Below are positions 1-64,000 of a stretch of DNA of 64,000 nucleotides, one piece after another. Source of the DNA: an uncultured Flavobacteriales bacterium. GTDB taxonomy: Bacteria > Bacteroidota > Bacteroidia > CAIKAF01. The notes under the pieces were generated by a model. It was not told where the DNA came from and made no database searches. It saw nothing but the letters and a program-made list of their open reading frames with translations. Both the position numbers and the translations under genes were made by a program. How positions within the stretch are numbered: position 1 is the first letter of the stretch; every line of letters starts with the position of its first letter. The stretch is from the NCBI GenBank assembly GCA_903825395.1, contig CAIKAF010000015.1:124001-188000 (forward strand). Direction: 5' to 3'.

Positions 1-506
1 CCCGAAATGCCTTTTGCATTGTTGGTCCACGAAGCGAAACCAAAGGATTAAACCTTGACCGTAGAGCCTTTTTGCAATCGTATGATCCCAGATTTGATAT
101 TGAGGGCAATGTATTGCAGCAAATTTTACAGGCATTGGTACCTGTTTGTGGTGGAATAAACCTGGAATATTATTTTTCGACCGTTGATCCCTTACGGCTG
201 GGTGCAGGCTCTAAACTGCCCCACAATGTGGTCGGTCTTTTTGGAGTTGCCAACGGAGTTGGAGGTGACCTGCGAACAGGTTTACCCGAACAAATGATTA
301 CCAAGCACCAAGCGGTAAGGCTAACCTGCATTATTTTTCAAGATCCGCTTATCATTCAAAAGGTATTGGATTTGAATGAAAACCTGAAAAATTGGTTTGA
401 CAAGGAGTGGATTTTGCTCTTTGCCATTCATCCGGATACCCGAGAACCATCGGAATTCAGACGTGGAACGTTTAACCAAAATCTAAGCACAGATGGAAAC
501 CATTGA
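1..506 (+). CDS. dabA: DabA-type inorganic carbon transporter subunit, C-terminal part
   Basis: The reading frame is open to the left window edge (read from base 3), so only the last ~168 residues are seen. They contain the conserved DabA (UPF0753/DUF2309) tail: CIVGPR, GLNLDRRAFLQSYDP, INLEYYFSTVDP, GSKLPHNVVGLFGV and DLRTGLPEQM. In the family, DabA is a zinc-dependent, carbonic-anhydrase-like cytoplasmic subunit that works with membrane subunit DabB to accumulate bicarbonate. The zinc ligands lie upstream of the window and cannot be checked. The 3' end overlaps dabB by 14 bp, which suggests translational coupling. A TTG at 72 could look like a start, but the homology runs through it, so it is internal. 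Confidence 0.9.
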   Translation, partial: RNAFCIVGPRSETKGLNLDRRAFLQSYDPRFDIEGNVLQQILQALVPVCGGINLEYYFSTVDPLRLGAGSKLPHNVVGLFGVANGVGGDLRTGLPEQMITKHQAVRLTCIIFQDPLIIQKVLDLNENLKNWFDKEWILLFAIHPDTREPSEFRRGTFNQNLSTDGNH

Positions 507-2364
507 TTGTTTATTGTATATCAATGCTTTATGGCCAGGCATCTATTTTATTATCCAGTTTTTAGGGATTAAATCCTCCGAATATTGGATTTCAATGGGC
601 AGCAAAGCGGCCCAAGTGTTAGCCCTAGTTTTTTATGTCCTTTTGTTGGGATATTGGCTAACATCGCCCGAGCCCGCCTTGCATACTGAACAATTCCAGT
701 TGTTTTCTTGGGGCAACTATGCATTTAACCTAAACATGTATTTTGATAAAACCACGGCCGTATTTTTAGGACTTAGTACATGCATTGGACTCATTATCAT
801 ACAGTTCAGTTCATTCTATATGCACCTTGAAAAAGGGTTTTTTCGGTTTTATTCCACCATTCAATTGTTTTTGGGGGGCTTTACCTTGGTTGTCATGTCA
901 GGCAACCTTGAAACCCTTTTAGCCGGTTGGGAAATCATTGGAATTTCATCCTTTCTGCTCATCGCCTTTTATCGAGACCGTTACCTGCCCGCCCGAAATG
1001 CCGTTCGGGTTTTTAGTGTGTACCGCCTGGGCGACCTTGGTATTTTAATGGCCATGTGGGCCTCTCACCATTATTGGCACCAAAATGTTTCATTTTATCA
1101 AATGCAGTTCATTCCAATGCCAGCCCTGCCGCTGAACCATCCCAATCTTTTGTTGCTGGTGCTGGGGATTGGATTTTTACTTGCCTCGGGCATTAAATCC
1201 GCTCAATTCCCATTTTCAACCTGGTTACCAAGAGCGATGGAAGGCCCTACTCCCTCTAGTGCTATTTTTTACGGAGCGCTATCGGTTCATTTGGGCGCCT
1301 TTTTACTGCTTAGAACATCCCCATTTTGGCTTGAATTAACAAGCATTCGCTGGGCAATTGGAATAATGGGTGGTATTAGTTTCTTGCTTGGGTTTTTCAC
1401 CTCCTTGTTTCAACCCACCATCAAAGCAAAAATTGCCTACCAATCCATTATGCACCTCGGATTAATTTTTGTTGAAATCGCATTGGATTTGCATCAAATA
1501 GCACTAATTCACATCGCTTTAAATGCCTTATACCGAACCCATCAACTTCTAAGTTCCCCATCGGTAATTAACATTAAAATGCGTAAAGTACTCATGCATG
1601 GAGCCGCTGATACACGTGGATTAAAACAACTGTTTTTTAACTACAAATTGGGCTGGTGGATTTTTGCAAATAGTTTGAGAGAATGGAATTTAGATTCAAT
1701 CATTAACCGGTATTTCTTTGGTATTCCAAAAGGAATTGGAACTTGGTTGAACGGAGTTTTTCAACAGAAATTCAAAGGCTGGTTTTGGCAGCTGACGATG
1801 TTGATTCCTTTGCTTTGGTTTGGGGCATTAAGTGGCATTCCTAATTTCCAAACAGAGGTGAATTATGTGCCAATTGCAATGGGATTTCTGTTGATTTGCC
1901 TTGCTTTTGTTGAGAATGAATCCTTAGTGCGTGGCATTGTTTCCATTTTTTTGGCAAACCTTTTTTTAATTATCTCTGTAGACATCCACTACAACCTTCC
2001 CCTAACCATTATCGGATTGCACTTAAGCGGTATTATTCCCGCTGCACTTTCCCTATTTTTTTTAGCTAGGTGGCTGAAATTGCATTACCCACAATACAAA
2101 CTTTCTAAATACAACGGCATTGCTTCATCATCCCCTAAAATAGCAGGGGTATTTTTGATGTGTATACTTATGTTTATTGGCTTCCCAATCAGTCCAACCT
2201 TTATCGGAGAGGACTTGTTGTTCAGCCAAATTGACCACCACGATTATCCCATATCCATTTTTACGGCCATAATCTATATTCTAACAGGCATTACTGGCCT
2301 TCGTTGGTTTGCCCGAATATTCTTGGGACATCCATTTTCAAGTACAAATCTTAAATTTAACTAA
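493..2364 (+). CDS. dabB: DabB-type proton-conducting membrane subunit (NuoL/MrpA-like)
   Basis: This is a 623-residue polytopic membrane protein of the complex I proton-channel family. The core signature is visible: AGWEIIGISSFLLIAFYRDR with RNAVRVF after it, then the lysine-bearing segment GIKSAQFPFSTWLPRAMEGPTPSSA, typical of NuoL, MrpA and DabB channels. No other Nuo or Mrp subunits lie nearby. Pairing with dabA (14 bp overlap) identifies it as DabB rather than a respiratory subunit. The expected role is to couple an ion gradient to carbon hydration by DabA, giving one-way bicarbonate accumulation. The ATG at 493 starts inside the dabA 3' end. The C-terminal half (after ~400) is more variable but still strongly hydrophobic. 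Confidence 0.88.
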   Translation: METIDCLLYINALWPGIYFIIQFLGIKSSEYWISMGSKAAQVLALVFYVLLLGYWLTSPEPALHTEQFQLFSWGNYAFNLNMYFDKTTAVFLGLSTCIGLIIIQFSSFYMHLEKGFFRFYSTIQLFLGGFTLVVMSGNLETLLAGWEIIGISSFLLIAFYRDRYLPARNAVRVFSVYRLGDLGILMAMWASHHYWHQNVSFYQMQFIPMPALPLNHPNLLLLVLGIGFLLASGIKSAQFPFSTWLPRAMEGPTPSSAIFYGALSVHLGAFLLLRTSPFWLELTSIRWAIGIMGGISFLLGFFTSLFQPTIKAKIAYQSIMHLGLIFVEIALDLHQIALIHIALNALYRTHQLLSSPSVINIKMRKVLMHGAADTRGLKQLFFNYKLGWWIFANSLREWNLDSIINRYFFGIPKGIGTWLNGVFQQKFKGWFWQLTMLIPLLWFGALSGIPNFQTEVNYVPIAMGFLLICLAFVENESLVRGIVSIFLANLFLIISVDIHYNLPLTIIGLHLSGIIPAALSLFFLARWLKLHYPQYKLSKYNGIASSSPKIAGVFLMCILMFIGFPISPTFIGEDLLFSQIDHHDYPISIFTAIIYILTGITGLRWFARIFLGHPFSSTNLKFN

Positions 2365-2372
2365 TAATTACG

Positions 2373-3944
2373 ATGAAAACCCATCTTTCATACCTTAAAC
2401 ACACCTTCCTCGGTCGCCCCAAATTCAATGACCTAAAGGCTGGCCTTCTGGTGGCATTAATGGCCTTACCCTTGAGTTTAGGCATTGCCAAAGCCAGCGG
2501 ATTGCCGCCGGCTCTTGGTATCATTTCAGCCATTATCGGCGGACTTCTTACCGGAATCGCGGGCGGAGCAGCCATTACCATTAAAGGACCCGCCGCCGGA
2601 TTAATTACCATTGTTTCTGCCGCACTCTTAACTTTTGAGTCCAGTCCAAATCCCATCGGAATTCTAGCCGCCATCTTACTGATTACCGGCATTCTTCAAA
2701 TTGGTCTTGGAAAACTAAGGTTGGGAACCCTCAGCAACATTTTCCCAAATTCGGTGGTACACGGCATGCTCGCCGCCATTGGCCTTATTATCATCGCAAA
2801 ACAAATCCCCGTTTTGCTCGGAAATGAGCCCTCATTGTATGCCGGAAAAGAGCCTTTGGAACTCTTACTTGAAATTCCTTCTTTTTTCCGAGAAGCCAAC
2901 CCAACCATTGCCGGTATTGGTCTGGTTTCTCTACTCCTGCTGTTTGTTCTTAGCAGCATTAAAGGCATGATTTTCAAAAATGTACCGCCCGCATTGATTG
3001 TCATTCTGGCAGCCATTGGCCTGAGTCTGTACCTTCACCTCAATACCTCGGCTCCCAGCTTCGCCTTAGTCCACATTGGCGATTGGACTTCTTTGCTTGC
3101 CTTAAAACCAGATTTCTCAATGCTGGCCTCCTTTCAGTTTTGGAAATATGTATTCCTGTTTTTGTTTGTCAGCTCACTGGAATCGCTGCTTACCGTAAAA
3201 GCCTTTGATTTTATGGATACCGGCGCTCCAAAATCGAACAGCAATAAAGATTTGGAAGCTCAGGGAATAGGAAATTTCATTTTAGGTCTCATTGGCGCAC
3301 TGCCCATTATTTCTGAAGTGGTACGCACCACCGCCAATGTGGGATTTGGAGCCAAATCAGCCTGGGCCAATTTCTTCCACGGTCTCTTTTTGCTCCTCTT
3401 CCTGCTGTTTATGGTGCCTGTCATTGAATGCATTCCCAATGCAGCACTCGCCGCACTTCTTATTTTTGCAGGCTTCCGGTTGACTTCCCCAAAGCAATAT
3501 TTTCAAACCTATCGGGTCGGGAAAGAACAATTGGCGCTGTTTATCATTACAATTGGTGTAACCTTGGCTTCCGATTTGCTGCTGGGGGTTTTGGCTGGCA
3601 TTCTCGTAAAAATTGGATTTCATATCTATGCAGGAGTAAAACCCCATGAATTTTTAAGGGCAAAAGCAGCTTTCTTAGCGCATGAACCCAGCATATTAAA
3701 GGTCAGTGGTCCCTGCGTTTTTTCAAATATTTTGATTTACCGCCGTGCATTCAATCAAGCCGTAGAAAACGGCTGCACCGCCATCGATTTTTCATCTTGC
3801 TCCTTTATTGACCATTCCTTTATTAGTTTTCTACATCAGTACAAATCGGAGTTTGAGGTAAAGGTGGTTGGGCTGGATTTCCTGACCGCACGCTCTACAC
3901 ACCCCTTGGCCAGTCGGACCAATGGCTCCACAAAATCAAGGTAA
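2373..3944 (+). CDS. SulP-family anion transporter with C-terminal STAS domain
   Basis: This 523-residue protein is of the SulP/SLC26 family. The N-terminal signature is clear (DLKAGLLVALMALPLSLGIAKASGLPPALGI), then GGAAITIKGPAAGL, with ten or more hydrophobic segments to about residue 420. The tail (~430-510, with AIDFSSCSFIDHSFISFL) fits a STAS domain. SulP proteins carry sulfate, bicarbonate or other anions. It starts 8 bp after dabB, so one transcript is likely and bicarbonate is the most likely substrate, by analogy with BicA-type SulP transporters. That substrate is inferred from context. The family's CO2-related members are often next to dab or carbonic anhydrase genes. Confidence 0.88.
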   Translation: MKTHLSYLKHTFLGRPKFNDLKAGLLVALMALPLSLGIAKASGLPPALGIISAIIGGLLTGIAGGAAITIKGPAAGLITIVSAALLTFESSPNPIGILAAILLITGILQIGLGKLRLGTLSNIFPNSVVHGMLAAIGLIIIAKQIPVLLGNEPSLYAGKEPLELLLEIPSFFREANPTIAGIGLVSLLLLFVLSSIKGMIFKNVPPALIVILAAIGLSLYLHLNTSAPSFALVHIGDWTSLLALKPDFSMLASFQFWKYVFLFLFVSSLESLLTVKAFDFMDTGAPKSNSNKDLEAQGIGNFILGLIGALPIISEVVRTTANVGFGAKSAWANFFHGLFLLLFLLFMVPVIECIPNAALAALLIFAGFRLTSPKQYFQTYRVGKEQLALFIITIGVTLASDLLLGVLAGILVKIGFHIYAGVKPHEFLRAKAAFLAHEPSILKVSGPCVFSNILIYRRAFNQAVENGCTAIDFSSCSFIDHSFISFLHQYKSEFEVKVVGLDFLTARSTHPLASRTNGSTKSR

Positions 3945-3955
3945 TACCACACAGT

Positions 3956-4732
3956 ATGAAAAAAAAAATATTCAGCCTTTGGATAGGCTTATGGATATCT
4001 TCTGCCCTTATCGGCCAAAGTACCCGTATCAGTACCTTCGAAAACATCGGATGGTACAATACCTTTCTTACCGTAAAAGCCTCGAATACCATTTCTTTTT
4101 TGGCAGAATACCAATGCCGCAGAGATCAATTTATTTCCCATTGGCAACAAAGCCTGCTGCGCCTTGGGGTAAATGTTCAAGTAAAACCCGGTTTGAATCT
4201 GCGTGCCGGCTATGGTTGGATTGAAACTTTCCCATATGGCGATATTCCCATTAATGGCTATGGTAAAGATTTCACAGAACATAGAATTTACCAGGCGTTG
4301 CAGTTTATCCATCCGGAGTTCGGTATCGATATTACCCACCGACTTATGTTGGAACAACGTTTCGTCGGCGCCTATAAAAATGAACTCTCCACCGCCGAAG
4401 ATGATTTCCCTTTGCTGCACCGGGTTCGCTACTTACTCAAGTTTCAAATTCCACTGATTAAAAAAAATCAGCAGCAGCAACTCTATCTAAACATCTTCGA
4501 TGAGCTGTTTATTGGTTTTGGAGAGCAGGTCAAAGCCAATATATTCGACCAAAATAGAATTGCCTGTCTGCTGGGTTACGCCTTCAATTCCCATTTTTCA
4601 TTGGAGGCCGGTTTTTTGAATCAAACCATTCAGTTTGGCAGGCAAATCAATGGTAAAAATGTATTTCAATACAACAATGGATTTGCCATAAATGCCATAG
4701 TTCAATTGGACGCCCGAAAGCTGAACAAATAA
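3956..4732 (+). CDS. DUF2490 domain-containing outer-membrane-type protein
   Basis: This is a 258-residue protein with an N-terminal signal peptide (MKKKIFSLWIGLWISSALIGQ). The rest alternates polar and aromatic residues like an outer-membrane beta barrel. Recognisable DUF2490 pieces are GLNLRAGYGWIETFPYG, HRIYQALQF, ITHRLMLEQRFVG and FPLLHRVRYLLKFQIPL. The family has no proven function. It starts 11 bp after the SulP gene and probably ends the carbon-uptake operon. It may be a porin-like partner, but that is only inference from position. Confidence 0.8.
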   Translation: MKKKIFSLWIGLWISSALIGQSTRISTFENIGWYNTFLTVKASNTISFLAEYQCRRDQFISHWQQSLLRLGVNVQVKPGLNLRAGYGWIETFPYGDIPINGYGKDFTEHRIYQALQFIHPEFGIDITHRLMLEQRFVGAYKNELSTAEDDFPLLHRVRYLLKFQIPLIKKNQQQQLYLNIFDELFIGFGEQVKANIFDQNRIACLLGYAFNSHFSLEAGFLNQTIQFGRQINGKNVFQYNNGFAINAIVQLDARKLNK

Positions 4733-4780
4733 TTACATCTGATTCAATCGCCTTTTTTTTTTGGGGGGGGATAATTTAAG

Positions 4781-4921
4781 GGCGGCATACGGGCTTTCAC
4801 CGGTAGGACGCACCTACAGGTGGCGGGGCCAGCGGGTTTGCGGGGGCTCCCAAGGTCGCCTCCGCACCTCGCGGCCCCGGCACCTGTAGGTTTGCGCGCT
4901 ACCCGGCTCAATCCCTGCCGC
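4781..4921 (+). repeat. R1: GC-rich intergenic hairpin element
   Basis: One of eight related elements. It begins GGCGGC, then CGGGCTTTCACCGGTAG, and ends CTCAATCCCTGCCGC. The left arm (4813-4830) and right arm (4873-4890) are complementary at 17 of 18 positions. Between them is the shared core with GGCTCCCAAGGTCGCCTCCGC-like sequence (about 4842-4865). It lies between the 3' ends of the DUF2490 gene and hicB. A T10G8 run precedes it at about 4753-4770. Confidence 0.85.
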
Positions 4922-5204
4922 AAGCGCCTCACAAAAACAAATCCCCTCAAAACATGACCTTTTTCATTTTTTTGGCCATTGCAATCTGCGACCTTTGATC
5001 TGTGATTGTTGTTTATTACCGCAAAGGCCGCGAAGGGAGCCGCAACGTTCACAGAGATTGGGGTTGAAAAAGAGCCTGCTCGCTTTTACTACATCCCCTT
5101 TGCGCCCTTTGCGCCGACATGGGGTGCTCTGTGGTAAAAAACGGGCGTTTAGGCTTCGAGGGCAGTTTTTTACCGCAAAGTTTCACCAAGGATTTACCGT
5201 AAAT

Positions 5205-5600
5205 TTATTCCATAACGAGATGTATATCTGCTAGTTCCTTGCCGATGCCTTGAATACCTCTGATTATTTTATCTGTTTGTTTAGAAGAAGGATGTTTTTT
5301 CCCTTGGACGTATTGAGACAAAAGCGTTGGATTCATTCCGATTCTCTTTGCCAAGAAATTCGCATTCAAAACCTTGTAGTATTTAAAAAACTGTTGTAAA
5401 TCCAAATTAAGCTTAAGATTTTCAGCGGTTACTTCGTAGCCCAATTCTTCATAAGCCAAGTTTAGTGCTTCAATTAAATTTGAATAAAGCTCCGGAATAT
5501 CTTTACCCGTTGTGAAAACACTCATATCGTTGGTGTATGAGGAATAGCCCGTTGCTGTTTTTTCAACCGTGATGTCTATTTTTTTCTTTAGATTTTTCAT
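5205..5600 (-). CDS. hicB: HicB-like antitoxin with C-terminal helix-turn-helix
   Basis: A 131-residue protein. Residues ~1-65 have the HicB fold pattern (degraded RNase-H-like: DITVEKTATGYSSYTNDMSVFTTGKDIPELYSNLIEALNLAYEE). Residues ~75-125 form an XRE-type helix-turn-helix (NANFLAKRIGMNPTLLSQYVQGKKHPS). HicB neutralises HicA and usually represses its own operon through this DNA-binding part. It follows hicA with a 3 bp gap, the usual toxin-first order. The pair lies inside a disrupted unit of repeat array 1, so it probably arrived as a small module. Confidence 0.87.
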   Translation of the reverse strand: MKNLKKKIDITVEKTATGYSSYTNDMSVFTTGKDIPELYSNLIEALNLAYEELGYEVTAENLKLNLDLQQFFKYYKVLNANFLAKRIGMNPTLLSQYVQGKKHPSSKQTDKIIRGIQGIGKELADIHLVME

Positions 5601-5603
5601 GGC

Positions 5604-5792
5604 TCAAATTTTTATTCCTGCTTTCTTAAATAGTTTTTTCTGCAATCCTTTACCTAATTCTTGGCTTCCGTGATTTGGAAAGACAATAATCCCATCTTTA
5701 GATTCATGCTTGAGTTTAATGTGCGACCCATTTTGTGAAACTGAATACCATCCATCTTTCAGAAGTAATCGTAACGCTTCAGAACATTTCAC
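5604..5792 (-). CDS. hicA: HicA-type mRNA interferase toxin
   Basis: A 62-residue protein with the compact HicA/YcfA double-stranded-RNA-binding fold. The catalytic histidine is in the NGSHIKLKH motif (His24). GIIVFPNHGSQELGKGLQKKLFKKAGI is the usual C-terminal half. Known HicA toxins cleave mRNA and are held in check by HicB. The frame opens with GTG at 5792 and no in-frame ATG would keep the first helix, so GTG is the best start. Length is normal and the key residue is present, so the toxin looks intact. Confidence 0.87.
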   Translation of the reverse strand: MKCSEALRLLLKDGWYSVSQNGSHIKLKHESKDGIIVFPNHGSQELGKGLQKKLFKKAGIKI

Positions 5793-6311
5793 AAATAAAG
5801 GTAAATAATTATTTACTTTAATGCCAGTTTCCTGTCTATTTTTTGATTGATGGAGCTTGGGGTTGGAAGAAAGCCTACTCGTTTTTACGACATCCCCTTT
5901 GCGCCCTTTGCGCCGACATGGGGTGCTTAGTGGTAAAAAACTGCGTTAATGTTTTGAATACCAGTATTTTACCGAAAAGGCCGCAAAGGGAGCCGCAACG
6001 TTCACAGAGGTTGGGGTTGAATGAAAGCCTGCTCGCTTTTACTACATCTACTTTGCGCCCTTTGCGCCGACATGGGGTGCTTAGTGGTAAAAAACTGCGT
6101 TAATGCTTGAATGCCAGTATTTTACAGCAAAGGCCGCGAAGGGAGCCGCAACGTTCACAGAGGTTGGGGTTGAAAAAGACCCTGCTCGCTTTTACTACAT
6201 CTCCTTTGCACCCTTTGCGCCGACATGGGGTGCTCTGTGGTAAAAAAAACGGTTTAAGCCTGAACGTGGATTTAAATGACCCATGGTAATGGACACCGTT
6301 TTTTAAAAATG

Positions 6312-6319
6312 TATCTTTA
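6312..6319 (+). promoter_or_regulatory. Bacteroidota -7 box (TATCTTTA)
   Basis: TATCTTTA differs by one base from the TAnnTTTG consensus. It sits 32 bp upstream of the ATG at 6351. I see no clear -33 TTG at the right spacing, so confidence is moderate. Confidence 0.45.
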
Positions 6320-6350
6320 AGAACTCCTAAACGAATTTGATGTTTTTAGT

Positions 6351-7190
6351 ATGAAATGCATTCTTTCCATTCTTTTGGCTTCGTACGCCTTAACTCTTGC
6401 AGCTCAGAATGTGGGCATAGGCGTCCTTGCCCCACAATCCCGACTTGAAATCAAAGGACAGGGGAATTCCGCAAACACCTCCGGATTGAACGTAACCAAC
6501 AACCAAGGCAACTCAGGCTTGTTCGTCAACGACGCATTGCAGGTAGGCATTCAAAATACCAATCCCAACGCATCGGCAGTGCTGGACATTCAATCCACCC
6601 AAGCCGGAGTTTTGATTCCGCGCATGACCAATGCCCAAATGCTGGCTATTGTGGCGCCGGCCACCGGCTTGCTCATATTTAATTCTGACAATCAGCAATT
6701 TCGGTATTGGAATGGCAGCGCCTGGGTAGGATTAATTTCATCCGTCACCGGCAACCAAGGGTCGGCCGGAGCCATGAACCTACTGTATGCTGATGAAAGC
6801 ACGGTAACCAACATCAACGTTTCCTACAATCCTTGCGCAACGGGAACCAGCAGCGGCAATATCCACAGCTATGCCCTGCCGGCCAATTCGTATTCCAGAA
6901 TCTTGGCCGAAGCGGAAGGCTATTTTGAAATTGGAGCCAACGGCGGGAATTTTAATTCAGCCTCAGTCACCATGGCTTTGCCTGGTGGAAACAGCCGCTC
7001 AACCCAAGCCAAGCGTTCCGTTACCGGCGGAGGGACAGGCGACACCAGCTGGCATTTCCCGTTTAAAGTTTCGGCTTCCGGTCCAAGCCAAGCCGGGGGC
7101 AACATCGTGCTGAGCGGCAACCTTTCGCTGGGCGGTTGCACCGGCGGCCGAATTGTGGTTACCTCTTTTCGAGTGTATGGGGTGCAATAA
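6351..7190 (+). CDS. Secreted protein with LIPRMT-type repeat domain
   Basis: A 279-residue protein with signal peptide MKCILSILLASYALTLAAQ. The next section has NVGIGVLAPQSRLEIKG, then a block widespread in Bacteroidota secreted proteins (SAVLDIQSTQAGVLIPRMTNAQ, ATGLLIFNSDNQQFRYWNGSAW). Such blocks resemble phage tail-fibre and adhesin head sequences, but the function is unknown. Residues ~140-279 are rich in Gly, Ser and Asn and probably form a beta-sandwich. There is no T9SS tail. It shares the LIPRMT block with the gene at 9714-10901, so the two look like diverged relatives within the same repeat-bounded block. Confidence 0.7.
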   Translation: MKCILSILLASYALTLAAQNVGIGVLAPQSRLEIKGQGNSANTSGLNVTNNQGNSGLFVNDALQVGIQNTNPNASAVLDIQSTQAGVLIPRMTNAQMLAIVAPATGLLIFNSDNQQFRYWNGSAWVGLISSVTGNQGSAGAMNLLYADESTVTNINVSYNPCATGTSSGNIHSYALPANSYSRILAEAEGYFEIGANGGNFNSASVTMALPGGNSRSTQAKRSVTGGGTGDTSWHFPFKVSASGPSQAGGNIVLSGNLSLGGCTGGRIVVTSFRVYGVQ

Positions 7191-7243
7191 AAAGGCGCTG
7201 AAAAGCTAAATTAATGGCAACACCATAAACCCAGATTACCGAA

Positions 7244-9331
7244 CTAGTCCTGAACAATTAGTCTTTGGGTGCTTTTCCCGTTTGAAGAAATAAATTCAAC
7301 GAAATAAAGTCCAGATGGATAAGGGAAATCCAATGTCAGGTTTGCATCTGAATCGTTGAAATAACGTTCAAGGAGTTGCTTACCCATCACATCAAATACC
7401 AAAATTCGGGTTTCTACATTGACGTCTTCCCTCCAAAAATGAACTTTGCTCGTGGCTGGATTTGGATACATATGCACGGATAGCCCCCCAGCAAAAGCAT
7501 CAAAACCAGAAGTTGGAGTAAATACGATGCAATCAGAGGTATCGGAACAGCCGTTCTCGGTAACAATTAGAGCAAAACTACCTTGGCTTACTGGAGAATA
7601 CGATGATTGAGTTCCCAAGTTTCCAGAAAAATCAGGACATCTTACCCATAGGAAGTTTGCATTTGGATTTTGGTTGTTGGCGCTGAAGGTTAAACTATCT
7701 GGCGAGGCCGAAACCGAAGCATCTACTGACACTGCGCCAATCAAAACGGACGCAATGGAGCTGTCTCCATTTGAATCAACCACCGTCACAGTATAAGGCC
7801 CTGGACATAATCCGCTGGCCGTATCTGAATTCCCACCGGCTGGACTCCAAGTATAGGAAAAGGGAGCTGTGCCACCAAATACAGAGGCAACGGCCGTCCC
7901 GGTGCACAACGACGCACACGAAGCGGTAAAACTAGATTGTACACTAAGGGGAATGACACTGCATAAAAATGAAATACTCCCTCCACTGCTTTCGGTGCCT
8001 CCGGTTGATTCAATTCCATTGCATGCGGTGCTGCTACCAATGGCCATAAAGGTCGCCGTTCCGGGACCAACCACTCCTCCCGATTGCCAAGGCCAACATG
8101 AAGCATCTTGGTCGGTAAATTTCAGGAAGAAAATCTCCTCCGTCCCTGCTCCTGAATTCCCGGCACCCAGATAACCTGCAACTCCATATCCGCCATCTGA
8201 AGTACGGAAAATAGAGCGACCCACATTGTAATCGGCTAAATTTGACGAATTTCCACCACTTCCGTACAGAGTAGAATTAAACATTCTATCCCAGAGCGGC
8301 AATCCGGCACTGCTAAATTTTACCACATACAAATCATACCAAGTATTGGCAATGGGCGCCGCGGGCAATATTACTCCCGTTGCCATTAAGCTGCCATCTT
8401 CCAATTCCATAACCGAATAACCTTCCTCACTATTGGTCATCCCGTAAGAAACATCCCAAAGCAACTGCCCCGTGGCCGACAACTTCACCATATAAATGTC
8501 CCATGTTGATTCAGCAACCATGTATTTTTTACCCAGCAATGCATACCCTCCATCCTGAGTTTGAATGATGCTTCTGGCATCGTCGTCCCTTGAGTTTTGT
8601 ACCCTAGTTGCCCAAACTTGATTGCCTAATTTATCCAATTTTACTGCGTAAACATCCGTTGAAGAAGTGGAGCCGGAACCCGTCCAATTGTAGGTACTAC
8701 CTGCCATAACATATCCGCTATCAGGACTTTGAACCAAACTGTAGCCAATATTTGCAACCCCACTCACTCCGCTCCTACGATCCCACAAAAGGCTTCCTTG
8801 GGCATCGGTCTTTACCAAATAAAATTGATTGGGACTTGCACCAAATGAGCTGGTTTGACCACACAAGGCAAATCCTCCGTTTTGATCCTGAATCAATGCC
8901 CAAGCACGGTCGTTCCCAGTCCCACCATAGGCCTTTGTCCATAGCAGTTGGCCATTCCCATCAAGGCGAATTAAATAAAAATCATCTCCGCCGTTCCCAA
9001 AAGAATTTGTCCATCCCGCCACAACATAGCCCCCATCGGCTGTTTGAACCACCCCTCTTCCAACGTCATTCCCAGATCCGCCAACGGTTTTTGTCCATTG
9101 AAGTTGCCCGGCAGGATTCAGTTTTACGATGTACACATCTGTACCCCCTGCTCCATAAGAATCCGTTTGCCCCACTAAAATAAAACCACCATCCAACGTC
9201 GCCGTCGCCTGGTGAGCTTGTTCGTTTCCTGGCCCTCCTCCATGCATAGCCCATTGATTTTGGGAAAAAAGGTTGGAAACTGAACAGCTAAATAGGGTAG
9301 CAAATAATGAGGAGAAATAAAAAAAACGCAT
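7244..9331 (-). CDS. T9SS-exported repeat protein with SprB-like domain
   Basis: About 695 residues. The start at 9331 (MRFFYFSSLFATLFSC...) gives a signal peptide and a ~25 nt leader after the -7 box at 9361-9368. An ATG at 9352 would leave almost no leader. Residues ~20-410 hold about seven propeller-like repeats of the form GGxGNDxGxxxxQTxDGGYxxxGxTxS...DxYxxKLDxxGxLxW. Next comes a SprB-like repeat (GTAPFSYTWSPAGGNSDTASGLCPGPYTVTVVDSNG). The last ~75 residues are a type A T9SS sorting domain (SVHMYPNPATSKVHF...PSGLYFVEFISSNGKSTQRLIV). The protein should be exported and attached to, or released from, the cell surface. Its exact role is unknown. Confidence 0.85.
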   Translation of the reverse strand: MRFFYFSSLFATLFSCSVSNLFSQNQWAMHGGGPGNEQAHQATATLDGGFILVGQTDSYGAGGTDVYIVKLNPAGQLQWTKTVGGSGNDVGRGVVQTADGGYVVAGWTNSFGNGGDDFYLIRLDGNGQLLWTKAYGGTGNDRAWALIQDQNGGFALCGQTSSFGASPNQFYLVKTDAQGSLLWDRRSGVSGVANIGYSLVQSPDSGYVMAGSTYNWTGSGSTSSTDVYAVKLDKLGNQVWATRVQNSRDDDARSIIQTQDGGYALLGKKYMVAESTWDIYMVKLSATGQLLWDVSYGMTNSEEGYSVMELEDGSLMATGVILPAAPIANTWYDLYVVKFSSAGLPLWDRMFNSTLYGSGGNSSNLADYNVGRSIFRTSDGGYGVAGYLGAGNSGAGTEEIFFLKFTDQDASCWPWQSGGVVGPGTATFMAIGSSTACNGIESTGGTESSGGSISFLCSVIPLSVQSSFTASCASLCTGTAVASVFGGTAPFSYTWSPAGGNSDTASGLCPGPYTVTVVDSNGDSSIASVLIGAVSVDASVSASPDSLTFSANNQNPNANFLWVRCPDFSGNLGTQSSYSPVSQGSFALIVTENGCSDTSDCIVFTPTSGFDAFAGGLSVHMYPNPATSKVHFWREDVNVETRILVFDVMGKQLLERYFNDSDANLTLDFPYPSGLYFVEFISSNGKSTQRLIVQD

Positions 9332-9360
9332 AGTAGCTGATTTACAATTCATTTGATAAT

Positions 9361-9368
9361 CAAAGATA
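9361..9368 (-). promoter_or_regulatory. Bacteroidota -7 box (TATCTTTG on minus strand)
   Basis: A perfect TAnnTTTG match lies 30 bp upstream of the chosen start of the T9SS protein gene. No good -33 TTG is visible at the usual spacing. Confidence 0.5.
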
Positions 9369-9713
9369 TATAATTTAATCTAAACCTATTTTTGGTTTCC
9401 ATTTCTTTACATAATCCCCTGGAAGTAGGTCACTTGCACCAACATTTTGATTCCAAAAACAAATACCATGTGAAATCTGCGAAGTCAAATGCAAAGGGAC
9501 TAACTTTCCAAAAAATATAGGTTATTAAAGCTTTGCGCATTAATTCGCGAAAAATCACCCGACTGCCTTTCTCTGAAACACCCTACAATGGAATGGCCGC
9601 TGTCGCATTGCTTTTTCCGAATATTTCCATTCAAATACCAAGTGAATCCCCTACATTTATCCTCCATTCAATCCCAAAAAATCAATTTGAACAAGGGTTC
9701 AAACCACAAAAAA
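9369..9713. other. Divergent intergenic region
   Basis: This ~345 bp lies between two divergently transcribed secreted-protein genes. It is AT-rich and must contain the promoter of the 9714 gene, but I find no clean TAnnTTTG box facing right. An in-frame upstream extension of the right-hand gene (from 9588) has no recognisable sequence and would bury the signal peptide. I see no RNA gene or repeat here. Confidence 0.5.
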
Positions 9714-10901
9714 ATGAATACGTCTAAAACCCTAATCCTTCCTCGCGCTTTTTCCTGCTTTGTTTGGCTGGGACTGCTTCTGGCCCTTCCCTTTCATGCA
9801 CTAGCCCAAGGCATTAGCTTGAATACCAATGGAAACACCCCCGACACCTCAGCCATGCTGGACGTTTCCAGCACCGCCAAAGGCATCTTGATTCCGCGTA
9901 TGACCGCTGCCCAACGAAATGCCATTCCCCTTCCTGCTTCCGGTTTGCTGGTGTACCAAACCAACGGCACACTTCCCGGATTTTATGTGAACCAAGGGAC
10001 ACCGGCTTCGCCGAATTGGCAACAACTGGCCGAAGTTAAACAGGTGCAATCGGGCTATTATCAGTATGCCCGATCTTCAGGAAACACAAACCAATATCAA
10101 GTGACCTTAGATCCCGCCCCTGCGGCCTACACCGAAGGAATGACGGTGTTCTTCCGGGCGCATGCGGCCAATACCGGATCGGCCACCTTGAATGTCAATG
10201 GATTGGGTCCTATTCCCTTAAAGAAATCGGTAAATGTAAATTTGGCTTCCAACGACATCATCATCAACCAAATGGTGGTGGCCGTATTTGATAGCATCAA
10301 CTTCCAGGTTTTGGGTTCTGTAGGACAAGGTGGCGGAAATGCCGCCCGTGGACAGCAAATATTTACCTCCAGCGGAACCTTCACCGTTCCGGCGGGAGTC
10401 AGCACCGTTTGGGTAAGCATGTGTGGTGGTGGAGGCAGCGGCGGCTTTTATGGACCGGGGGGAGGTGGTGGTGGCGGAGCCAATGCCATGAAATTGCCGG
10501 TATCCGTACAGCCGGGCAATACCATAACCGTAACCGTAGGTTCGGGTGGACAGCCCGTTACCGGTCCCACCAATGCCAATGGAAATGCCGGTGGCACAAG
10601 CTCATTCGGAAACTTTGTGGTGTGTGGCGGCGGAGCCGGGGGCATGGGCTCCAACCCAAACTATGGAGGAGCCGGTGGCACCGGAAGCGCGGGCACCATT
10701 CCCGGCGCCCCGGGCAGACCGTTTGGGAATTATATGAATTGGGGCGGCGCCGGAGGTGACTCCCTATTTGGTTTTGGGGGCGTTCCCGTTTCTTATCCCG
10801 GAGTGGCGGGAACAGGGTATGGCAGCGGTGGTTCCGGAAACGCCAGCAGCAACACCGCTACCGGTGCCGGTACAGGCGGAATTGTGATTGTGGAGTGGTG
10901 A
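9714..10901 (+). CDS. Secreted protein with LIPRMT block and glycine-rich C-terminal domain
   Basis: A 395-residue protein. The ATG at 9714 puts a signal peptide at the front (MNTSKTLILPRAFSCFVWLG...LALPFHALAQ). The LIPRMT block follows (DTSAMLDVSSTAKGILIPRMT, ASGLLVYQTNGTLPGFYVN). The middle (~115-230) resembles phage tail proteins (TVFFRAHAANTGSATLNVNGLGPIPLKK). The last ~165 residues are glycine-rich (GGGGSGG, GPGGGGGGGANAM, GGAGGMGS) and start with FTSSGTFTVPAGVSTVWVSMCGGGG, the usual opening of glycine-rich tail-fibre domains. It is probably a surface or secreted adhesin-like protein. There is no T9SS tail, and function is unknown. Confidence 0.72.
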   Translation: MNTSKTLILPRAFSCFVWLGLLLALPFHALAQGISLNTNGNTPDTSAMLDVSSTAKGILIPRMTAAQRNAIPLPASGLLVYQTNGTLPGFYVNQGTPASPNWQQLAEVKQVQSGYYQYARSSGNTNQYQVTLDPAPAAYTEGMTVFFRAHAANTGSATLNVNGLGPIPLKKSVNVNLASNDIIINQMVVAVFDSINFQVLGSVGQGGGNAARGQQIFTSSGTFTVPAGVSTVWVSMCGGGGSGGFYGPGGGGGGGANAMKLPVSVQPGNTITVTVGSGGQPVTGPTNANGNAGGTSSFGNFVVCGGGAGGMGSNPNYGGAGGTGSAGTIPGAPGRPFGNYMNWGGAGGDSLFGFGGVPVSYPGVAGTGYGSGGSGNASSNTATGAGTGGIVIVEW

Positions 10902-10934
10902 GCTAAAAAAACCGGTTCAGGCTTGGATGCCTGT

Positions 10935-11250
10935 TTTACCGCAAAGTTCTCAAAGGGAGCCGCAAGGTTCACAGAGGTTGGGGTTGGAAGAAAGCCTGCT
11001 CGCTTTTACTACATCCCCTTTGCGTCCTTTGCGCCGACATGGTGTGCTTCGTGGTAAAAAACTGCATTCAGGCTTGAATGATAGTTTTTTACCGCAAAGT
11101 TCTCAAAGGAAGCCGCAAGGTTCACAGAGGCTGGAGTTGAACGAAAGCCAAGTCGCTTTTACTACATTTCCTTTGCGTCCTTTGCGCCGACTTGGTGTGC
11201 TCTGTGGTAAAAAACAGGCGCTCAGGCGTATAGGTCGGTTTTTTACCACA
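10935..11250 (+). repeat. Array 2: two 153-bp repeat units plus a broken third
   Basis: Units start TTTACCGC at about 10935 and 11088. They end GTGGTAAAAAAC and are clearly the same family and orientation as array 1. A third unit opens with TTTACCAC at about 11242 (again 153-154 bp on) but breaks off after about ten bases, ~45 bp before R2. An open frame spanning 10888-11454 is repeat translation and not a gene. Confidence 0.85.
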
Positions 11251-11294
11251 GTCCAAAAACAAAAATCCACTACACCTTCCCCTCCCCCACGCCC

Positions 11295-11437
11295 GCGGCA
11301 GGGATTGAAGCAGGCAGCCCGCAAGACCAAACGGACCAGGAACGCGCGGCGCGGAGGCGACTTTAGGAGCCCACGCAAGCCCGCTGTTTCCCGCTCCGTT
11401 TGGACGCGGACTGGCGCTGAAAGCCCGTTTGCCGCCC
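11295..11437 (-). repeat. R2: GC-rich intergenic hairpin element, inverted
   Basis: Read on the minus strand it starts GGGGCGGC, CGGGCTTTC, and ends TTCAATCCCTGCCGC. The arms at 11327-11335 and 11395-11403 are perfect 9-base complements, with a further GGAA/TTCC pair inside. Its arm sequence is unrelated to that of the other copies. It lies between the 3' ends of the glycine-rich protein gene (and array 2) and dusB. Its orientation is opposite to R1. Confidence 0.85.
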
Positions 11438-11494
11438 CAAAAAATCAAACCTAAATTAAAAACCCTTCTCTGATTTTTAGAAACGAATCCCCCG

Positions 11495-12469
11495 CTACAC
11501 CAATTCGGATACGCCGCGCAGCAAGGCCCGCAGCTCTTCCGCATCTTCGCTGGTGACCAGCTGCATGCGCGTTTCTTTGAAGTTCGGTACGCCCTTAAAA
11601 TAGTTGCTGTAATGCATGCGCATTTCCAATATGCCCAATTTCGGCCCCTTCCATGCAATCGATTGCTCCAAATGCCATAGGGCTGCTTCGGCTTTTTCCT
11701 CTAAACTGGGCGGCGGCAGCTCGCTACCGTCCTTTAAGAAGGCTTTGATTTCCCGAAATATCCAGGGATTGCCAATGCTGGCACGACCAATCATGACTCC
11801 ATCTACGCCATAAGTGTTTTTCATGTGCAGCGCCTTCTGCGGACTGTTGATGTCGCCGTTGCCGAAGACCGGTATGCGCAGGCGCGGATTGTTTTTGGTC
11901 TCGGCAATCAGGCTCCAGTCGGCTTCGCCTTTGTACATCTGCACCCGAGTCCGCCCGTGAATTGAAATGGCCTGAATACCAACATCTTGCAGCCGCTCGG
12001 CCACCTCTACAATGTGCTTGCTGTTGTCGTCCCAGCCCAGCCGGGTTTTAACGGTTACGGGTGTGTTGACGGCCTTTACCACCGCCTCGGTCAGTTTCAC
12101 CATTTTGGGAATGTTGCGCAGAATGCCGGCTCCGGCCTCTTTGCACACCACTTTTTTTACGGGGCAACCAAAGTTGATGTCAATCAAATCGGGCTTCGCG
12201 CTTTCGCAAATGCGGGCCGCTTCCATCATGGGCTCCAGTTCTCCGCCGAAAATCTGTATGCCAATGGGCCGCTCATATTCAAATATATCCAGCTTTTTCC
12301 GGCTTTTCACCGCATCGCGAATCAGCCCCTCAGAGCTGATAAATTCGGTAAACATCAAATCGGCACCCTCGCGCTTACACAGCGCCCGAAAGGGCGGATC
12401 GCTCACATCCTCCATGGGCGCCAGCAGCAGCGGAAAGTCCCCCAATTCAATGTTGTCAATCTTAACCAT
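11495..12469 (-). CDS. dusB: tRNA-dihydrouridine synthase (DusB type)
   Basis: A 324-residue flavoprotein that reduces uridine to dihydrouridine in tRNA D-loops. Family motifs are present: LLAPMEDVSDPPFRALC, DINFGCPVKKVV with the catalytic Cys, AGAGILRN, VTVKTRLGWDD, ISIHGRTRVQMYKGEADW, VFGNGDI and GVMIGRASIGNPW. The ATG at 12469 gives the normal N-terminus (MVKIDNIELGDFPLLLAPM). A longer frame to 12616 only reads through element R3. It is convergent with array 2/R2 and divergent from the LolA-like gene. Confidence 0.93.
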   Translation of the reverse strand: MVKIDNIELGDFPLLLAPMEDVSDPPFRALCKREGADLMFTEFISSEGLIRDAVKSRKKLDIFEYERPIGIQIFGGELEPMMEAARICESAKPDLIDINFGCPVKKVVCKEAGAGILRNIPKMVKLTEAVVKAVNTPVTVKTRLGWDDNSKHIVEVAERLQDVGIQAISIHGRTRVQMYKGEADWSLIAETKNNPRLRIPVFGNGDINSPQKALHMKNTYGVDGVMIGRASIGNPWIFREIKAFLKDGSELPPPSLEEKAEAALWHLEQSIAWKGPKLGILEMRMHYSNYFKGVPNFKETRMQLVTSEDAEELRALLRGVSELV

Positions 12470-12515
12470 GCTACAAAAGTACGCAGATTTCAGGGGATTT
12501 TTAAGGGGATTTTTA

Positions 12516-12658
12516 GGGCGGCTGTTCCGGCTTTCACCTGTATTCGGTCTTGGAGCAGCCCATGCCGCAGAGCGCCCGCGGTGGCTCCTAAAGTTGCCCC
12601 GCCGGCGCTGCGGCATTGGGGCCGCTCCAAAACCTCATGCCGGCTCAATCCGGGCCGC
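12516..12658 (+). repeat. R3: GC-rich intergenic hairpin element in a divergent promoter gap
   Basis: It begins GGGCGGC and ends CTCAATCCGGGCCGC. It has the longest arms of the set: 12550-12576 against 12604-12630, pairing as TTGGAGC/GCTCCAA, then ATGCCGC/GCGGCAT, then AGCGCC/GGCGCT, with short bulges. The core is GCGGTGGCTCCTAAAGTTGCC. This is the only copy between two divergent gene starts (dusB and the LolA-like gene). Confidence 0.82.
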
Positions 12659-12716
12659 AAAGCCCCTCGTTTCTTCTTGCCCAGCATGCGCGATTTTCTG
12701 TTTGGATTCCTTTGAC

Positions 12717-12724
12717 TATTTTTG
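12717..12724 (+). promoter_or_regulatory. Bacteroidota -7 box (TATTTTTG)
   Basis: This TAnnTTTG match is 38 bp upstream of the LolA-like start at 12763. No clear -33 element is seen at the usual spacing. Confidence 0.45.
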
Positions 12725-12762
12725 GAACGAATTTTGACGGCATTACCATAAAGACCATATCC

Positions 12763-13401
12763 ATGCGCACCTTTGTTACCGCACTTTTTTCTGTTCTGCT
12801 CAGCGTCACATTGCTTACCGCTCAAACCGATGCCACTGCCCTGCTCGATAAACTCAATAAAAAAACCAAGGGCTACAGCAGCCTGGAGGCGGCTTTTACC
12901 TTTTCGGTGATTAATCCAAGCCAAAAGGTAAACGAAGTACGCAAAGGAACCATCAAATTGAAAGGCGATAAATACGTGCTGAAAATGGGCGAAATGGATA
13001 TTTTTTGCAACGGAAAAACAGTGTACACCTACACCAAAGAAATGAACGAAGCTCAGGTGATTCCCGTCGCTGAACTCGATGACGATGCCATGACGCCCCA
13101 AAATATGTTCTCGATTTACGAGAAAGGGTTCAAATCAAAAATTAAATCCAGCAAAACCGAGGGAGGCAAAAAGATTACCAGCATTGAACTGTACCCCACT
13201 CAACCCAAAGAGAAAGATTATACCATGGTAAAAATGGACGTGGATGAAACTTCCATGCAAATCAAACGGGTCGAGGTCATGGGAAAAAACGGCACGAAGT
13301 ACATTTATGCCATTTCAACGTTTGCCGCCAACAAAGCCATGGCCGATGCTGATTTTGAATTCCAAAAAGGCAATTATCCCGGCGTTACTATTTTAGATTA
13401 A
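12763..13401 (+). CDS. LolA-like outer-membrane lipoprotein carrier protein
   Basis: A 212-residue periplasmic protein with signal peptide MRTFVTALFSVLLSVTLLTAQ. The mature part follows the LolA pattern: LLDKLNKKTKGYSSLEAAFTFSV, KGTIKLKGDKYVLKMGEMDIFCNGKTVYTYTKEMNEAQV, then DDAMTPQNMFSIYEKGFK. LolA proteins carry lipoproteins from the inner to the outer membrane. This Bacteroidota branch is distant from the E. coli protein, so I do not assign the symbol. The ATG at 12763 is chosen because it begins the signal peptide and follows the -7 box. The upstream extension is R3 sequence. Confidence 0.8.
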   Translation: MRTFVTALFSVLLSVTLLTAQTDATALLDKLNKKTKGYSSLEAAFTFSVINPSQKVNEVRKGTIKLKGDKYVLKMGEMDIFCNGKTVYTYTKEMNEAQVIPVAELDDDAMTPQNMFSIYEKGFKSKIKSSKTEGGKKITSIELYPTQPKEKDYTMVKMDVDETSMQIKRVEVMGKNGTKYIYAISTFAANKAMADADFEFQKGNYPGVTILD

Positions 13402-13468
13402 CCGGTACGAGGAGGCTGATTCCTGCCCTTTCCTCAAATTATTTTTCATACCTTTCCAAGAAAAAAAT

Positions 13469-13933
13469 ATGGAAACGTTTGAGCAACTTCCCTTTGAAAG
13501 CAACCGGGCCGAAGGCGGTCTGCGTACGCTATTAATCTTAACTATTGTTTTTCAGGCCCTTGGGCTGCTGTTTGGTTTGATTGGTCTGCTTCAAGTATCC
13601 GGCCAAACCGGATTTACTCAAGCCAGCACCATCATTACGCCCCTTTTGAATTTGGAAATGCTGATTGCGGCCATTCTAATGCTGAACCTGAAAAAAATAG
13701 GTTGGACCCTATACCTAGGTGCAAAAGGTTTGATGCTCGTGTTTATGGTGCTCATGCTTGTATTTGCTGCCGAAGAACAAATCCGGCAAGTGCAAATTCA
13801 GTTGCTGCAGACCTCGCCCGCCATGGCCAAGTCAGCCCCCATGATTTTCTATATTTCTACCGGCTTTGTGGCTTTGGGCAAATTGCTGTTTCCTGCCCTG
13901 TTGACTCAACACCGGCATTCCTTTACCCGATAA
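13469..13933 (+). CDS. Small membrane protein of unknown function
   Basis: A 154-residue protein with four likely membrane segments (about 20-42, 53-75, 80-102, 122-145). The N-terminus is short and acidic (METFEQLPFESNRAEGG). I recognise no domain or motif. It starts 67 bp after the LolA-like gene and stops 22 bp before the pabA-type gene, so it may share their transcript. It is most likely a real gene, because its hydrophobic pattern is consistent and it fills the gap. Confidence 0.65.
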   Translation: METFEQLPFESNRAEGGLRTLLILTIVFQALGLLFGLIGLLQVSGQTGFTQASTIITPLLNLEMLIAAILMLNLKKIGWTLYLGAKGLMLVFMVLMLVFAAEEQIRQVQIQLLQTSPAMAKSAPMIFYISTGFVALGKLLFPALLTQHRHSFTR

Positions 13934-13955
13934 TTGAAGCCCTAAGTCAGAAAAC

Positions 13956-14570
13956 ATGACAGGGAAACTGCTGGTTTTTGACAATTACGATTCCTTTACC
14001 TACAACCTGGTTCATTACCTTGAAGCATTGACGGGGAATTTACCCGAAGTGATTTTAAACGATGCTCAAAATTGGGAAGATGCACTTCATGCAGATGCCC
14101 TGTTGATTTCACCCGGGCCCGGCTTGCCCGAAGAATCAGGTTTTTTAATGGAAGTACTTCGAGCCTGGAGCCCCCAAAAACCCTTGCTTGGAATTTGCCT
14201 GGGCATGCAAGCCATGGGACAGCTTGCCGGCGAACGGCTGTTGCCCTTGTCCCGCGTGGTTCATGGCAAGCCCGATGCCATTCAACAAATCATCTACGAT
14301 CCTCTGTTCCAAGGACTGCCCAACCCATTCTCTGCCGGCCGCTACCATTCCTGGGGCTTTTTTGAAATGACTACGACGACCTACTTGCCTACGGCCCTGG
14401 GAAGCGATGCCTGCATTATGGGCATACGACACCGTCAGAATCCCTGGTGGGGGGTGCAGTTTCATCCGGAATCAATCATGACCGAATCGGGCCTGCACAT
14501 TCTCCACAATTGGTTAATCCAAGCAGGTATTCCATCCCAAATGCCTAAGTCCTTCACCCCTATAGCTTGA
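13956..14570 (+). CDS. pabA: Glutamine amidotransferase, aminodeoxychorismate/anthranilate synthase component II
   Basis: A 204-residue class I glutamine amidotransferase that hydrolyses glutamine and passes ammonia to a chorismate-using synthase (PabB or TrpE). Motifs: LVFDNYDSFTYNLVHYL at the start, ISPGPGLPEESG, nucleophile Cys81 in LGICLGMQA, and His170/Glu172 in GVQFHPESIMTE. There is no trp cluster or pabB nearby, so folate (PabA) and tryptophan (TrpG) roles cannot be separated. PabA is slightly favoured because the gene stands apart from trp genes. The next gene begins 5 bp downstream. Confidence 0.87.
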   Translation: MTGKLLVFDNYDSFTYNLVHYLEALTGNLPEVILNDAQNWEDALHADALLISPGPGLPEESGFLMEVLRAWSPQKPLLGICLGMQAMGQLAGERLLPLSRVVHGKPDAIQQIIYDPLFQGLPNPFSAGRYHSWGFFEMTTTTYLPTALGSDACIMGIRHRQNPWWGVQFHPESIMTESGLHILHNWLIQAGIPSQMPKSFTPIA

Positions 14571-14575
14571 CAATC

Positions 14576-15160
14576 ATGGCCGCACAATCCTTGGCATTGC
14601 CCACCCAATTTATTCTCCCAGCACTCGAATTTCAAGATACCTGCAGCGGTTTGACTTATTCCGCCTCCGAATTGATGGGCCCCAAGGGACTTGTGATTGG
14701 TCAAATCTGCAACCATTGCCCCTATGTGCTGCACATAGCTCCCCGCCTATCTGCTTGCATTCCGCGCATTCAAGAACTGGGATTTGGAATCGCTTTGCTC
14801 TCATCAAATGACCCCGTTCACTACCCTCAAGATGCTCCGGAACGAATGCCGGAATGGGCCATTCAATTCAAAATGAATGTGGTGTATGCATTTGATGTAG
14901 ATCAATCCCTGGCCAAAGCGCTGTACAGCAGTTGCACTCCTGAATTTTCCGTTTTTTCGGTCCAGGGAGCTTGCACATACCGCGGGCGATTTGATGAAAG
15001 CCACCACAAAAACGGATTGCCCTCAACGGGTGCAGATTTAATGGGAGCGCTGGAGCAACTGGCTCTAGGCAAAAATCCCAATCGGCATTGGATACCTTCA
15101 ACGGGCTGCAGCATAAAATGGAAACCGGGCAATGAACCCGATTATTTAATACAGGGCTAA
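14576..15160 (+). CDS. Thioredoxin-fold protein with CxxC motif (AhpC/TSA-like)
   Basis: About 194 residues. The redox motif CNHC is in GLVIGQICNHCPYVLHI, followed by FGIALLSSNDPVHYPQDAPERMPEWA and CTPEFSVFSVQGACTYRGRFDES. This matches the widespread thioredoxin-like family related to peroxiredoxins, whose members are probably thiol-disulfide oxidoreductases. There is no signal peptide, so it is cytoplasmic. An in-frame TTG at 14567 overlaps the pabA stop, but the ATG at 14576 is preferred. Confidence 0.8.
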   Translation: MAAQSLALPTQFILPALEFQDTCSGLTYSASELMGPKGLVIGQICNHCPYVLHIAPRLSACIPRIQELGFGIALLSSNDPVHYPQDAPERMPEWAIQFKMNVVYAFDVDQSLAKALYSSCTPEFSVFSVQGACTYRGRFDESHHKNGLPSTGADLMGALEQLALGKNPNRHWIPSTGCSIKWKPGNEPDYLIQG

Positions 15161-15244
15161 TGTGAACGCTTTCCTAAGGAAAATTTTGCCTTGGCATTGA
15201 CATTGGCAAAATTCGTACTTAACTTGTGGGTAAAGTTGGGAAGT

Positions 15245-15943
15245 ATGAAAAAAAGGGAGAGGCTGGCATTGAAACAATGGGAGGAATCGGATCGGCCGCG
15301 TGAAAAAATGCAAAATCAAGGAAGGCAATCGGTAAGTACGGCCGAGCTTTTGGCCATTTTATTGGGTTCTGGAACTCCCGGAAAAACGGCCTTGGATTTG
15401 GCGAGGGAACTGCTGTCGGAAGCCAATCACGATTTGCATAAATTGGCTCGCTGGGATTCCCAATCCTTTGAGCGGTTTCATGGCATGGGACCGGCAAAAA
15501 CAATGAAAGTAATGGCGGCATTGGAATTGGGACAACGAAGGCAGCACCAACCTGCGGTTCAAGCGGAATCGGTGGTGGAAAGCAAAAAAGCAGCGGCCTT
15601 AATGCAAGGGAAACTGGCCGACCTGCCTCATGAAGAGTTTTGGATTGCCCTTCTGAGCCAGTCCAACCGACTCATCAAAACCTGCCAAATCGGGAAAGGT
15701 GGATTGGCCGGTACCCTGGCCGATTTTCGAATCATTTTCAAACATGCCCTTGAGGCCATGGCGCCTGCCATAATTTTATACCACAACCACCCCAGTGGGA
15801 ACCTGCAACCCAGTTCGGCCGATCAAGCCTTAACCAAGAAAGCCATAGAAGCCGGACGGGTATTGGATATTCGAGTTTTAGATCACATAATTATAGGGGG
15901 CACGGCCTATTTTTCATTTGCCGATGAAGGCTTAATGGAATAA
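15245..15943 (+). CDS. radC: RadC-family JAB/MPN metalloprotein
   Basis: A 232-residue protein. The N-terminal part is a helix-hairpin-helix-like region (RPREKMQNQGRQSVSTAELLAILLGSGTPGKTALDLARELL). The C-terminal JAB1/MPN+ domain has the zinc motif His180-Asn-His182-Pro-Ser-Gly and Asp193 in SSADQALT. RadC was once linked to DNA repair, but its role is unsettled. The ATG at 15245 is chosen because the usual N-terminus (MKKRERLALKQW) starts there. A frame 54 bp longer has no matching sequence. Confidence 0.9.
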   Translation: MKKRERLALKQWEESDRPREKMQNQGRQSVSTAELLAILLGSGTPGKTALDLARELLSEANHDLHKLARWDSQSFERFHGMGPAKTMKVMAALELGQRRQHQPAVQAESVVESKKAAALMQGKLADLPHEEFWIALLSQSNRLIKTCQIGKGGLAGTLADFRIIFKHALEAMAPAIILYHNHPSGNLQPSSADQALTKKAIEAGRVLDIRVLDHIIIGGTAYFSFADEGLME

Positions 15944-16051
15944 TTCCAGACGGCGCCTTTCACCACTGAATTGAGAAATTTATATGTACTTTTAACCTGT
16001 TTCCAAAGTCAATTTGGAACAATAGTGTGGTCAACAATTAAACTACAGGGA

Positions 16052-16306
16052 ATGTCATCAGCGGATTCATGGGATAAAACCTGCCCCATTTGTTTTAAGC
16101 TTTTGCGATCAAAAAAGAAGGTATGTCTGCACTGTGGGTTTAATTTAGATACCGATCAGGATTCCATCAAAGAAAAAAGAGAGGAATACATTAAATTTCG
16201 TCGTGGCAAGCCCAACCCCATCGAACTGAAAGAAAAAATTTTTACGGCAGTAGCCTTGTTGGTTTTGGTGTCTATTATGGTGTTTGTTTGGTATCGGCAA
16301 CAATAA
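16052..16306 (+). CDS. Small zinc-ribbon membrane protein
   Basis: About 84 residues. The N-terminus has two CxxC pairs (CPICFKLLRSKKKVCLHCG) that would bind one zinc. A charged stretch follows (EKREEYIKFRRGKPNPIELKEK), then one C-terminal membrane helix (IFTAVALLVLVSIMVFVWY). The ATG at 16052 is preferred over a TTG at 15971, because the homology-like part begins with MSSADSWDKTCPIC. This layout is a tail-anchored cytoplasmic zinc ribbon of unknown role. It is too short to identify further. Confidence 0.6.
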   Translation: MSSADSWDKTCPICFKLLRSKKKVCLHCGFNLDTDQDSIKEKREEYIKFRRGKPNPIELKEKIFTAVALLVLVSIMVFVWYRQQ

Positions 16307-16322
16307 ACCGGGGCTGGAACTG

Positions 16323-16330
16323 TATCTTTG
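16323..16330 (+). promoter_or_regulatory. Bacteroidota -7 box (TATCTTTG)
   Basis: A perfect TAnnTTTG lies 16 bp upstream of rocD, so the leader would be only about 10-12 nt. The -33 element is not clear. Confidence 0.5.
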
Positions 16331-16346
16331 ATGCAAATCCAGCGAC

Positions 16347-17591
16347 ATGAAGCCGATTGATTACCCAAAAACGAGCGCCCAAGCTATTGAGTTAGAGACT
16401 TCCTATGGAGCCAAAAACTATGCTCCCCTTTCGGTGGTTATTTCAAAAGCTAAAGGCATCTGGGTAGAAGATCTGGAAAACCATAGGTACATGGATTTCC
16501 TTTCGGCATACTCGGCCGTAAACCAAGGCCATTGCCATCCAAAAATTGTAGAAACCCTGATTGAACAAGCTCAGCGGGTCACCTTAACCTCAAGGGCTTT
16601 TTACAACGATCGGTTGGGAGCCTATGAGGCGTATATGTGCTCCTACTTCGGCTATGAACGGTTGTTGCCCATGAATACGGGTGTAGAAGCCGGCGAAACG
16701 GCTGTAAAACTAGCTCGACGTTGGGCTTACCGTGTAAAAGGAATTCCTGAAAATCAGGCTCAGGTGGTTTTTGCCAGCGGCAACTTCTGGGGGCGCACCA
16801 TGTCGGCCATTTCATCCTCCACCGATCCCAGCTCATACTTGGATTTCGGACCATTTATGCCCGGTTTCCAAACCATTCCCTACAACGATGTACAGGCACT
16901 GAAAACCGCCTTGCAAAACCCCAATGTGGCCGCCTTTATGGTCGAGCCCATTCAAGGGGAAGCTGGTATTATCATTCCCGATCCGGGCTATTTAATGCAG
17001 GTTCGGCAATTGTGCAGCACCTACAACGTACTGTTTATGGCCGATGAGGTTCAAACCGGACTTGGTAGAACCGGAAAGCGACTGGCTTGCGACCATGAAG
17101 AGGTGAAACCCGATGTCCTTATTTTAGGTAAGGCCCTATCCGGCGGTTTACTGCCTGTTTCAGCTGTACTTTCAAGCCATGAAATCATGCTGCAAATCGG
17201 TCCAGGAGAACACGGATCCACCTTTGGTGGAAATCCATTGGCCTGTGCCGTCGCAGCCACCGCCATACAAGTGCTGGTAGAGGAAGGCATGATTGAAAAC
17301 TCCCAGGCCCGCGGCGAGCAATTCCGCCAAGGTTTGAAGGCCATACTCAGCCCTTCCATTCTTGAAGTTCGAGGAAAAGGCCTTTTAAATGCCATTGAAA
17401 TGAGGGAAGAACACCCCTATTCCGCCACAGACATTTGCTATCGGTTTAAAAAACTAGGCCTGCTGGCCAAACCTACACATGGGCACATCATCCGTCTGGC
17501 TCCTCCTTTGGTAATTACTGAAAATGAAATTGACATGGCACTGGAACGCATTTCGCAAGCGTTCCATGAGGCCGACAAATCTATTGCTTAA
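16347..17591 (+). CDS. rocD: Ornithine-oxo-acid aminotransferase
   Basis: A 414-residue class III PLP aminotransferase that converts ornithine plus 2-oxoglutarate to glutamate semialdehyde and glutamate (arginine/proline metabolism). Evidence: the RocD-type start ([49 protein letters not shown]), [18 protein letters not shown], Asp233 in [13 protein letters not shown] and PLP lysine 262 in [16 protein letters not shown]. Length and residues are normal for the family. The stop overlaps the next start by one base. Confidence 0.93.
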
Positions 17592-18802
17592 TGGCTCAAC
17601 CTAAAATTCAATACCATCCAAGCCAAGGGCTTGATTCTATCCCCTTTGTGGCCACATGCCTTGCCGGCTTTGAGGAACAACTCTTCCAAGAACTACAAGG
17701 TCTGGGAATTGTAGAGGCTCAAATTGAGTTGCGCCGAGTTGAAGGCCGCTGCTCTTGGGCTCAGTTTTGCATCATGACTTTCAAAAGTCGATTGGCCGTA
17801 CGGCTTCTATTGCCCTTATGCAAGGTGACGCTGCGCAGCGCCGATGATTTATATAAAGCATTGGTTCAATATCCATGGGAAGATTGGATTGATCCTGCAC
17901 ATACCTTTGCCATTGACCACGTTGTTTTTTCCAAGTGGTTCAACAATACCACCTTTGCAGCGCTGCGTTTAAAAGATGCCATCGTAGATCGAATCCGAGA
18001 AAAAAAAGGAAAACGCCCGGGAATTGAAAAGGAAAATCCATCCATTCGAGTGCATTTGCATGTTTCTGATTCGTTTGTGACTGTTTCTCTTGATGCCTCA
18101 GGATTCTCTCTACAGCGAAGAGGGTATCGGCATTCGGGAGGCATTGCCCCATTGTCTGAGGTATTGGCAGCTGGAATGATTGACCGAATTAATTGGGCCG
18201 GAGATGCCCCTCTGGTAGATCCGTTTTGCGGCGGAGCCACCCTACTGATTGAGGCAGTACGCCGATACCTTAATGTTCCTTCTGCCCTGGATGCTCCGGA
18301 TTTTTGCCTGCGCAATTGGCCCATCTTCGATGCTGAAATGTGGTATGGATTGAGCGAAAATGCCTTACAGGATTTCAATAAACCTATGGCGCAAGTCATC
18401 GGGTTCGACCGTTCCCCCTCAGCCGTTAGCCTTGCCAAACATCACATTCAACGCGCAGGTTTAGAAGGAAAAATTGAAATCTTCCAAGAAAACGCCATGA
18501 AATGGGTTCCGAGAGACCTTGAGGCCGGAACCTTGGTTGCCAATCCACCATATGGTGAACGCATTCCCCTAGATGACCCGGAACAATGGTATCAAAACTG
18601 GGGATTTCATTTGAAACACCATTTTACAGGCTGGACCATTTGGGTCTTGAGTGCAAATCCGGCGGCCATGAAACGGCTTGGATTTAAGCATTCCGACTCC
18701 ATGTCCCTTAAAAATGGAACCTTGGACTGCCTGTTTCGAAAATATGAATTGTATTCCGGTAAAAAATCAGGGCAACCAAGCACTGAAATCCCAGAACTTT
18801 AA
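17591..18802 (+). CDS. THUMP-domain class I RNA methyltransferase (RlmL N-terminal-like)
   Basis: A 403-residue S-adenosylmethionine-dependent methyltransferase of the YpsC/RlmL group, which methylates 23S rRNA guanines in known members. Residues ~15-170 are the THUMP-type RNA-binding part (FVATCLAGFEEQLFQELQGLG, IRVHLHVSDSFVTVSLDASG). The catalytic domain has RRGYRHSGGIAPLSEVLAAGMI, DPFCGGATLLIEAVR, IGFDRSPSAVSLAKHHI and the NPPY motif in LVANPPYGERI. It is coupled to rocD by a one-base overlap. Its 3' end overlaps the convergent WD40 gene by 36 bp. Confidence 0.87.
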   Translation: MAQPKIQYHPSQGLDSIPFVATCLAGFEEQLFQELQGLGIVEAQIELRRVEGRCSWAQFCIMTFKSRLAVRLLLPLCKVTLRSADDLYKALVQYPWEDWIDPAHTFAIDHVVFSKWFNNTTFAALRLKDAIVDRIREKKGKRPGIEKENPSIRVHLHVSDSFVTVSLDASGFSLQRRGYRHSGGIAPLSEVLAAGMIDRINWAGDAPLVDPFCGGATLLIEAVRRYLNVPSALDAPDFCLRNWPIFDAEMWYGLSENALQDFNKPMAQVIGFDRSPSAVSLAKHHIQRAGLEGKIEIFQENAMKWVPRDLEAGTLVANPPYGERIPLDDPEQWYQNWGFHLKHHFTGWTIWVLSANPAAMKRLGFKHSDSMSLKNGTLDCLFRKYELYSGKKSGQPSTEIPEL

Positions 18803-19726
18803 GCGGGAATCATCTCCTGCCGTAAGCACTTGATATTTACCTTCGCTGCCCTTTAAAAACGAGATTTTTCGGATGGCTCCGCCATGGGCCTGAAATTGAT
18901 GGATTTTTTTCCAGCCCTGAACCTGATAGAGGTATAGATTACCGGAGTAATCTCCTAAAATCAAGAATTTCCCATCGGGGCTCCAACACACCGACTGCAT
19001 AAGTTGCCTCGGTGTAAGAAGTTGAATTTCATTTCCCGTTTGCACATTCCAAATTCGAACCGTACCATCCCAACTGCACGAGGCCAACATCTGCCCATCA
19101 GGATGCACATCGATATCAAAAATAGCGGCAAGGTGGCCATGAAAGCGTACATCTATTTTGCCCTTTTCAAGGTTCCAGCGTACAAGTTCAGATTCCCCTG
19201 CTGAAGAATACAACTGATTGGGATCTGGGCCAAATTTGAGTTTCCAAATCCAGTGTTTATGCCCTTTCAGGGTATCTATTGGTTTAGAGGAAAGCAGATC
19301 CCAAAGTAAAATTAAGGTATCCGGGCCGGTGGAATAGACCACATCTTGCCTTGGATCAACCACCAAATCATACACCCAGTTTTTATGCCCATTCCGGCGA
19401 GAAATCCGCTTTAATTCAGGGAGAGAGAACGTAAAAACAGCGCTATCGCCCCCACCTGCAAAAAGCATATCCTTTCGCTGACTCAAACCGATGCACCGAA
19501 CCGAACCACCAAAGCCCAAATACAAGTCCCGAGGCGCCCCCGATTTGAGTCCCACAACTGAAACAGCCTCGTACTCGTGGGCCAAAAAAAGCGCGTCATT
19601 GGGTTCATCAACTTCAAAATCAAATATTTTCCCCCGGTTGGTCATTATGGTGCGCACAGGCGATTGAGCCCACAGCCCCTCATGCAACAGGAAGAAAAAC
19701 AGAACCGCCCAACGAACAAACCTCAT
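18767..19726 (-). CDS. Secreted WD40-repeat protein
   Basis: A 319-residue protein with signal peptide MRFVRWAVLFFFLLHEGLWAQ, then WD40 repeats filling the rest. The clearest repeats are KNWVYDLVVDPRQDVVYSTGPDTLILLWDL, GHKHWIWKLKFGPDPNQLYSSAGESELVRWNL, GHLAAIFDIDVHPDGQMLASCSWDGTVRIWNV and GAIRKISFLKGSEGKYQVLTAGDDSRLKFWDF. This should fold as one beta propeller outside the cytoplasm. Its partner is unknown. The start at 19726 overlaps the dapA stop by 4 bp (ATGA), so it is co-translated with dapA. A longer frame into dapA is discarded. Confidence 0.82.
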   Translation of the reverse strand: MRFVRWAVLFFFLLHEGLWAQSPVRTIMTNRGKIFDFEVDEPNDALFLAHEYEAVSVVGLKSGAPRDLYLGFGGSVRCIGLSQRKDMLFAGGGDSAVFTFSLPELKRISRRNGHKNWVYDLVVDPRQDVVYSTGPDTLILLWDLLSSKPIDTLKGHKHWIWKLKFGPDPNQLYSSAGESELVRWNLEKGKIDVRFHGHLAAIFDIDVHPDGQMLASCSWDGTVRIWNVQTGNEIQLLTPRQLMQSVCWSPDGKFLILGDYSGNLYLYQVQGWKKIHQFQAHGGAIRKISFLKGSEGKYQVLTAGDDSRLKFWDFSAWLP

Positions 19727-20604
19727 CTTAGAGCGTCCGTCAAGGCCTTTAAATGATGCGCAAGACCCGTGGACACTTGGGTTAAAGGCAGGCGTACCGT
19801 ACTGCCGCACAAGCCCAGATGTTCCATGGCTACTTTTATTCCCGCCGGACTCCCTTCATCAAAAATGGCATTCATAATCGAGTATAAAGCCCGGTGCTCG
19901 GTCTGAGCCAAACTAAAATCTCCGGAACGGGCAGCATGAACCATCGTTGAAAAGCGCTTGGGAAAGGCATTTGCCACCACAGAAATAACCCCATCAGCAC
20001 CCGATGCCAACAGGGGGAAGGTCAACGCATCGTCTCCGCTAATCACCAAAAAAGAAGACCTTGAGCGTTCGTAAATAATCCGACTGATTTGATGCATATT
20101 GCCACTGGCCTCCTTAATGCCGCAAAAAACCGAAAAATCTGAGGCCAAGCGCAGGGTGGTGTCGGCCGTCATATTGACACCCGTTCTGCCTGGCACATTG
20201 TACAGAATGATGGGTAAAGGCGTAACTTCGGCCAAGGCGGCAAAATGAGCATACAGCCCCTGCTGATTGGGCTTATTGTAGTAGGGAGTCACCGATAGAA
20301 TGGCGGATACACCCGCCAAATCGGTTTCTAGCATATCCCTTTTCAGGGATTGAGTATCGTTACCCCCAATTCCAAACACAATGGGGATTCGGCCGGAAGC
20401 GGCTCCAAGCACTGCAGCAAGAATGTCCCGCTTTTCTTGGGGAGAAAGTACTGGGTTTTCTGCTGTAGTTCCATTTACCACCAGGTAATCTAAGCCTTCC
20501 GAAATCCAAAATTCCGTCAACGATTCTAAGGCCTTAAAATCAACCTTGCCTGATTCTAAAAAGGGTGTAATAATGGCAACACCGGCTCCACATAATGACT
20601 TCAT
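19723..20604 (-). CDS. dapA: 4-hydroxy-tetrahydrodipicolinate synthase
   Basis: A 293-residue class I aldolase that joins pyruvate and aspartate semialdehyde, the first step of the diaminopimelate/lysine branch. Residues are as expected: GAGVAIITPF at the N-terminus, GTTAENPVLSPQEK, Tyr136 in LYNVPGRTG and the Schiff-base Lys164 in FCGIKEASGN. It follows ftsK by 41 bp on the same strand and overlaps the WD40 gene, so ftsK-dapA-WD40 may be one transcript. Confidence 0.94.
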   Translation of the reverse strand: MKSLCGAGVAIITPFLESGKVDFKALESLTEFWISEGLDYLVVNGTTAENPVLSPQEKRDILAAVLGAASGRIPIVFGIGGNDTQSLKRDMLETDLAGVSAILSVTPYYNKPNQQGLYAHFAALAEVTPLPIILYNVPGRTGVNMTADTTLRLASDFSVFCGIKEASGNMHQISRIIYERSRSSFLVISGDDALTFPLLASGADGVISVVANAFPKRFSTMVHAARSGDFSLAQTEHRALYSIMNAIFDEGSPAGIKVAMEHLGLCGSTVRLPLTQVSTGLAHHLKALTDALR

Positions 20605-20645
20605 ATGATACGAATCTATTTCATTTAAACATATAGAAAGTTGAC

Positions 20646-23177
20646 TTATTGTCCATCCAGGTAAACCGACAATTGCCGCTCATCCTGAATCAATACCTCG
20701 CGGGCCTTACTTCCTTTATTTGGCCCTACTATGCCTGCCGCTTCCATTTGATCAATCAAACGCCCAGCTCGATTATACCCTATATTCAACCGACGCTGCA
20801 GCAAGGAAGCGCTGCCTTGTTGATGCTGCACAATAATACGGGCCGCTTCATTGAATAAATCATCCTTTTCAGACGGATCCAATCCTTTACCGCCTTCCTC
20901 ATGCTCACTGACATATTCAGGCAGCATAAAGGCCTCAGGATACCCCCGTTGTTCTCCAATAAATCGGACGATGTCTTCCACTTCCGGAGTATCCACAAAT
21001 GGACATTGTAGGCGGACCAAATCAGATCCCAGACTAAGTAGCATATCTCCCTGACCAATCAATTGTTCTGCTCCACCCGTATCTAAAATGGTTCTGGAAT
21101 CAATCTTCGATGACACCCTAAAGGCCAATCGAGCCGGGAAGTTGGCTTTAATGGTACCGGTAATAATGTTGACGGAAGGGCGTTGGGTTGCAATAATCAC
21201 ATGAATCCCTACGGCGCGCGCCAACTGGGCAATCCGAGCAATGGGAAGTTCCACTTCTTTTCCGGCCGTCATGATTAAATCAGCAAATTCATCGATGACC
21301 AAAACGATATACGGCAAATAGCGATGGCCTTCGCTGGGGTTCAAGCGCCGTCCTTTAAACTTGGCATTGTATTCCTTCAAATTTCTCACCTGGGCCGCCT
21401 TTAGTAACTCATAGCGGTTGTCCATTTCAATGCACAACGAATTCAAGGTATCAACCACCTTCTTAACATCTGTAATGATGGGCTCCTCCTCGTTGGGCAA
21501 TTTGGCCAAGTAGTGTTTTTCAATGATGTTGTACAAGGTCAATTCCACCTTTTTGGGATCTACCATCACAAATTTCAGCTCGGAAGGATGCTTTTTATAG
21601 AGTAGAGACACCAATATCGCATTGATTCCCACTGACTTTCCTTGTCCGGTAGCCCCGGCAACCAACAAGTGGGGCATTTTCGCCAAATCGGCCACAAACA
21701 CATCGTTTGAAATGGTTCGACCTAAGGCGATGGGTAAATCGAACCGAGTTTGAGCAAATTTTTCATTTTGCATAACCTTGCGCATCCCAACCACTGCCCG
21801 GTTTTGATTCGGCACCTCAATCCCAATGGTACCCTTACCCGGAATCGGAGCAATAATCCGAATGCCCTGAGCCGCAAGACTTAGTGCAATATCATCTTCC
21901 AGATTTTTAATTTTTGAAATGCGTACACCTGGCGCAGGTACAATTTCATATAAGGTCACCGTGGGGCCAATGGTGGCCTTGATTTTTTGGATTTCAACCC
22001 CATAATTTTTTAGGGTTTCCAAAATTCGATCCTTATTCTGTTCCAGTTCTTGGGCATCGACCTTAAAGTCGGTATTGCCATGATCAACCAGCAACTCCAA
22101 TGGAGGCATCTTAAATTCTGCCAAATCCAGTTTCGGGTCGTATTCTCCGTATTGAGCAACCAAACGCTCTGCCAAACTTTTCTCTTCCTGATTTTCAAGG
22201 CCTTGCTCAGTATCAGGCAATTCATCCTCGCCCGTTTGTAGGGGCTCAATCTCCAATTCCAAATCAGATTCCTCTGCGGGTATTGGACTGAGCGCGACCT
22301 CCTCTACCGCGTTCGTTTCCAATTCCAATTCCAATTCCGTTCCCGGCTCTTCCAATTCCTCCTCCCGAAACTCGTCAATAAAAGCGGCATCGCTTTCAAC
22401 ATCCAATCCAGGCAATTCATCTTTATGGGTGTAAAAATCAGTTTCAGGGTCTGGAATATCTTCCAATTCATCCGATTCAGATTCCGGTTCCACGTGTTTA
22501 GGAGCAGTAGCCTTCCGAAGTTTTGCCAACCAAATGTCCCACAACAGGGGCTCGAAAATCAATACAAAAAAAGGCAGAGAAAAAACCAGGGCCAAGGTCG
22601 TTCCCCAAAGACCTAAATACAAGGAAATTCCACGGGCCATTTTAAAACCAAGCAAGCCAGCAGGAAGGCCGTCCATAAAGGGTATGTTTAAGTGCCCAAG
22701 AACAATGGAAGTCCAAAACGTGAAAAACAAAAAGCGATGTGCATTCCTCCGAACCCAGGGGATAAAGCGACCAAACAAACCCTTGAAGGCCAAAGAAAAC
22801 AGAAAAGGGAATAAAAAAAACGTAGAAAACCCAAAGGAATTATAGATCAATTGATGTCCAAGCCAGTTGCCGAAAAAGCCCATGGGGTTGACTGGACTGT
22901 GTTCTGAATCTACCGTACGCAATAATACCGACTGATCTTCGCGCCAATACACTAAATAGGCCAAGGCACTTACCAAGGCATAAAGGCTAAATACAAAAAC
23001 CAGTAAGCCCAACAGCCGTTGCACTTTGGGCGATACAGATAAACGCGGAAATGTACGCCGTGTTGAGGATACTTCTCCGGTATCCCCTTCCCTTCCAGGT
23101 CCTGGAGTTTTTGGCTTTTTTGGGCGGGCAAAACTGCCTGCAGCTGTTTCTTCTTGGCTCATATCGGGCAAGGGCAA
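20646..23177 (-). CDS. ftsK: DNA translocase FtsK/SpoIIIE
   Basis: An 843-residue septal DNA pump that clears chromosome dimers and resolves terminus DNA at division. Order: a basic N-terminus (~1-50), four membrane segments (~55-215), a very acidic linker rich in Glu, Asp and Pro (~225-345), the alpha/beta motor, and the C-terminal gamma winged helix (~775-843: NEAARIIVQHQQGSASLLQRRLNIGYNRAGRLIDQME). Walker A is GATGQGKSVG (lysine ~514). The Walker B region is YIVLVIDEFADLIM. GSTR-like conserved segments such as ATQRPSVNIITGTIKANFPARLAFRV are present. Length and order are normal for Bacteroidota. Confidence 0.95.
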   Translation of the reverse strand: MPLPDMSQEETAAGSFARPKKPKTPGPGREGDTGEVSSTRRTFPRLSVSPKVQRLLGLLVFVFSLYALVSALAYLVYWREDQSVLLRTVDSEHSPVNPMGFFGNWLGHQLIYNSFGFSTFFLFPFLFSLAFKGLFGRFIPWVRRNAHRFLFFTFWTSIVLGHLNIPFMDGLPAGLLGFKMARGISLYLGLWGTTLALVFSLPFFVLIFEPLLWDIWLAKLRKATAPKHVEPESESDELEDIPDPETDFYTHKDELPGLDVESDAAFIDEFREEELEEPGTELELELETNAVEEVALSPIPAEESDLELEIEPLQTGEDELPDTEQGLENQEEKSLAERLVAQYGEYDPKLDLAEFKMPPLELLVDHGNTDFKVDAQELEQNKDRILETLKNYGVEIQKIKATIGPTVTLYEIVPAPGVRISKIKNLEDDIALSLAAQGIRIIAPIPGKGTIGIEVPNQNRAVVGMRKVMQNEKFAQTRFDLPIALGRTISNDVFVADLAKMPHLLVAGATGQGKSVGINAILVSLLYKKHPSELKFVMVDPKKVELTLYNIIEKHYLAKLPNEEEPIITDVKKVVDTLNSLCIEMDNRYELLKAAQVRNLKEYNAKFKGRRLNPSEGHRYLPYIVLVIDEFADLIMTAGKEVELPIARIAQLARAVGIHVIIATQRPSVNIITGTIKANFPARLAFRVSSKIDSRTILDTGGAEQLIGQGDMLLSLGSDLVRLQCPFVDTPEVEDIVRFIGEQRGYPEAFMLPEYVSEHEEGGKGLDPSEKDDLFNEAARIIVQHQQGSASLLQRRLNIGYNRAGRLIDQMEAAGIVGPNKGSKAREVLIQDERQLSVYLDGQ

Positions 23178-23283
23178 TGATTAATCAAAATTACCCATTG
23201 TAAATTTAACCCAAGCTACCGCATATTTATTGCCTTTTTCAGAAAGGTATTAACACTCCCCTTCTCAAAACCATTCTATCAGC

Positions 23284-24966
23284 TCAATCCTTATCGGCTT
23301 CGTTCCTCCAAATGAAATATCCGGAAAATTCATCGACGTTTAAAATATCAATGACAGGCTCTCCCGTATTCCATTCTTTCCATTCCGATTCCGGAATCAG
23401 TTTTTTCCAGGGTAGTGATTCTGGAGGCCCTTCACCATTCAAATTGACAAAAGCTGGCAAGCGAAACCCCGGATAAATGTTCTCCCACCTGTACCGCAAT
23501 TGCACTTGCCCGTCCACCATTTTTTGCTGAAACACCAAGACCGGCACCCCCGGAATTTTCAGGTATTGATAAAAAAGCCAATCGTACTCTTCCCCCAAAT
23601 GCTCGTTCATGAATTTCAACAGGGTTTCAGTTGTCACCGCCTTGTACGAAAACTCGTTTTGCAGGGCTTTCAGCAGACCTAGAAAGCGGTTGTCGTCATT
23701 GAGTAAATCCCGCAGGGTTTGAATAACAAAGGCTCCTTTGTAGTAAATATCTTGACTGGGCTTATCGTTTAATCCGCGCTTACCCAGCATAGGTTTGTCG
23801 TTTTGAATTCTAGGGCGCCAAGAATCTATGTACTGATAGGCAATCTCTTCTCCGTATTTTTTTTCTACGAACAAGGCTTCCATATAGGTGGCAAATGCCT
23901 CATGAATCCACATGTCTGCGATATCGGCTCCGCTCACATGGTTGCCCCAATATTCATGCGCTGTTTCGTGCAGTAGGATAAAATCAAACTCCAGACCTAA
24001 GTTCGTGGCATCCAAACCCAAATACCCTGTTTTATATTGGTTTCCGTATGAAATGGCCGATTGGTGCTCCATTCCGGCATAGGGGGTTTCAATTAGCTTA
24101 TATCCATCACGGGCATAGGGATAGCAGCCCAGCAAATCCTCATAAATCTTGATCATTTCCTTCAGCTGCCCAAAATGCCGTTTCGCCTTTTTCAGGTTTT
24201 CGGGCATAACATAATAATCCATCGGAAATCCAGTCCCATTTTGACAGCTGTATTCATCGGAAAAGTGAACAAAACGGCCCACATTAAAGGTGACATTGTA
24301 ATGATTAATGGGATAAGAAACCCGCCAACGGTACGAGGTTGTGCCATCGCCCAATACAGTTGCACCCAACAATTTACCATTCGAAATTCCCATGTAAGCC
24401 GAGGGAACAATCAATTCAATGCGCATGCTGTCGGGCCGATCCAGCCATTGGTCTTTGCATGGCCACCAAACAGAGGCTCCTTCGGTTTGAACGGCAGAAC
24501 CAGCCCAATGAAATCCCTGTGCATCCTTAGCCCAAACCACACCACCGTCCCAAGGAGCATTTTTGGCCTGAGCCGGCAATCCGGTAAATTGGATATCTAA
24601 GACATGGCTACTGCCAGGCAGTAAAGAATCTTGAAAATAAAGGAATAAGGCGCGTTCTTTGCGCTTGGAAGGAATGACTTTCCCCTTCCATTCCACTTTT
24701 TGAAGGCCCATCCCAGGCGCCAAATCAATTTGAATCACAGCTGTTTTTTTCAGTACATCAAAATGCATTCGATTTAATCCCGAAATGCTTCGCCGGTCTG
24801 GATCAATTTCAGCCTTCAATGCATAAAAACGAACATCATAGCAGGCACGCTCTGGCCCATTCCAACCCAGCAACGTATCTTCTCGACTAAATAATGGTTT
24901 TTTATCTTGTGCAATGGCATTCAGCCCAAGCATCAGCAGCAATCCGCAAAAAAGTTGACGTTTCAT
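23284..24966 (-). CDS. Secreted M1-family metallopeptidase
   Basis: A 560-residue gluzincin aminopeptidase with signal peptide MKRQLFCGLLLMLGLNAIAQ. The zinc site is intact: His333-Glu-x-x-His337 in LLHETAHEYWGNH, and Glu356 in WIHEAFATYMEALF. The substrate-binding GxMEN segment appears as AGMEHQSAISYG. Residues ~30-200 are the N-terminal beta saddle (GLNRMHFDVLKKTAVIQIDL). The protein ends soon after the catalytic domain, so the long helical C-terminus of larger M1 enzymes is missing, which is common in Bacteroidota. It probably degrades peptides in the periplasm or outside the cell. Confidence 0.9.
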   Translation of the reverse strand: MKRQLFCGLLLMLGLNAIAQDKKPLFSREDTLLGWNGPERACYDVRFYALKAEIDPDRRSISGLNRMHFDVLKKTAVIQIDLAPGMGLQKVEWKGKVIPSKRKERALFLYFQDSLLPGSSHVLDIQFTGLPAQAKNAPWDGGVVWAKDAQGFHWAGSAVQTEGASVWWPCKDQWLDRPDSMRIELIVPSAYMGISNGKLLGATVLGDGTTSYRWRVSYPINHYNVTFNVGRFVHFSDEYSCQNGTGFPMDYYVMPENLKKAKRHFGQLKEMIKIYEDLLGCYPYARDGYKLIETPYAGMEHQSAISYGNQYKTGYLGLDATNLGLEFDFILLHETAHEYWGNHVSGADIADMWIHEAFATYMEALFVEKKYGEEIAYQYIDSWRPRIQNDKPMLGKRGLNDKPSQDIYYKGAFVIQTLRDLLNDDNRFLGLLKALQNEFSYKAVTTETLLKFMNEHLGEEYDWLFYQYLKIPGVPVLVFQQKMVDGQVQLRYRWENIYPGFRLPAFVNLNGEGPPESLPWKKLIPESEWKEWNTGEPVIDILNVDEFSGYFIWRNEADKD

Positions 24967-25076
24967 GGGTGGAATTTAGGCAAAGCCAAGTGATTAATCA
25001 AGGAGAACAGGTAAAGTTTTTTTAAAATTAAGTCCTTGATGCTCCCGAAATTAGCTCGAAAAGAGATTAATTTTTG

Positions 25077-25218
25077 GGGCGGCTACGGGCTTTCTCAGGT
25101 AGTCTGCTACAGCAACTGTTGTGCTCAGCGGGCTTGCGGTGGCTCCCAAGGTCGCCTCCGCGCCGCGCGTGCACAGACAGTTGCTGCATTGCAGCCTACC
25201 TTGTTCAATCCCTGCCGC
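25077..25218 (+). repeat. R4: GC-rich intergenic hairpin element
   Basis: It begins GGGGCGGC after a T-run and ends TTCAATCCCTGCCGC. The arms at 25110-25118 and 25178-25186 are perfect 9-base complements, with a second TGTGC/GCACA pair inside. The core is GCGGTGGCTCCCAAGGTCGCC. It lies between the minus-strand rpmB terminator and the start of the M1 peptidase gene. It fills most of this 367 bp gap, and the rest holds the terminator at 25286-25314. Confidence 0.86.
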
Positions 25219-25285
25219 AGCCCCCTCATGCCCAATCTGCAGTCCAATTTGCAAGAACGCTGCAAGATCAAGGACAGCCAAAACG

Positions 25286-25314
25286 AAAAAGGCCCCTGTA
25301 AACAGAGGCCTTTT
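25286..25314 (-). terminator. Rho-independent terminator after rpmB
   Basis: On the minus strand, AAAAGGCC-T-CTG and CAG-G-GGCCTTTTT form a strong stem with a four-base loop, ending in a T-run. It lies 20 bp past the rpmB stop. The A-run on the other side makes it potentially bidirectional. Confidence 0.8.
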
Positions 25315-25333
25315 GATTGAATCATTTTTTTTC

Positions 25334-25570
25334 TTAGTTGAGAAGACCCAACTCCTTTGAACGCTTAAGAGCTGCAGTGATTCCAATCTTGTCAATCACT
25401 TTCAATCCTTTGGCAGACACCTTCAACACAACCCAACGATCCTCTTCTGGAATGTAGAAACGCTTCTTCAACAAATTGGGTTTAAAAACACGCTTTGTTT
25501 TGCGATTCGAGTGAGAAACAGTGTTGCCGGTCATTGTTTTTTTACCGGTAATTACACAAACCCTTGCCAT
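25334..25570 (-). CDS. rpmB: 50S ribosomal protein L28
   Basis: A 78-residue basic ribosomal protein. [33 protein letters not shown] and [17 protein letters not shown] are the standard L28 sequence and length. It stands alone, with a terminator straight after it. In many Bacteroidota rpmB is followed by rpmG and a DUF4295 gene, which are not here. Confidence 0.96.
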
Positions 25571-25655
25571 ATCTTTTACTTTTTACGGGTTGCGAAGATA
25601 GGAATTTTTTGAGAAAAAAGGGATTTTTTGAATATTTTTCTGAAAGTCGGGCAGC

Positions 25656-26510
25656 TTAACTAAAAATATCCTGAGCCAGATTGACCGAGGCATGAAACTC
25701 TGCCTCTGAAATGCCTGTCCCTTCTCCTTGAACAGAAATAAATTCCAGCAACTTTTCTGTAGGAACATTTCCCGTTTGTTGGTCGGCGGTTACCGGGCAA
25801 CCACCAAAGCCCAAAATGGCAGAATCGAATGTACGGCAGCCCCCTTCCCATGCCGCTTTAATGTTTTCGTTCAGGTTGGTAGGTCGAACGTGCAAATGAG
25901 CTCCAAATTGAACTCCCGGATATGCCTTTCCAAGTTCTTTAAAGGAGGCCGTCAATACTTCTGCTGTAGCAATTCCGATGGTATCGGATAGGTTTATTTC
26001 ATCAAAACCCATATCAACCAATTTTCCTACTGCATCCACAATCAATGAAACACTCCATGCATCTTGATACGGATTACCAAAGGCCATGGAAAGATAAATA
26101 AGTACTTTTTTATGGTGTGCCTCTGCCTCTTCCTGAATGTCAACCAAGCGCCGTAAAGCCTCATCGGACGTTGAATGAATGTTCTTTTGTAAAAAGGTGG
26201 GTGAAATGGAATACGGAAATCCCAAATGGGTAATATGAGGAAAAGGTCGTGCCCGTTCTGCCCCTTTTAAATTCCCTATGATGGCAATCAGCGGAGTGGT
26301 TACTCCTTCATTTCCGAGCTTATCGGCTATGATGTCTGCATCCGCAAATTGCGGAATGGCCTTGGGGTTTACAAAGCTTAGAGCGTCCAACCTAGAGAAA
26401 CCACAGGCAAGCAACTGCTTTAAATACCTGAGCTTTTTGTCGGTTGGAATAAAATTAGGCCAACTTTGCATGGCATCTCGGGGACATTCGGTAATGGCAA
26501 CAGAAGTCAT
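25656..26510 (-). CDS. Hydroxymethylglutaryl-CoA lyase-like protein
   Basis: A 284-residue TIM-barrel enzyme of the HMGL/isopropylmalate synthase family. Motifs: ITECPRDAMQ at the N-terminus (the usual DGLQ position reads DAMQ), FVNPKAIPQFADAD, EINLSDTIGIATAEV, GAHLHVRP (metal-binding HxH) and the HMG-CoA-lyase Cys238 in LGFGGCPV. HMG-CoA lyase splits HMG-CoA to acetoacetate and acetyl-CoA in leucine or ketone-body breakdown. The gene starts 6 bp after pyrD ends. The DAMQ change leaves substrate specificity slightly open. Confidence 0.85.
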   Translation of the reverse strand: MTSVAITECPRDAMQSWPNFIPTDKKLRYLKQLLACGFSRLDALSFVNPKAIPQFADADIIADKLGNEGVTTPLIAIIGNLKGAERARPFPHITHLGFPYSISPTFLQKNIHSTSDEALRRLVDIQEEAEAHHKKVLIYLSMAFGNPYQDAWSVSLIVDAVGKLVDMGFDEINLSDTIGIATAEVLTASFKELGKAYPGVQFGAHLHVRPTNLNENIKAAWEGGCRTFDSAILGFGGCPVTADQQTGNVPTEKLLEFISVQGEGTGISEAEFHASVNLAQDIFS

Positions 26511-26515
26511 ACGCC

Positions 26516-27529
26516 CTAGGATGTTTTGGTTTTTGGTAAAGATAGCCCCAAGTCTTTAATTAGGGTTGGACCTTTAAAAACAAATCCTGAATACACCTGA
26601 ATTAAATCAGCACCTGCCTCCAGCATCTGCTGTCCACGCTGCACCGAATTTATTCCGCCAACGCCCATCAATGGGAATCCGGAACCCGTGAAAGCCCTGA
26701 TTTCGGCCACCCTTTTTAATGCTATTTCAAACAAAGGTTCTCCGCTCAATCCACCCGCCTGATTGGCCTGGGGACTTTTAAGTTGATTGGGACGGCGGGT
26801 CGTGGTATTGGTGGCAATAATCCCATCTGCTCCCGCTTGCAGTATGGCCTCTAATATGTAGGGCAAATCGGTGGAGTCGGTATCGGGATCGAGCTTAATA
26901 AACACAGGTCTTTTGATGGGCAATTCGTCTCTAACCATGCACAGGGTATGTACTAGAGATTTAATTCGATGCGCATCTTGCAACTCCCTCAATTCTGGGG
27001 TATTTGGAGAACTGATGTTGATGGTAAAATAATCGGCATAGAGATACAGCTTCCGCATTCCTTCGATGTAATCGGCTTCGGCATCTTCATTGGCGGTCAC
27101 TTTGTTTTTCCCCAAGTTTGCTCCTAGAATAAATCCATTGTGGTTGCGTTTTTTAAACTGTTCCACCAAATGCTCAATGCCCAAATTATTGAAGCCCATT
27201 CGGTTGATTATGGCTTGATCGGACAGCAATCGAAACATTCTGGGTTTTTCGTTCCCAGATTGAGGTCGAGGCGTAACGGTGCCCAATTCGGCAAATCCAA
27301 AACCGAAATGCGCCCAGGAATCCAATAAAACTCCATTTTTATCCATTCCACCAGCCAGCCCAACCCGATTTGGGAAGGAAAGACCTGCCAGGGTGATTTT
27401 TCCGCTCGAGGTCAAGGGGGTTGTAGCTAAAACTCCGAGCCGCCGCCCAAGATGCAGCATGCTAAGGGTAGCATTATGAGCCGTTTCAGGGTCTAAAGCA
27501 AAAAGAACTCTTTTTGCAACAGAAAACAT
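26516..27529 (-). CDS. pyrD: Dihydroorotate dehydrogenase (quinone), class 2
   Basis: A 337-residue membrane-associated flavoprotein that oxidises dihydroorotate to orotate in pyrimidine synthesis. The N-terminal helix typical of class 2 is present (MFSVAKRVLFALDPETAHNATL). Other motifs are NRVGLAGGMDKNG, FAELGTVTPRPQSGNEKPRMFRL, INRMGFNN, NISSPNTPELRELQ with the catalytic Ser region, and TNTTTRRP. It overlaps the stop of the upstream gene (TAATG), so the two are coupled. Confidence 0.94.
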   Translation of the reverse strand: MFSVAKRVLFALDPETAHNATLSMLHLGRRLGVLATTPLTSSGKITLAGLSFPNRVGLAGGMDKNGVLLDSWAHFGFGFAELGTVTPRPQSGNEKPRMFRLLSDQAIINRMGFNNLGIEHLVEQFKKRNHNGFILGANLGKNKVTANEDAEADYIEGMRKLYLYADYFTINISSPNTPELRELQDAHRIKSLVHTLCMVRDELPIKRPVFIKLDPDTDSTDLPYILEAILQAGADGIIATNTTTRRPNQLKSPQANQAGGLSGEPLFEIALKRVAEIRAFTGSGFPLMGVGGINSVQRGQQMLEAGADLIQVYSGFVFKGPTLIKDLGLSLPKTKTS

Positions 27530-28056
27530 TATTTGCCCTTTTTGGGAGTAAATACATAGCGAAGACCGCCCGTCATAACCAATCCACTCTCCGTTTTTTC
27601 CATGAAAAAAATGGGCACCTGAAAGGCCAGAGAACAGCGAATGCGGTTGCTTATTTTCACTTCATTTCCAATCATGGGTTGCATAAAAAAAGATTCTCGA
27701 TTGGCCAATGCAGCACCCAAATCTAGCCGTACAAAAGGCAACATAATCCCCATAGGAAAATCATAGCCTGCCTGAGCTGCGATGGTAGGGGCCAATTGCC
27801 CCAGCAATCGATTGCCATTGGGTACCATGCGCATTTCTTGGTTTGAGAACAAGCCCACATTTCCGCCAACCGTTAAGCCCATTTTAAATCGAAATTGGTA
27901 CTCAATGGAAGTGGAAAAAAAAGGCGTACCACCGTATTGAAACGAAGGACCCGCTCCGGCATTCACTCCAATGGAATGTTGAGCTTTAACACTAAGCCAT
28001 GAAACAGCGTAAAAAAAGGCTACAAATAGGGCAATAAAAAATCTAGGTTTCTGCAT
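27529..28056 (-). CDS. Predicted outer-membrane beta-barrel protein
   Basis: A 175-residue protein with a signal peptide (MQKPRFFIALFVAFFYAVSWLSVKAQ). The rest alternates as short beta strands with glycines and ends in an aromatic strand (GLVMTGGLRYVFTPKKGK), like small OmpW/OmpX-type barrels. I recognise no specific family. It shares a TAATG overlap with pyrD. It is divergent from gpmA across a 62 bp gap that must hold both promoters. Confidence 0.68.
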   Translation of the reverse strand: MQKPRFFIALFVAFFYAVSWLSVKAQHSIGVNAGAGPSFQYGGTPFFSTSIEYQFRFKMGLTVGGNVGLFSNQEMRMVPNGNRLLGQLAPTIAAQAGYDFPMGIMLPFVRLDLGAALANRESFFMQPMIGNEVKISNRIRCSLAFQVPIFFMEKTESGLVMTGGLRYVFTPKKGK

Positions 28057-28118
28057 GGCATTGAATGGATAAAAATTTAAGACCTTTGTGCTATTACAAA
28101 GGTAAAAAAACTGAGCAG

Positions 28119-28868
28119 ATGAACATCCAGTGCATATTACTAAGGCATGGGCAGAGCGCCTGGAATAAAGAAAATCGTTTTACAGGTTGGGAGGATGTCC
28201 CGTTAAGTTCAACGGGCATTGAAGAAGCCAAAATGGCAGGGCAATTGTTGAAGGAGCACGGAATGGTTCCAGAAATCGCCTTCTCTTCCTATTTGCAACG
28301 GGCCATAAAAACCTTGTGGTTGGCATTGGAAGAATGCGGTGGAATGCACATTCCCGTTGAAAAAACCTGGAGATTGAACGAAAAACATTACGGAGCCCTG
28401 CAGGGATTAAATAAAGCGGAAACGGCAGCGAAATATGGCGAAGACCAGGTTTTACTGTGGCGCAGAGGGTATGCCGTCCGGCCTCCTGAGTTGGAAGCCA
28501 ACGACCTAAGGCATCCCAGAAACCAAACCAAATATCAGTCTGTTGAACGAAGCGAGTTGCCCGGAACTGAATCGCTAGCTGACACAGTGCAGCGCATGCT
28601 GCCCTTTTGGAATTCTACAATTGTCCCTAGTTTTAAACGACATAAAACCGTGTTGATTGCCGCCCATGGAAATTCACTTAGGGGTATTGTTCAGCACCTA
28701 AAAGGCCTGAATGAAGAAGAAATATTGGCCCTGAATATTCCAACCGGTATTCCTTATTTGTTTGAACTGAGTCCTGAAGGCCATTACATCTCAGACCGCT
28801 ACCTAATGGAGGAAGATGAATTGAATCGCCGTTTGGAAGAAGTTAAAAACCAGGGTAAGGCACACTAA
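28119..28868 (+). CDS. gpmA: 2,3-bisphosphoglycerate-dependent phosphoglycerate mutase
   Basis: About 249 residues. This glycolytic enzyme interconverts 3- and 2-phosphoglycerate. The phosphohistidine His10 is in LLRHGQSAWNKENRFTGWEDVPLS. LNEKHYGALQGLNKAE and LIAAHGNSLRGIVQHLKGL (second catalytic His) are diagnostic. The ATG at 28119 is chosen because the motif starts ten residues in. The frame also opens 54 bp earlier, but that part has no homology. It starts a run of four closely spaced plus-strand genes ending with recQ. Confidence 0.93.
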   Translation: MNIQCILLRHGQSAWNKENRFTGWEDVPLSSTGIEEAKMAGQLLKEHGMVPEIAFSSYLQRAIKTLWLALEECGGMHIPVEKTWRLNEKHYGALQGLNKAETAAKYGEDQVLLWRRGYAVRPPELEANDLRHPRNQTKYQSVERSELPGTESLADTVQRMLPFWNSTIVPSFKRHKTVLIAAHGNSLRGIVQHLKGLNEEEILALNIPTGIPYLFELSPEGHYISDRYLMEEDELNRRLEEVKNQGKAH

Positions 28869-28872
28869 GGGA

Positions 28873-29592
28873 ATGAAAACTTGGGCGATTGGAGATGTGC
28901 ATGGATGTGGAATTACCCTTCAGTCATTGTTGCACCGATTGGGTCCGGGGCAGGGTGACCATGTGATTTTTTTAGGCGATATAATTGACCGAGGCAAGAC
29001 CATGCAGCATGCCTGGAAAGCCATTCAGGATTTACAAAAATCAAAGGTGCAGGTCACGTTATTGAGAGGCAATCATGAAGATGCATTGCTAAATGCCTTG
29101 GAAGAAGAAAAAAATCCACCCAAACGAAAATTATTTAAGAAGAACATTCCCATCGCCTTGAATACGTGGAAATCCTTTGGTGGAACAGAAGTTTTAAAGA
29201 GCTTTTCTGCATCCAAACCGGGCGACCTACCTGCCGATTTTCTTGAATTTATTGCATCAAGTCGCTTTTATTTGGAAGAAGAAAAATTCATGCTGGTGCA
29301 TGCCGGATTCAATTTTAAGCACGAGCCATTTTACGAAGACGTCCAATCCATGATGTGGCTCAGGGAATTTGATGTGGATCTTGCAAAAACGGGCGGGCGG
29401 CGCGTTCTTCATGGACATGTGCCGGTATCGCTCGACCTGATTCGGCAAACCCTTGAGCAAACGGCCTTCCATTTTATTGATTTAGATAATGGCTGTGTTT
29501 ACCGCGATCGTTCGGGAATGGGCAATTTGGTTGCCCTAGATTTGGACACTGAAACCTTACATATACAACCCAATATTGAACCTTACCAATGA
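28873..29592 (+). CDS. Metallophosphoesterase (PPP-type phosphatase)
   Basis: A 239-residue cytoplasmic protein with the full di-metal signature: GDVHG near residue 7, GDIIDRGKTM, LLRGNHEDAL, HAGFNFKHEP and VLHGHVPVS. It resembles the bacterial Ser/Thr phosphatase and ApaH-like branch. Substrates could be phosphoproteins or nucleotides, and sequence alone cannot decide. It starts 4 bp after gpmA and overlaps the next gene by 4 bp (ATGA). Confidence 0.86.
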   Translation: MKTWAIGDVHGCGITLQSLLHRLGPGQGDHVIFLGDIIDRGKTMQHAWKAIQDLQKSKVQVTLLRGNHEDALLNALEEEKNPPKRKLFKKNIPIALNTWKSFGGTEVLKSFSASKPGDLPADFLEFIASSRFYLEEEKFMLVHAGFNFKHEPFYEDVQSMMWLREFDVDLAKTGGRRVLHGHVPVSLDLIRQTLEQTAFHFIDLDNGCVYRDRSGMGNLVALDLDTETLHIQPNIEPYQ

Positions 29593-30137
29593 GTTTGTAC
29601 ATTATTACCGGAGGACCAGGCTCAGGAAAAACCAGTTTAATTCAAAGTTTGGAAAGCAAGGGATACCGAATTTTCCCTGAAGCTTCCCGCATGGTGATTT
29701 CCGAGCAACAGGAACAGCCCGCAGGAACTCTTCCCTGGACAGATTTGCATGGATTTCAACATTTGGTTTTTGAGCGCCAAAAAAGAGATTACCACGCCGC
29801 CAAAGAACTACAGGACATCGTATTTCTTGACCGTGGGCTGCCCGATGGTTTGGGATATATGAAATCGGGAGGCTTACTAATTCCTCAAGAATTGAAAGAA
29901 GACATTGTTCAATTTCCCTATGCCGATACCGTATTTTTAACTCCCCCCTGGAAAGAAATTTACAAAAACGATTCGGCCCGTTGGGAAGATTTTGAAAAGG
30001 CCCAAGACATCTTTTTCTCTTTAAAAGAAGTGTATGAAGAGTTGGGTTACACCACCGCCACCCTACCCTTTGATAGCATAGAGAAAAGAATCGATTTTAT
30101 TTTGAATTGCATTTCAACTGGGAAAAAGGGTTCGTAA
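29589..30137 (+). CDS. P-loop ATPase, AAA_28-like
   Basis: A 182-residue protein with Walker A GGPGSGKTS at residues ~8-16 and a probable Walker B in DIVFLDRGLPDGLGY. The tail has a coiled, charged segment. This matches the small AAA_28/NadR-kinase-like family, often annotated as an ATP/GTP-binding protein, of unknown substrate. It could be a nucleotide or small-molecule kinase. It sits between the phosphatase (4 bp overlap) and recQ (9 bp gap). Confidence 0.75.
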   Translation: MSLYIITGGPGSGKTSLIQSLESKGYRIFPEASRMVISEQQEQPAGTLPWTDLHGFQHLVFERQKRDYHAAKELQDIVFLDRGLPDGLGYMKSGGLLIPQELKEDIVQFPYADTVFLTPPWKEIYKNDSARWEDFEKAQDIFFSLKEVYEELGYTTATLPFDSIEKRIDFILNCISTGKKGS

Positions 30138-30146
30138 CTTGCAGGA

Positions 30147-32042
30147 ATGGATGCAGAACAGGCGCTATTAACCTATTGGGGTCATTCCAAATTCAGGCCC
30201 CTTCAAAAAGAGATTGTAGAGTCCATATTGGAAGGCAAGGACACCCTGGCCTTGTTGCCCACTGGTGGAGGAAAAAGCATTTGCTTTCAAGTTCCCGGAT
30301 TACTGCTTCCGGGGATGTGCTTGGTCGTTTCTCCATTGATTGCCTTGATGGAAGACCAGGTTCTTAACTTGAAACAACGTGGAATATCTGCCTATGCCAT
30401 TCGTACCGGACAAACCAGCGGCACCATTCGATCCATTCTGGACGAGTGCGCCGAAGGCAAGGTGAAATTTTTGTACGTATCGCCAGAGCGGTTGATTTCG
30501 CCCTTATTTCTGGGGTATTTGCCCTATTTAAAGGTAAGCATGTTGGCCGTAGATGAAGCGCATTGCATTTCACAATGGGGATATGATTTTCGCCCGCATT
30601 ATTTAAATATTCATGATATACGACCCTGGTTTCCAAAAAGTCCAGTATTGGCGCTAACGGCAACTGCTACCCCCGATGTGGTTGTGGACATTCAAAAAAA
30701 ACTGGGATTCCCTGAGGTCAATGTGTTTCAAAAGTCGTTTAAGCGCGCCAATTTAACGTATGCCGTTGCAGAAACCGATAACAAACTAGACCGATTGGTC
30801 ATTTTCTTGCGGCGGCAACCCGGATCGGCCGTGGTGTATGTGCGAAACCGAAATAAATGCGAGCGAATTGCAGACTGGTTAAGAAGCCAAGGCTGGGATG
30901 CCGATTATTACCATGCTGGGCTAGATTCTGCCAACCGAAGTAAAAAACAAGCCTACTGGATTCAGCAACCCAATGCCATAATGGTAGCCACCAATGCCTT
31001 TGGAATGGGAATCGACAAAAGCAATGTAAGAGCTGTGGCACATTTGGACTTGCCCGATACATTGGAAGCCTATTTTCAAGAGGCCGGAAGAGCCGGTAGA
31101 GATGAAAAAGCTGCTACCGCACTGCTTATTGTACATCAAAAAGACAGGGAAAGCCTGAAAGAAAATTTAGAGCAGCAATTCCCTACTTTAGATGAGATAA
31201 AACTGGCGTACGAGGCCCTGTACGCCGGCAGCTACATTTCACTTGGAGAAGGAACAGGGAGTGTGATTGAACTGGATGTAGAACAAGCGTCCAAACGCAT
31301 AGGAATTGTTCCCCAAAAAATCCATTCTGCCCTTGGCCTTTTAGAAAGAGGTGGGTATGTGCAGTGCATAGAACCTGTGGGGGAAGTATGCTACATACAG
31401 TTGCGGGGCGAGCCAAAGCAGCTGCGCAGCATGATTGTATCGAAAAAAGCCATTGAATTGTGCGAACGGCTCATGCGCAAAATTCCAGGGATTGTAGAAG
31501 AAACAAAAGGCCTTCGATGGGATCAATTGAGGCGGTGGACCTATTCGGAAGAGGATAGCACCTGGCAGGAGCTGTTAAAAGAACTCAGCGACCTTGGGGC
31601 CCTGTATTTCTTTATGCCCAATTCAGAACGAAGAATAGTGCGCTTGTTGACCGAGCGGGTGCCTTCGTCTCATCTGCAATTGGCCGCCTCTGTGTATCGA
31701 GACCGGAAAGTAATAGCAGAGCAAAAAATGAAAGCCGTTGACCGGTATGCCTTTGATCGAAACAGCTGCCGCCTTTCCATGCTGTTGACCTATTTCGGAG
31801 AGCAAGATGTAGAGGCCTGTGGCGTTTGCGATGTTTGCCTGACTCAGCGGCAGAAAACAGGTCTTGAGCAGGCATTAAAACAAGCGCGATTGGAAAAGGA
31901 AGAATGGAGGCTTGAAGAGATAAAAGATCGTTTTCCGGGCATTGACTCCTTTAACGAACCTGTTTTTAGGGAATGGATTGAGCTTGGCGAAATTGAAGAA
32001 ATTAAACCTGGACTGATTCGATTTACGGGAAGGGGCGCCTAA
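30147..32042 (+). CDS. recQ: ATP-dependent DNA helicase RecQ
   Basis: A 631-residue superfamily 2 helicase for recombination and fork repair. Visible elements: FRPLQKEIVESIL, Walker A LPTGGGKS (~37-44), DEAH at ~136-139 with CISQWGYDFRPHYL (RecQ aromatic loop), VYVRNRNKCERIADWL, ATNAFGMGIDKSNVR and QEAGRAGRD. The RQC zinc site is in CRLSMLLTYFGEQDVEACGVCDVC. There is no classic HRDC domain. The C-terminus is a short helical stretch (~595-631). It is probably transcribed with gpmA and the two genes between. Confidence 0.94.
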   Translation: MDAEQALLTYWGHSKFRPLQKEIVESILEGKDTLALLPTGGGKSICFQVPGLLLPGMCLVVSPLIALMEDQVLNLKQRGISAYAIRTGQTSGTIRSILDECAEGKVKFLYVSPERLISPLFLGYLPYLKVSMLAVDEAHCISQWGYDFRPHYLNIHDIRPWFPKSPVLALTATATPDVVVDIQKKLGFPEVNVFQKSFKRANLTYAVAETDNKLDRLVIFLRRQPGSAVVYVRNRNKCERIADWLRSQGWDADYYHAGLDSANRSKKQAYWIQQPNAIMVATNAFGMGIDKSNVRAVAHLDLPDTLEAYFQEAGRAGRDEKAATALLIVHQKDRESLKENLEQQFPTLDEIKLAYEALYAGSYISLGEGTGSVIELDVEQASKRIGIVPQKIHSALGLLERGGYVQCIEPVGEVCYIQLRGEPKQLRSMIVSKKAIELCERLMRKIPGIVEETKGLRWDQLRRWTYSEEDSTWQELLKELSDLGALYFFMPNSERRIVRLLTERVPSSHLQLAASVYRDRKVIAEQKMKAVDRYAFDRNSCRLSMLLTYFGEQDVEACGVCDVCLTQRQKTGLEQALKQARLEKEEWRLEEIKDRFPGIDSFNEPVFREWIELGEIEEIKPGLIRFTGRGA

Positions 32043-32171
32043 CTTGTGCACTTTAGTTTAACGGATGCCGCAGGATAAGAAATACAAATCCACGATAACC
32101 AATAAGGGGTAAAATAATCAAATAAGGCCTGAGCGCAACCCAACACCCATCATTCAAACCTAGAGTGGCCT

Positions 32172-32312
32172 GCGGCAGGGATTGAACCGGTTGCCCGCAA
32201 GGGTGCCGGCGGCAGGTGGCGCGTGGCGAGGAGGCGACGCGAGGAGCCACCGCAGCCCGCTGCCACCCCGCCCGGCAACCGCGGACTACCGGAGAAAGCC
32301 CGTCAGCCGCCC
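32172..32312 (-). repeat. R5: GC-rich intergenic hairpin element, inverted
   Basis: Read on the minus strand it starts GGGGCGGC, CGGGCTTTCTCCGGTAGTCCGC-like, and ends TTCAATCCCTGCCGC. The arms at 32204-32220 and 32262-32277 pair as TGCCGG, CGG and GGTGGC with small bulges. The core loop differs from other copies (CTCCTCGCGTCGCC). It fills the gap between the convergent 3' ends of recQ and fabH. Confidence 0.84.
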
Positions 32313-32329
32313 CAAAAAACACTAAAAAC

Positions 32330-33340
32330 CTAGTACTGTAGCAGAGCTGCGCCCCAAGTGAATCCACTTCCAAACGCCGCCATGGCAATCAAATCGCCGG
32401 GTTGAATTCGGCCTTCGGTCAGCGCTTCATGCAAGGCCAAAGGTATGGAAGCCGAGGTGGTATTGCCGCGGTGATGGATGTTGGAAATCACCTTTTCTTC
32501 TGGAAAAGAGAGCGACTTAGCCACCTGCATAGATATGCGTTGATTGGCCTGGTGTGGAATGAACCAATCCCATTGCGAAGGCGGAATGTTGGTGCGCTGA
32601 GCCAAGGAAGTAAGCGCCTCATGAAAGCGCTTTGTGGCATGTTTAAAAACAGCGGGGCCGTTCATATAAGGCAGCATTTCTCCGGTTTCAATCATTTCGG
32701 GTCGGCAGATTGGAGAATTCCGAGTCCCGGGATTCTTTAGCACCAGCTCTTCCGCAAAGGCTCCCTCAGCGTGAATCAAACAATCCATCAAGCCGAACCT
32801 TGGCTGATGTTGAGGCTGGGGCGCGGCTTCTAAACACACCGCAGCAGCGGCATCGCCAAACAGCACAGAAATATTTCGGCCCCTTGTGCTCAATTCCATT
32901 AAGGCCGACTGGGCTTCGCTGCAAATGAGCAAAACACGCTGAGCCAATCCAGATTCTATGTAGGCCCGAGCCACCGAAAGACCGTAGATAAAACCAGAGC
33001 ATTGGGCTCGAATATCCAAGCAGGGAATGTTGGGTAAATCCAATTCCCGTTGAGCCAAAACGCCCGCCCCCGGGAAATAATAATCGGGGCTCAAGGTCGA
33101 AAAAATAAGCAAATCAGGGGCATTTCGGTTCCAGGAAGCGGCCGACATAGCCTGAGCGGCCGCCTTAGCGCCCATGGAAGAACAGGTTTCTGAAGTCAGG
33201 TCGGCAAATCTTCTGGATTGAATTCCACTGCGTTCTTGAATCCATGCATCTGAGGTATCCATAAGGTGTTCAAGCTCAGTATTGCTCACCTCACGTTTGG
33301 GCAAGTAAGCGCCCGTAGATTTTAGTGTGGCTTTAATCAT
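32330..33340 (-). CDS. fabH: 3-oxoacyl-ACP synthase III (FabH-type)
   Basis: A 336-residue thiolase-fold enzyme that starts fatty-acid synthesis by condensing acyl-CoA with malonyl-ACP. The catalytic Cys114 is in DIRAQCSGFIYGL. The His is in WDWFIPHQANQRI and the Asn is in HHRGNTTSASIPLAL. It stands alone, with no plsX or rpmF next to it. Bacteroidota often carry several FabH paralogues, so it may be a secondary copy or a KASIII-like enzyme for another product. Confidence 0.88.
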   Translation of the reverse strand: MIKATLKSTGAYLPKREVSNTELEHLMDTSDAWIQERSGIQSRRFADLTSETCSSMGAKAAAQAMSAASWNRNAPDLLIFSTLSPDYYFPGAGVLAQRELDLPNIPCLDIRAQCSGFIYGLSVARAYIESGLAQRVLLICSEAQSALMELSTRGRNISVLFGDAAAAVCLEAAPQPQHQPRFGLMDCLIHAEGAFAEELVLKNPGTRNSPICRPEMIETGEMLPYMNGPAVFKHATKRFHEALTSLAQRTNIPPSQWDWFIPHQANQRISMQVAKSLSFPEEKVISNIHHRGNTTSASIPLALHEALTEGRIQPGDLIAMAAFGSGFTWGAALLQY

Positions 33341-33408
33341 CGCCTAAAAATAATCAAAGAAAAAAGAGCGTTAAGAATGAGGGTGGTACTCATTCTGCTC
33401 AAATCGGA

Positions 33409-34758
33409 TCAATCAACCCTCGTAAGGGAATGCTGCATCGTCATTCCCAAGCCTTTCAATTCATCAAGAATGGGCCGGTACACTTCAGCATGAACAGGAA
33501 TTTGAACTCCCCGCAGTTTAATCTCTTCATTTAGAATCAGCTTGGTAGCGATGGCTAGGGGCAGACCGACTGTTTTAGCCATGGCGGTATGGGTGGGATT
33601 TTCTCCCTCTACAACCAGGTGGGCTCTGAGTTCGTATTGAGTGTTGTTCAGTTTGTATTTCAATAAATGGAACATTACAATCATGTCCTTGTCTTCCGGA
33701 TTCAAGGTCCATTTTTTTTCCAGAATATGTTGAAGAATCTGAGCTGGGGTAGCAGGCCTATTGAGGCCAACCGGAATGGTTTCAAACAGATTCAGCCATT
33801 TCAGTTTTCGAAACTCTTCAGAATCCAAATCCAATCTGAGCACCTGAGCCAGTTTTGTTTCCACACTATCGGTTGGGTGGTAAAACAGAAAACTATTGAT
33901 GAAATCGCGGTGGGTCATGGATTCTACCCCTTCCATTAAATAGGTATCGTCTGTCATACCTAATTGAACGAACAAATCCCAGGCCCGGCAAAATCCGACC
34001 CTGCGCATGGTTCCTCTATACAAGGTCTTAATCCCTTTTAGATTATATAGGTCGAGGTATTTTAATGAGTCTCGATTTCCATACACTTCGAATTCGCCAT
34101 ACCCCTCCAATTCGATCACCTCTGTTCGGCGAAACACCTTGTGGTACGGGATGTACTTGTACTTCCCTTCGTGTAAGAACTTAACGGCTCCGCCGGAAGC
34201 TGCCAACACCACATTTCGGGGGTTCCATGTAAACTTATATTTCCAGGGACCATTTTCACTTTGGGGGGCCATGAGTCCGCCGGTATAGCTTTCAAATGCA
34301 TCAATAATGCCTCCTTGTTGCCTGACCTCGTCGATGAACTGCATGGCTGTCATGTGATCTATCCCCGGATCTAGGCCCAATTCATTCAGGAACAAAAGTC
34401 CTTTGTCTAGGGCATTTTGGTGAAGGCTTAGCATTTCATCAGACAGGTAAGAGGCGGTCAGAAGGTGGCAGTTGGCCTCTAAGCAAAGGCCTGCCACTCT
34501 GGGGTGCATAAAAGGGGGAAGCAGAGAAATGACCAACTTGGAATTGTGGAGCAAATCGAGCAGCGCATTGTCTTCATTGACATCGGCTACCGTTCCCTGA
34601 ATCCATGGAAACTGATTGAGTTTCGTTTGCAAACTCAGGGCATCCATGTCGACCACATTCAGCGTCCATGCGCTGTTTTTTGTCCATTCAGCGAGGTATT
34701 CGATCATCACCGTTGCGGACTTGCCGGCGCCTAAAATCAAAATGTTCTGGGTGTTCAT
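33409..34758 (-). CDS. Saccharopine dehydrogenase family protein
   Basis: A 449-residue NAD(P)-dependent oxidoreductase. A Rossmann motif opens the protein (NILILGAGKSATVMIEYLAEW). LVISLLPPFMHPRVAGLCLEANCHLLTASYLSDEM and NELGLDPGIDHMTAMQFIDEV are typical of saccharopine/lysine-ketoglutarate dehydrogenases. The C-terminal catalytic domain follows (TVGLPLAIATKLIL). Bacteroidota members are annotated as saccharopine dehydrogenase (lysine degradation) or carboxynorspermidine synthase-like. I favour the first from the length and the DPGIDHM motif. Confidence 0.84.
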   Translation of the reverse strand: MNTQNILILGAGKSATVMIEYLAEWTKNSAWTLNVVDMDALSLQTKLNQFPWIQGTVADVNEDNALLDLLHNSKLVISLLPPFMHPRVAGLCLEANCHLLTASYLSDEMLSLHQNALDKGLLFLNELGLDPGIDHMTAMQFIDEVRQQGGIIDAFESYTGGLMAPQSENGPWKYKFTWNPRNVVLAASGGAVKFLHEGKYKYIPYHKVFRRTEVIELEGYGEFEVYGNRDSLKYLDLYNLKGIKTLYRGTMRRVGFCRAWDLFVQLGMTDDTYLMEGVESMTHRDFINSFLFYHPTDSVETKLAQVLRLDLDSEEFRKLKWLNLFETIPVGLNRPATPAQILQHILEKKWTLNPEDKDMIVMFHLLKYKLNNTQYELRAHLVVEGENPTHTAMAKTVGLPLAIATKLILNEEIKLRGVQIPVHAEVYRPILDELKGLGMTMQHSLTRVD

Positions 34759-34884
34759 AGCTGGATTGGTAGGTCATCTATCTGGGGGTAAAGATAGATA
34801 AGGGAATGTTCAAACCTGTCCCAAGGCAGGTCACATTTAACAACTTTAAATGAGGTTTAGCATCAGGACAACCTCTAACCTGTC

Positions 34885-34892
34885 TATCTTTG
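34885..34892 (+). promoter_or_regulatory. Bacteroidota -7 box (TATCTTTG) at a near-leaderless start
   Basis: A perfect TAnnTTTG ends just 4 bp before the ATG at 34896. If used, transcription would begin at about the start codon. No clear -33 TTG is seen. Confidence 0.45.
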
Positions 34893-34895
34893 TGC

Positions 34896-35303
34896 ATGCA
34901 TTTTAGTTCGCGAATTGGAAGCATTGGAACTGCCCTTGGTTTTTTGGGAGTTGTGCTAGGCGCTTTGGGGGCACATGCCTTGGAACAGATATTGGAGGTG
35001 GAGGCGTTGGACAGTTTCAAAACAGGGGTTTACTACTTGCAATGGCATGGGTTGGTATTGGTGGTGATTGGGTTTGCCACCCGTCAAGAAGAACGCATTT
35101 CGGGGTTTTTACGTTGGAGTGTTGGGCTGTTTGGGCTGGGCATGCTGTTGTTTAGCGGTTCCATTTTCGGCTTGGTGTTGTTGCCTTTATTGGACTTACA
35201 TGTTCGTTTTTTAGGTCCTGTCACACCCCTTGGTGGGCTTAGTTTGATGGCGGGTTGGGTTGCTCTGTTGCTGCATTTTATTCGACCACAAAAAAATAAG
35301 TAA
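34896..35303 (+). CDS. DUF423 small integral membrane protein
   Basis: About 135 residues with four membrane segments. It shows the DUF423/YwdK pattern: an N-terminal GxxGALGAHAL block (FLGVVLGALGAHALEQIL), a central QWHGLVLVVIG and C-terminal FLGPVTPLGGLSLMAGWV. Function is unknown. An in-frame TTG lies at 34890, but the ATG at 34896 fits better. The stop overlaps the next start by one base. Confidence 0.85.
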   Translation: MHFSSRIGSIGTALGFLGVVLGALGAHALEQILEVEALDSFKTGVYYLQWHGLVLVVIGFATRQEERISGFLRWSVGLFGLGMLLFSGSIFGLVLLPLLDLHVRFLGPVTPLGGLSLMAGWVALLLHFIRPQKNK

Positions 35304-35686
35304 TGAACCTTCCTTCTAAATACCTTCTGGGCGTATTCATTATCCTGACTGGTTTAGGCTGTTCGACCAACATAAAATCAACAGCGGCACCGACGCCTAA
35401 TGTTCAAGAAAACCCCAAGGTCTTTTGTGGCATTTCATTTTTTAGTATCGGCTATGGAATCGACGTTCAGGGATTGAAAGCCGTGGACAATTGGGTAAAA
35501 TCCAAAGGGGATTCCTTGCAGTCGGTAAAACAGGCATGGGGAAGAGAAGGCGAGGTTGATTTATGTTTATCAAGCCATCAAGCAGAACCTCGAACCAAAG
35601 TTTGGATTCAAGAGCTACGGACCCTACTCGCTGACTTTAAAAATTGTAGAATTAGCGGGGAAAATGCATGCAGAAGTAGAAAATAA
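35303..35686 (+). CDS. Predicted lipoprotein of unknown function
   Basis: A 127-residue protein with a lipoprotein signal peptide (MNLPSKYLLGVFIILTGLGC, lipobox LGC at Cys20). The mature part has two later cysteines (KVFCGISFF, DLCLSSH) and a third pair near the end (NCRISGENAC). No domain is recognised. It is coupled to the DUF423 gene by a one-base overlap. Confidence 0.62.
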   Translation: MNLPSKYLLGVFIILTGLGCSTNIKSTAAPTPNVQENPKVFCGISFFSIGYGIDVQGLKAVDNWVKSKGDSLQSVKQAWGREGEVDLCLSSHQAEPRTKVWIQELRTLLADFKNCRISGENACRSRK

Positions 35687-35709
35687 ACTGAAACTGCGGG
35701 AATAATTCA

Positions 35710-35717
35710 TACTTTTG
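35710..35717 (+). promoter_or_regulatory. Bacteroidota -7 box (TACTTTTG)
   Basis: This TAnnTTTG match lies 38 bp before the pckA start. The -33 element is not evident. Confidence 0.4.
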
Positions 35718-35755
35718 AAACAGCCATTATTCACCTAATAAAACCACCCAAATCA

Positions 35756-37366
35756 ATGAAAAACCTAGGAAATCCAAGTTCTTCAGATCTTGAAGAATTG
35801 AATGGCTTAACCACTACAGGCAAGGTGTTTTGGAATCTTTGTCCCTCGGAACTAATTGAGCATACGATTTTAGCAGGGCAAGGCAAATTGATCGACAATG
35901 GAGCATTGGCTGTTGAAACGGGAGAATTTACAGGTCGAAGCCCGAAAGACCGATTTATTGTAAAGGATGTATTGACTCAGGATGAAGTTTGGTGGGGGAA
36001 CCACAACATTGCATTTGATGAGTCGGCATTTTTAGAATTAAAACAGCGCATGCTTGACTATTGCTCGGCTGCTGATTTATATGTGCGCGATGCATGGGTT
36101 GGTTCGGATGAGCGGTATCGGGTTGCAGTGCGGGTTGTGAACGAGACCGCCTGGAGCAATTTGTTTGTTTACAACATGTTCATTCGGCCCAGCAGCGGTG
36201 AAATGAATTCGATTAAACCGGAATGGTTGGTGCTCAATGTTCCAAGTTTTAAAGCAGTTCCGGAACGAGACAAAACCCGTCAGCATAATTTTGCCATTGT
36301 ATCGTTTAGCCAAAAAACCATATTAATTGGAGGAACGGGCTATACCGGTGAAATTAAAAAGGGCATGTTTTCTGCCTTGAACTTCATATTACCCACACAG
36401 CATGGGGTTCTTCCCATGCATTGCAGTGCCAATGTAGGCGAAGCTGGAGATACCGCTCTGTTTTTCGGATTGTCGGGAACGGGTAAAACCACCCTTTCAG
36501 CCGATCCAGAACGGCTGCTGATTGGGGATGATGAGCACGGTTGGGCAGATTCATCCGTTTTCAACTTTGAGGGGGGCTGCTACGCTAAGACCATTGATTT
36601 GACGGAAGAAAAAGAACCGGATATTTTCAGGGCCATTCGATATGGTGCCTTATTGGAAAATATCGGGATAGATTTAGCGACCCGCCGTCCGGACTACTCC
36701 GATTCCAAATTAACCGAAAACACTCGGGTATCTTATCCACTGCCTTTTATTGATCGAATTCAAGAAGGTTCTATTGGAGCCGAGCCAAAGCATATTTTTT
36801 ATCTAACCTGCGATGCCTATGGCATATTACCTCCCATTTCGAAATTAACGGCAGAGCAGGCTATGTATCATTTTATTTCGGGATACACGGCCAAGGTGGC
36901 AGGCACTGAGGCTGGAATCACTGAGCCCCAAACCACGTTTTCGGCTTGCTTTGGAGCACCTTTCATGCCTTTGCATCCGGCCCGATATGCCGAAATGTTA
37001 GGTCAACGCATAAAAAAATCAGGGGCTCATGTTTGGTTGATTAACACGGGTTGGAGTGGCGGACCTTATGGAGTTGGAAAGCGAATGAAACTGAGCTATA
37101 CTCGTGCTATGATTCGGGCAGCCATGAATGGCGAACTGGATGCAGTTTCATTTGAGGAACATCCCATCTTCGGATTGGCTATGCCTAAAACATGCCCAGG
37201 GGTTCCCTCTGAATTGTTGAATCCGGAAAGCACCTGGGAGCGGTCCGAGGATTACCAGAATGCGGCAATGGCCTTGGCGCAAAAATTCCATACCAATTTT
37301 GAAAAATTCAGCTCGGCTGCGGCAGAAGCAATTTTGAATGCAGGGCCCAAGATATTGGTCAAGTAA
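35756..37366 (+). CDS. pckA: Phosphoenolpyruvate carboxykinase (ATP)
   Basis: A 536-residue gluconeogenic enzyme converting oxaloacetate and ATP to PEP. Motifs: ETGEFTGRSPKDRFIV, GGTGYTGEIKKGMFSALNFILP, MHCSANVG, the kinase P-loop GLSGTGKTTLSADP (~238-251), and IGDDEHGW. INTGWSGGPYGVGKRM near the C-terminus is also typical. Length is normal. It reads toward the nucleotidase pair, starting only 4 bp before its first gene, so these may share a transcript. Confidence 0.95.
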   Translation: MKNLGNPSSSDLEELNGLTTTGKVFWNLCPSELIEHTILAGQGKLIDNGALAVETGEFTGRSPKDRFIVKDVLTQDEVWWGNHNIAFDESAFLELKQRMLDYCSAADLYVRDAWVGSDERYRVAVRVVNETAWSNLFVYNMFIRPSSGEMNSIKPEWLVLNVPSFKAVPERDKTRQHNFAIVSFSQKTILIGGTGYTGEIKKGMFSALNFILPTQHGVLPMHCSANVGEAGDTALFFGLSGTGKTTLSADPERLLIGDDEHGWADSSVFNFEGGCYAKTIDLTEEKEPDIFRAIRYGALLENIGIDLATRRPDYSDSKLTENTRVSYPLPFIDRIQEGSIGAEPKHIFYLTCDAYGILPPISKLTAEQAMYHFISGYTAKVAGTEAGITEPQTTFSACFGAPFMPLHPARYAEMLGQRIKKSGAHVWLINTGWSGGPYGVGKRMKLSYTRAMIRAAMNGELDAVSFEEHPIFGLAMPKTCPGVPSELLNPESTWERSEDYQNAAMALAQKFHTNFEKFSSAAAEAILNAGPKILVK

Positions 37367-37369
37367 TTC

Positions 37370-38131
37370 ATGGTTAGACTTATTTACATCCTGTGGATGG
37401 GATGCATCGCTTTCGGCTATGGTGGACTTCAAAGTTGCAGACCGCCACTAAAATTGGTTCAGTCTGAAGGTTCATACATTACGTTAACAGCATCGGCCGA
37501 GGATTCCAGCATTGCACTGTTATTAAATCCCTTTAAGGATTCCGTTCAAAAGAGCATGGGCAAAGTATTGTGCAGTTCTGAAGTAGCATTGCCTAAAATA
37601 AAGGGTGAGGCTGAAACGGCCTTGGGGAATTTAATGAGTGACATTGTTTTGAATGAAGGGCAAAAAATCCATAAAGAAGTTCAGCTTTCCATTTTAAATT
37701 TAGGTGGAATTCGGGCTTCATTGCCTCAGGGAAACATTCGGTTGGGCGATGTGTACAGTTTAATGCCTTTCGACAACCGCATCGTTCTTGTACGGCTTGG
37801 GAAAAATGAAATTCATGAGATGGTGCAGTACATTGGGAAACAACTTGGCACCCCTTTTTCTGGAATGGTACTTCGCTGCCGCGAGGGAAATTGGTTGGGA
37901 GAAATTCAGGGCATTTCGGTTGATGCATCCGATTCCATCTTGGTTGCCACTTCGGATTTCTTGGCACAGGGGGGTGACAAAATGAATTTTTTCTTGAAAG
38001 GCAGAATCGTCAACGACCAAGGAAAATTGCTAAGAGAAAGCATCGTAGATTATATGGTTTCCATTGATTCCAAGGGGCAGAGATTGTCGAAGGCGCTGGA
38101 TTATCGAATACAACCCTGTCCAACGCCATGA
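37370..38131 (+). CDS. 5'-nucleotidase C-terminal domain protein
   Basis: A 253-residue protein with a hydrophobic N-terminus containing a cysteine in QSCRPPLK (possible lipoprotein). It holds only the substrate-binding C-terminal domain of 5'-nucleotidases: ETALGNLMSDIVL, NLGGIRASLPQGNIRLGDVYSLMPFDNRIVLVRLGKNEI and FLAQGGDKMNFF. The catalytic half is a separate downstream gene with a 4 bp overlap (ATGA). The two domains together would make one periplasmic nucleotide hydrolase. Confidence 0.86.
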   Translation: MVRLIYILWMGCIAFGYGGLQSCRPPLKLVQSEGSYITLTASAEDSSIALLLNPFKDSVQKSMGKVLCSSEVALPKIKGEAETALGNLMSDIVLNEGQKIHKEVQLSILNLGGIRASLPQGNIRLGDVYSLMPFDNRIVLVRLGKNEIHEMVQYIGKQLGTPFSGMVLRCREGNWLGEIQGISVDASDSILVATSDFLAQGGDKMNFFLKGRIVNDQGKLLRESIVDYMVSIDSKGQRLSKALDYRIQPCPTP

Positions 38132-39087
38132 ATCGTCGACGGTTTCTACGCACTGCCGGTATTGCAAGCCTAGGAATGGGTTTATCAGGTCGGGCATTGG
38201 CTTACGGGAAGGAATTTGAGGAATCCGAATGGATGAAAATGAACGGATTGACCCGTTTGGTCATTTTACATACCAATGACATGCATAGTCATTTGGAGCC
38301 ATTTTCAGAGCAAGACCCGAAGTATCCCGGGCAAGGTGGGATGGCAAGACGGGCGGCCTTGATTCAAAAAATAAGGGATGAAGGGCATGCGACCCTAGTG
38401 TTGGATGCGGGAGATGTATTTCAGGGAACCCCTTATTTCAACTTATTTAAAGGAGAGCCCGAATTTCGCTTGATGTCGGCTATGGGTTATGATGTAGGCA
38501 CCATAGGCAATCATGATTTCGACAATGGAATTGATGGATTGGCCAACATGCTTCCCCATGCAAACTTTCCATTAATCAATGCCAACTACCGGTTTGACGA
38601 CACCATACTAGATGGGTTAATTCAGCCGTATCGGATTGTGCGAAGGGGGAAATTAAACATTGGAATTATTGGAGTTGGTGTAGATTTACAAGGTTTGGTG
38701 AGTCCGGCACTTACTGGTAAATTATCCTATCAAAATCCCATTCCTATCGTGCAAGACCTTGCTCATCGGTTGCGTTCGGATTATTCGTGTCAGTGCGTCA
38801 TCGTATTGTCTCATTTGGGCTACTCGTATAAAAGCGATCAAATTTCAGACTTGATTGTAGCGGAGCAAACCGACGGGATAGATGTCATTATTGGAGGTCA
38901 TACACATACATTTTTAGATCGGCCAACGCCGGTAAAGAACAAATCGGGTCAGATGGTATTGGTTAGTCAGGCGGGCTGGGCTGGGCTTCGTTTAGGCCGA
39001 TTGGATTTTACCTTTAGCCCAAAAGGACAGCTTCAGAATTTCGATTCTTCAATGAATGAAATTTCTAAAAAAACAATAGGCTTTTAA
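38128..39087 (+). CDS. 5'-nucleotidase N-terminal metallophosphatase domain protein
   Basis: A 319-residue protein with a twin-arginine-like signal (MNRRRFLRTAGIASLGMGLSG), so folded export is likely. Metal-binding motifs of the UshA-type catalytic domain are present: ILHTNDMHSHLEP, VLDAGDVFQGTPYF, GTIGNHDFDNG, CVIVLSHLG and IIGGHTHTFLDRP. It ends after the catalytic domain. The partner C-terminal domain is encoded just upstream, so gene order is the reverse of the domain order in fused enzymes. Confidence 0.9.
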   Translation: MNRRRFLRTAGIASLGMGLSGRALAYGKEFEESEWMKMNGLTRLVILHTNDMHSHLEPFSEQDPKYPGQGGMARRAALIQKIRDEGHATLVLDAGDVFQGTPYFNLFKGEPEFRLMSAMGYDVGTIGNHDFDNGIDGLANMLPHANFPLINANYRFDDTILDGLIQPYRIVRRGKLNIGIIGVGVDLQGLVSPALTGKLSYQNPIPIVQDLAHRLRSDYSCQCVIVLSHLGYSYKSDQISDLIVAEQTDGIDVIIGGHTHTFLDRPTPVKNKSGQMVLVSQAGWAGLRLGRLDFTFSPKGQLQNFDSSMNEISKKTIGF

Positions 39088-39215
39088 TTTTTTTTTACAT
39101 TTTTTTCTATCAATATTTGTAGGACGCTTCGGCACTACCTTCTAAAAATTGTACTGAGCCCGTACAAATTGATTTTCAGTGGGTTGTTCGAGTTAATTTA
39201 TTGAGTTTTTAAACA

Positions 39216-40649
39216 ATGTCAGATAACATTCAAGAGATATGGGAGAACTGCCTGAAGGTGATTAAGGACAATGTAAGTCCCCAAAGTTTTCAGACCTGGT
39301 TTGCCCCCATTATTCCCTTGAAATTAGACAATCAGGTATTGACAATTCAGGTGCCTTCGCAGTTTTTTTATGAATGGCTGGAGGAGCATTACATTACCTT
39401 ATTGCGCCACACCGTTAGGAAGACCATCGGTCCAAATGGAAGGTTGGAATACTCCATTATAATGGAGAACAGTTACCATTCTGAGCGTCCGCATACGGTT
39501 CAAATTCCTACTTCAGAGGTAAGAGCCATTAAGAATCCGGCCATCAGCATGCCGGTAGAAACTTCTGGGGAGCATTCCATACGGAATCCCTTTGTTATTC
39601 CAGGGTTGAAGAAAATGCATATTGAGTCGAACCTCAATCCAAACCACAGTTTCGAGAATTTCATTGAAGGCGATTGCAACCGTTTGGCGCGTTCTGCAGG
39701 CTATGCAGTGGCTAAGAATCCAGGTGGAACTTCATTCAACCCCTTGTTGATTTATGGAGGTACGGGGTTAGGTAAAACGCATTTGTCTCATGCCATTGGG
39801 ATTGAGATTAAGCGCATGTTCCCCAATAAGACCGTACTGTATGTACCGGCAGAAAAATTTACCACTCAATTTATTGATTCGGTTAAAAACAACACCTCAT
39901 CTGATTTTGTCAATTTCTATCAATTGATGGATGTATTGATTTTAGATGATGTTCATATCTTAGGTGGAAAGGAAAAAACGCAAGATGTATTTTTTCATAT
40001 TTTCAATCACCTGCATCAAAGCGGAAAACAAATTATTTTAACCTCCGACAAGGCTCCTGTTGATCTTCAGGGCATGGAGCAGCGTTTATTGTCTCGATTC
40101 AAGTGGGGTTTGTCTGCTGATCTTCAAGTTCCAGAGCTAGAGACGCGCATTGCCATTCTGCATAAGAAGCTGTACAACGATGGAATAGTCTTGCCTGAGG
40201 ATGTTATTGAATACTTGGCCTATTCCATCAACACCAATGTTCGGGAATTGGAAGGGGCATTGATCTCTTTAATTGCGCAATCTTCATTAAACCGCAAAGA
40301 AATCAATCTGGATTTGGCCAAGCGAATGATTGATAAATTTGTACGCAACAATGCCCGGGAAATTTCCATTGAGTTTATTCAAAAAGTTGTTTGTGATTAC
40401 TTTGATCTTCCGATTGATTTAATGAAATCAAAAAGCCGGAAGCGCGAGGTAGTTCAGGCTAGGCAAATTGCCATGTTTTTCTCTAAGCAATTCACCAAAT
40501 CGTCTTTAGCGAATATTGGGGCACAGTGTGGCGGAAAAGACCATGCTACCGTTTTACATGCCTGTAAAACCGTCAACAATCTAATTGAAACGGATAAGCA
40601 ATTTAAGGCGTATGTGGACGAGCTGGAGAAGAAAATCAACATTCAATAA
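39216..40649 (+). CDS. dnaA: Chromosomal replication initiator protein DnaA
   Basis: A 477-residue initiator. Domain I (~1-90) has QEIWENCLKVIKDNVSPQSFQTWFAPI. Domain II is a short linker. Domain III AAA+ has NPLLIYGGTGLGKTHLSHAIG (Walker A lysine ~187), DVLILDDVHILGGKEKTQDVFFHIFNHL (Walker B) and SRFKWG. Domain IV has the DNA-binding helix (SKSRKREVVQARQIAMFFSKQFT) and GGKDHATVLHACKTV. dnaN lies 12 kb away on the other strand. I find no cluster of TTATCCACA-like DnaA boxes in the flanking gaps, so the origin is probably elsewhere. Confidence 0.97.
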   Translation: MSDNIQEIWENCLKVIKDNVSPQSFQTWFAPIIPLKLDNQVLTIQVPSQFFYEWLEEHYITLLRHTVRKTIGPNGRLEYSIIMENSYHSERPHTVQIPTSEVRAIKNPAISMPVETSGEHSIRNPFVIPGLKKMHIESNLNPNHSFENFIEGDCNRLARSAGYAVAKNPGGTSFNPLLIYGGTGLGKTHLSHAIGIEIKRMFPNKTVLYVPAEKFTTQFIDSVKNNTSSDFVNFYQLMDVLILDDVHILGGKEKTQDVFFHIFNHLHQSGKQIILTSDKAPVDLQGMEQRLLSRFKWGLSADLQVPELETRIAILHKKLYNDGIVLPEDVIEYLAYSINTNVRELEGALISLIAQSSLNRKEINLDLAKRMIDKFVRNNAREISIEFIQKVVCDYFDLPIDLMKSKSRKREVVQARQIAMFFSKQFTKSSLANIGAQCGGKDHATVLHACKTVNNLIETDKQFKAYVDELEKKINIQ

Positions 40650-40800
40650 TAGCCCAGCCTTCCTTCCATTTTCGGTTTAAAGGGGGATTTCTCAATTGCC
40701 TTTTTACTTTTATTTAAAATGCCTTAGTCCTGCTCGCTATTGCAATATGTGAGCAAGAAAAATTGGAGTAGAAGGTATCCATTCAGCTCAAACGGGCCTA

Positions 40801-43083
40801 TCAAATATCTTGAGCATCCTTGTTAAGCGGTTCTGGTTCCGATTTGGTTTTAAATAAGGTAGGCAAAAGAATTAAATCACCCAACAACGCTACAGCCATG
40901 ACTGCAGCAGTTAAACTTCCAATCAATCGAGTGGCCATAAAGCTAGATAGTGAAAGGACCAAAAATCCAGAACAAAGAATAATAGAAGTTATTACTATTG
41001 GTTTTCCGGAAATGATAAAAGCACTTCGAACTGCTTCCGACATGGGCAATCCTTTTCTGCGTTCTACCCTTAACTGAGCCAAAAAATGGATGGTATCATC
41101 GACGGCTATCCCAAAAGCTATGGTGAACAAGACGGCGGTTGAAATTTTCATTGAAATTCCAAAGCAACCCATAATTCCGCCTAAGGCAAGCAAGGGCAAG
41201 ATATTTGGGAGCAAGGAAATAAATACAATTTTAAAAGAACGAAATAAAAAGTAAACTATACCCATTATAAAGAGAAAGGATATCAAAAGTCCCTGCCCAA
41301 TATTGACTGCTAAGTTTCGATTATTTTTATCAATTAATTCTGCAGTTCCAGTCAAAACAACTTTAATTGGAGCATCCCCAATAATAGTTTTTAGAACTGG
41401 TTCAACTTGCTGTCTCAATTCATATGCCTTTTTACTTCCGATATCATTAAATAGGGCCTTCATGCGGGCAGAACGAAAATCTTCAGTTACATACGCATCC
41501 AATTTCCCCTGACGTTGTAAAATTCGTATCTCACGTACTATTTGCTTAAGCTTTGAAGTAGATTCAGGAATATGAAATGCATCTGAACTTCCTCCACTTA
41601 AGGCCCGATTCCCTATTTTAACCATGGCAACGGGCGAAAAAATAAAACCTGTTTGATAAACAGTATGAAGCGTATCTTCTATTTGTTGAAGTTTCGATAA
41701 AATCAATGGATCAAATAGATCCATGGTCGTATCCGTAATTTGAATGGCAACTTCCAACGGTCTGGTACCTTGAAACTTATCTCCAAAGAAGGCAAAATCC
41801 CTACTGATTTTAGAATCCCTTGCTAAGTCTTCCAATAATAAAGTATTTTCTCTAACCTTCACAGCACCAAACATAGAAATCAGAGCAAACAGGATTGAAC
41901 CAATCCAAATTGCTTTTTTATTTCTCTGAATTCGTTCAATACTAGCTTTGAAAAACATGGTCCAATCGACCGTTTTTCCAGGCTTAAAACGATGTCCGAA
42001 AAGAATGAAAAACGAGGGCAAATAGGTTAAAGAAAGTATGTAAGCAATTCCTACTCCAGCTGCCGTGTAAAGTCCAAAATCAGTTATGGGGCGAATTCCA
42101 GAAGTGGCTAACGAACCAAAGCCCACCATTGTAGTTAACGTTGTGAATAAATTTGCTAGACCAATATGCTTAACCGTTAATTGGGTAGCATCCTCCACAC
42201 TCAAGCCATTGGCTCGTTCTTTTAAGAATTTGGTTAGCGAGTGGATAGTCACAGAAAGTCCTACTACAACCAATATGGTTGGTATTGCGCTCGCCATCAC
42301 ATCCATTGACTTACCAGTGATTTCCATAAAGCCAAGGGTAATGACTACGGCTAACATTACCATGCTAAGTGGAGCCATAATGGCAATCCAAGATCTGTAT
42401 ATCAAATACAGAATGCCGACCATGAGTACAAAAGCTATGGCCAGGAATAGGACCAATTCTCCTTGAATTAAATTGATGTAAAAGGCCTGTCCTATGCAAC
42501 GGCCTGCTACATGATATTCTTTAAAGCCGAACGAGGCGACCAAGGAGTCAACCTGATTTGATAATGGACCGCAAGCTGTATCTCCGATATAGGGCGTATG
42601 ATTCACTACAAGGCATACAGAATGACCATCTTTGGAAAACATACTTCCATAATATTCCGGCGTTTTCGAAATATCAATCGAATCTTCTGCTCTAAACTCG
42701 GGTGATTTATACCTAAGGTAAGGCAATTCAACTCCGAAACCCATAAGGGGGTCTCTTACAAATTTTCGGATGGAAGTAGGAGAATTCACCTCCTCTACAA
42801 ATCGAATTGTTTTAAGGGAATCAGTTAATTGACTTACCTTTTCGAGAAATTCGGGTTCGTAAATACTTCCATGGGGTTGGCTCAAACCGATTAGAATAAA
42901 ATCGTTATCGGGTCCGAACTTTTTCCTAAAATCTTGGAAAAAAGTGGTTTCCCGGTCATTTTCAGGGAAAAAAGCCTCAAAATCATAATTGTAATCCACT
43001 AAAACAGCACGCCAGATGCTAAATGCGGCTAAGATTATGCAAAAGGCTAAAATTCCTTTGGCCTTTAAACGGGTGAATTTCAT
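40801..43083 (-). CDS. MMPL/RND-family transporter
   Basis: About 760 residues. It has the duplicated RND layout: a first membrane helix (FCIILAAFSIWRAVLV), a large extracytoplasmic loop (~30-200), five or six helices with MAPLSMVMLAVVITLGFMEITGKSMDVMASAIPTILVVVGLSVTIHSLTKF, then a second loop and second helix block ending in GIAVDDTIHFLAQLRVERRKG. The GxxxDD-type motif in the last block is typical of MMPL and patched-like exporters of lipids or hydrophobic molecules. ATG at 43083 is preferred over a TTG at 43110. The DNA is more AT-rich than its neighbours. It follows the AAA ATPase gene on the same strand, 51 bp downstream. Confidence 0.85.
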   Translation of the reverse strand: MKFTRLKAKGILAFCIILAAFSIWRAVLVDYNYDFEAFFPENDRETTFFQDFRKKFGPDNDFILIGLSQPHGSIYEPEFLEKVSQLTDSLKTIRFVEEVNSPTSIRKFVRDPLMGFGVELPYLRYKSPEFRAEDSIDISKTPEYYGSMFSKDGHSVCLVVNHTPYIGDTACGPLSNQVDSLVASFGFKEYHVAGRCIGQAFYINLIQGELVLFLAIAFVLMVGILYLIYRSWIAIMAPLSMVMLAVVITLGFMEITGKSMDVMASAIPTILVVVGLSVTIHSLTKFLKERANGLSVEDATQLTVKHIGLANLFTTLTTMVGFGSLATSGIRPITDFGLYTAAGVGIAYILSLTYLPSFFILFGHRFKPGKTVDWTMFFKASIERIQRNKKAIWIGSILFALISMFGAVKVRENTLLLEDLARDSKISRDFAFFGDKFQGTRPLEVAIQITDTTMDLFDPLILSKLQQIEDTLHTVYQTGFIFSPVAMVKIGNRALSGGSSDAFHIPESTSKLKQIVREIRILQRQGKLDAYVTEDFRSARMKALFNDIGSKKAYELRQQVEPVLKTIIGDAPIKVVLTGTAELIDKNNRNLAVNIGQGLLISFLFIMGIVYFLFRSFKIVFISLLPNILPLLALGGIMGCFGISMKISTAVLFTIAFGIAVDDTIHFLAQLRVERRKGLPMSEAVRSAFIISGKPIVITSIILCSGFLVLSLSSFMATRLIGSLTAAVMAVALLGDLILLPTLFKTKSEPEPLNKDAQDI

Positions 43084-43134
43084 GTGGCAAAGGTGTAAAA
43101 TATCCCTCAAACAAGAAACTCCCGACAGAGATGT

Positions 43135-44772
43135 TTAATTCCGTCTAAAGCCAACTGAGGATTTGGTTCCCAGAATTTTAGATCTTGCTTCTAGAAACAT
43201 CTGAAATTCGTTCAATGAGAAGATTTTCTTTGGGTTCAATACCTGTTGAATCAACCATTGCTTTTTAAAATTGGCAACTTCGGCTCCTGTAAAGACATAT
43301 TTTTCTGCCAATTCTAAGCATTGTTGGGCTGAGCAGCCCGGAAAAAAATCCTGAAGAATTTTTTTTCTGACCTGAGGTTGGGGGATTCCCAATTCAATTT
43401 TATACAAAAAGCGCCGATCAAAAGCCGGGTCGAAGGCATTTGGCAGATTGGTGGTTGCCACCAATATGCCTTTAAATTGTTCTAAATGCTGCAATAAGAT
43501 TGTTTGCATGGCATTTTCAGTAGAAGTCATTGAACCATTTGTTTGGTCTCGTTTTTGAAAAACGGAATCGGCCTCATTGAACAATAAAATTGGTGCCAGC
43601 TCTTTTTCTTGAAAGCTTTCTTTGTAGTGCTTAAAGACCAAGTCGAGATTTTTTTCGCTTTGCCCATACCATTTATCCCGCTGCTGAGCCACATCAAACA
43701 TTAAAATATCTCGTTTGCATTCTTTGGCCCATTGTTTAACCGATTCGGTTTTTCCTGTACCGGGTTCTCCGTGCAGCAACACAATTAGGCCTTCCGGTTC
43801 ACCGGCGGCCTTCATTTGCTTTTGGAAGCGTTGGAAGGCGGCCTTTCGGGTAAGCCGTTTTAAATCGGTTAAGGTTTGGTCTGCCGCCGGATTTAAATGA
43901 ATTTTCTTCCCATTTAATTTATCGTGAGGCAGCGTTAGCAAGGGCAGTTTGGGTGCATCATTGAACTCCATGGGCATGAACGGTTCATGGGATGAAGTCC
44001 GCTTGGTATTGCCGAAGCGTATTAGGTAATCGGAAGAAGGCAGCATTTCGCATTCCAGCAGACCCAATTTAAATAAGGGATGGGTTTCCTCCAGAATGGC
44101 ACGTCTAAGGGTGGTTATTTCCATGGGATGATGCGTAAAAATCCGTGCCAGTATTTTTAGGGGATAGCCTTGGCTTTCAACCAAATCCAATACAGCCAGG
44201 AAAGCAGCTAAGGATTTATCTGCCACAGTCAATTCCTTCCGCTTAAGGCTTTTAAAGGCAGGGACATCGGTCTTTGCCAAAAATTCAGAAATAAAATCTG
44301 TCCATTCCTCCAGTGTGAGCAGTTGATTTCGTAGGCTAATGCTTTTAACATAGACCTGAAGAATTTTTTGTTGTAGGGGATCGGCCGGGGGCTTAGGTAA
44401 GCAGGATTTTTGATTGAACTTCAAGGCCAATTCGGCGGATGCCGACATGCAAATGGAATCTGGCCGATCGAGGGTAACGGCAGGAAAGATTTGAATGTAC
44501 CCCTTTTCCAGCAAACCTTCCATTCCAGTTTGCAATGCCTTTGGATCCATGTCAAGGTCCGCCTCTTCCGCAAAGGCATTTAAATATAAATCACCTTTGC
44601 GTTGACGGATGGCACATAGGGCAGACAAAATTCCCGCTTCGGCCATAGAAATCCCACAAAAAGATGCCAAATTCACAATTAATTCTTCATCTCCTGAAGA
44701 AGATTCCAGGCCTTTTACCGGCATTGTTGTGGAGGTTTGAGCATCCCAGCGTTGCAACCAATTTATGGACAT
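43135..44772 (-). CDS. AAA-family ATPase
   Basis: A 545-residue protein. The N-terminal half (~1-290) is helical and not recognised. The AAA module follows: Walker A LLHGEPGTGKTES, a Walker B variant ILLFNEADSVF (NEAD rather than DEAD), sensor-1 LVATTNLPNAFD, and an arginine finger in DRRFLYKIELG. It is Cdc48/FtsH-like in type but lacks protease or membrane parts. ATG at 44772 (MSINWLQRW) is preferred. It is divergent from the WYL regulator across 109 bp, a layout suggesting the two genes are controlled together. Confidence 0.83.
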   Translation of the reverse strand: MSINWLQRWDAQTSTTMPVKGLESSSGDEELIVNLASFCGISMAEAGILSALCAIRQRKGDLYLNAFAEEADLDMDPKALQTGMEGLLEKGYIQIFPAVTLDRPDSICMSASAELALKFNQKSCLPKPPADPLQQKILQVYVKSISLRNQLLTLEEWTDFISEFLAKTDVPAFKSLKRKELTVADKSLAAFLAVLDLVESQGYPLKILARIFTHHPMEITTLRRAILEETHPLFKLGLLECEMLPSSDYLIRFGNTKRTSSHEPFMPMEFNDAPKLPLLTLPHDKLNGKKIHLNPAADQTLTDLKRLTRKAAFQRFQKQMKAAGEPEGLIVLLHGEPGTGKTESVKQWAKECKRDILMFDVAQQRDKWYGQSEKNLDLVFKHYKESFQEKELAPILLFNEADSVFQKRDQTNGSMTSTENAMQTILLQHLEQFKGILVATTNLPNAFDPAFDRRFLYKIELGIPQPQVRKKILQDFFPGCSAQQCLELAEKYVFTGAEVANFKKQWLIQQVLNPKKIFSLNEFQMFLEARSKILGTKSSVGFRRN

Positions 44773-44881
44773 AGTAACTTGATTTTTCTCAAAGTTCGGA
44801 AACAAGAATGCAGTCCATTTGCACAGTAATTTTCTGACTCCATTCAGAATTGAACTGCCGAACTTTTTGCACCTTTAGGGC

Positions 44882-45985
44882 ATGGAGAAACTCAACAGTA
44901 AAACGGAACGAATCCGTTGCATTTGTGATTTTTTAGATCGGGGTGGCGGCACCCTTGTGGAGATGCAGTCGGCTGTAAATCAGGGATTAACCAATAAAGG
45001 ATTCGATGAAATAGCCGTTCGAAGTCTGAGGTACTCGCTTCGGCAATTGCAAGATGGTGATTTTGAGCATAGCCGCAGCCACCTTCCTGAATTGGAACGC
45101 AAGTCGATTTTTAAAGTCCAATACATTCAGAAAACCTACAGCTGGCACCCTGAGAGTTTAAGGCCCGAATTTGGGGATTTAGAAGAGGAAGAACGAAGCA
45201 CACTCCCCTTCCTAATAGGTATTCTTAAGCGCTATGAATCCTTACCGGCTGTAAGTCGGATTCTTAGCCAATTGACCGATCATTATGGGCTGGATGAAGA
45301 GCAATTGGCGGGGGCATCGGCGGTGTTTCACAGTGCTCCCATTCTTAAATTGCAGGGGTTTGGTCGAAATTCCGAACTCAATGTAGTTCAAATGGCCATC
45401 AAACTCCTTGGGCACATTCGTCGGGAAGAAGCGGTGGAATTCAATTACAGATCGGTTTCAAAAATTGAATCTGCCATTTCAGGCCTGCAAATGCATACTG
45501 TAATGCCCTTGCAAATCCGCTTGTACGATAATCTATACTATTTAAGCGCAGTTCCCTTGGGAGAACAGCATCTGTTGACCTTTAGACTGGATCAAATACA
45601 CCAACTTAGAGTAGATATCGCCACCGATGCCAACGATCGACTCATTTCGTTTGACCGAAAAAAAATGGAAAAATTGATTGGATTGCGCTCGCATTTCAAT
45701 CATGTTTTAGGGGTATGGAACCATCCTCCGGAAGACCAAGTGTATGACATTCACATTGAATTTTTTGATTGGGCGGCTTCCTATGCAAAGCGCTTGCAGT
45801 TTCATCCGACTCAAAAACTCGTTCATACGCATCTGAAAAACAACAGTTTAATTTTCTCCTTTAAATTAAAGCTGCGATCGGAAGAATATCCAAACCAACC
45901 TGCAGAAGAACGCTCGCCGGAATTGTCCTTTTTCCTTGGTCGATTTAGGCGCTATGCTCGGGTGATTGGCATTCATAGCGTATAA
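44882..45985 (+). CDS. WYL-domain transcriptional regulator
   Basis: A 367-residue protein. Residues ~1-85 form a winged helix-turn-helix (TERIRCICDFLDRGGG...IAVRSLRYSLRQLQ). A WYL domain follows, with NYRS in EAVEFNYRS, RLYDNLYYLSAVP (YYL in place of WYL) and LLTFRLDQIHQLRV. The C-terminal WCX-like extension follows (VYDIHIEFFDWAASYAKRL). WYL regulators bind small ligands or nucleic acid and often sit by defence or stress genes. Divergence from the AAA ATPase suggests it controls that gene. Confidence 0.86.
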   Translation: MEKLNSKTERIRCICDFLDRGGGTLVEMQSAVNQGLTNKGFDEIAVRSLRYSLRQLQDGDFEHSRSHLPELERKSIFKVQYIQKTYSWHPESLRPEFGDLEEEERSTLPFLIGILKRYESLPAVSRILSQLTDHYGLDEEQLAGASAVFHSAPILKLQGFGRNSELNVVQMAIKLLGHIRREEAVEFNYRSVSKIESAISGLQMHTVMPLQIRLYDNLYYLSAVPLGEQHLLTFRLDQIHQLRVDIATDANDRLISFDRKKMEKLIGLRSHFNHVLGVWNHPPEDQVYDIHIEFFDWAASYAKRLQFHPTQKLVHTHLKNNSLIFSFKLKLRSEEYPNQPAEERSPELSFFLGRFRRYARVIGIHSV

Positions 45986-46075
45986 GTCCGGTCTAAATCT
46001 ATTAATTGCAACCCATTCAACTGTATTTAAGGAATTTACCTGAATTAAGTCATGAGGATTGCGCCCCCGATGGCA

Positions 46076-46200
46076 GCGGCAGGGACCGAAGACCTTGCCC
46101 CGGCTTGCCGCCCCGCGGAGGCGACCTTGGGAGCCCACGCAGGGGCCAGCAAGCCGCGGCAAGGGCGAGGTACCTACAGCGGACAGCGGGAATAGGCGCC
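46076..46200 (-). repeat. R6: GC-rich intergenic hairpin element, divergent end
   Basis: On the minus strand it ends GTCCCTGCCGC and keeps the core GGGCTCCCAAGGTCGCCTCCGC-like sequence. Its 5' end differs from other copies (GGCGCCTATTCCCGCTGTCCGC-like). The arms at 46093-46108 and 46149-46164 match at 15 of 16 positions (CCTTGCC, one mismatch, CGGCTTGC). It lies between the WYL and S41 protease genes, both on the plus strand. Confidence 0.8.
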
Positions 46201-46242
46201 CAACATACCCTTAGCCACACAACAAATCCGTACTTTTACGTT

Positions 46243-47826
46243 ATGATGACGATGAAGCGTTTTGCCATAGCCCTTCTGTGGGCACTTATGAATGTAGCCG
46301 GGCTGCAGCTGCCGGCGCAAATCAATAATCCTTCTGAAAAATTAGATGGCCTGCTCTTTTTTCTTGACAATTATTATTTGGAAAAAATAGATCGGGAAAA
46401 ATTGATTGAAGCCGCACTTGAAGGCCTTTTAAAGGAATTAGACCCCCACTCCTACTACCTTCCTCCCCGAGAATTAAAAGCATCTGAAGAGGCCCTTAGC
46501 GGAAACTTTGAAGGAATCGGTGTGCAATTCAACATTCACCACGACACCATTATGGTGGTAAGTCCCATTAGCGGCGGGCCCTCTGAGCGCCTTGGAATCC
46601 GCAGTGGAGACCGCATTATTTACATTCAAGATACGCTGGTGGCCGGTAAAAAAATTACCAACAACGATGTTTTTCGGTGGTTGCGCGGAAAAAAAGGAAG
46701 CACCGTACACGTGAAGATTCTTCGGCCCGGATTGGATGAACTCTTGGACTTTGCCATTGTTCGCGATAAAATTCCTGTATTCAGTATGGATGCCGCATTT
46801 ATGCTGAAACCTGGAGTGGGTTACCTGAAAATAAATCGATTTGCAGAAACAACAGTAGATGAATTTAAGGAAGGATGGAAAAAGCTTAAAACATTGGGCG
46901 CCAAAGACCTAATTTTGGATTTACAAGGGAATTCAGGCGGATACCTTATGGCAGCCACTGGAATGCTGGATCACTTCTTTCCAAAAGGCAAATTGCTGGT
47001 GTACACCCAAGGATTGCACAGTGAGCGCCGCGAATTTAAATCGGCCGGAAATCCTATGCTTCCCGGCAACCGTTTAATTGTATTGGTTGATGAAGGTTCC
47101 GCTTCGGCCAGCGAAATTGTTGCCGGAGCCATTCAAGACCACGACCGAGGATTGGTGGTAGGACGGCGGACCTTCGGCAAAGGATTGGTGCAAAACACCT
47201 TTCCCCTACCCGATGGCTCGGCATTCCGACTCACCACTGCCCGCTATTTTACCCCCTCGGGACGCTTTATTCAAGCTCCCTACAACGAGGGAACTGAAAA
47301 ATACTATAAAGATTTAGCCAGCCGATTTGATAAGGGCGAACTGACCGATTCGGGGAAAGCCAGCATACCAGATAGTTTGGCCTTTAAAACTTCGAAAGGT
47401 CGTGTGGTGTACGGAGGAGCCGGCATTATGCCCGATGTATTTGTACCCCTTGACACCTCTTTTTTCTCTGTGTGCCTAAACCGAATAACCGCCGCAGGAT
47501 TGCCCTATAATGTGTCTCTGGATTATGTAGATGCACACCGAATCGAACTGCAAAGCAACTATCCTAGCATGGAGGATTTTAGCTCAAAATTTGATGCCAG
47601 TGCACTGTGGCCCACCCTGCTTGCTGAAATAGAAAAACGCAAAATCCCCTGTACGGAAGAGGAATTCGACCGAAGTAAGCCATTTTTAATCAATATGTTA
47701 AAAGCACTGGTTGCTCAAAACATGTACAGCCGAGATGCCTTTTTCCAAGTCATGGCATCCGAAAATGAATCCATACAAAAAGCCCTAGAACTTTTGGAAG
47801 GTCCTTGGCCCGAAACCATCAAATAA
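46243..47826 (+). CDS. C-terminal-processing (S41) peptidase with PDZ domain
   Basis: A 527-residue secreted protease. A signal peptide begins at 46243 or 46252 (MMTMKRFAIALLWALMNVAG). The PDZ domain covers ~100-175 (EGIGVQFNIHHDTIMVVSPISGGPSERLGIRSGDRI). The S41 core has LILDLQGNSGGYL, catalytic Ser286 in DEGSASASEIVAGA and Lys313 in RTFGKGLVQ. Such enzymes trim C-termini of envelope proteins. The ATG at 46243 is chosen because upstream in-frame sequence is R6. It is followed 5 bp later by the SDR gene. Confidence 0.92.
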   Translation: MMTMKRFAIALLWALMNVAGLQLPAQINNPSEKLDGLLFFLDNYYLEKIDREKLIEAALEGLLKELDPHSYYLPPRELKASEEALSGNFEGIGVQFNIHHDTIMVVSPISGGPSERLGIRSGDRIIYIQDTLVAGKKITNNDVFRWLRGKKGSTVHVKILRPGLDELLDFAIVRDKIPVFSMDAAFMLKPGVGYLKINRFAETTVDEFKEGWKKLKTLGAKDLILDLQGNSGGYLMAATGMLDHFFPKGKLLVYTQGLHSERREFKSAGNPMLPGNRLIVLVDEGSASASEIVAGAIQDHDRGLVVGRRTFGKGLVQNTFPLPDGSAFRLTTARYFTPSGRFIQAPYNEGTEKYYKDLASRFDKGELTDSGKASIPDSLAFKTSKGRVVYGGAGIMPDVFVPLDTSFFSVCLNRITAAGLPYNVSLDYVDAHRIELQSNYPSMEDFSSKFDASALWPTLLAEIEKRKIPCTEEEFDRSKPFLINMLKALVAQNMYSRDAFFQVMASENESIQKALELLEGPWPETIK

Positions 47827-47831
47827 ATCCT

Positions 47832-48719
47832 ATGAAAAACCACGAAAAAGGAATGCTGGCTCCTGGTAGTCTGGCAGATAAAACCATAGTAATTACCGGT
47901 GGTGGCAGTGGGCTAGGTCTAAGCATGGCGGCGTACTTTTTGGCATTGGGAGCCAACGTTGGAATTTGCGGACGCAATGAAGAAAAGCTGAAATCAGCCG
48001 CTCAGGAATTGCAGGAGCGTACCGGCGGGAGGGTATTTTATCATCCCTGCGATGTTCGGAATTATGATGAAGTAGAACGCTTTCGTGAAAAAACCATTGC
48101 AGCCCTTGGCCCCATAAATGGATTGGTCAACAATGCAGCCGGGAACTTTTTGAGTCCCACAGAACGGCTCAGCCATCGGGCATTCGATTCCGTTGTTGAT
48201 ATTGTGCTTAAAGGCAGCTACAATAGCAGCTTGAGCTTTGGGAAATATTGGATTGATGAAAAAATTGAGGGTACAACATTAAACATTGTTACAACCTATG
48301 CCTGGACCGGCTCGGCCTATGTTGTTCCTTCGGCCTGTGGGAAAGCCGGCGTACTAGCTTTGACTCGCTCGCTGGGCGTAGAATGGGCAAAATACGGTAT
48401 TCGCACCAATGCGATTGCCCCCGGCCCCTTCCCCACTCCGGGCGCATGGGATCGGCTTTTTCCTCAGGAATTCATGCAACAGGTGGATATACCCTCAAAA
48501 ATTCCGGTTGGTCGCGTAGGGCATCACCAGGAGTTGGCCAACCTTGCGGCCTACCTAATGTCAGACTTTTCCGCCTACATTCAAGGAGAAGTCATCACCA
48601 TTGACGGGGGCGAGTGGATGAAAAACGGCGGTGAATTTAGCTGGGTCGGCGATTTAATTCCCCCAGAAATGTGGGATGTGGTAGAGGCTATGATACGGCG
48701 AAAATCAAGGAAGAACTAA
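47832..48719 (+). CDS. Short-chain dehydrogenase, 2,4-dienoyl-CoA reductase-like
   Basis: A 295-residue NAD(P)-dependent oxidoreductase. It has the glycine motif TGGGSGLGLSMA, NNAAGNFLSPTERL and SACGKAGVLALTRSLGVEWAKYGIRTNAIAPGPF. The usual YxxxK active site is replaced by SACGK, and the NNAAGNF and IAPGP parts match the DECR branch that reduces 2,4-dienoyl-CoA in unsaturated fatty-acid breakdown. ATG at 47832 is preferred over one at 47805 inside the protease gene. A thiolase gene lies 1.5 kb away, in keeping with beta-oxidation. Confidence 0.83.
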   Translation: MKNHEKGMLAPGSLADKTIVITGGGSGLGLSMAAYFLALGANVGICGRNEEKLKSAAQELQERTGGRVFYHPCDVRNYDEVERFREKTIAALGPINGLVNNAAGNFLSPTERLSHRAFDSVVDIVLKGSYNSSLSFGKYWIDEKIEGTTLNIVTTYAWTGSAYVVPSACGKAGVLALTRSLGVEWAKYGIRTNAIAPGPFPTPGAWDRLFPQEFMQQVDIPSKIPVGRVGHHQELANLAAYLMSDFSAYIQGEVITIDGGEWMKNGGEFSWVGDLIPPEMWDVVEAMIRRKSRKN

Positions 48720-48738
48720 TATTTATATTATTTGGGTG

Positions 48739-48878
48739 GCGGCAGCCGGGCTTTCACCGGTAGTCCGCAGTGGCCGGGCGGGCTGTAGGCGGGCTGCGGT
48801 GGCTCCCAAGGTCGCCTCCTCGCCGCGGCACAGCTGCCCCCGCCCCCCTTGCGGGCAACCCGGTTCAATCCCTGCCGC
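48739..48878 (+). repeat. R7: GC-rich intergenic hairpin element
   Basis: This copy has perfect 7-base terminal complements (GCGGCAG against CTGCCGC). The arms at 48776-48786 and 48839-48845 plus 48830-48833 pair as GGGCGGG/CCCGCCC and CTGT/ACAG with a bulge. The core is GCGGTGGCTCCCAAGGTCGCC. It lies 20 bp past the SDR stop. Confidence 0.84.
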
Positions 48879-48994
48879 AGATCAGACCTAAAGCCTGATT
48901 CCGCTTCTATAACTGTGGTTGAATTTTGACACCTTCGGGCTAATGCGCAAGGAGGGAATTGTAGAGCTTAGAAAATAAAAAATCGGAGTTGCCC

Positions 48995-49025
48995 TTGAAA
49001 CTTAAAAAATACATGGGTATCTTTG
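48995..49025 (+). promoter_or_regulatory. Full Bacteroidota promoter (TTG, 20 bp, TATCTTTG) without a gene
   Basis: TTG at 48995-48997 and TATCTTTG at 49018-49025 are spaced as in known Bacteroidota promoters. It is the only site I found here with both elements well placed. The start of transcription should be near 49031. No open frame follows on this strand before the convergent NlpC gene at 49535. Confidence 0.6.
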
Positions 49026-49030
49026 TAGTT

Positions 49031-49150
49031 CACTGGTGAAACGTTCTTTAAATGCTTCGTCACGTATTGGGGTGGCGAGGAACACTTCGGGTTATTTTTA
49101 TGATGTGAAGTTTGTTTGAAGAAAGACAAGCCGAAAGGGTTGTCTGGATT
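49031..49150 (+). ncRNA. Candidate small RNA downstream of orphan promoter
   Basis: Tentative. After the promoter come several small hairpins: CGAGG-AACA-CTTCG near 49076-49090, and GACAA...TTGTC around a GAAA loop near 49124-49145. Length and 3' end are guesses. It does not match the 6S, SRP, RNase P or tmRNA signatures I know. Confidence 0.3.
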
Positions 49151-49534
49151 CAATTGGGGGGTCTCAGAAATGCTTTCTTATTTTGTCGGGGGTGACTTTG
49201 ACAAATAGGGAAGCGGGAATTTCGGGTATGAGACTGGGTTGGTGCGGCAGATCAGCCCTTTTTGATTGGGGAGTAATGGAGGATGTGGGATGAGGATTGG
49301 GTTCTACATTTTTTAAGGCTCTCGGTTTAGTGGAAAGTTGGGCCTTGCCCAAGGGAAGACATCCTGCCAGTTTTGGTGCGGATGCCTAGTCATTGGCTTA
49401 AACCCATCTAAAAACCCCTCCCTTGAAAAATCACTCAAAAATTTCATCCTCCAAATCAATTCACTCTCGCCAAATAACTCCTGAATGAATTATTTACTTG
49501 ATTTAAACTTATGAAACAAGAGTAATTCTCCTTC

Positions 49535-50236
49535 CTAAACAGCAGTAGGCACAGGACGCCGAATCAATCTTAGGGAATGTGAATACCTGCCTTCGTCAGC
49601 CATGTAAATGCCTTGCTGATCTATTAAATCTGTTCTTACCATTCCCGCGGCATGTAGGACTGTGTTGGATGAAAGCAGTATTCCAACATGAACTATTTTG
49701 CCTTCTGCATTATCAAAAAACACCAAATCTCCAGGTTGACTGTCAAACAACCACGACACCTCAAGCCCAACTAAAGCCTGCTGTGATGCATCACGAGGAA
49801 GAAGTATGCCTCTAGATTCCCAATACAGTTGAGATAATCCAGAACAATCTATGCCCATCAACGTTTTTCCTCCCCAAAGATAAGGGACTCCATTCCACAT
49901 GGCCGCCCATTCATTCAAGTCGGGAATTGCCTGTTTTTCCGCTTTGATTTTCGCCCCTAAGGGTGTCCATACCAAACCAAAATTTCCCTGAGTTTGCTGA
50001 ACTAACACTTGTTGGAAAACGCCCTCCACCTCCAAATTAGAAACAGCAGTCAGTCCAGTACACCGAACCCAGGCAGGATAACATTCAATTTTACGTTGAA
50101 CAAGCCACCATTCCTCTTGTTTTTCGATGCATTCCACGCGTTCACCGAACAAGAATTGAGTCGTCATTTCAGAGGCGTGTTCCGGCCGAAGTCGCGCTGG
50201 AAGCACTGGCACTTGAACCTGAAATGAAGGTTCCAT
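49535..50236 (-). CDS. NlpC/P60-family cell-wall peptidase
   Basis: About 233 residues. The N-terminal part (~1-95) looks like SH3-type domains (ECIEKQEEWWLVQRK). The NlpC/P60 domain has catalytic Cys131 in GIDCSGLSQLYW and His183 in KIVHVGILL, with a further His in VLHAAG. It should cut peptidoglycan stem peptides (D-Glu-DAP bonds). No signal peptide is visible. ATG at 50236 is preferred: it follows the thiolase stop by one base. An ATG at 50251 would overlap it. Confidence 0.86.
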   Translation of the reverse strand: MEPSFQVQVPVLPARLRPEHASEMTTQFLFGERVECIEKQEEWWLVQRKIECYPAWVRCTGLTAVSNLEVEGVFQQVLVQQTQGNFGLVWTPLGAKIKAEKQAIPDLNEWAAMWNGVPYLWGGKTLMGIDCSGLSQLYWESRGILLPRDASQQALVGLEVSWLFDSQPGDLVFFDNAEGKIVHVGILLSSNTVLHAAGMVRTDLIDQQGIYMADEGRYSHSLRLIRRPVPTAV

Positions 50237-50237
50237 A

Positions 50238-51413
50238 TCAGCAGCGTTCAACTACGATAGCGCTGGCCCCTCCACCTCCATTGCACAAAGAAGCAACGCC
50301 AAACTTCTTATCTTCTTGGTTAAGGGCATGAAGTAAAGTAACCACAATACGAGCACCAGAAGAACCTAGGGGGTGACCCAATGACACGGCACCACCGTAC
50401 ACATTCACTTGGTCTGGGTTTAGGTTTAATTTTTTATTGTTGGCCAAGGCTACCACGGCGAAGGCTTCATTTAGTTCATATAAATCAACCTGTTCGGATT
50501 TTATACCAGCATGTTGAAGTGCTTTAGGAACAGCCAAGGCTGGGGCTATAGTAAACCAGCAGGGTTCTGTTGCAGCATCTGCAAATCCTTTTATTTCAGC
50601 AAGAGGAGTCAGATTTAGAGTCCGGAGTACTTCTTCGCCAACCAAAACCAAGGCAGAGGCTCCATCGTTTAGGGTGGAGGCATTTGCAGCGGTGATGCTC
50701 CCATTTTTATCAAAAACAGGGCGTAATTCTGGGATTTTTTCAAACTGCACGTTTTTATATTCCTCGTCTTCCGAAACAATCACATCTCCCTTCCGACCAG
50801 CGATGGTAACGGGGGCAATTTCAGCATTAAATTTGCCTGCCGACCAAGCAGCTTGAGCGCGGAGATAAGATTCAATAGCATAAGCATCTTGATCCTGACG
50901 CGTAAATTGCATCTCACGTGCGCACAACTCGCCAGCATTGCCCATATGATAATCATTGTACACATCCCAAAGTCCATCTTTTATCATCCCGTCGGTTAAT
51001 TGACCATGACCCAATTTCTGTCCAAAGCGATTTGTTGATACATAATACGGCACCTGAGACATATTCTCCATTCCCCCTGCAACTACGATTTGAGAATGGC
51101 CCAACTGAATGGATTGAGCTGCAAGCATGATGGATTTCATTCCTGAAGCACAAACCTTATTAACCATTGTGCATGGAACTGTATTTGGCAATCCGGCCTT
51201 TAATGCCGCTTGACGGGCGGGAGCCTGACCTAAACCTGCTGAAAGTACATTTCCCATAAAAACCTCGTCCACCTTTTCCCCTGAAATACCAGAGCGTTCC
51301 AAGGCCGAACGAATAGCTACCGCCCCTAAATCGGTGGCTGAAACTGAAGATAGAACACCTCCAAAACTACCCATTGGGGTGCGCACAGCTGAAACGATAT
51401 AAACTTTTTTCAT
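50238..51413 (-). CDS. Acetyl-CoA C-acyltransferase (thiolase)
   Basis: A 391-residue thiolase. Nucleophile Cys88 is in MVNKVCASGMKS. The second active-site pair is His347 in GHPLGSSGAR and Cys377 in SLCNGGGGAS. It could run as a degradative beta-oxidation thiolase or as acetoacetyl-CoA thiolase, and sequence alone does not settle which. The HMG-CoA lyase-like and dienoyl-CoA reductase-like genes in this window make acyl-CoA breakdown plausible. It is probably co-transcribed with the NlpC gene. Confidence 0.92.
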   Translation of the reverse strand: MKKVYIVSAVRTPMGSFGGVLSSVSATDLGAVAIRSALERSGISGEKVDEVFMGNVLSAGLGQAPARQAALKAGLPNTVPCTMVNKVCASGMKSIMLAAQSIQLGHSQIVVAGGMENMSQVPYYVSTNRFGQKLGHGQLTDGMIKDGLWDVYNDYHMGNAGELCAREMQFTRQDQDAYAIESYLRAQAAWSAGKFNAEIAPVTIAGRKGDVIVSEDEEYKNVQFEKIPELRPVFDKNGSITAANASTLNDGASALVLVGEEVLRTLNLTPLAEIKGFADAATEPCWFTIAPALAVPKALQHAGIKSEQVDLYELNEAFAVVALANNKKLNLNPDQVNVYGGAVSLGHPLGSSGARIVVTLLHALNQEDKKFGVASLCNGGGGASAIVVERC

Positions 51414-51504
51414 GAAAAATACTTTGCTGCGAAGATATGAATTCTATAAGGTTTAGCCCACTTTTTTCGGGCACATTACCCTGCATCCTTAAAATTTCAG
51501 GAAC

Positions 51505-52386
51505 TTAATCTGCCTTTGAAAAAGCCATTTTCCAAAATTCCTCTGAACTTTGTGCAGGACGCCCAATCCAATCCTCCAATTGTCTTGGATCTCCAACATT
51601 ATCCTTAAACAACAATTTGAATTGCTCATAATCCAAAATTTCCGGGAACCATACCGAAATAAAATTCCGCGTAACAATATCCACCAAATTTTTCGGAATC
51701 TCGATTGGAATAAGTCGCTGATTTCTAAGTTTAGCAGCTAAGGTCATAAGGTCGCCAAAAGATATTGGTGAAGGCCCCACTAAATCCAGTGATTTCACTG
51801 GCAATACTTCTGAAAAAATCCCGCGTTCAATGGCATCAACCACATCATTAGGCATAACCGGCTGAATTTTATGTTGGGGAAAAGTGGCGGGCAACAAAGC
51901 TCGATTTCCTAAATACCTGCTTATATCAAGCAACAGTATCATTTTTTGAACCAACAAATTATTGGGCAAACAAAACAAGGAAGGACGAAATACCATGACA
52001 TCGTCTTGCTTAAGAACAATGGATTCTCCTTCTGCTTTACTGCTCAGAAAAGCAGATCCAGAAGCCAAATCCGCGCCCAAAACTGAAATATGCAAGATTC
52101 TTGGATTCCCCAAAATGTGGCGATTTTCGATGATACGCCTTACTAACTCAGTATGAACTTCAAAAAATGCCTCATTTTTACTCTCGCGAAGTATTCCAGC
52201 TGCGTTAATAAACACATCAATTTTCCCAAGACGATTCCAGTCGGAAGAAAAGGGATTAAATCTCAAATATCCAGGTTTATCCACCCTAGAGAGGGCTAGA
52301 ATCTCAACCCCCTGATGACGTTTTAATGTTTGACAAAGGACTGAACCCAATTGTCCTCGGGCTCCGAGTATGGCGATGCGTTTCAC
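51505..52386 (-). CDS. NAD(P)-binding atypical SDR (NmrA/NDUFA9-like)
   Basis: A 293-residue Rossmann protein with the motif AILGARGQLGSVLCQTLKRH at the N-terminus, DVFINAAGILRES and ILHISVLGADLASGSAFLSSKAEGE (S...K of atypical SDRs related to complex I subunit NDUFA9). Specific substrate is unknown. The frame starts with GTG at 52386, and no ATG keeps the Rossmann motif. It follows dnaN by 42 bp and is probably at the end of the gldF-gldG-DUF4340-dnaN set. Confidence 0.78.
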   Translation of the reverse strand: MKRIAILGARGQLGSVLCQTLKRHQGVEILALSRVDKPGYLRFNPFSSDWNRLGKIDVFINAAGILRESKNEAFFEVHTELVRRIIENRHILGNPRILHISVLGADLASGSAFLSSKAEGESIVLKQDDVMVFRPSLFCLPNNLLVQKMILLLDISRYLGNRALLPATFPQHKIQPVMPNDVVDAIERGIFSEVLPVKSLDLVGPSPISFGDLMTLAAKLRNQRLIPIEIPKNLVDIVTRNFISVWFPEILDYEQFKLLFKDNVGDPRQLEDWIGRPAQSSEEFWKMAFSKAD

Positions 52387-52428
52387 GTTCTTCGATGATT
52401 TGGCTCCAAAACAGGCAGCCCGCCTTCA

Positions 52429-53556
52429 TCAATTTACCATAATGGGCATCATCAACATCGTAATCTCTTCAATGTCTTGCTGATATTCACTGGGAGACAA
52501 AATTCCAGGTCGGCTGGGTGTACTCATTTTAAGTGTTACACTCTCCTGGTCCATATTGCTTAGCATTTCAATTAAAAAACGGCTATTGAATCCGATTTCC
52601 ATGTCCTCTCCCGAATATTGGCAATTCAATTCTTCTTTAGCTGAATTGGAAAAATCCAGATCTTCCGCAATGATTTCAAGATGATTACCAGCTAGTTTAA
52701 GCCGAACCAAGTATGTGGCCTTATTGGAAAAAATAGATACCCGCTTTAATCCGTTAAGCAAGGCGTGGCGATCAATAGTTAATACATTGGGGTTTTCCTT
52801 CGGAATAACAGCCTCATAAGCCGGATATTTCCCTTCAATCAATCGGCTGTATACAACATAGTGGCCAAAGGAAAAACGAACATTTTTATCGCTGTACTCA
52901 ATGGAAAGAGATTCCTCAGAGTTCCCCAAAATGTTTTTCAATAAATTGAGGGGACGTTTGTTCAGAATCAACTCAAAACTTGAATCGCCCTTAATATCAA
53001 AACGCTTGTATAAAACCAACTTGTGGGCATCTGTGGCAACAAAATTCGCAGAATCTGGGGAGGCTTGCAATAAAACTCCAGACATAACAGGACGCAATTC
53101 ATCGTTACCTGCAGCAAAAATTGTTTTAGCCACGGCATTATTAAATGTCAAGGCTTCTACAGCAAAAGAACCTTTACTATTAAATTCGGGCAAGGATGGA
53201 AATTCCTCTGCATCATGACCTGCTGTCTTATATTTTCCACTGTCGGAATGAATATTAATCCCATGAGTCGCGGGATCTACTGTTATTGACAAGGGGACAT
53301 CGGCAAATGTTTTCAAAATATCTACCAGAAAGCGAGCTGGAATGGCAACCTGACCTTCAGTTTTAATACTCACTTCAGGAATTACGGCAATCACTGTGGT
53401 TTCCAAATCAGAAGCGGTCACCTTTAAACCGCCTTCTGGATTGGTTTGAAATAAAAAATCCTGTAAAATAGGAACGGAATTATTTCCACCCTGAATGACA
53501 CCCATTAGGGTTTGTATATGACTTAAAAGGGTTTTACTAGAAACTACAAACTGCAT
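52429..53556 (-). CDS. dnaN: DNA polymerase III beta subunit (sliding clamp)
   Basis: A 375-residue clamp in three repeated domains (~1-120, 121-250, 251-375). Visible family segments are MQFVVSSKTLLSHIQTLMGVI, ETTVIAVIPE, VSIFSNKATYLVRLKLAGNHLEIIAED and the C-terminal MLMMPIMVN. It encircles DNA for the polymerase. The ATG at 53556 gives the normal N-terminus. In several Bacteroidota dnaN sits beside gldF/gldG, as here. Confidence 0.95.
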   Translation of the reverse strand: MQFVVSSKTLLSHIQTLMGVIQGGNNSVPILQDFLFQTNPEGGLKVTASDLETTVIAVIPEVSIKTEGQVAIPARFLVDILKTFADVPLSITVDPATHGINIHSDSGKYKTAGHDAEEFPSLPEFNSKGSFAVEALTFNNAVAKTIFAAGNDELRPVMSGVLLQASPDSANFVATDAHKLVLYKRFDIKGDSSFELILNKRPLNLLKNILGNSEESLSIEYSDKNVRFSFGHYVVYSRLIEGKYPAYEAVIPKENPNVLTIDRHALLNGLKRVSIFSNKATYLVRLKLAGNHLEIIAEDLDFSNSAKEELNCQYSGEDMEIGFNSRFLIEMLSNMDQESVTLKMSTPSRPGILSPSEYQQDIEEITMLMMPIMVN

Positions 53557-53598
53557 GACGGTTGTTTTAAGTAACAAATATAAGGCAAAGAAAACGAA

Positions 53599-54597
53599 TT
53601 AGGGGCTGGGCACCTGGCCTCGAACAAAATAATCCAGTGGAATGGTTACTGGATCAAAGGTGAAGTATTGACACAAAGTAACCTCACCATTCTTCAATAT
53701 TCCATACATCCTATCAACATCTACTTGAATGGGCTCACCCAACATATTTAAAGTTCCTTTTGGAAGGGGTATCGCACACAATTTAACTGAATTAACCGTT
53801 TTCGATTGAGTAGTTACTGTTACTGTGTATAAGGAGTACTTGCGTTGAACGGAATCCAGCCGAACTGAATTAATGTCCACCCAATTTTCAAATCCTAGCA
53901 CCTTGAAATTTTGTAAAAAAACCTTCATCATACTAGTATCTGCCATGCTAGGCTTCAATCCACTTTGAAGCTGAACCAAAGAAAACTTCGAAGGAGATAT
54001 AACATCAATACGGAAGGAAGCCTCAGGATTCTGGTGGTGGATAACCTCCACCGATTTTATATCCCGAATGTGATGAGCAAAAATTTGTTTGCTCTTCCAT
54101 TCCAAAACGTTGGAATTAAAATGATTGGTCAAATAGCCTCTAAATCCTGGAACATATACAATAACAGGTACCTCAGAACCCTCCAACATCATGTATGTCC
54201 CTAAATGATTTTGAGTCGGACCGCCCACGAAAAAGGTGCGAATAGGCTCATCATCTTTCCCAAATACTTCTACCTTACTGCCATATACCGATAAGCGCTT
54301 AAAAATCTCTTGCTGCCCATTTTTAGGAATAAATTCTTTAACCTCCATGCGGCGAAGGGTAGATAAGGTAACCTCAATTAAATCTTTCCGAGCTAAAACA
54401 TCCAAGCCTTCAATCTCCCAGCCGTCAGAAGAACGAAGTAAGGCTACCTGACTGCCATTTTTATTGCTTATCTGAATTTTCGAAATCGAAGCTGTATCCT
54501 CAATTTTAAACGAGGTATAATCGGAACTCATGGAATTCCCCTTGCCTCCACATCCAATCCAAAATAATGCTAACCCAAGAAGGAAAAAATACTTCAT
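53599..54597 (-). CDS. DUF4340 lipoprotein
   Basis: About 332 residues. The start at 54597 begins a lipoprotein signal (MKYFFLLGLALFWIGCG). DUF4340-like beta-rich sequence follows (ISKIQISNKNGSQVALLRSSDGWEI, VEVFGKDDEPIRTFFVGG). DUF4340 proteins pair with GldG-type ABC transporter auxiliaries. Its start overlaps the gldG stop (ATGA). Function is unknown, but it is likely part of the same envelope complex. Confidence 0.8.
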   Translation of the reverse strand: MKYFFLLGLALFWIGCGGKGNSMSSDYTSFKIEDTASISKIQISNKNGSQVALLRSSDGWEIEGLDVLARKDLIEVTLSTLRRMEVKEFIPKNGQQEIFKRLSVYGSKVEVFGKDDEPIRTFFVGGPTQNHLGTYMMLEGSEVPVIVYVPGFRGYLTNHFNSNVLEWKSKQIFAHHIRDIKSVEVIHHQNPEASFRIDVISPSKFSLVQLQSGLKPSMADTSMMKVFLQNFKVLGFENWVDINSVRLDSVQRKYSLYTVTVTTQSKTVNSVKLCAIPLPKGTLNMLGEPIQVDVDRMYGILKNGEVTLCQYFTFDPVTIPLDYFVRGQVPSP

Positions 54598-56285
54598 GCG
54601 TAGTTTCGTTTTTGAATCCATTGTACTCCGAACCATAAAACAAGAATATAGATTACCGGAAAGATAATCTGAACCATTTGCCAAAATTTCCCATTGGACT
54701 CTACCTTCAAAGGATCAAGATTGCGCATTTGAAACCTCTTATTTCTAATGGCTATGAACCAAGCATCATTTGCCAAATAATGGACCGCATTCATTAAAAA
54801 GTTCTTATTGCCCTCAAAGAAAAATCCACTGGCAGGGTCTTCACCCAATTTAAAAGGCCTCTGTTGCCTAGAATTAAATCTATTTTTAATAACATCTCCA
54901 TCTCCCACCACAATCATTTTACTTGATTGACCACGTTCTACGAATGGATAATCTGATGTGGGCAATAAACGTCCTTTAAAGGCACTTTCAAATTTACCTT
55001 CAAGCAAAACCGCCATGGGCTGATTCGGAGAATTAAATCGCTCTGGACTTGCCTTTTCCGTTACGCTCTGCAATCCAACCCGAGCTGGAGTCATTAAGCT
55101 CCTCGAAACCGGACCGCTATTCAATAATATGGTCTTCTCTATACCTTGAACCTTTACCGTATCTAAACTAGATGGAAATTCAAAACGGATAGGCCCTACT
55201 CTACTGGTTAACATGTGGCGATCATCGGGAAGTACCACAGGATAAAAAAACCAAGGCAACAATTCTTCTTTCGGCCTATCTCCAACCATTCCTGTAACAA
55301 CCGGTATGGGTGCACAAGAAGCATCTTGAATTAAGTTATAATTGATTCGTACCCCATATTTAAAAAGAAGATCATTCAATCCGACATCTTTGGGTAGGGC
55401 GATTGTATACCCTTTCGGGCTAGTCCTTAAACTATCCAAATCTACATTTACCTGATCCAACAACCACAGCACTCGCCCACCACGCATAACGTATTGATCT
55501 ATAACAAACTTTTCTGCGTCTTTGAAAAGCGAATCGGGCTTGGCAATTACCAAACAGGAATACGATTTGTTTAAGGCATTCAGCTGATTGTTCAAAACTA
55601 TACCTTCAACCGTATAATAATCCTTCAATGAAATTAAAAAATCCGCAATTAGCCCTTGAGGCAATTCTCCGTGCCCAAATGAAAATGCAATTTTGGGCCT
55701 ATTTTCAAAGGTATGAAGTTTGTATAGTGCAGAGGCAAATCCAAATTCAAGCCGCTCAATGGATGTATTAAGGGCTTGATCGGCAAGAGATGGGTCTAAT
55801 CCTGCCAATTCTTCCAAAAGATCAACCTTGGCTTCGTGCCCTCGATAGGAAATGGTAGCTGCCGGTATTATCGACCTTTCTTGACGGCCTGTTTCATCGG
55901 CAAATGTGAGCGAAAAAGGCTGGATTCCTTTTTCTACCAATTCTTGCTGCATTAACGCCTGCTCCTCAGGATCTTTACCCGAAAATGGGTCCACAAAACG
56001 ATATTGAATATTGTTCCCGGCCTGATATCTAAATTCTTCAAGCAATTCACGCGTGGCAATCTGAAGACGCTTAAATCCGGGTGGAAAGCTACCCTCCAAG
56101 TACACTGTTATTATGGCAGGTTCTTCCATATTCCTAAGCATGGAAATGGTACTATCCGACAGACTATACCTTCCCTCAGAAGTAAAATCTACCCGAAAAA
56201 ACAAACGACTAAACACCGCATTTGCGAATACCAAAACAAGTAATGCAATCAATAGCCAACCTATATCTTTTCTCTTTCTGCTCAT
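54594..56285 (-). CDS. gldG: Gliding-motility ABC transporter auxiliary subunit GldG
   Basis: A 563-residue protein with one N-terminal membrane helix (~10-30), a long extracytoplasmic region of the ABC_transp_aux type (TVYLEGSFPPGFKRLQIATRELLEEFRYQAGNNIQYRFVDPFS; KIAFSFGHGELPQG) and a C-terminal helix (~535-555). In gliding Bacteroidota, GldF and GldG act with the ATPase GldA. gldA is not seen here. The gene starts 4 bp after gldF ends and overlaps the DUF4340 gene. Confidence 0.87.
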   Translation of the reverse strand: MSRKRKDIGWLLIALLVLVFANAVFSRLFFRVDFTSEGRYSLSDSTISMLRNMEEPAIITVYLEGSFPPGFKRLQIATRELLEEFRYQAGNNIQYRFVDPFSGKDPEEQALMQQELVEKGIQPFSLTFADETGRQERSIIPAATISYRGHEAKVDLLEELAGLDPSLADQALNTSIERLEFGFASALYKLHTFENRPKIAFSFGHGELPQGLIADFLISLKDYYTVEGIVLNNQLNALNKSYSCLVIAKPDSLFKDAEKFVIDQYVMRGGRVLWLLDQVNVDLDSLRTSPKGYTIALPKDVGLNDLLFKYGVRINYNLIQDASCAPIPVVTGMVGDRPKEELLPWFFYPVVLPDDRHMLTSRVGPIRFEFPSSLDTVKVQGIEKTILLNSGPVSRSLMTPARVGLQSVTEKASPERFNSPNQPMAVLLEGKFESAFKGRLLPTSDYPFVERGQSSKMIVVGDGDVIKNRFNSRQQRPFKLGEDPASGFFFEGNKNFLMNAVHYLANDAWFIAIRNKRFQMRNLDPLKVESNGKFWQMVQIIFPVIYILVLWFGVQWIQKRNYA

Positions 56286-56288
56286 GCC

Positions 56289-57017
56289 TCAAGACCAATT
56301 GCGTTTTTGAATCCAGGTTTTTGCCGCCAATAAAAATAGGGCTGTTAAGCTAATGAAGTAAACAATGTCTCTTGAATCGATAACTCCGCGACTAATGGAT
56401 TCATAATGATACGATAAGCCAAGTTGCAAAATGTAATAAGCATTCCCTTCCAGCAGACCTAAGCCAACCAACTGAGGAATCCCCTCAGTAAGCAACAACC
56501 CAAAGCCAAGCCCCAAAAGCAAGGCCACCATTTGATTTGACGTCAAGGCGCTGGCAAAAATTCCCGCAGCCAAATACACCGATGCCAATAAGAATAACCC
56601 CACATAAGAAGTAAAAATCCCAGCCCAATCTAAAGACTCCACAGAACTTAACTGAACCAAGGCTACCAAATACCCCATAGTAGGCAATAAACTTAGAAAT
56701 ACAAGTACCTGTCCCGCACAAAATTTAGCAAAAATAACCTCCATGGTTCGGACCGGCTTGGTAAGAATCAATTCTAAGGTACCCAGCGAGTGCTCTTCTG
56801 CCAGACTTCTCATGGTTAAAGCTGGAATCAAGAGCAAAAATAAGTAGGGTGCATCCACAAAAAAACGCTTCATATCAGCAAAACCAAAACTCAAGACATT
56901 ATCTCCGGGAAACAACCACAAATACACAGCATTTACCAATAAAAATACCCCCATAATGGCGTAACCGGTAATGCTGGCGAAAAACACCGAGATTTCTTTT
57001 AAAAAAATTGCCTTCAC
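56289..57017 (-). CDS. gldF: Gliding-motility ABC transporter permease GldF
   Basis: About 242 residues with six membrane segments. The GTG at 57017 is chosen because homologous GldF proteins begin MKAIFLREI-like and here KAIFLKEISVFFASITGYAIMGVFLLVN follows it. A frame extending to 57146 adds 43 unmatched residues. LIPALTMRSLAEEHSLGTLELILTKPV is the conserved loop of this ABC-2 permease family. It probably starts the gldF-gldG-DUF4340-dnaN operon. Confidence 0.88.
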   Translation of the reverse strand: MKAIFLKEISVFFASITGYAIMGVFLLVNAVYLWLFPGDNVLSFGFADMKRFFVDAPYLFLLLIPALTMRSLAEEHSLGTLELILTKPVRTMEVIFAKFCAGQVLVFLSLLPTMGYLVALVQLSSVESLDWAGIFTSYVGLFLLASVYLAAGIFASALTSNQMVALLLGLGFGLLLTEGIPQLVGLGLLEGNAYYILQLGLSYHYESISRGVIDSRDIVYFISLTALFLLAAKTWIQKRNWS

Positions 57018-57306
57018 GCGCGAATTCCTAATTTTTAACTCCACAAAGTTAGCCGAATTTAGCGCTTGCCAAAATGATCGAGCTACAGTAAAACTCCCTA
57101 GATTTTCAATCTTCTCATTCTTTTGGGAATTTACCACCATTCTCATTTGTGCTGCAGCATGCCATGAAAGGGATGCCTAGTGGTTCCAATCCGTTCCTCA
57201 GAGCCTGCCACAAAATTATACTTGCTTTAAGTGCCCAACGGCTCTTTGGACTGCAAAACCTAGTATCAGCCAATAAAAATGTACATTTGAACAAATCTTT
57301 TGTGCC

Positions 57307-59166
57307 ATGAATCACTTGTTTTGGTCGCTGCTGTGCTTGGTCTTTCTACCTATTTCAGCACAAGTAAAAAACTCGTTCGTTTATCCCCGTGCAGGTATTA
57401 GTTCAATTCCCGAAGGACTTGAATCCGAATGGATGAGTGATTTAGTCAGCCGCGAAGCTCCCAACTTTGCCTCTAAGCCCGACAAACGATTTATGTATGA
57501 GCAAAAAGAAAAAAGCGCAATCCTTTTTCCCCGAAAATTGGGGACTAAAGCCACTGAAAAAAGCAACGTTCCCCAACCCATTTTAGGAAAGGCTTTTCAA
57601 GGAAATGTGTTTAGCAGCAGTGTGCCAATGGATAATTCCCTGGCTTTCAATGAAGATAGTTTGCTGGTTTCAGCCATCAATACCACCATTCGGGTTTACA
57701 GCAGAAATACAGGTATGTTAAGGTCCTCTTTAACCCTGCGCTACTTTACCGATGCGGTAGGATTAATTGGAACTGCCAATTACCGCTATGACCCAAAAGT
57801 TATTTTTGACCCCTTGGCTCAACGCTTCATGGCAGTTATTTTGAACGGAAGCGTTTCTGCTACCTCAAAAATAATCGTAGCATTTTCTCAAAGTGCAGAC
57901 CCAAGAGGCGACTGGAATATGTATACCTTACCTGGCAATCCCTTCAATGATTCCACCTGGTTCGATTTTCCTTGCATTAGCTTTACCGAAAATGAGGTGT
58001 TTATTACTGGCAATCAAATTAGAGAAGGAGTAAGCTGGCAAATGGGGTTTAAGCAATCCGTAATCTGGCAAATCCGCAAACAGGAAGGATACAATGGCGA
58101 TTCTCTTCAAACCAACCTATGGTCAGGAATTCAATTTGGAGGCCGAGCATTAAGAAATCTGCATGCCGTCACCCGCACTTCAGATTTTGCAGGTAATCCG
58201 GAACAATATTTCTTATCAAATCGAAATTTTGATATTCAAAACGATTCTCTGTTTTTGATTAAAATATCCGATACCATTGGGGCCGGCGCCTTATCCGTGC
58301 AGCACATTCAACTTCCGGTTGCCTATGGCGTCCCTCCAGAGGCTTTACAACCAGATACATCAAAAACCTTGGCTACCAATGATGCCCGCGTCCTTGCAGC
58401 AAATCTAGATCGAGGTCGAATTCAATTTGTTGGAAATACCATCGATACAAATTTTGGCTCCTGCGGAATTTATTTCGGTCAACTCGCTCAGGTAAACCAA
58501 GCCAACCCAATTGTAGAACATGCTAGTATCATAGGATTTGATACCTTAGATTTAGGATACCCAAATTTGGTAACTGTTGGTTATGCTCCCGACAATAGTC
58601 CAAGATGCATTATTGCTTTCAATCACAGCAGTCAAAATGCCTTCCCAGGTATGTCGGCAATAACCTACGACCAAGGCCAATTTTCCGATTTGATTCGAAT
58701 TAAAAAGGGGCTTCAAAGTCTGGACGTCATTCAAGGACCAACCGAACGCTGGGGAGACTATTTTGGAGCACAACAATACTATCCAGAATATGGTAAAATT
58801 TGGGTGGCAGGGACTTTTGGAGCCGCAGACAGAAGGCACTCTACTTGGATCGCCGAATTAATTAGCCCATTCGGAACATCCCCAGCGGGAATCGATCCCT
58901 CAAAAATCAACTCAATTCCTTCAGTACTCTATCCAAACCCCTCCTTTCAACGCAGTTTTATCCGCTTTAATTTACCAACAGCGGGACCGGTAATCTGTGA
59001 ATTGTTTGACCAAACAGGGCGCTCTCTTGGAGTGATCTATGAGGGCCTAGGACTTAGCGGAGAACAAGAAATTGGTTTCGAAATTGGTCATCTTAAAGCA
59101 GCTACTTATCTCATTCGCTTATCTACCCCTCAAGGTCTAATTACAAAAACTATTATTAAAAATTAA
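57307..59166 (+). CDS. T9SS-exported protein
   Basis: A 619-residue protein with a signal peptide (MNHLFWSLLCLVFLPISAQ). The middle (~100-500) looks like a beta propeller or exo-glycosidase-like fold (VIFDPLAQRFMAVILNG, DPRGDWNMYTLPGN) but I recognise no specific enzyme. The last ~85 residues are a type A sorting domain (SVLYPNPSFQRSFIRFNL...ATYLIRLSTPQGLITKTIIK). It should be exported and anchored on or released from the surface. Function is unknown. Confidence 0.82.
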   Translation: MNHLFWSLLCLVFLPISAQVKNSFVYPRAGISSIPEGLESEWMSDLVSREAPNFASKPDKRFMYEQKEKSAILFPRKLGTKATEKSNVPQPILGKAFQGNVFSSSVPMDNSLAFNEDSLLVSAINTTIRVYSRNTGMLRSSLTLRYFTDAVGLIGTANYRYDPKVIFDPLAQRFMAVILNGSVSATSKIIVAFSQSADPRGDWNMYTLPGNPFNDSTWFDFPCISFTENEVFITGNQIREGVSWQMGFKQSVIWQIRKQEGYNGDSLQTNLWSGIQFGGRALRNLHAVTRTSDFAGNPEQYFLSNRNFDIQNDSLFLIKISDTIGAGALSVQHIQLPVAYGVPPEALQPDTSKTLATNDARVLAANLDRGRIQFVGNTIDTNFGSCGIYFGQLAQVNQANPIVEHASIIGFDTLDLGYPNLVTVGYAPDNSPRCIIAFNHSSQNAFPGMSAITYDQGQFSDLIRIKKGLQSLDVIQGPTERWGDYFGAQQYYPEYGKIWVAGTFGAADRRHSTWIAELISPFGTSPAGIDPSKINSIPSVLYPNPSFQRSFIRFNLPTAGPVICELFDQTGRSLGVIYEGLGLSGEQEIGFEIGHLKAATYLIRLSTPQGLITKTIIKN

Positions 59167-59168
59167 CC

Positions 59169-60617
59169 ATGGCAGGGGGGTCTCTTCTAGGGCTTTTTAT
59201 TGGGTATTTGGCCTTTCTTGGCTTAATCGGATACCTTACAGGAAAAAATTCCAGCGAACAAACCTTTCACCAAGGCGGTAGAAAAACTGCTTGGTATATT
59301 ATCGCGCTGGGTATGGTAGCCGACAGCTTAAGTGGAGTCACTTTCATTAGCATTCCAGGAAATGTACACGCTCAGGGATTTTCATACATGCAAATTGTGC
59401 TTGGCTATTTTATAGGGTATCAGATTATTGCAGCCATCCTTATTCCCCTATACTTTAGGTTAAACCTAACCAGCATTTATGAATACCTCTACCAACGTTT
59501 CGGATTTCTAGGCCAAAAAACCGGATCGGCCTTCTTTTTAATCTCCCGAATCATTGGAGCATCCGGACGATTATTCCTAGCCGTAAGTGTTTTTCAATTC
59601 TTCTTTCTTGATGCCATTGGAATTCCGCTTGAGGTAACAGTTATCGTTCTGATGGCCCTAATGTATGCCTATACCTACAAAGGTGGTATTAAAACTTTGC
59701 TTTGGACAGATGCAATTCAAGCCATTATGATGATGCTAGGGCTCTTCATTACCCTTTATTCCATACATGACGCTTTAAATTTATCCACCTCAGATTGGTC
59801 AACTATGCTACAAAAATCTTGGTGGATTACTGACCCTAATCAAGCTCATTTCTGGGGAAAAGATATTCTGGCAGGCGCCTTTATTGCTTTAAGCATGACT
59901 GGATTAGACCAAACCATGATGCAAAAAAGTTTAGCCTGCAAACAAGTCAAAGATGCCCAAAAAAATATGTTTTGGTTTGCTTTCTTAATCGTAATAGTCA
60001 ATTTTGCCTTCTTAGGCTTAGGTGCCGCTTTATCCCAATATTTAAGTTCTAAGGGCTTGCTAAATTTAGATTTAAAGGCCGACCACATTTTTCCATTTCT
60101 TGCGTTTGAATACCTTGGACCACTGGCAATGGTTGCTTTTACCCTAGGGCTTATCGCTGCTTCATTAAGCAGTGCCGATTCAGTTCTTACAACCCTAACC
60201 ACGGCCTTTTGCATGGACTTTTTAGATTTTGGACGGCCTAATGCCTTTCCTTCAAACCGCCCGAAAATACGAACGCTTGTTCACCTCGGCTTTGCATTTT
60301 TACTCTGGCTGAGCATCATGGCCTTCGATGCTCTAACCAACGATAGCCTCATTTATGTCATTTTAAATTTGGCAGGCTACACCTATGGACCTCTGCTTGG
60401 TTTGTTTACATTCGGACTCATTGCCACCAAATTGCGCCCCATCGAATGGACCATACCTGTCATCGCTTGCATTTCAGTTGGACTAACTTGGCTATTTGCT
60501 TATGTGTTAGCTCCACAATGGAATTATTCTGCCGGCTTCGAACTTCTACCTCTTAATGGCTGCATTACTTTTCTAGGACTATGGATATCATCTCTTTTTC
60601 GACGTCAATACGATTAA
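59169..60617 (+). CDS. Sodium:solute symporter (SSS family)
   Basis: A 482-residue transporter with about 12-13 membrane segments. Family motifs include LGMVADSLSGVTFISIPGNVHAQGFSYMQ, FRLNLTSIYEYLYQRFG, ISRIIGASGRLFLAV, TYKGGIKTLLWTDAIQ and SLSSADSVLTTLTTAF. Substrate (sugar, amino acid or vitamin) cannot be told from sequence. It starts 2 bp after the T9SS gene and overlaps the next gene by 37 bp. Confidence 0.9.
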   Translation: MAGGSLLGLFIGYLAFLGLIGYLTGKNSSEQTFHQGGRKTAWYIIALGMVADSLSGVTFISIPGNVHAQGFSYMQIVLGYFIGYQIIAAILIPLYFRLNLTSIYEYLYQRFGFLGQKTGSAFFLISRIIGASGRLFLAVSVFQFFFLDAIGIPLEVTVIVLMALMYAYTYKGGIKTLLWTDAIQAIMMMLGLFITLYSIHDALNLSTSDWSTMLQKSWWITDPNQAHFWGKDILAGAFIALSMTGLDQTMMQKSLACKQVKDAQKNMFWFAFLIVIVNFAFLGLGAALSQYLSSKGLLNLDLKADHIFPFLAFEYLGPLAMVAFTLGLIAASLSSADSVLTTLTTAFCMDFLDFGRPNAFPSNRPKIRTLVHLGFAFLLWLSIMAFDALTNDSLIYVILNLAGYTYGPLLGLFTFGLIATKLRPIEWTIPVIACISVGLTWLFAYVLAPQWNYSAGFELLPLNGCITFLGLWISSLFRRQYD

Positions 60618-61729
60618 CTGCCCTGTTGTTGATTTTTGCTGCTTCAACTGGTATGGCTCAATCCTTTCCCGAAGGTGTTTTTTACACCTTACCCAAATCG
60701 GATTTTACCTTATCAGGAACTGTAAAAATTTCAACCTACACACCCGGCCCTTTGGCAGGATTTGCTAAAAAATACCTTGGAATTCACGCAAAAGAACAGG
60801 CGGAATCAACGCATCAAATTGTGCAATCTAGGCTCACCCTTAGCCTAATGCCTGATACCTCCTGTACATTCAAAATCCCAGCTGCCATACTCAATACCAA
60901 TCAGTTCTCGTTTGGTCAGGGAGGGATTCTTCTCACCATGAATGCGCCTCTCAATGAGCCTAAAAGCAACAAAAACTCAAACCAAAAATGGAATTCATCT
61001 TCCCTAGGCCTCTCAGAATTACCCCTCTTACCCTTACTTAGCTTAACACAAGAAACAGATACCATTTACCGAAGAGAGGTATTGGCTGATTCTGTAGTCG
61101 TGGAACATTGGGAAATTCAAACCCTGATACAACAACAAACATCAGAGGAAATTGCAAAAAACACAGCGCAAAAATTAGTACAACTCGACCAAGATCGGCA
61201 ACAACTAATTCGATTTAATGAAGATGTTCAATATTCAGGCCCAGCCTTAAACGTTATGCTGAAACGTCTAGATTCACTCGAACAATATTACCATTCTTTG
61301 TTCCAAGGTCGACAAATATCTAAAACATCGACCTTTTCTCTGCCGTTTTCATTGTCAGCTTCAGATGTAACAGAACTCAATAGCAAAGGGATGCTGAAGA
61401 AAATCCTTGGCGGTTTTTCTAGCAATTCAGGTTTTTCTGTAGATTCAACTGAAGCCATCCCAATAGTCCTTTCCCTACAGTGCGCAGGCATTCCAAATGC
61501 CTTACATAAATTTAATCCCGAAAAAAGCAGTAAAATTTCAGAGGGACTAGTTGTTCGCATTCCAGACCGCTGCACCCTGCAAATTACGCATGGAAATACT
61601 CAATTGGTTCGAGAGAATCTACCCGTTTTTCAAGCAGGAAAACTAATCCAGCTGCCCAACCTCAAGTCAGGAAAACTTGAATATTCAGTTTGGTCAGAAA
61701 TTTCAAACCCAGATTTAATAGATTGGTGA
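60581..61729 (+). CDS. DUF4831 family protein
   Basis: A 382-residue protein with an N-terminal signal peptide (MDIISFSTSIRLTALLLIFAASTGMAQ). The DUF4831 pattern KISTYTPGPLAGFAKKYLGIHA is near residue 50, followed by a long beta-rich region. Function is unknown, and these proteins are found in Bacteroidota envelopes. The 37 bp overlap with the symporter gene is real because the signal peptide requires this start. Confidence 0.77.
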   Translation: MDIISFSTSIRLTALLLIFAASTGMAQSFPEGVFYTLPKSDFTLSGTVKISTYTPGPLAGFAKKYLGIHAKEQAESTHQIVQSRLTLSLMPDTSCTFKIPAAILNTNQFSFGQGGILLTMNAPLNEPKSNKNSNQKWNSSSLGLSELPLLPLLSLTQETDTIYRREVLADSVVVEHWEIQTLIQQQTSEEIAKNTAQKLVQLDQDRQQLIRFNEDVQYSGPALNVMLKRLDSLEQYYHSLFQGRQISKTSTFSLPFSLSASDVTELNSKGMLKKILGGFSSNSGFSVDSTEAIPIVLSLQCAGIPNALHKFNPEKSSKISEGLVVRIPDRCTLQITHGNTQLVRENLPVFQAGKLIQLPNLKSGKLEYSVWSEISNPDLIDW

Positions 61730-61737
61730 TTTGTTTG

Positions 61738-61880
61738 GGGCGGGTTACGGGCTTTCTCAGGTAGTCCGCAGCTGCCGGAAGGCTGGCCCAGCGGGCTTGC
61801 GGTGGCTCCTAAAGTCGCCTCCGCACCACGCGGGCTAGGCTCCGGCATCTTTGCGGGCTACCTTGTTCAATCCCGCCCGC
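61738..61880 (+). repeat. R8: GC-rich intergenic hairpin element
   Basis: It starts GGGGCGGG, CGGGCTTTCTCAGG, and ends TTCAATCCCGCCCGCC. The arms at 61773-61789 and 61832-61847 pair as TGCCGGA/TCCGGCA and TGGCCC/GGGCTA (one GT wobble). The core is GCGGTGGCTCCTAAAGTCGCC. It lies between the convergent DUF4831 gene and pnp. Confidence 0.85.
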
Positions 61881-61905
61881 CATGCCCCATGAATTAAATC
61901 ACATG

Positions 61906-61932
61906 TCAAAAAAAATGCTCCCGAAGGAGCAT
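61906..61932 (-). terminator. Rho-independent terminator after pnp
   Basis: On the minus strand, ATGCTCC and GGAGCAT form a 7-base stem around a TTCG tetraloop, followed by eight T. It lies just after the pnp stop at 61942. Confidence 0.85.
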
Positions 61933-61941
61933 CTAAAATTT

Positions 61942-64000
61942 TTAATCTCTACGAGGCCGTGGCCGATCCCCTCTACCGGAATCCCTACCGCCCTCAGGAC
62001 GTGGACCGCGCTCCGGTGGAGCAACCCACCCTTCCGGCTTCGGCAACAATGCCCTGCGAGATAACCTGAGTTTACCAGTTGATTCATCAATTTCCAACAA
62101 CTGTACTTCAAGGGTATCACCCTCATTTAACACCTGAGCAATATCTGGGGTTTTCTCCCAAGCATATTCAGATATGTGAAGTAATCCCTCTTTCTTAGGT
62201 AAGATTTCAATAAAGGCTCCAAACGTGGTAATTTTCTTAACCACACCCATGAATTTATCTCCAGGAGTCGGAACAGTGGTCATCTGACGAATCCGGTCTT
62301 GAGCCATACGAATACCCTCTGGATCAGAACCTGCAATTTCAATCACACCCTTGTTGTCAACATCTTCCAAACTAATTACTGTATTGGTAGATTTCTGCAA
62401 CTCTTGAATGTGCTTACCACCAGGCCCTATAACCGCACCAATAAATTCGCCGGGAATAACCATGGTTACAATTTGAGGCACGAATGGCTTAAATTCTACC
62501 CTTGGATTGGCTTGAACAGAATCCATTACATCCAAAATATGCAAACGACCCCGCTTGGCTTGCTCCAATGCCTCTTTCAAAACTTCAAACGACAAACCAT
62601 TTACCTTGATATCCATTTGGCAAGCCGTAATTCCACCGCGGGTTCCAGCAACTTTAAAGTCCATGTCACCAAGGTGATCTTCATCACCTAAAATATCAGA
62701 TAAGATTGCATATTTCCCAGTTTCCTCATCTGAAATCAATCCCATTGCTATTCCAGAAACATGACTTGATACCGGAATACCAGCATCGTGCATGGCCAAA
62801 GACCCTGCACATACTGTGGCCATAGAACTTGAACCATTAGATTCCAAAATATCACTAACAATCCGTACGGAGTAGTCAAAATTAGATGGCACCACTTGCT
62901 TTAACGCTCTTAATGCCAAGTTTCCATGACCAACTTCCCGTCGACCGGTACCACGCATAGGCTTGGCCTCACCAGTTGAAAATGGAGGGAAATTGTAATG
63001 AAGTAAAAAACGATTTTTCCCTTCGAAAACTACCCCATCAATAATTTGCTCATCCAATTTTGTACCGAGCGTAACTGTGGTTAAAGATTGAGTTTCCCCG
63101 CGGGTAAATACCGCAGACCCATGAACCATAGGCAGATAATCCGTTTCAGCCCAAATGGGACGAATTTCATCCAATTTCCGACCATCCAATCGCTTTCTTT
63201 CATTTAATACACAATCCCGAACAGCCTTCTTTTCAACTGAATGGAAATACGACTTGATTAAAAAAGAGTTCTCGGAAGCTTCCTCAGCGGTTAAGCCCGA
63301 TACAAATTCATCACGAATGGCACGAAACTTTTCAGCGCGAAGTTTCTTATTGGGGTTTCCTTCATTGGCAATGTCATAAGCCCGCTGATATGCAAATGCA
63401 TAAATCCTAGACTTCAAATCCTCATTGTGCTTTTCATGCGTGTAAGCACGTTTAACTTTTCCAATTTTAGATGCCAATTCTACTTGGGCAGCAACCTGAA
63501 TTTTAATTGCTTTATGCGCCACTTCCAATGCCGAAAGCAAGGCATCCTCGCCCACTTCCTTCATTTCACCCTCAACCATAACAATATCGTTGGCATTGCC
63601 AGCAACCATCAAGTCCAAATCAGCACGTTCTAAATCCTTACGGTATGGATTAACTACAAAATTTCCGTCAATTCGAGCCACCCGAACTTCTGAAATGGGT
63701 GCAGTAAAAGGAATATCAGAAACAGCTATGGCAGCCGAAGCCGCTAAACCGGCCAAACAATCAGGCAACAACTCCTTATCATGACTTATCAAATACACCA
63801 ACACCTGAGTTTCTGCATGGAAATCATCAGGAAATGTAGGCCGAAGTGCTCGATCAATCAATCGAGAAATTAATATTTCTTGGTCTGAAGGCCGTGCTTC
63901 ACGCTTGAAAAACCCACCAGGGAAACGACCTGCAGATGCATACATTTCGCGGTAATCTACCGTTAAGGGCATAAAATCAACATTCTCGCCAGCTTCAGGA
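61942..64000 (-). CDS. pnp: Polynucleotide phosphorylase, 5' end beyond window
   Basis: The frame is open to the right window edge (about 685 residues seen, with PEAGENVDFMPLTVDYREMYAS at the edge). Two RNase PH domains are clear (AAGRFPGGFFKREARPSDQEILISRLIDRALRP; VTLGTKLDEQIIDGVVFEGKNRFLLHYNFPPFSTGE; DILGDEDHLGDMDFKVAGT with the catalytic Asp pair). A KH domain follows (PGEFIGAVIGPGGKHIQELQKST), then S1 (GVVKKITTFGAFIEILPKKEGLLHISE), and a C-terminal tail rich in Arg, Gly and Pro. It degrades RNA 3' to 5' using phosphate. The missing part is roughly the first 50 residues. Confidence 0.95.
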   Translation of the reverse strand, partial: PEAGENVDFMPLTVDYREMYASAGRFPGGFFKREARPSDQEILISRLIDRALRPTFPDDFHAETQVLVYLISHDKELLPDCLAGLAASAAIAVSDIPFTAPISEVRVARIDGNFVVNPYRKDLERADLDLMVAGNANDIVMVEGEMKEVGEDALLSALEVAHKAIKIQVAAQVELASKIGKVKRAYTHEKHNEDLKSRIYAFAYQRAYDIANEGNPNKKLRAEKFRAIRDEFVSGLTAEEASENSFLIKSYFHSVEKKAVRDCVLNERKRLDGRKLDEIRPIWAETDYLPMVHGSAVFTRGETQSLTTVTLGTKLDEQIIDGVVFEGKNRFLLHYNFPPFSTGEAKPMRGTGRREVGHGNLALRALKQVVPSNFDYSVRIVSDILESNGSSSMATVCAGSLAMHDAGIPVSSHVSGIAMGLISDEETGKYAILSDILGDEDHLGDMDFKVAGTRGGITACQMDIKVNGLSFEVLKEALEQAKRGRLHILDVMDSVQANPRVEFKPFVPQIVTMVIPGEFIGAVIGPGGKHIQELQKSTNTVISLEDVDNKGVIEIAGSDPEGIRMAQDRIRQMTTVPTPGDKFMGVVKKITTFGAFIEILPKKEGLLHISEYAWEKTPDIAQVLNEGDTLEVQLLEIDESTGKLRLSRRALLPKPEGWVAPPERGPRPEGGRDSGRGDRPRPRRD

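Follow-up and report, generated by a model that had tools for sequence, protein, structure and literature searches.

A hicAB toxin-antitoxin operon within one unit of a palindromic repeat array

Introduction

In bacteria, toxin-antitoxin modules are found in the same plastic intergenic sites as REP sequences, and how the modules move is described as unelucidated (for a review, see PMC7167474). The ccd module of Escherichia coli O157:H7, for example, lies in the folA-apaH interval, an intergenic site that also holds REP sequences (PMC7167474). In Treponema, HicAB gene cassettes occur in integrons (PMC4909258).

The locus described here combines a hicAB pair with a tandem array of palindromic repeats. 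It belongs to a window of 64,000 nucleotides from an uncultured member of the Bacteroidota, the whole stretch of DNA that was analysed (G000:C15:124001-188000; G000 is the genome of the window, and G001 to G005 are other genomes of the genus). One unit of the array is interrupted by a compact operon whose flanks differ in every relative read, and both array and hicAB are missing at this locus from two congeners. The presence of hicAB in the repeat is most likely the result of an ordinary accidental insertion into harmless DNA. Because the target is a repeat of known sequence, the ends of the insertion are readable to within a few bases.

The Repeat Array and Its Interrupted Unit

The first array extends from 5011 to 6247 with a period of 153, and a second array of the same palindromic repeat is found at 10931-11214. 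Each unit is palindromic, about 129 bp long, and is followed by a spacer of 22-24 bp. Unit starts are located at 5011, 5164 (the broken unit), 5964, and 6117, and at 10931 and 11084 in the second array. With the nhmmer model, intact units 1 (5012-5141, model positions 1-129, 119.8 bits), 3 (5967-6094), and 4 (6120-6247) are delineated, together with the second-array units 10934-11061 and 11085-11214, which alignment identifies as the closest siblings of the right and left remnants of unit 2, respectively. A second dispersed repeat, GC-rich and about 150 bp long, is present in inverted orientation at 4780-4926 and 11290-11442; it also has many copies in G001, G003, and G005.

The original prediction placed a break inside one unit of the array, and this is confirmed. 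Indeed, unit 2 keeps the register of unit 1 (5011 + 153 = 5164) and matches its siblings up to 5192, after which the hicAB segment begins. The predicted unit start, 5169, lies a few bases inside the unit, the real opening being 5164, whereas the resumption expected near 5854 is right (5853). The left remnant (5164-5192) can be aligned with unit 11085, and its stretch past the shared AAAG (5179-5192) outscores 99.45% of 2000 random 14-mers of the window (P ~0.006). The 14 bases after 5192 do not match the unit in the same test (P ~0.9). The right remnant (5853-5940, unit positions 43-129, nhmmer 66.4 bits) is about 92% identical, over 5853-5942, to positions 44-133 of unit 10934 as extracted. 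With unit 11085 as the closest sibling of the left remnant and unit 10934 as that of the right, both remnants can be assigned to one sub-type of unit.

The inserted segment lies between the two remnants (5193-5852). Its length, 660 bp, is that predicted at the outset; the accompanying loss, estimated then at about 19 bp, is slightly smaller, since unit positions ~30-42 are absent (13-16 bp). On the left side, another alignment matches CCGCAAAGTTTCACCAAGGA to internal positions 31-50 in other units; the loss may therefore be smaller or replaced by a short overlap, and its exact size is uncertain. The best alignment shows the loss of a short piece of the unit and no duplication of it, and neither junction has a target duplication. 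The search for terminal inverted repeats of a transposon or MITE gave no inverted pair bracketing 5193-5852, and the insert contains no recombinase gene. By eye, neither attC nor a GTTRRRY cassette boundary is seen at 5150-5215 or 5830-5870. Rfam returns nothing for the window locus, nor for the attC-containing stretch of G005 described below. An assembly artefact is thought unlikely, since a misjoin should fall in an identical stretch of the repeat and not at a degenerate 29|43 break.

Alternatively, hicAB may have been there first, or may have arrived with the array, the repeats having then spread or expanded on both sides. Several ordinary genes are bracketed by arrays elsewhere in this genome (a LemA-like ORF at L100, methyltransferase-like ORFs at L101, as well as L104 and L114), and at L101 an end covering unit positions 1-46 faces a start covering 62-129, which shows that array ends can give rise to such pairs. 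However, the other arrays mostly end at unit positions ~46-54 and mostly start at ~62-85 according to nhmmer, and the 29|43 break therefore reads as one split unit, not as two array ends. Moreover, the two ends complement each other, keep the register, and belong to a single sub-type. This order of events is therefore considered unlikely.

The hicAB Operon

The insert holds an intact hicA-hicB operon with its operator, on the minus strand. The hicA gene (5604-5792) encodes a predicted toxin of 62 amino acids matching PF07927 (E=2.2e-18 over 57/62 residues); its start codon is GTG, vs. ATG in close relatives. The hicB-like ORF (5205-5600) encodes a putative antitoxin of 131 amino acids with a predicted HTH in its C-terminal part. 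The arrangement is bicistronic, hicA (5792-5604) and hicB (5600-5205) being 3 bp apart, and the palindromic operator region GTAAATAATTATTTAC (5797-5819) is conserved upstream of hicA in relatives. The HicB-like protein has no Pfam family above cut-off, HTH_3 matching at a sub-threshold 0.0018, and a sequence search of the PDB gives no HicB relative. In every close relative read, hicA has a homologue of this gene as its partner. The dN/dS of hicB with respect to the G005 copy is 0.05, a rough value since synonymous sites are already quite diverged, and this points to purifying selection on hicB between homologues. A phage origin of hicAB was considered and rejected, with only distant HicB matches in phages (~34% or less), none in viral contigs, and one weak plasmid match.

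The Locus and the Repeat Family in the Genus

The same locus was located in other genomes by synteny with DusB and the SulP-family gene as anchors, which worked for G001 and G005 and not for G003, in which DusB was not found. G001 and G005 both have the SulP-family gene adjacent to the next gene (window 6351-7190), a few hundred bp apart; the locus contains neither array nor hicAB, and the DUF2490 gene is missing from it. In G001, both gene flanks align to the window and 99 bp separate the aligned parts, vs. ~1.3 kb here. The DUF2490 gene that adjoins the array (window 3956-4732) is found in no other searched genome of the genus and is therefore unusable as a synteny anchor. The G005 SulP-family gene is a pseudogene with several stops (L084, G005:C13:62000-67600). 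The 702-aa gene at window 7244-9352 has a different place in the gene order of G001 and is not seen between its neighbours in G005.

G003, a sister species, is the sole other genome of the genus where the repeat was found. Its contig ends inside the upstream SulP-family gene, short of the array position; that hicB was not found in G003 thus says little, since the region of the locus is missing from its assembly. An uninterrupted unit at this place was accordingly seen neither in G003 nor in G001 and G005, where the locus has no repeats. BLAST gives 62 matches to the repeat in G000 and 45 in G003, and none in G001, G002, G004, or G005. In the stretches fetched from G000, the repeat forms a dispersed palindromic family with 108 merged unit hits at about 45 sites, covering 11.3 kb; the counts of arrays and of toxin-antitoxin loci in this genome rest on searches and on these fetched stretches and are not exhaustive. 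The family has the features of REP/BIME-like sequences: it is palindromic, both strands matching the model, it is intergenic, and it has many copies. Nothing specific to it was found in the literature. Flanks in G003 are mostly 97-98% identical to those in G000, and arrays occur at many of the same places, with copy number differing at several. Because orthologous arrays are common to both genomes at many sites, the family predates the G000/G003 split. Units with an extra ~45 bp in the linker are present in both genomes (L114, 1536-1711, and L154, 1988-2163). Beside another array (L121, G000:C25:69900-73100), a segment of about 1 kb at 538-1590 carries a 219-aa lipoprotein-like ORF and is absent at the same place in G003 (L149).

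Other Toxin-Antitoxin Loci and the Question of Targeting

The original prediction raised the possibility that the repeat was used as a target. No other repeat copy of this genome holds hicAB, G000 having one hicB only. Another module, vapBC (a PIN toxin and VapB NF050009), is located between units of another array (1859-2445 of L107, G000:C10:22700-27000) and provides a second case for comparison. vapBC takes the place of a spacer, whereas hicAB interrupts its unit near position 30. With no shared insertion point, no target duplication, and no recombinase, the targeting idea is not supported.

In G003, L140 (G003:C182) has the same left flank as L107, followed by units without vapBC, and no PIN-domain gene is detected in this genome. 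Equally, unequal crossing-over of the first unit with the third could have deleted vapBC from this array. The right flank is that of a different site, L120; L140 thus joins the left flank of L107 to the right flank of L120 through either a repeat-mediated rearrangement or a misassembly. With such crossing-over possible and the right flank rearranged, vapBC may have been gained in G000 or lost in G003.

The other modules found in G000, namely a second PIN gene (C24:575), parDE (C29:596), and a broken higB (C25:39122), have no repeat units nearby. Two of the five toxin-antitoxin loci found are thus in arrays; if arrays are assumed to make up ~5% of intergenic DNA, the post hoc P is ~0.02; when the hicAB case is left out, one of four remains (P ~0.19). 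This is a weak, post hoc enrichment, and targeting is possible but unsupported.

The arrays might still be preferred docking sites for toxin-antitoxin modules, either because a module lying between direct repeats loops out with one unit and re-enters another array by homologous recombination, or because an unknown enzyme targets the repeat. The position of vapBC and the vapBC-free units of G003 would agree with such a mechanism. Nevertheless, the two insertion points differ, the three remaining modules are outside arrays, the enrichment depends on the hicAB case itself, and the G003 array may reflect a deletion, all of which makes docking improbable. In its broader form, where recombination of flanking direct repeats would move modules between arrays and make these recurrent docking and exchange sites in this lineage, the proposal is likewise improbable. 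The vapBC pair makes the case mildly interesting and does not show targeting.

Relatives of the Operon

The nearest relative of the operon is the copy carried by G005, with 85% nucleotide and 92% amino acid identity; it matches 5215-5830 and nothing beyond. Three further relatives (L043, L044, and L045) are 75-78% identical at the nucleotide level and match about the same block (~5215-5830). The surroundings of the operon differ in every relative read, and the palindromic repeat is absent from all scanned loci of these relatives. Because the relatives share the operon alone, in other surroundings, hicAB moved as a compact unit. This part of the original prediction is supported, as homology stops at the operon ends, the flanks change each time, and the locus exists in G001 and G005 without hicAB.

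In the G005 copy, hicA is frameshifted. An attC-like palindrome comes right after hicB (CACCTAAC ... GTTAGGTG), with an RNA fold of -31.8 kcal/mol, and GTTAGAC precedes hicA, like an integron cassette boundary. This copy and its attC-like site adjoin a higBA-like pair on the opposite strand (L002, 1400-2130, G005:C12). A family-like attC pattern has a single match in G000, at C29, away from hicAB, and a decayed relative of the G005 attC follows parDE in G000. At that site (~600-960 of L164, G000:C29:1-2359), an IS-like terminal sequence is present upstream, at the contig start. An integron origin, in which hicAB would have arrived at a secondary site as a gene cassette and later lost attC, would fit the cassette-like G005 copy, the attC relative behind parDE, and the cassettes of Treponema integrons (PMC4909258), but it is very unlikely given that neither window junction shows attC or a GTTRRRY boundary and that no integron integrase is found above cut-off in any of the six genomes of the genus.

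Probable Insertion Into a Pre-existing Array

In the view we favor, with a probability of about 0.62, the repeat array was there first and is dispensable, and a compact hicAB operon entered one of its units by illegitimate insertion. This view is preferred because the 29|43 unit ends are complementary, in register, and closest to the same unit sub-type, because homology to relatives is confined to ~5215-5830, and because the G001 interval holds 99 bp vs. ~1.3 kb here. It is also preferred because orthologous arrays are common to G003 at many sites, because the dN/dS of HicB is 0.05, and because the junctions are devoid of flanking inverted repeats and of attC.

The mobile piece would be a free-standing hicAB operon (promoter/operator, hicA, and hicB) of ~620 bp, flanked on either side by some 20 bp of non-homologous DNA. 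Illegitimate, non-site-specific recombination may have placed it in a unit of the existing intergenic array, with ~13-16 bp lost. The array would have been present before hicAB and would have offered a neutral landing place between genes, and the pair may have been kept since its loss is costly (addiction). The flanking direct repeats would now permit deletion or shuffling of the segment by homologous recombination. That the insertion was illegitimate is deduced from the absence of signatures, and any old ones may since have decayed. Against it, the presence of another toxin-antitoxin pair in this repeat family suggests a degree of preference. Repeated insertion in arrays, if strain data revealed it, would point to a concrete route for chromosomal toxin-antitoxin movement; at present, the locus is one clean natural example.

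Comparison With Known Systems

The pair resembles Bacteroidota HicAB type II modules in having hicA first and hicB directly after, PF07927, a putative HTH antitoxin, and a palindromic operator, and in being a solitary operon with variable surroundings. It differs from them by its position inside a unit of a dispersed repeat and by the GTG start of hicA. With the HicAB integron cassettes of Treponema, it has in common that the same kind of module moves as a compact unit and that its nearest relative, in G005, has attC; unlike these cassettes, it lacks both attC and a cassette boundary, and no integron is present. As for ccd in folA-apaH (PMC7167474), the pair is inserted in plastic intergenic DNA able to hold palindromic repeats, but here it splits one unit of a tandem array. 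Finally, the repeat itself is close to REP/BIME repeats in being palindromic, intergenic, present in tens of copies, and arranged in tandem clusters of variable copy number, although its unit, ~129 bp plus a spacer with a period of 153, sets it apart.
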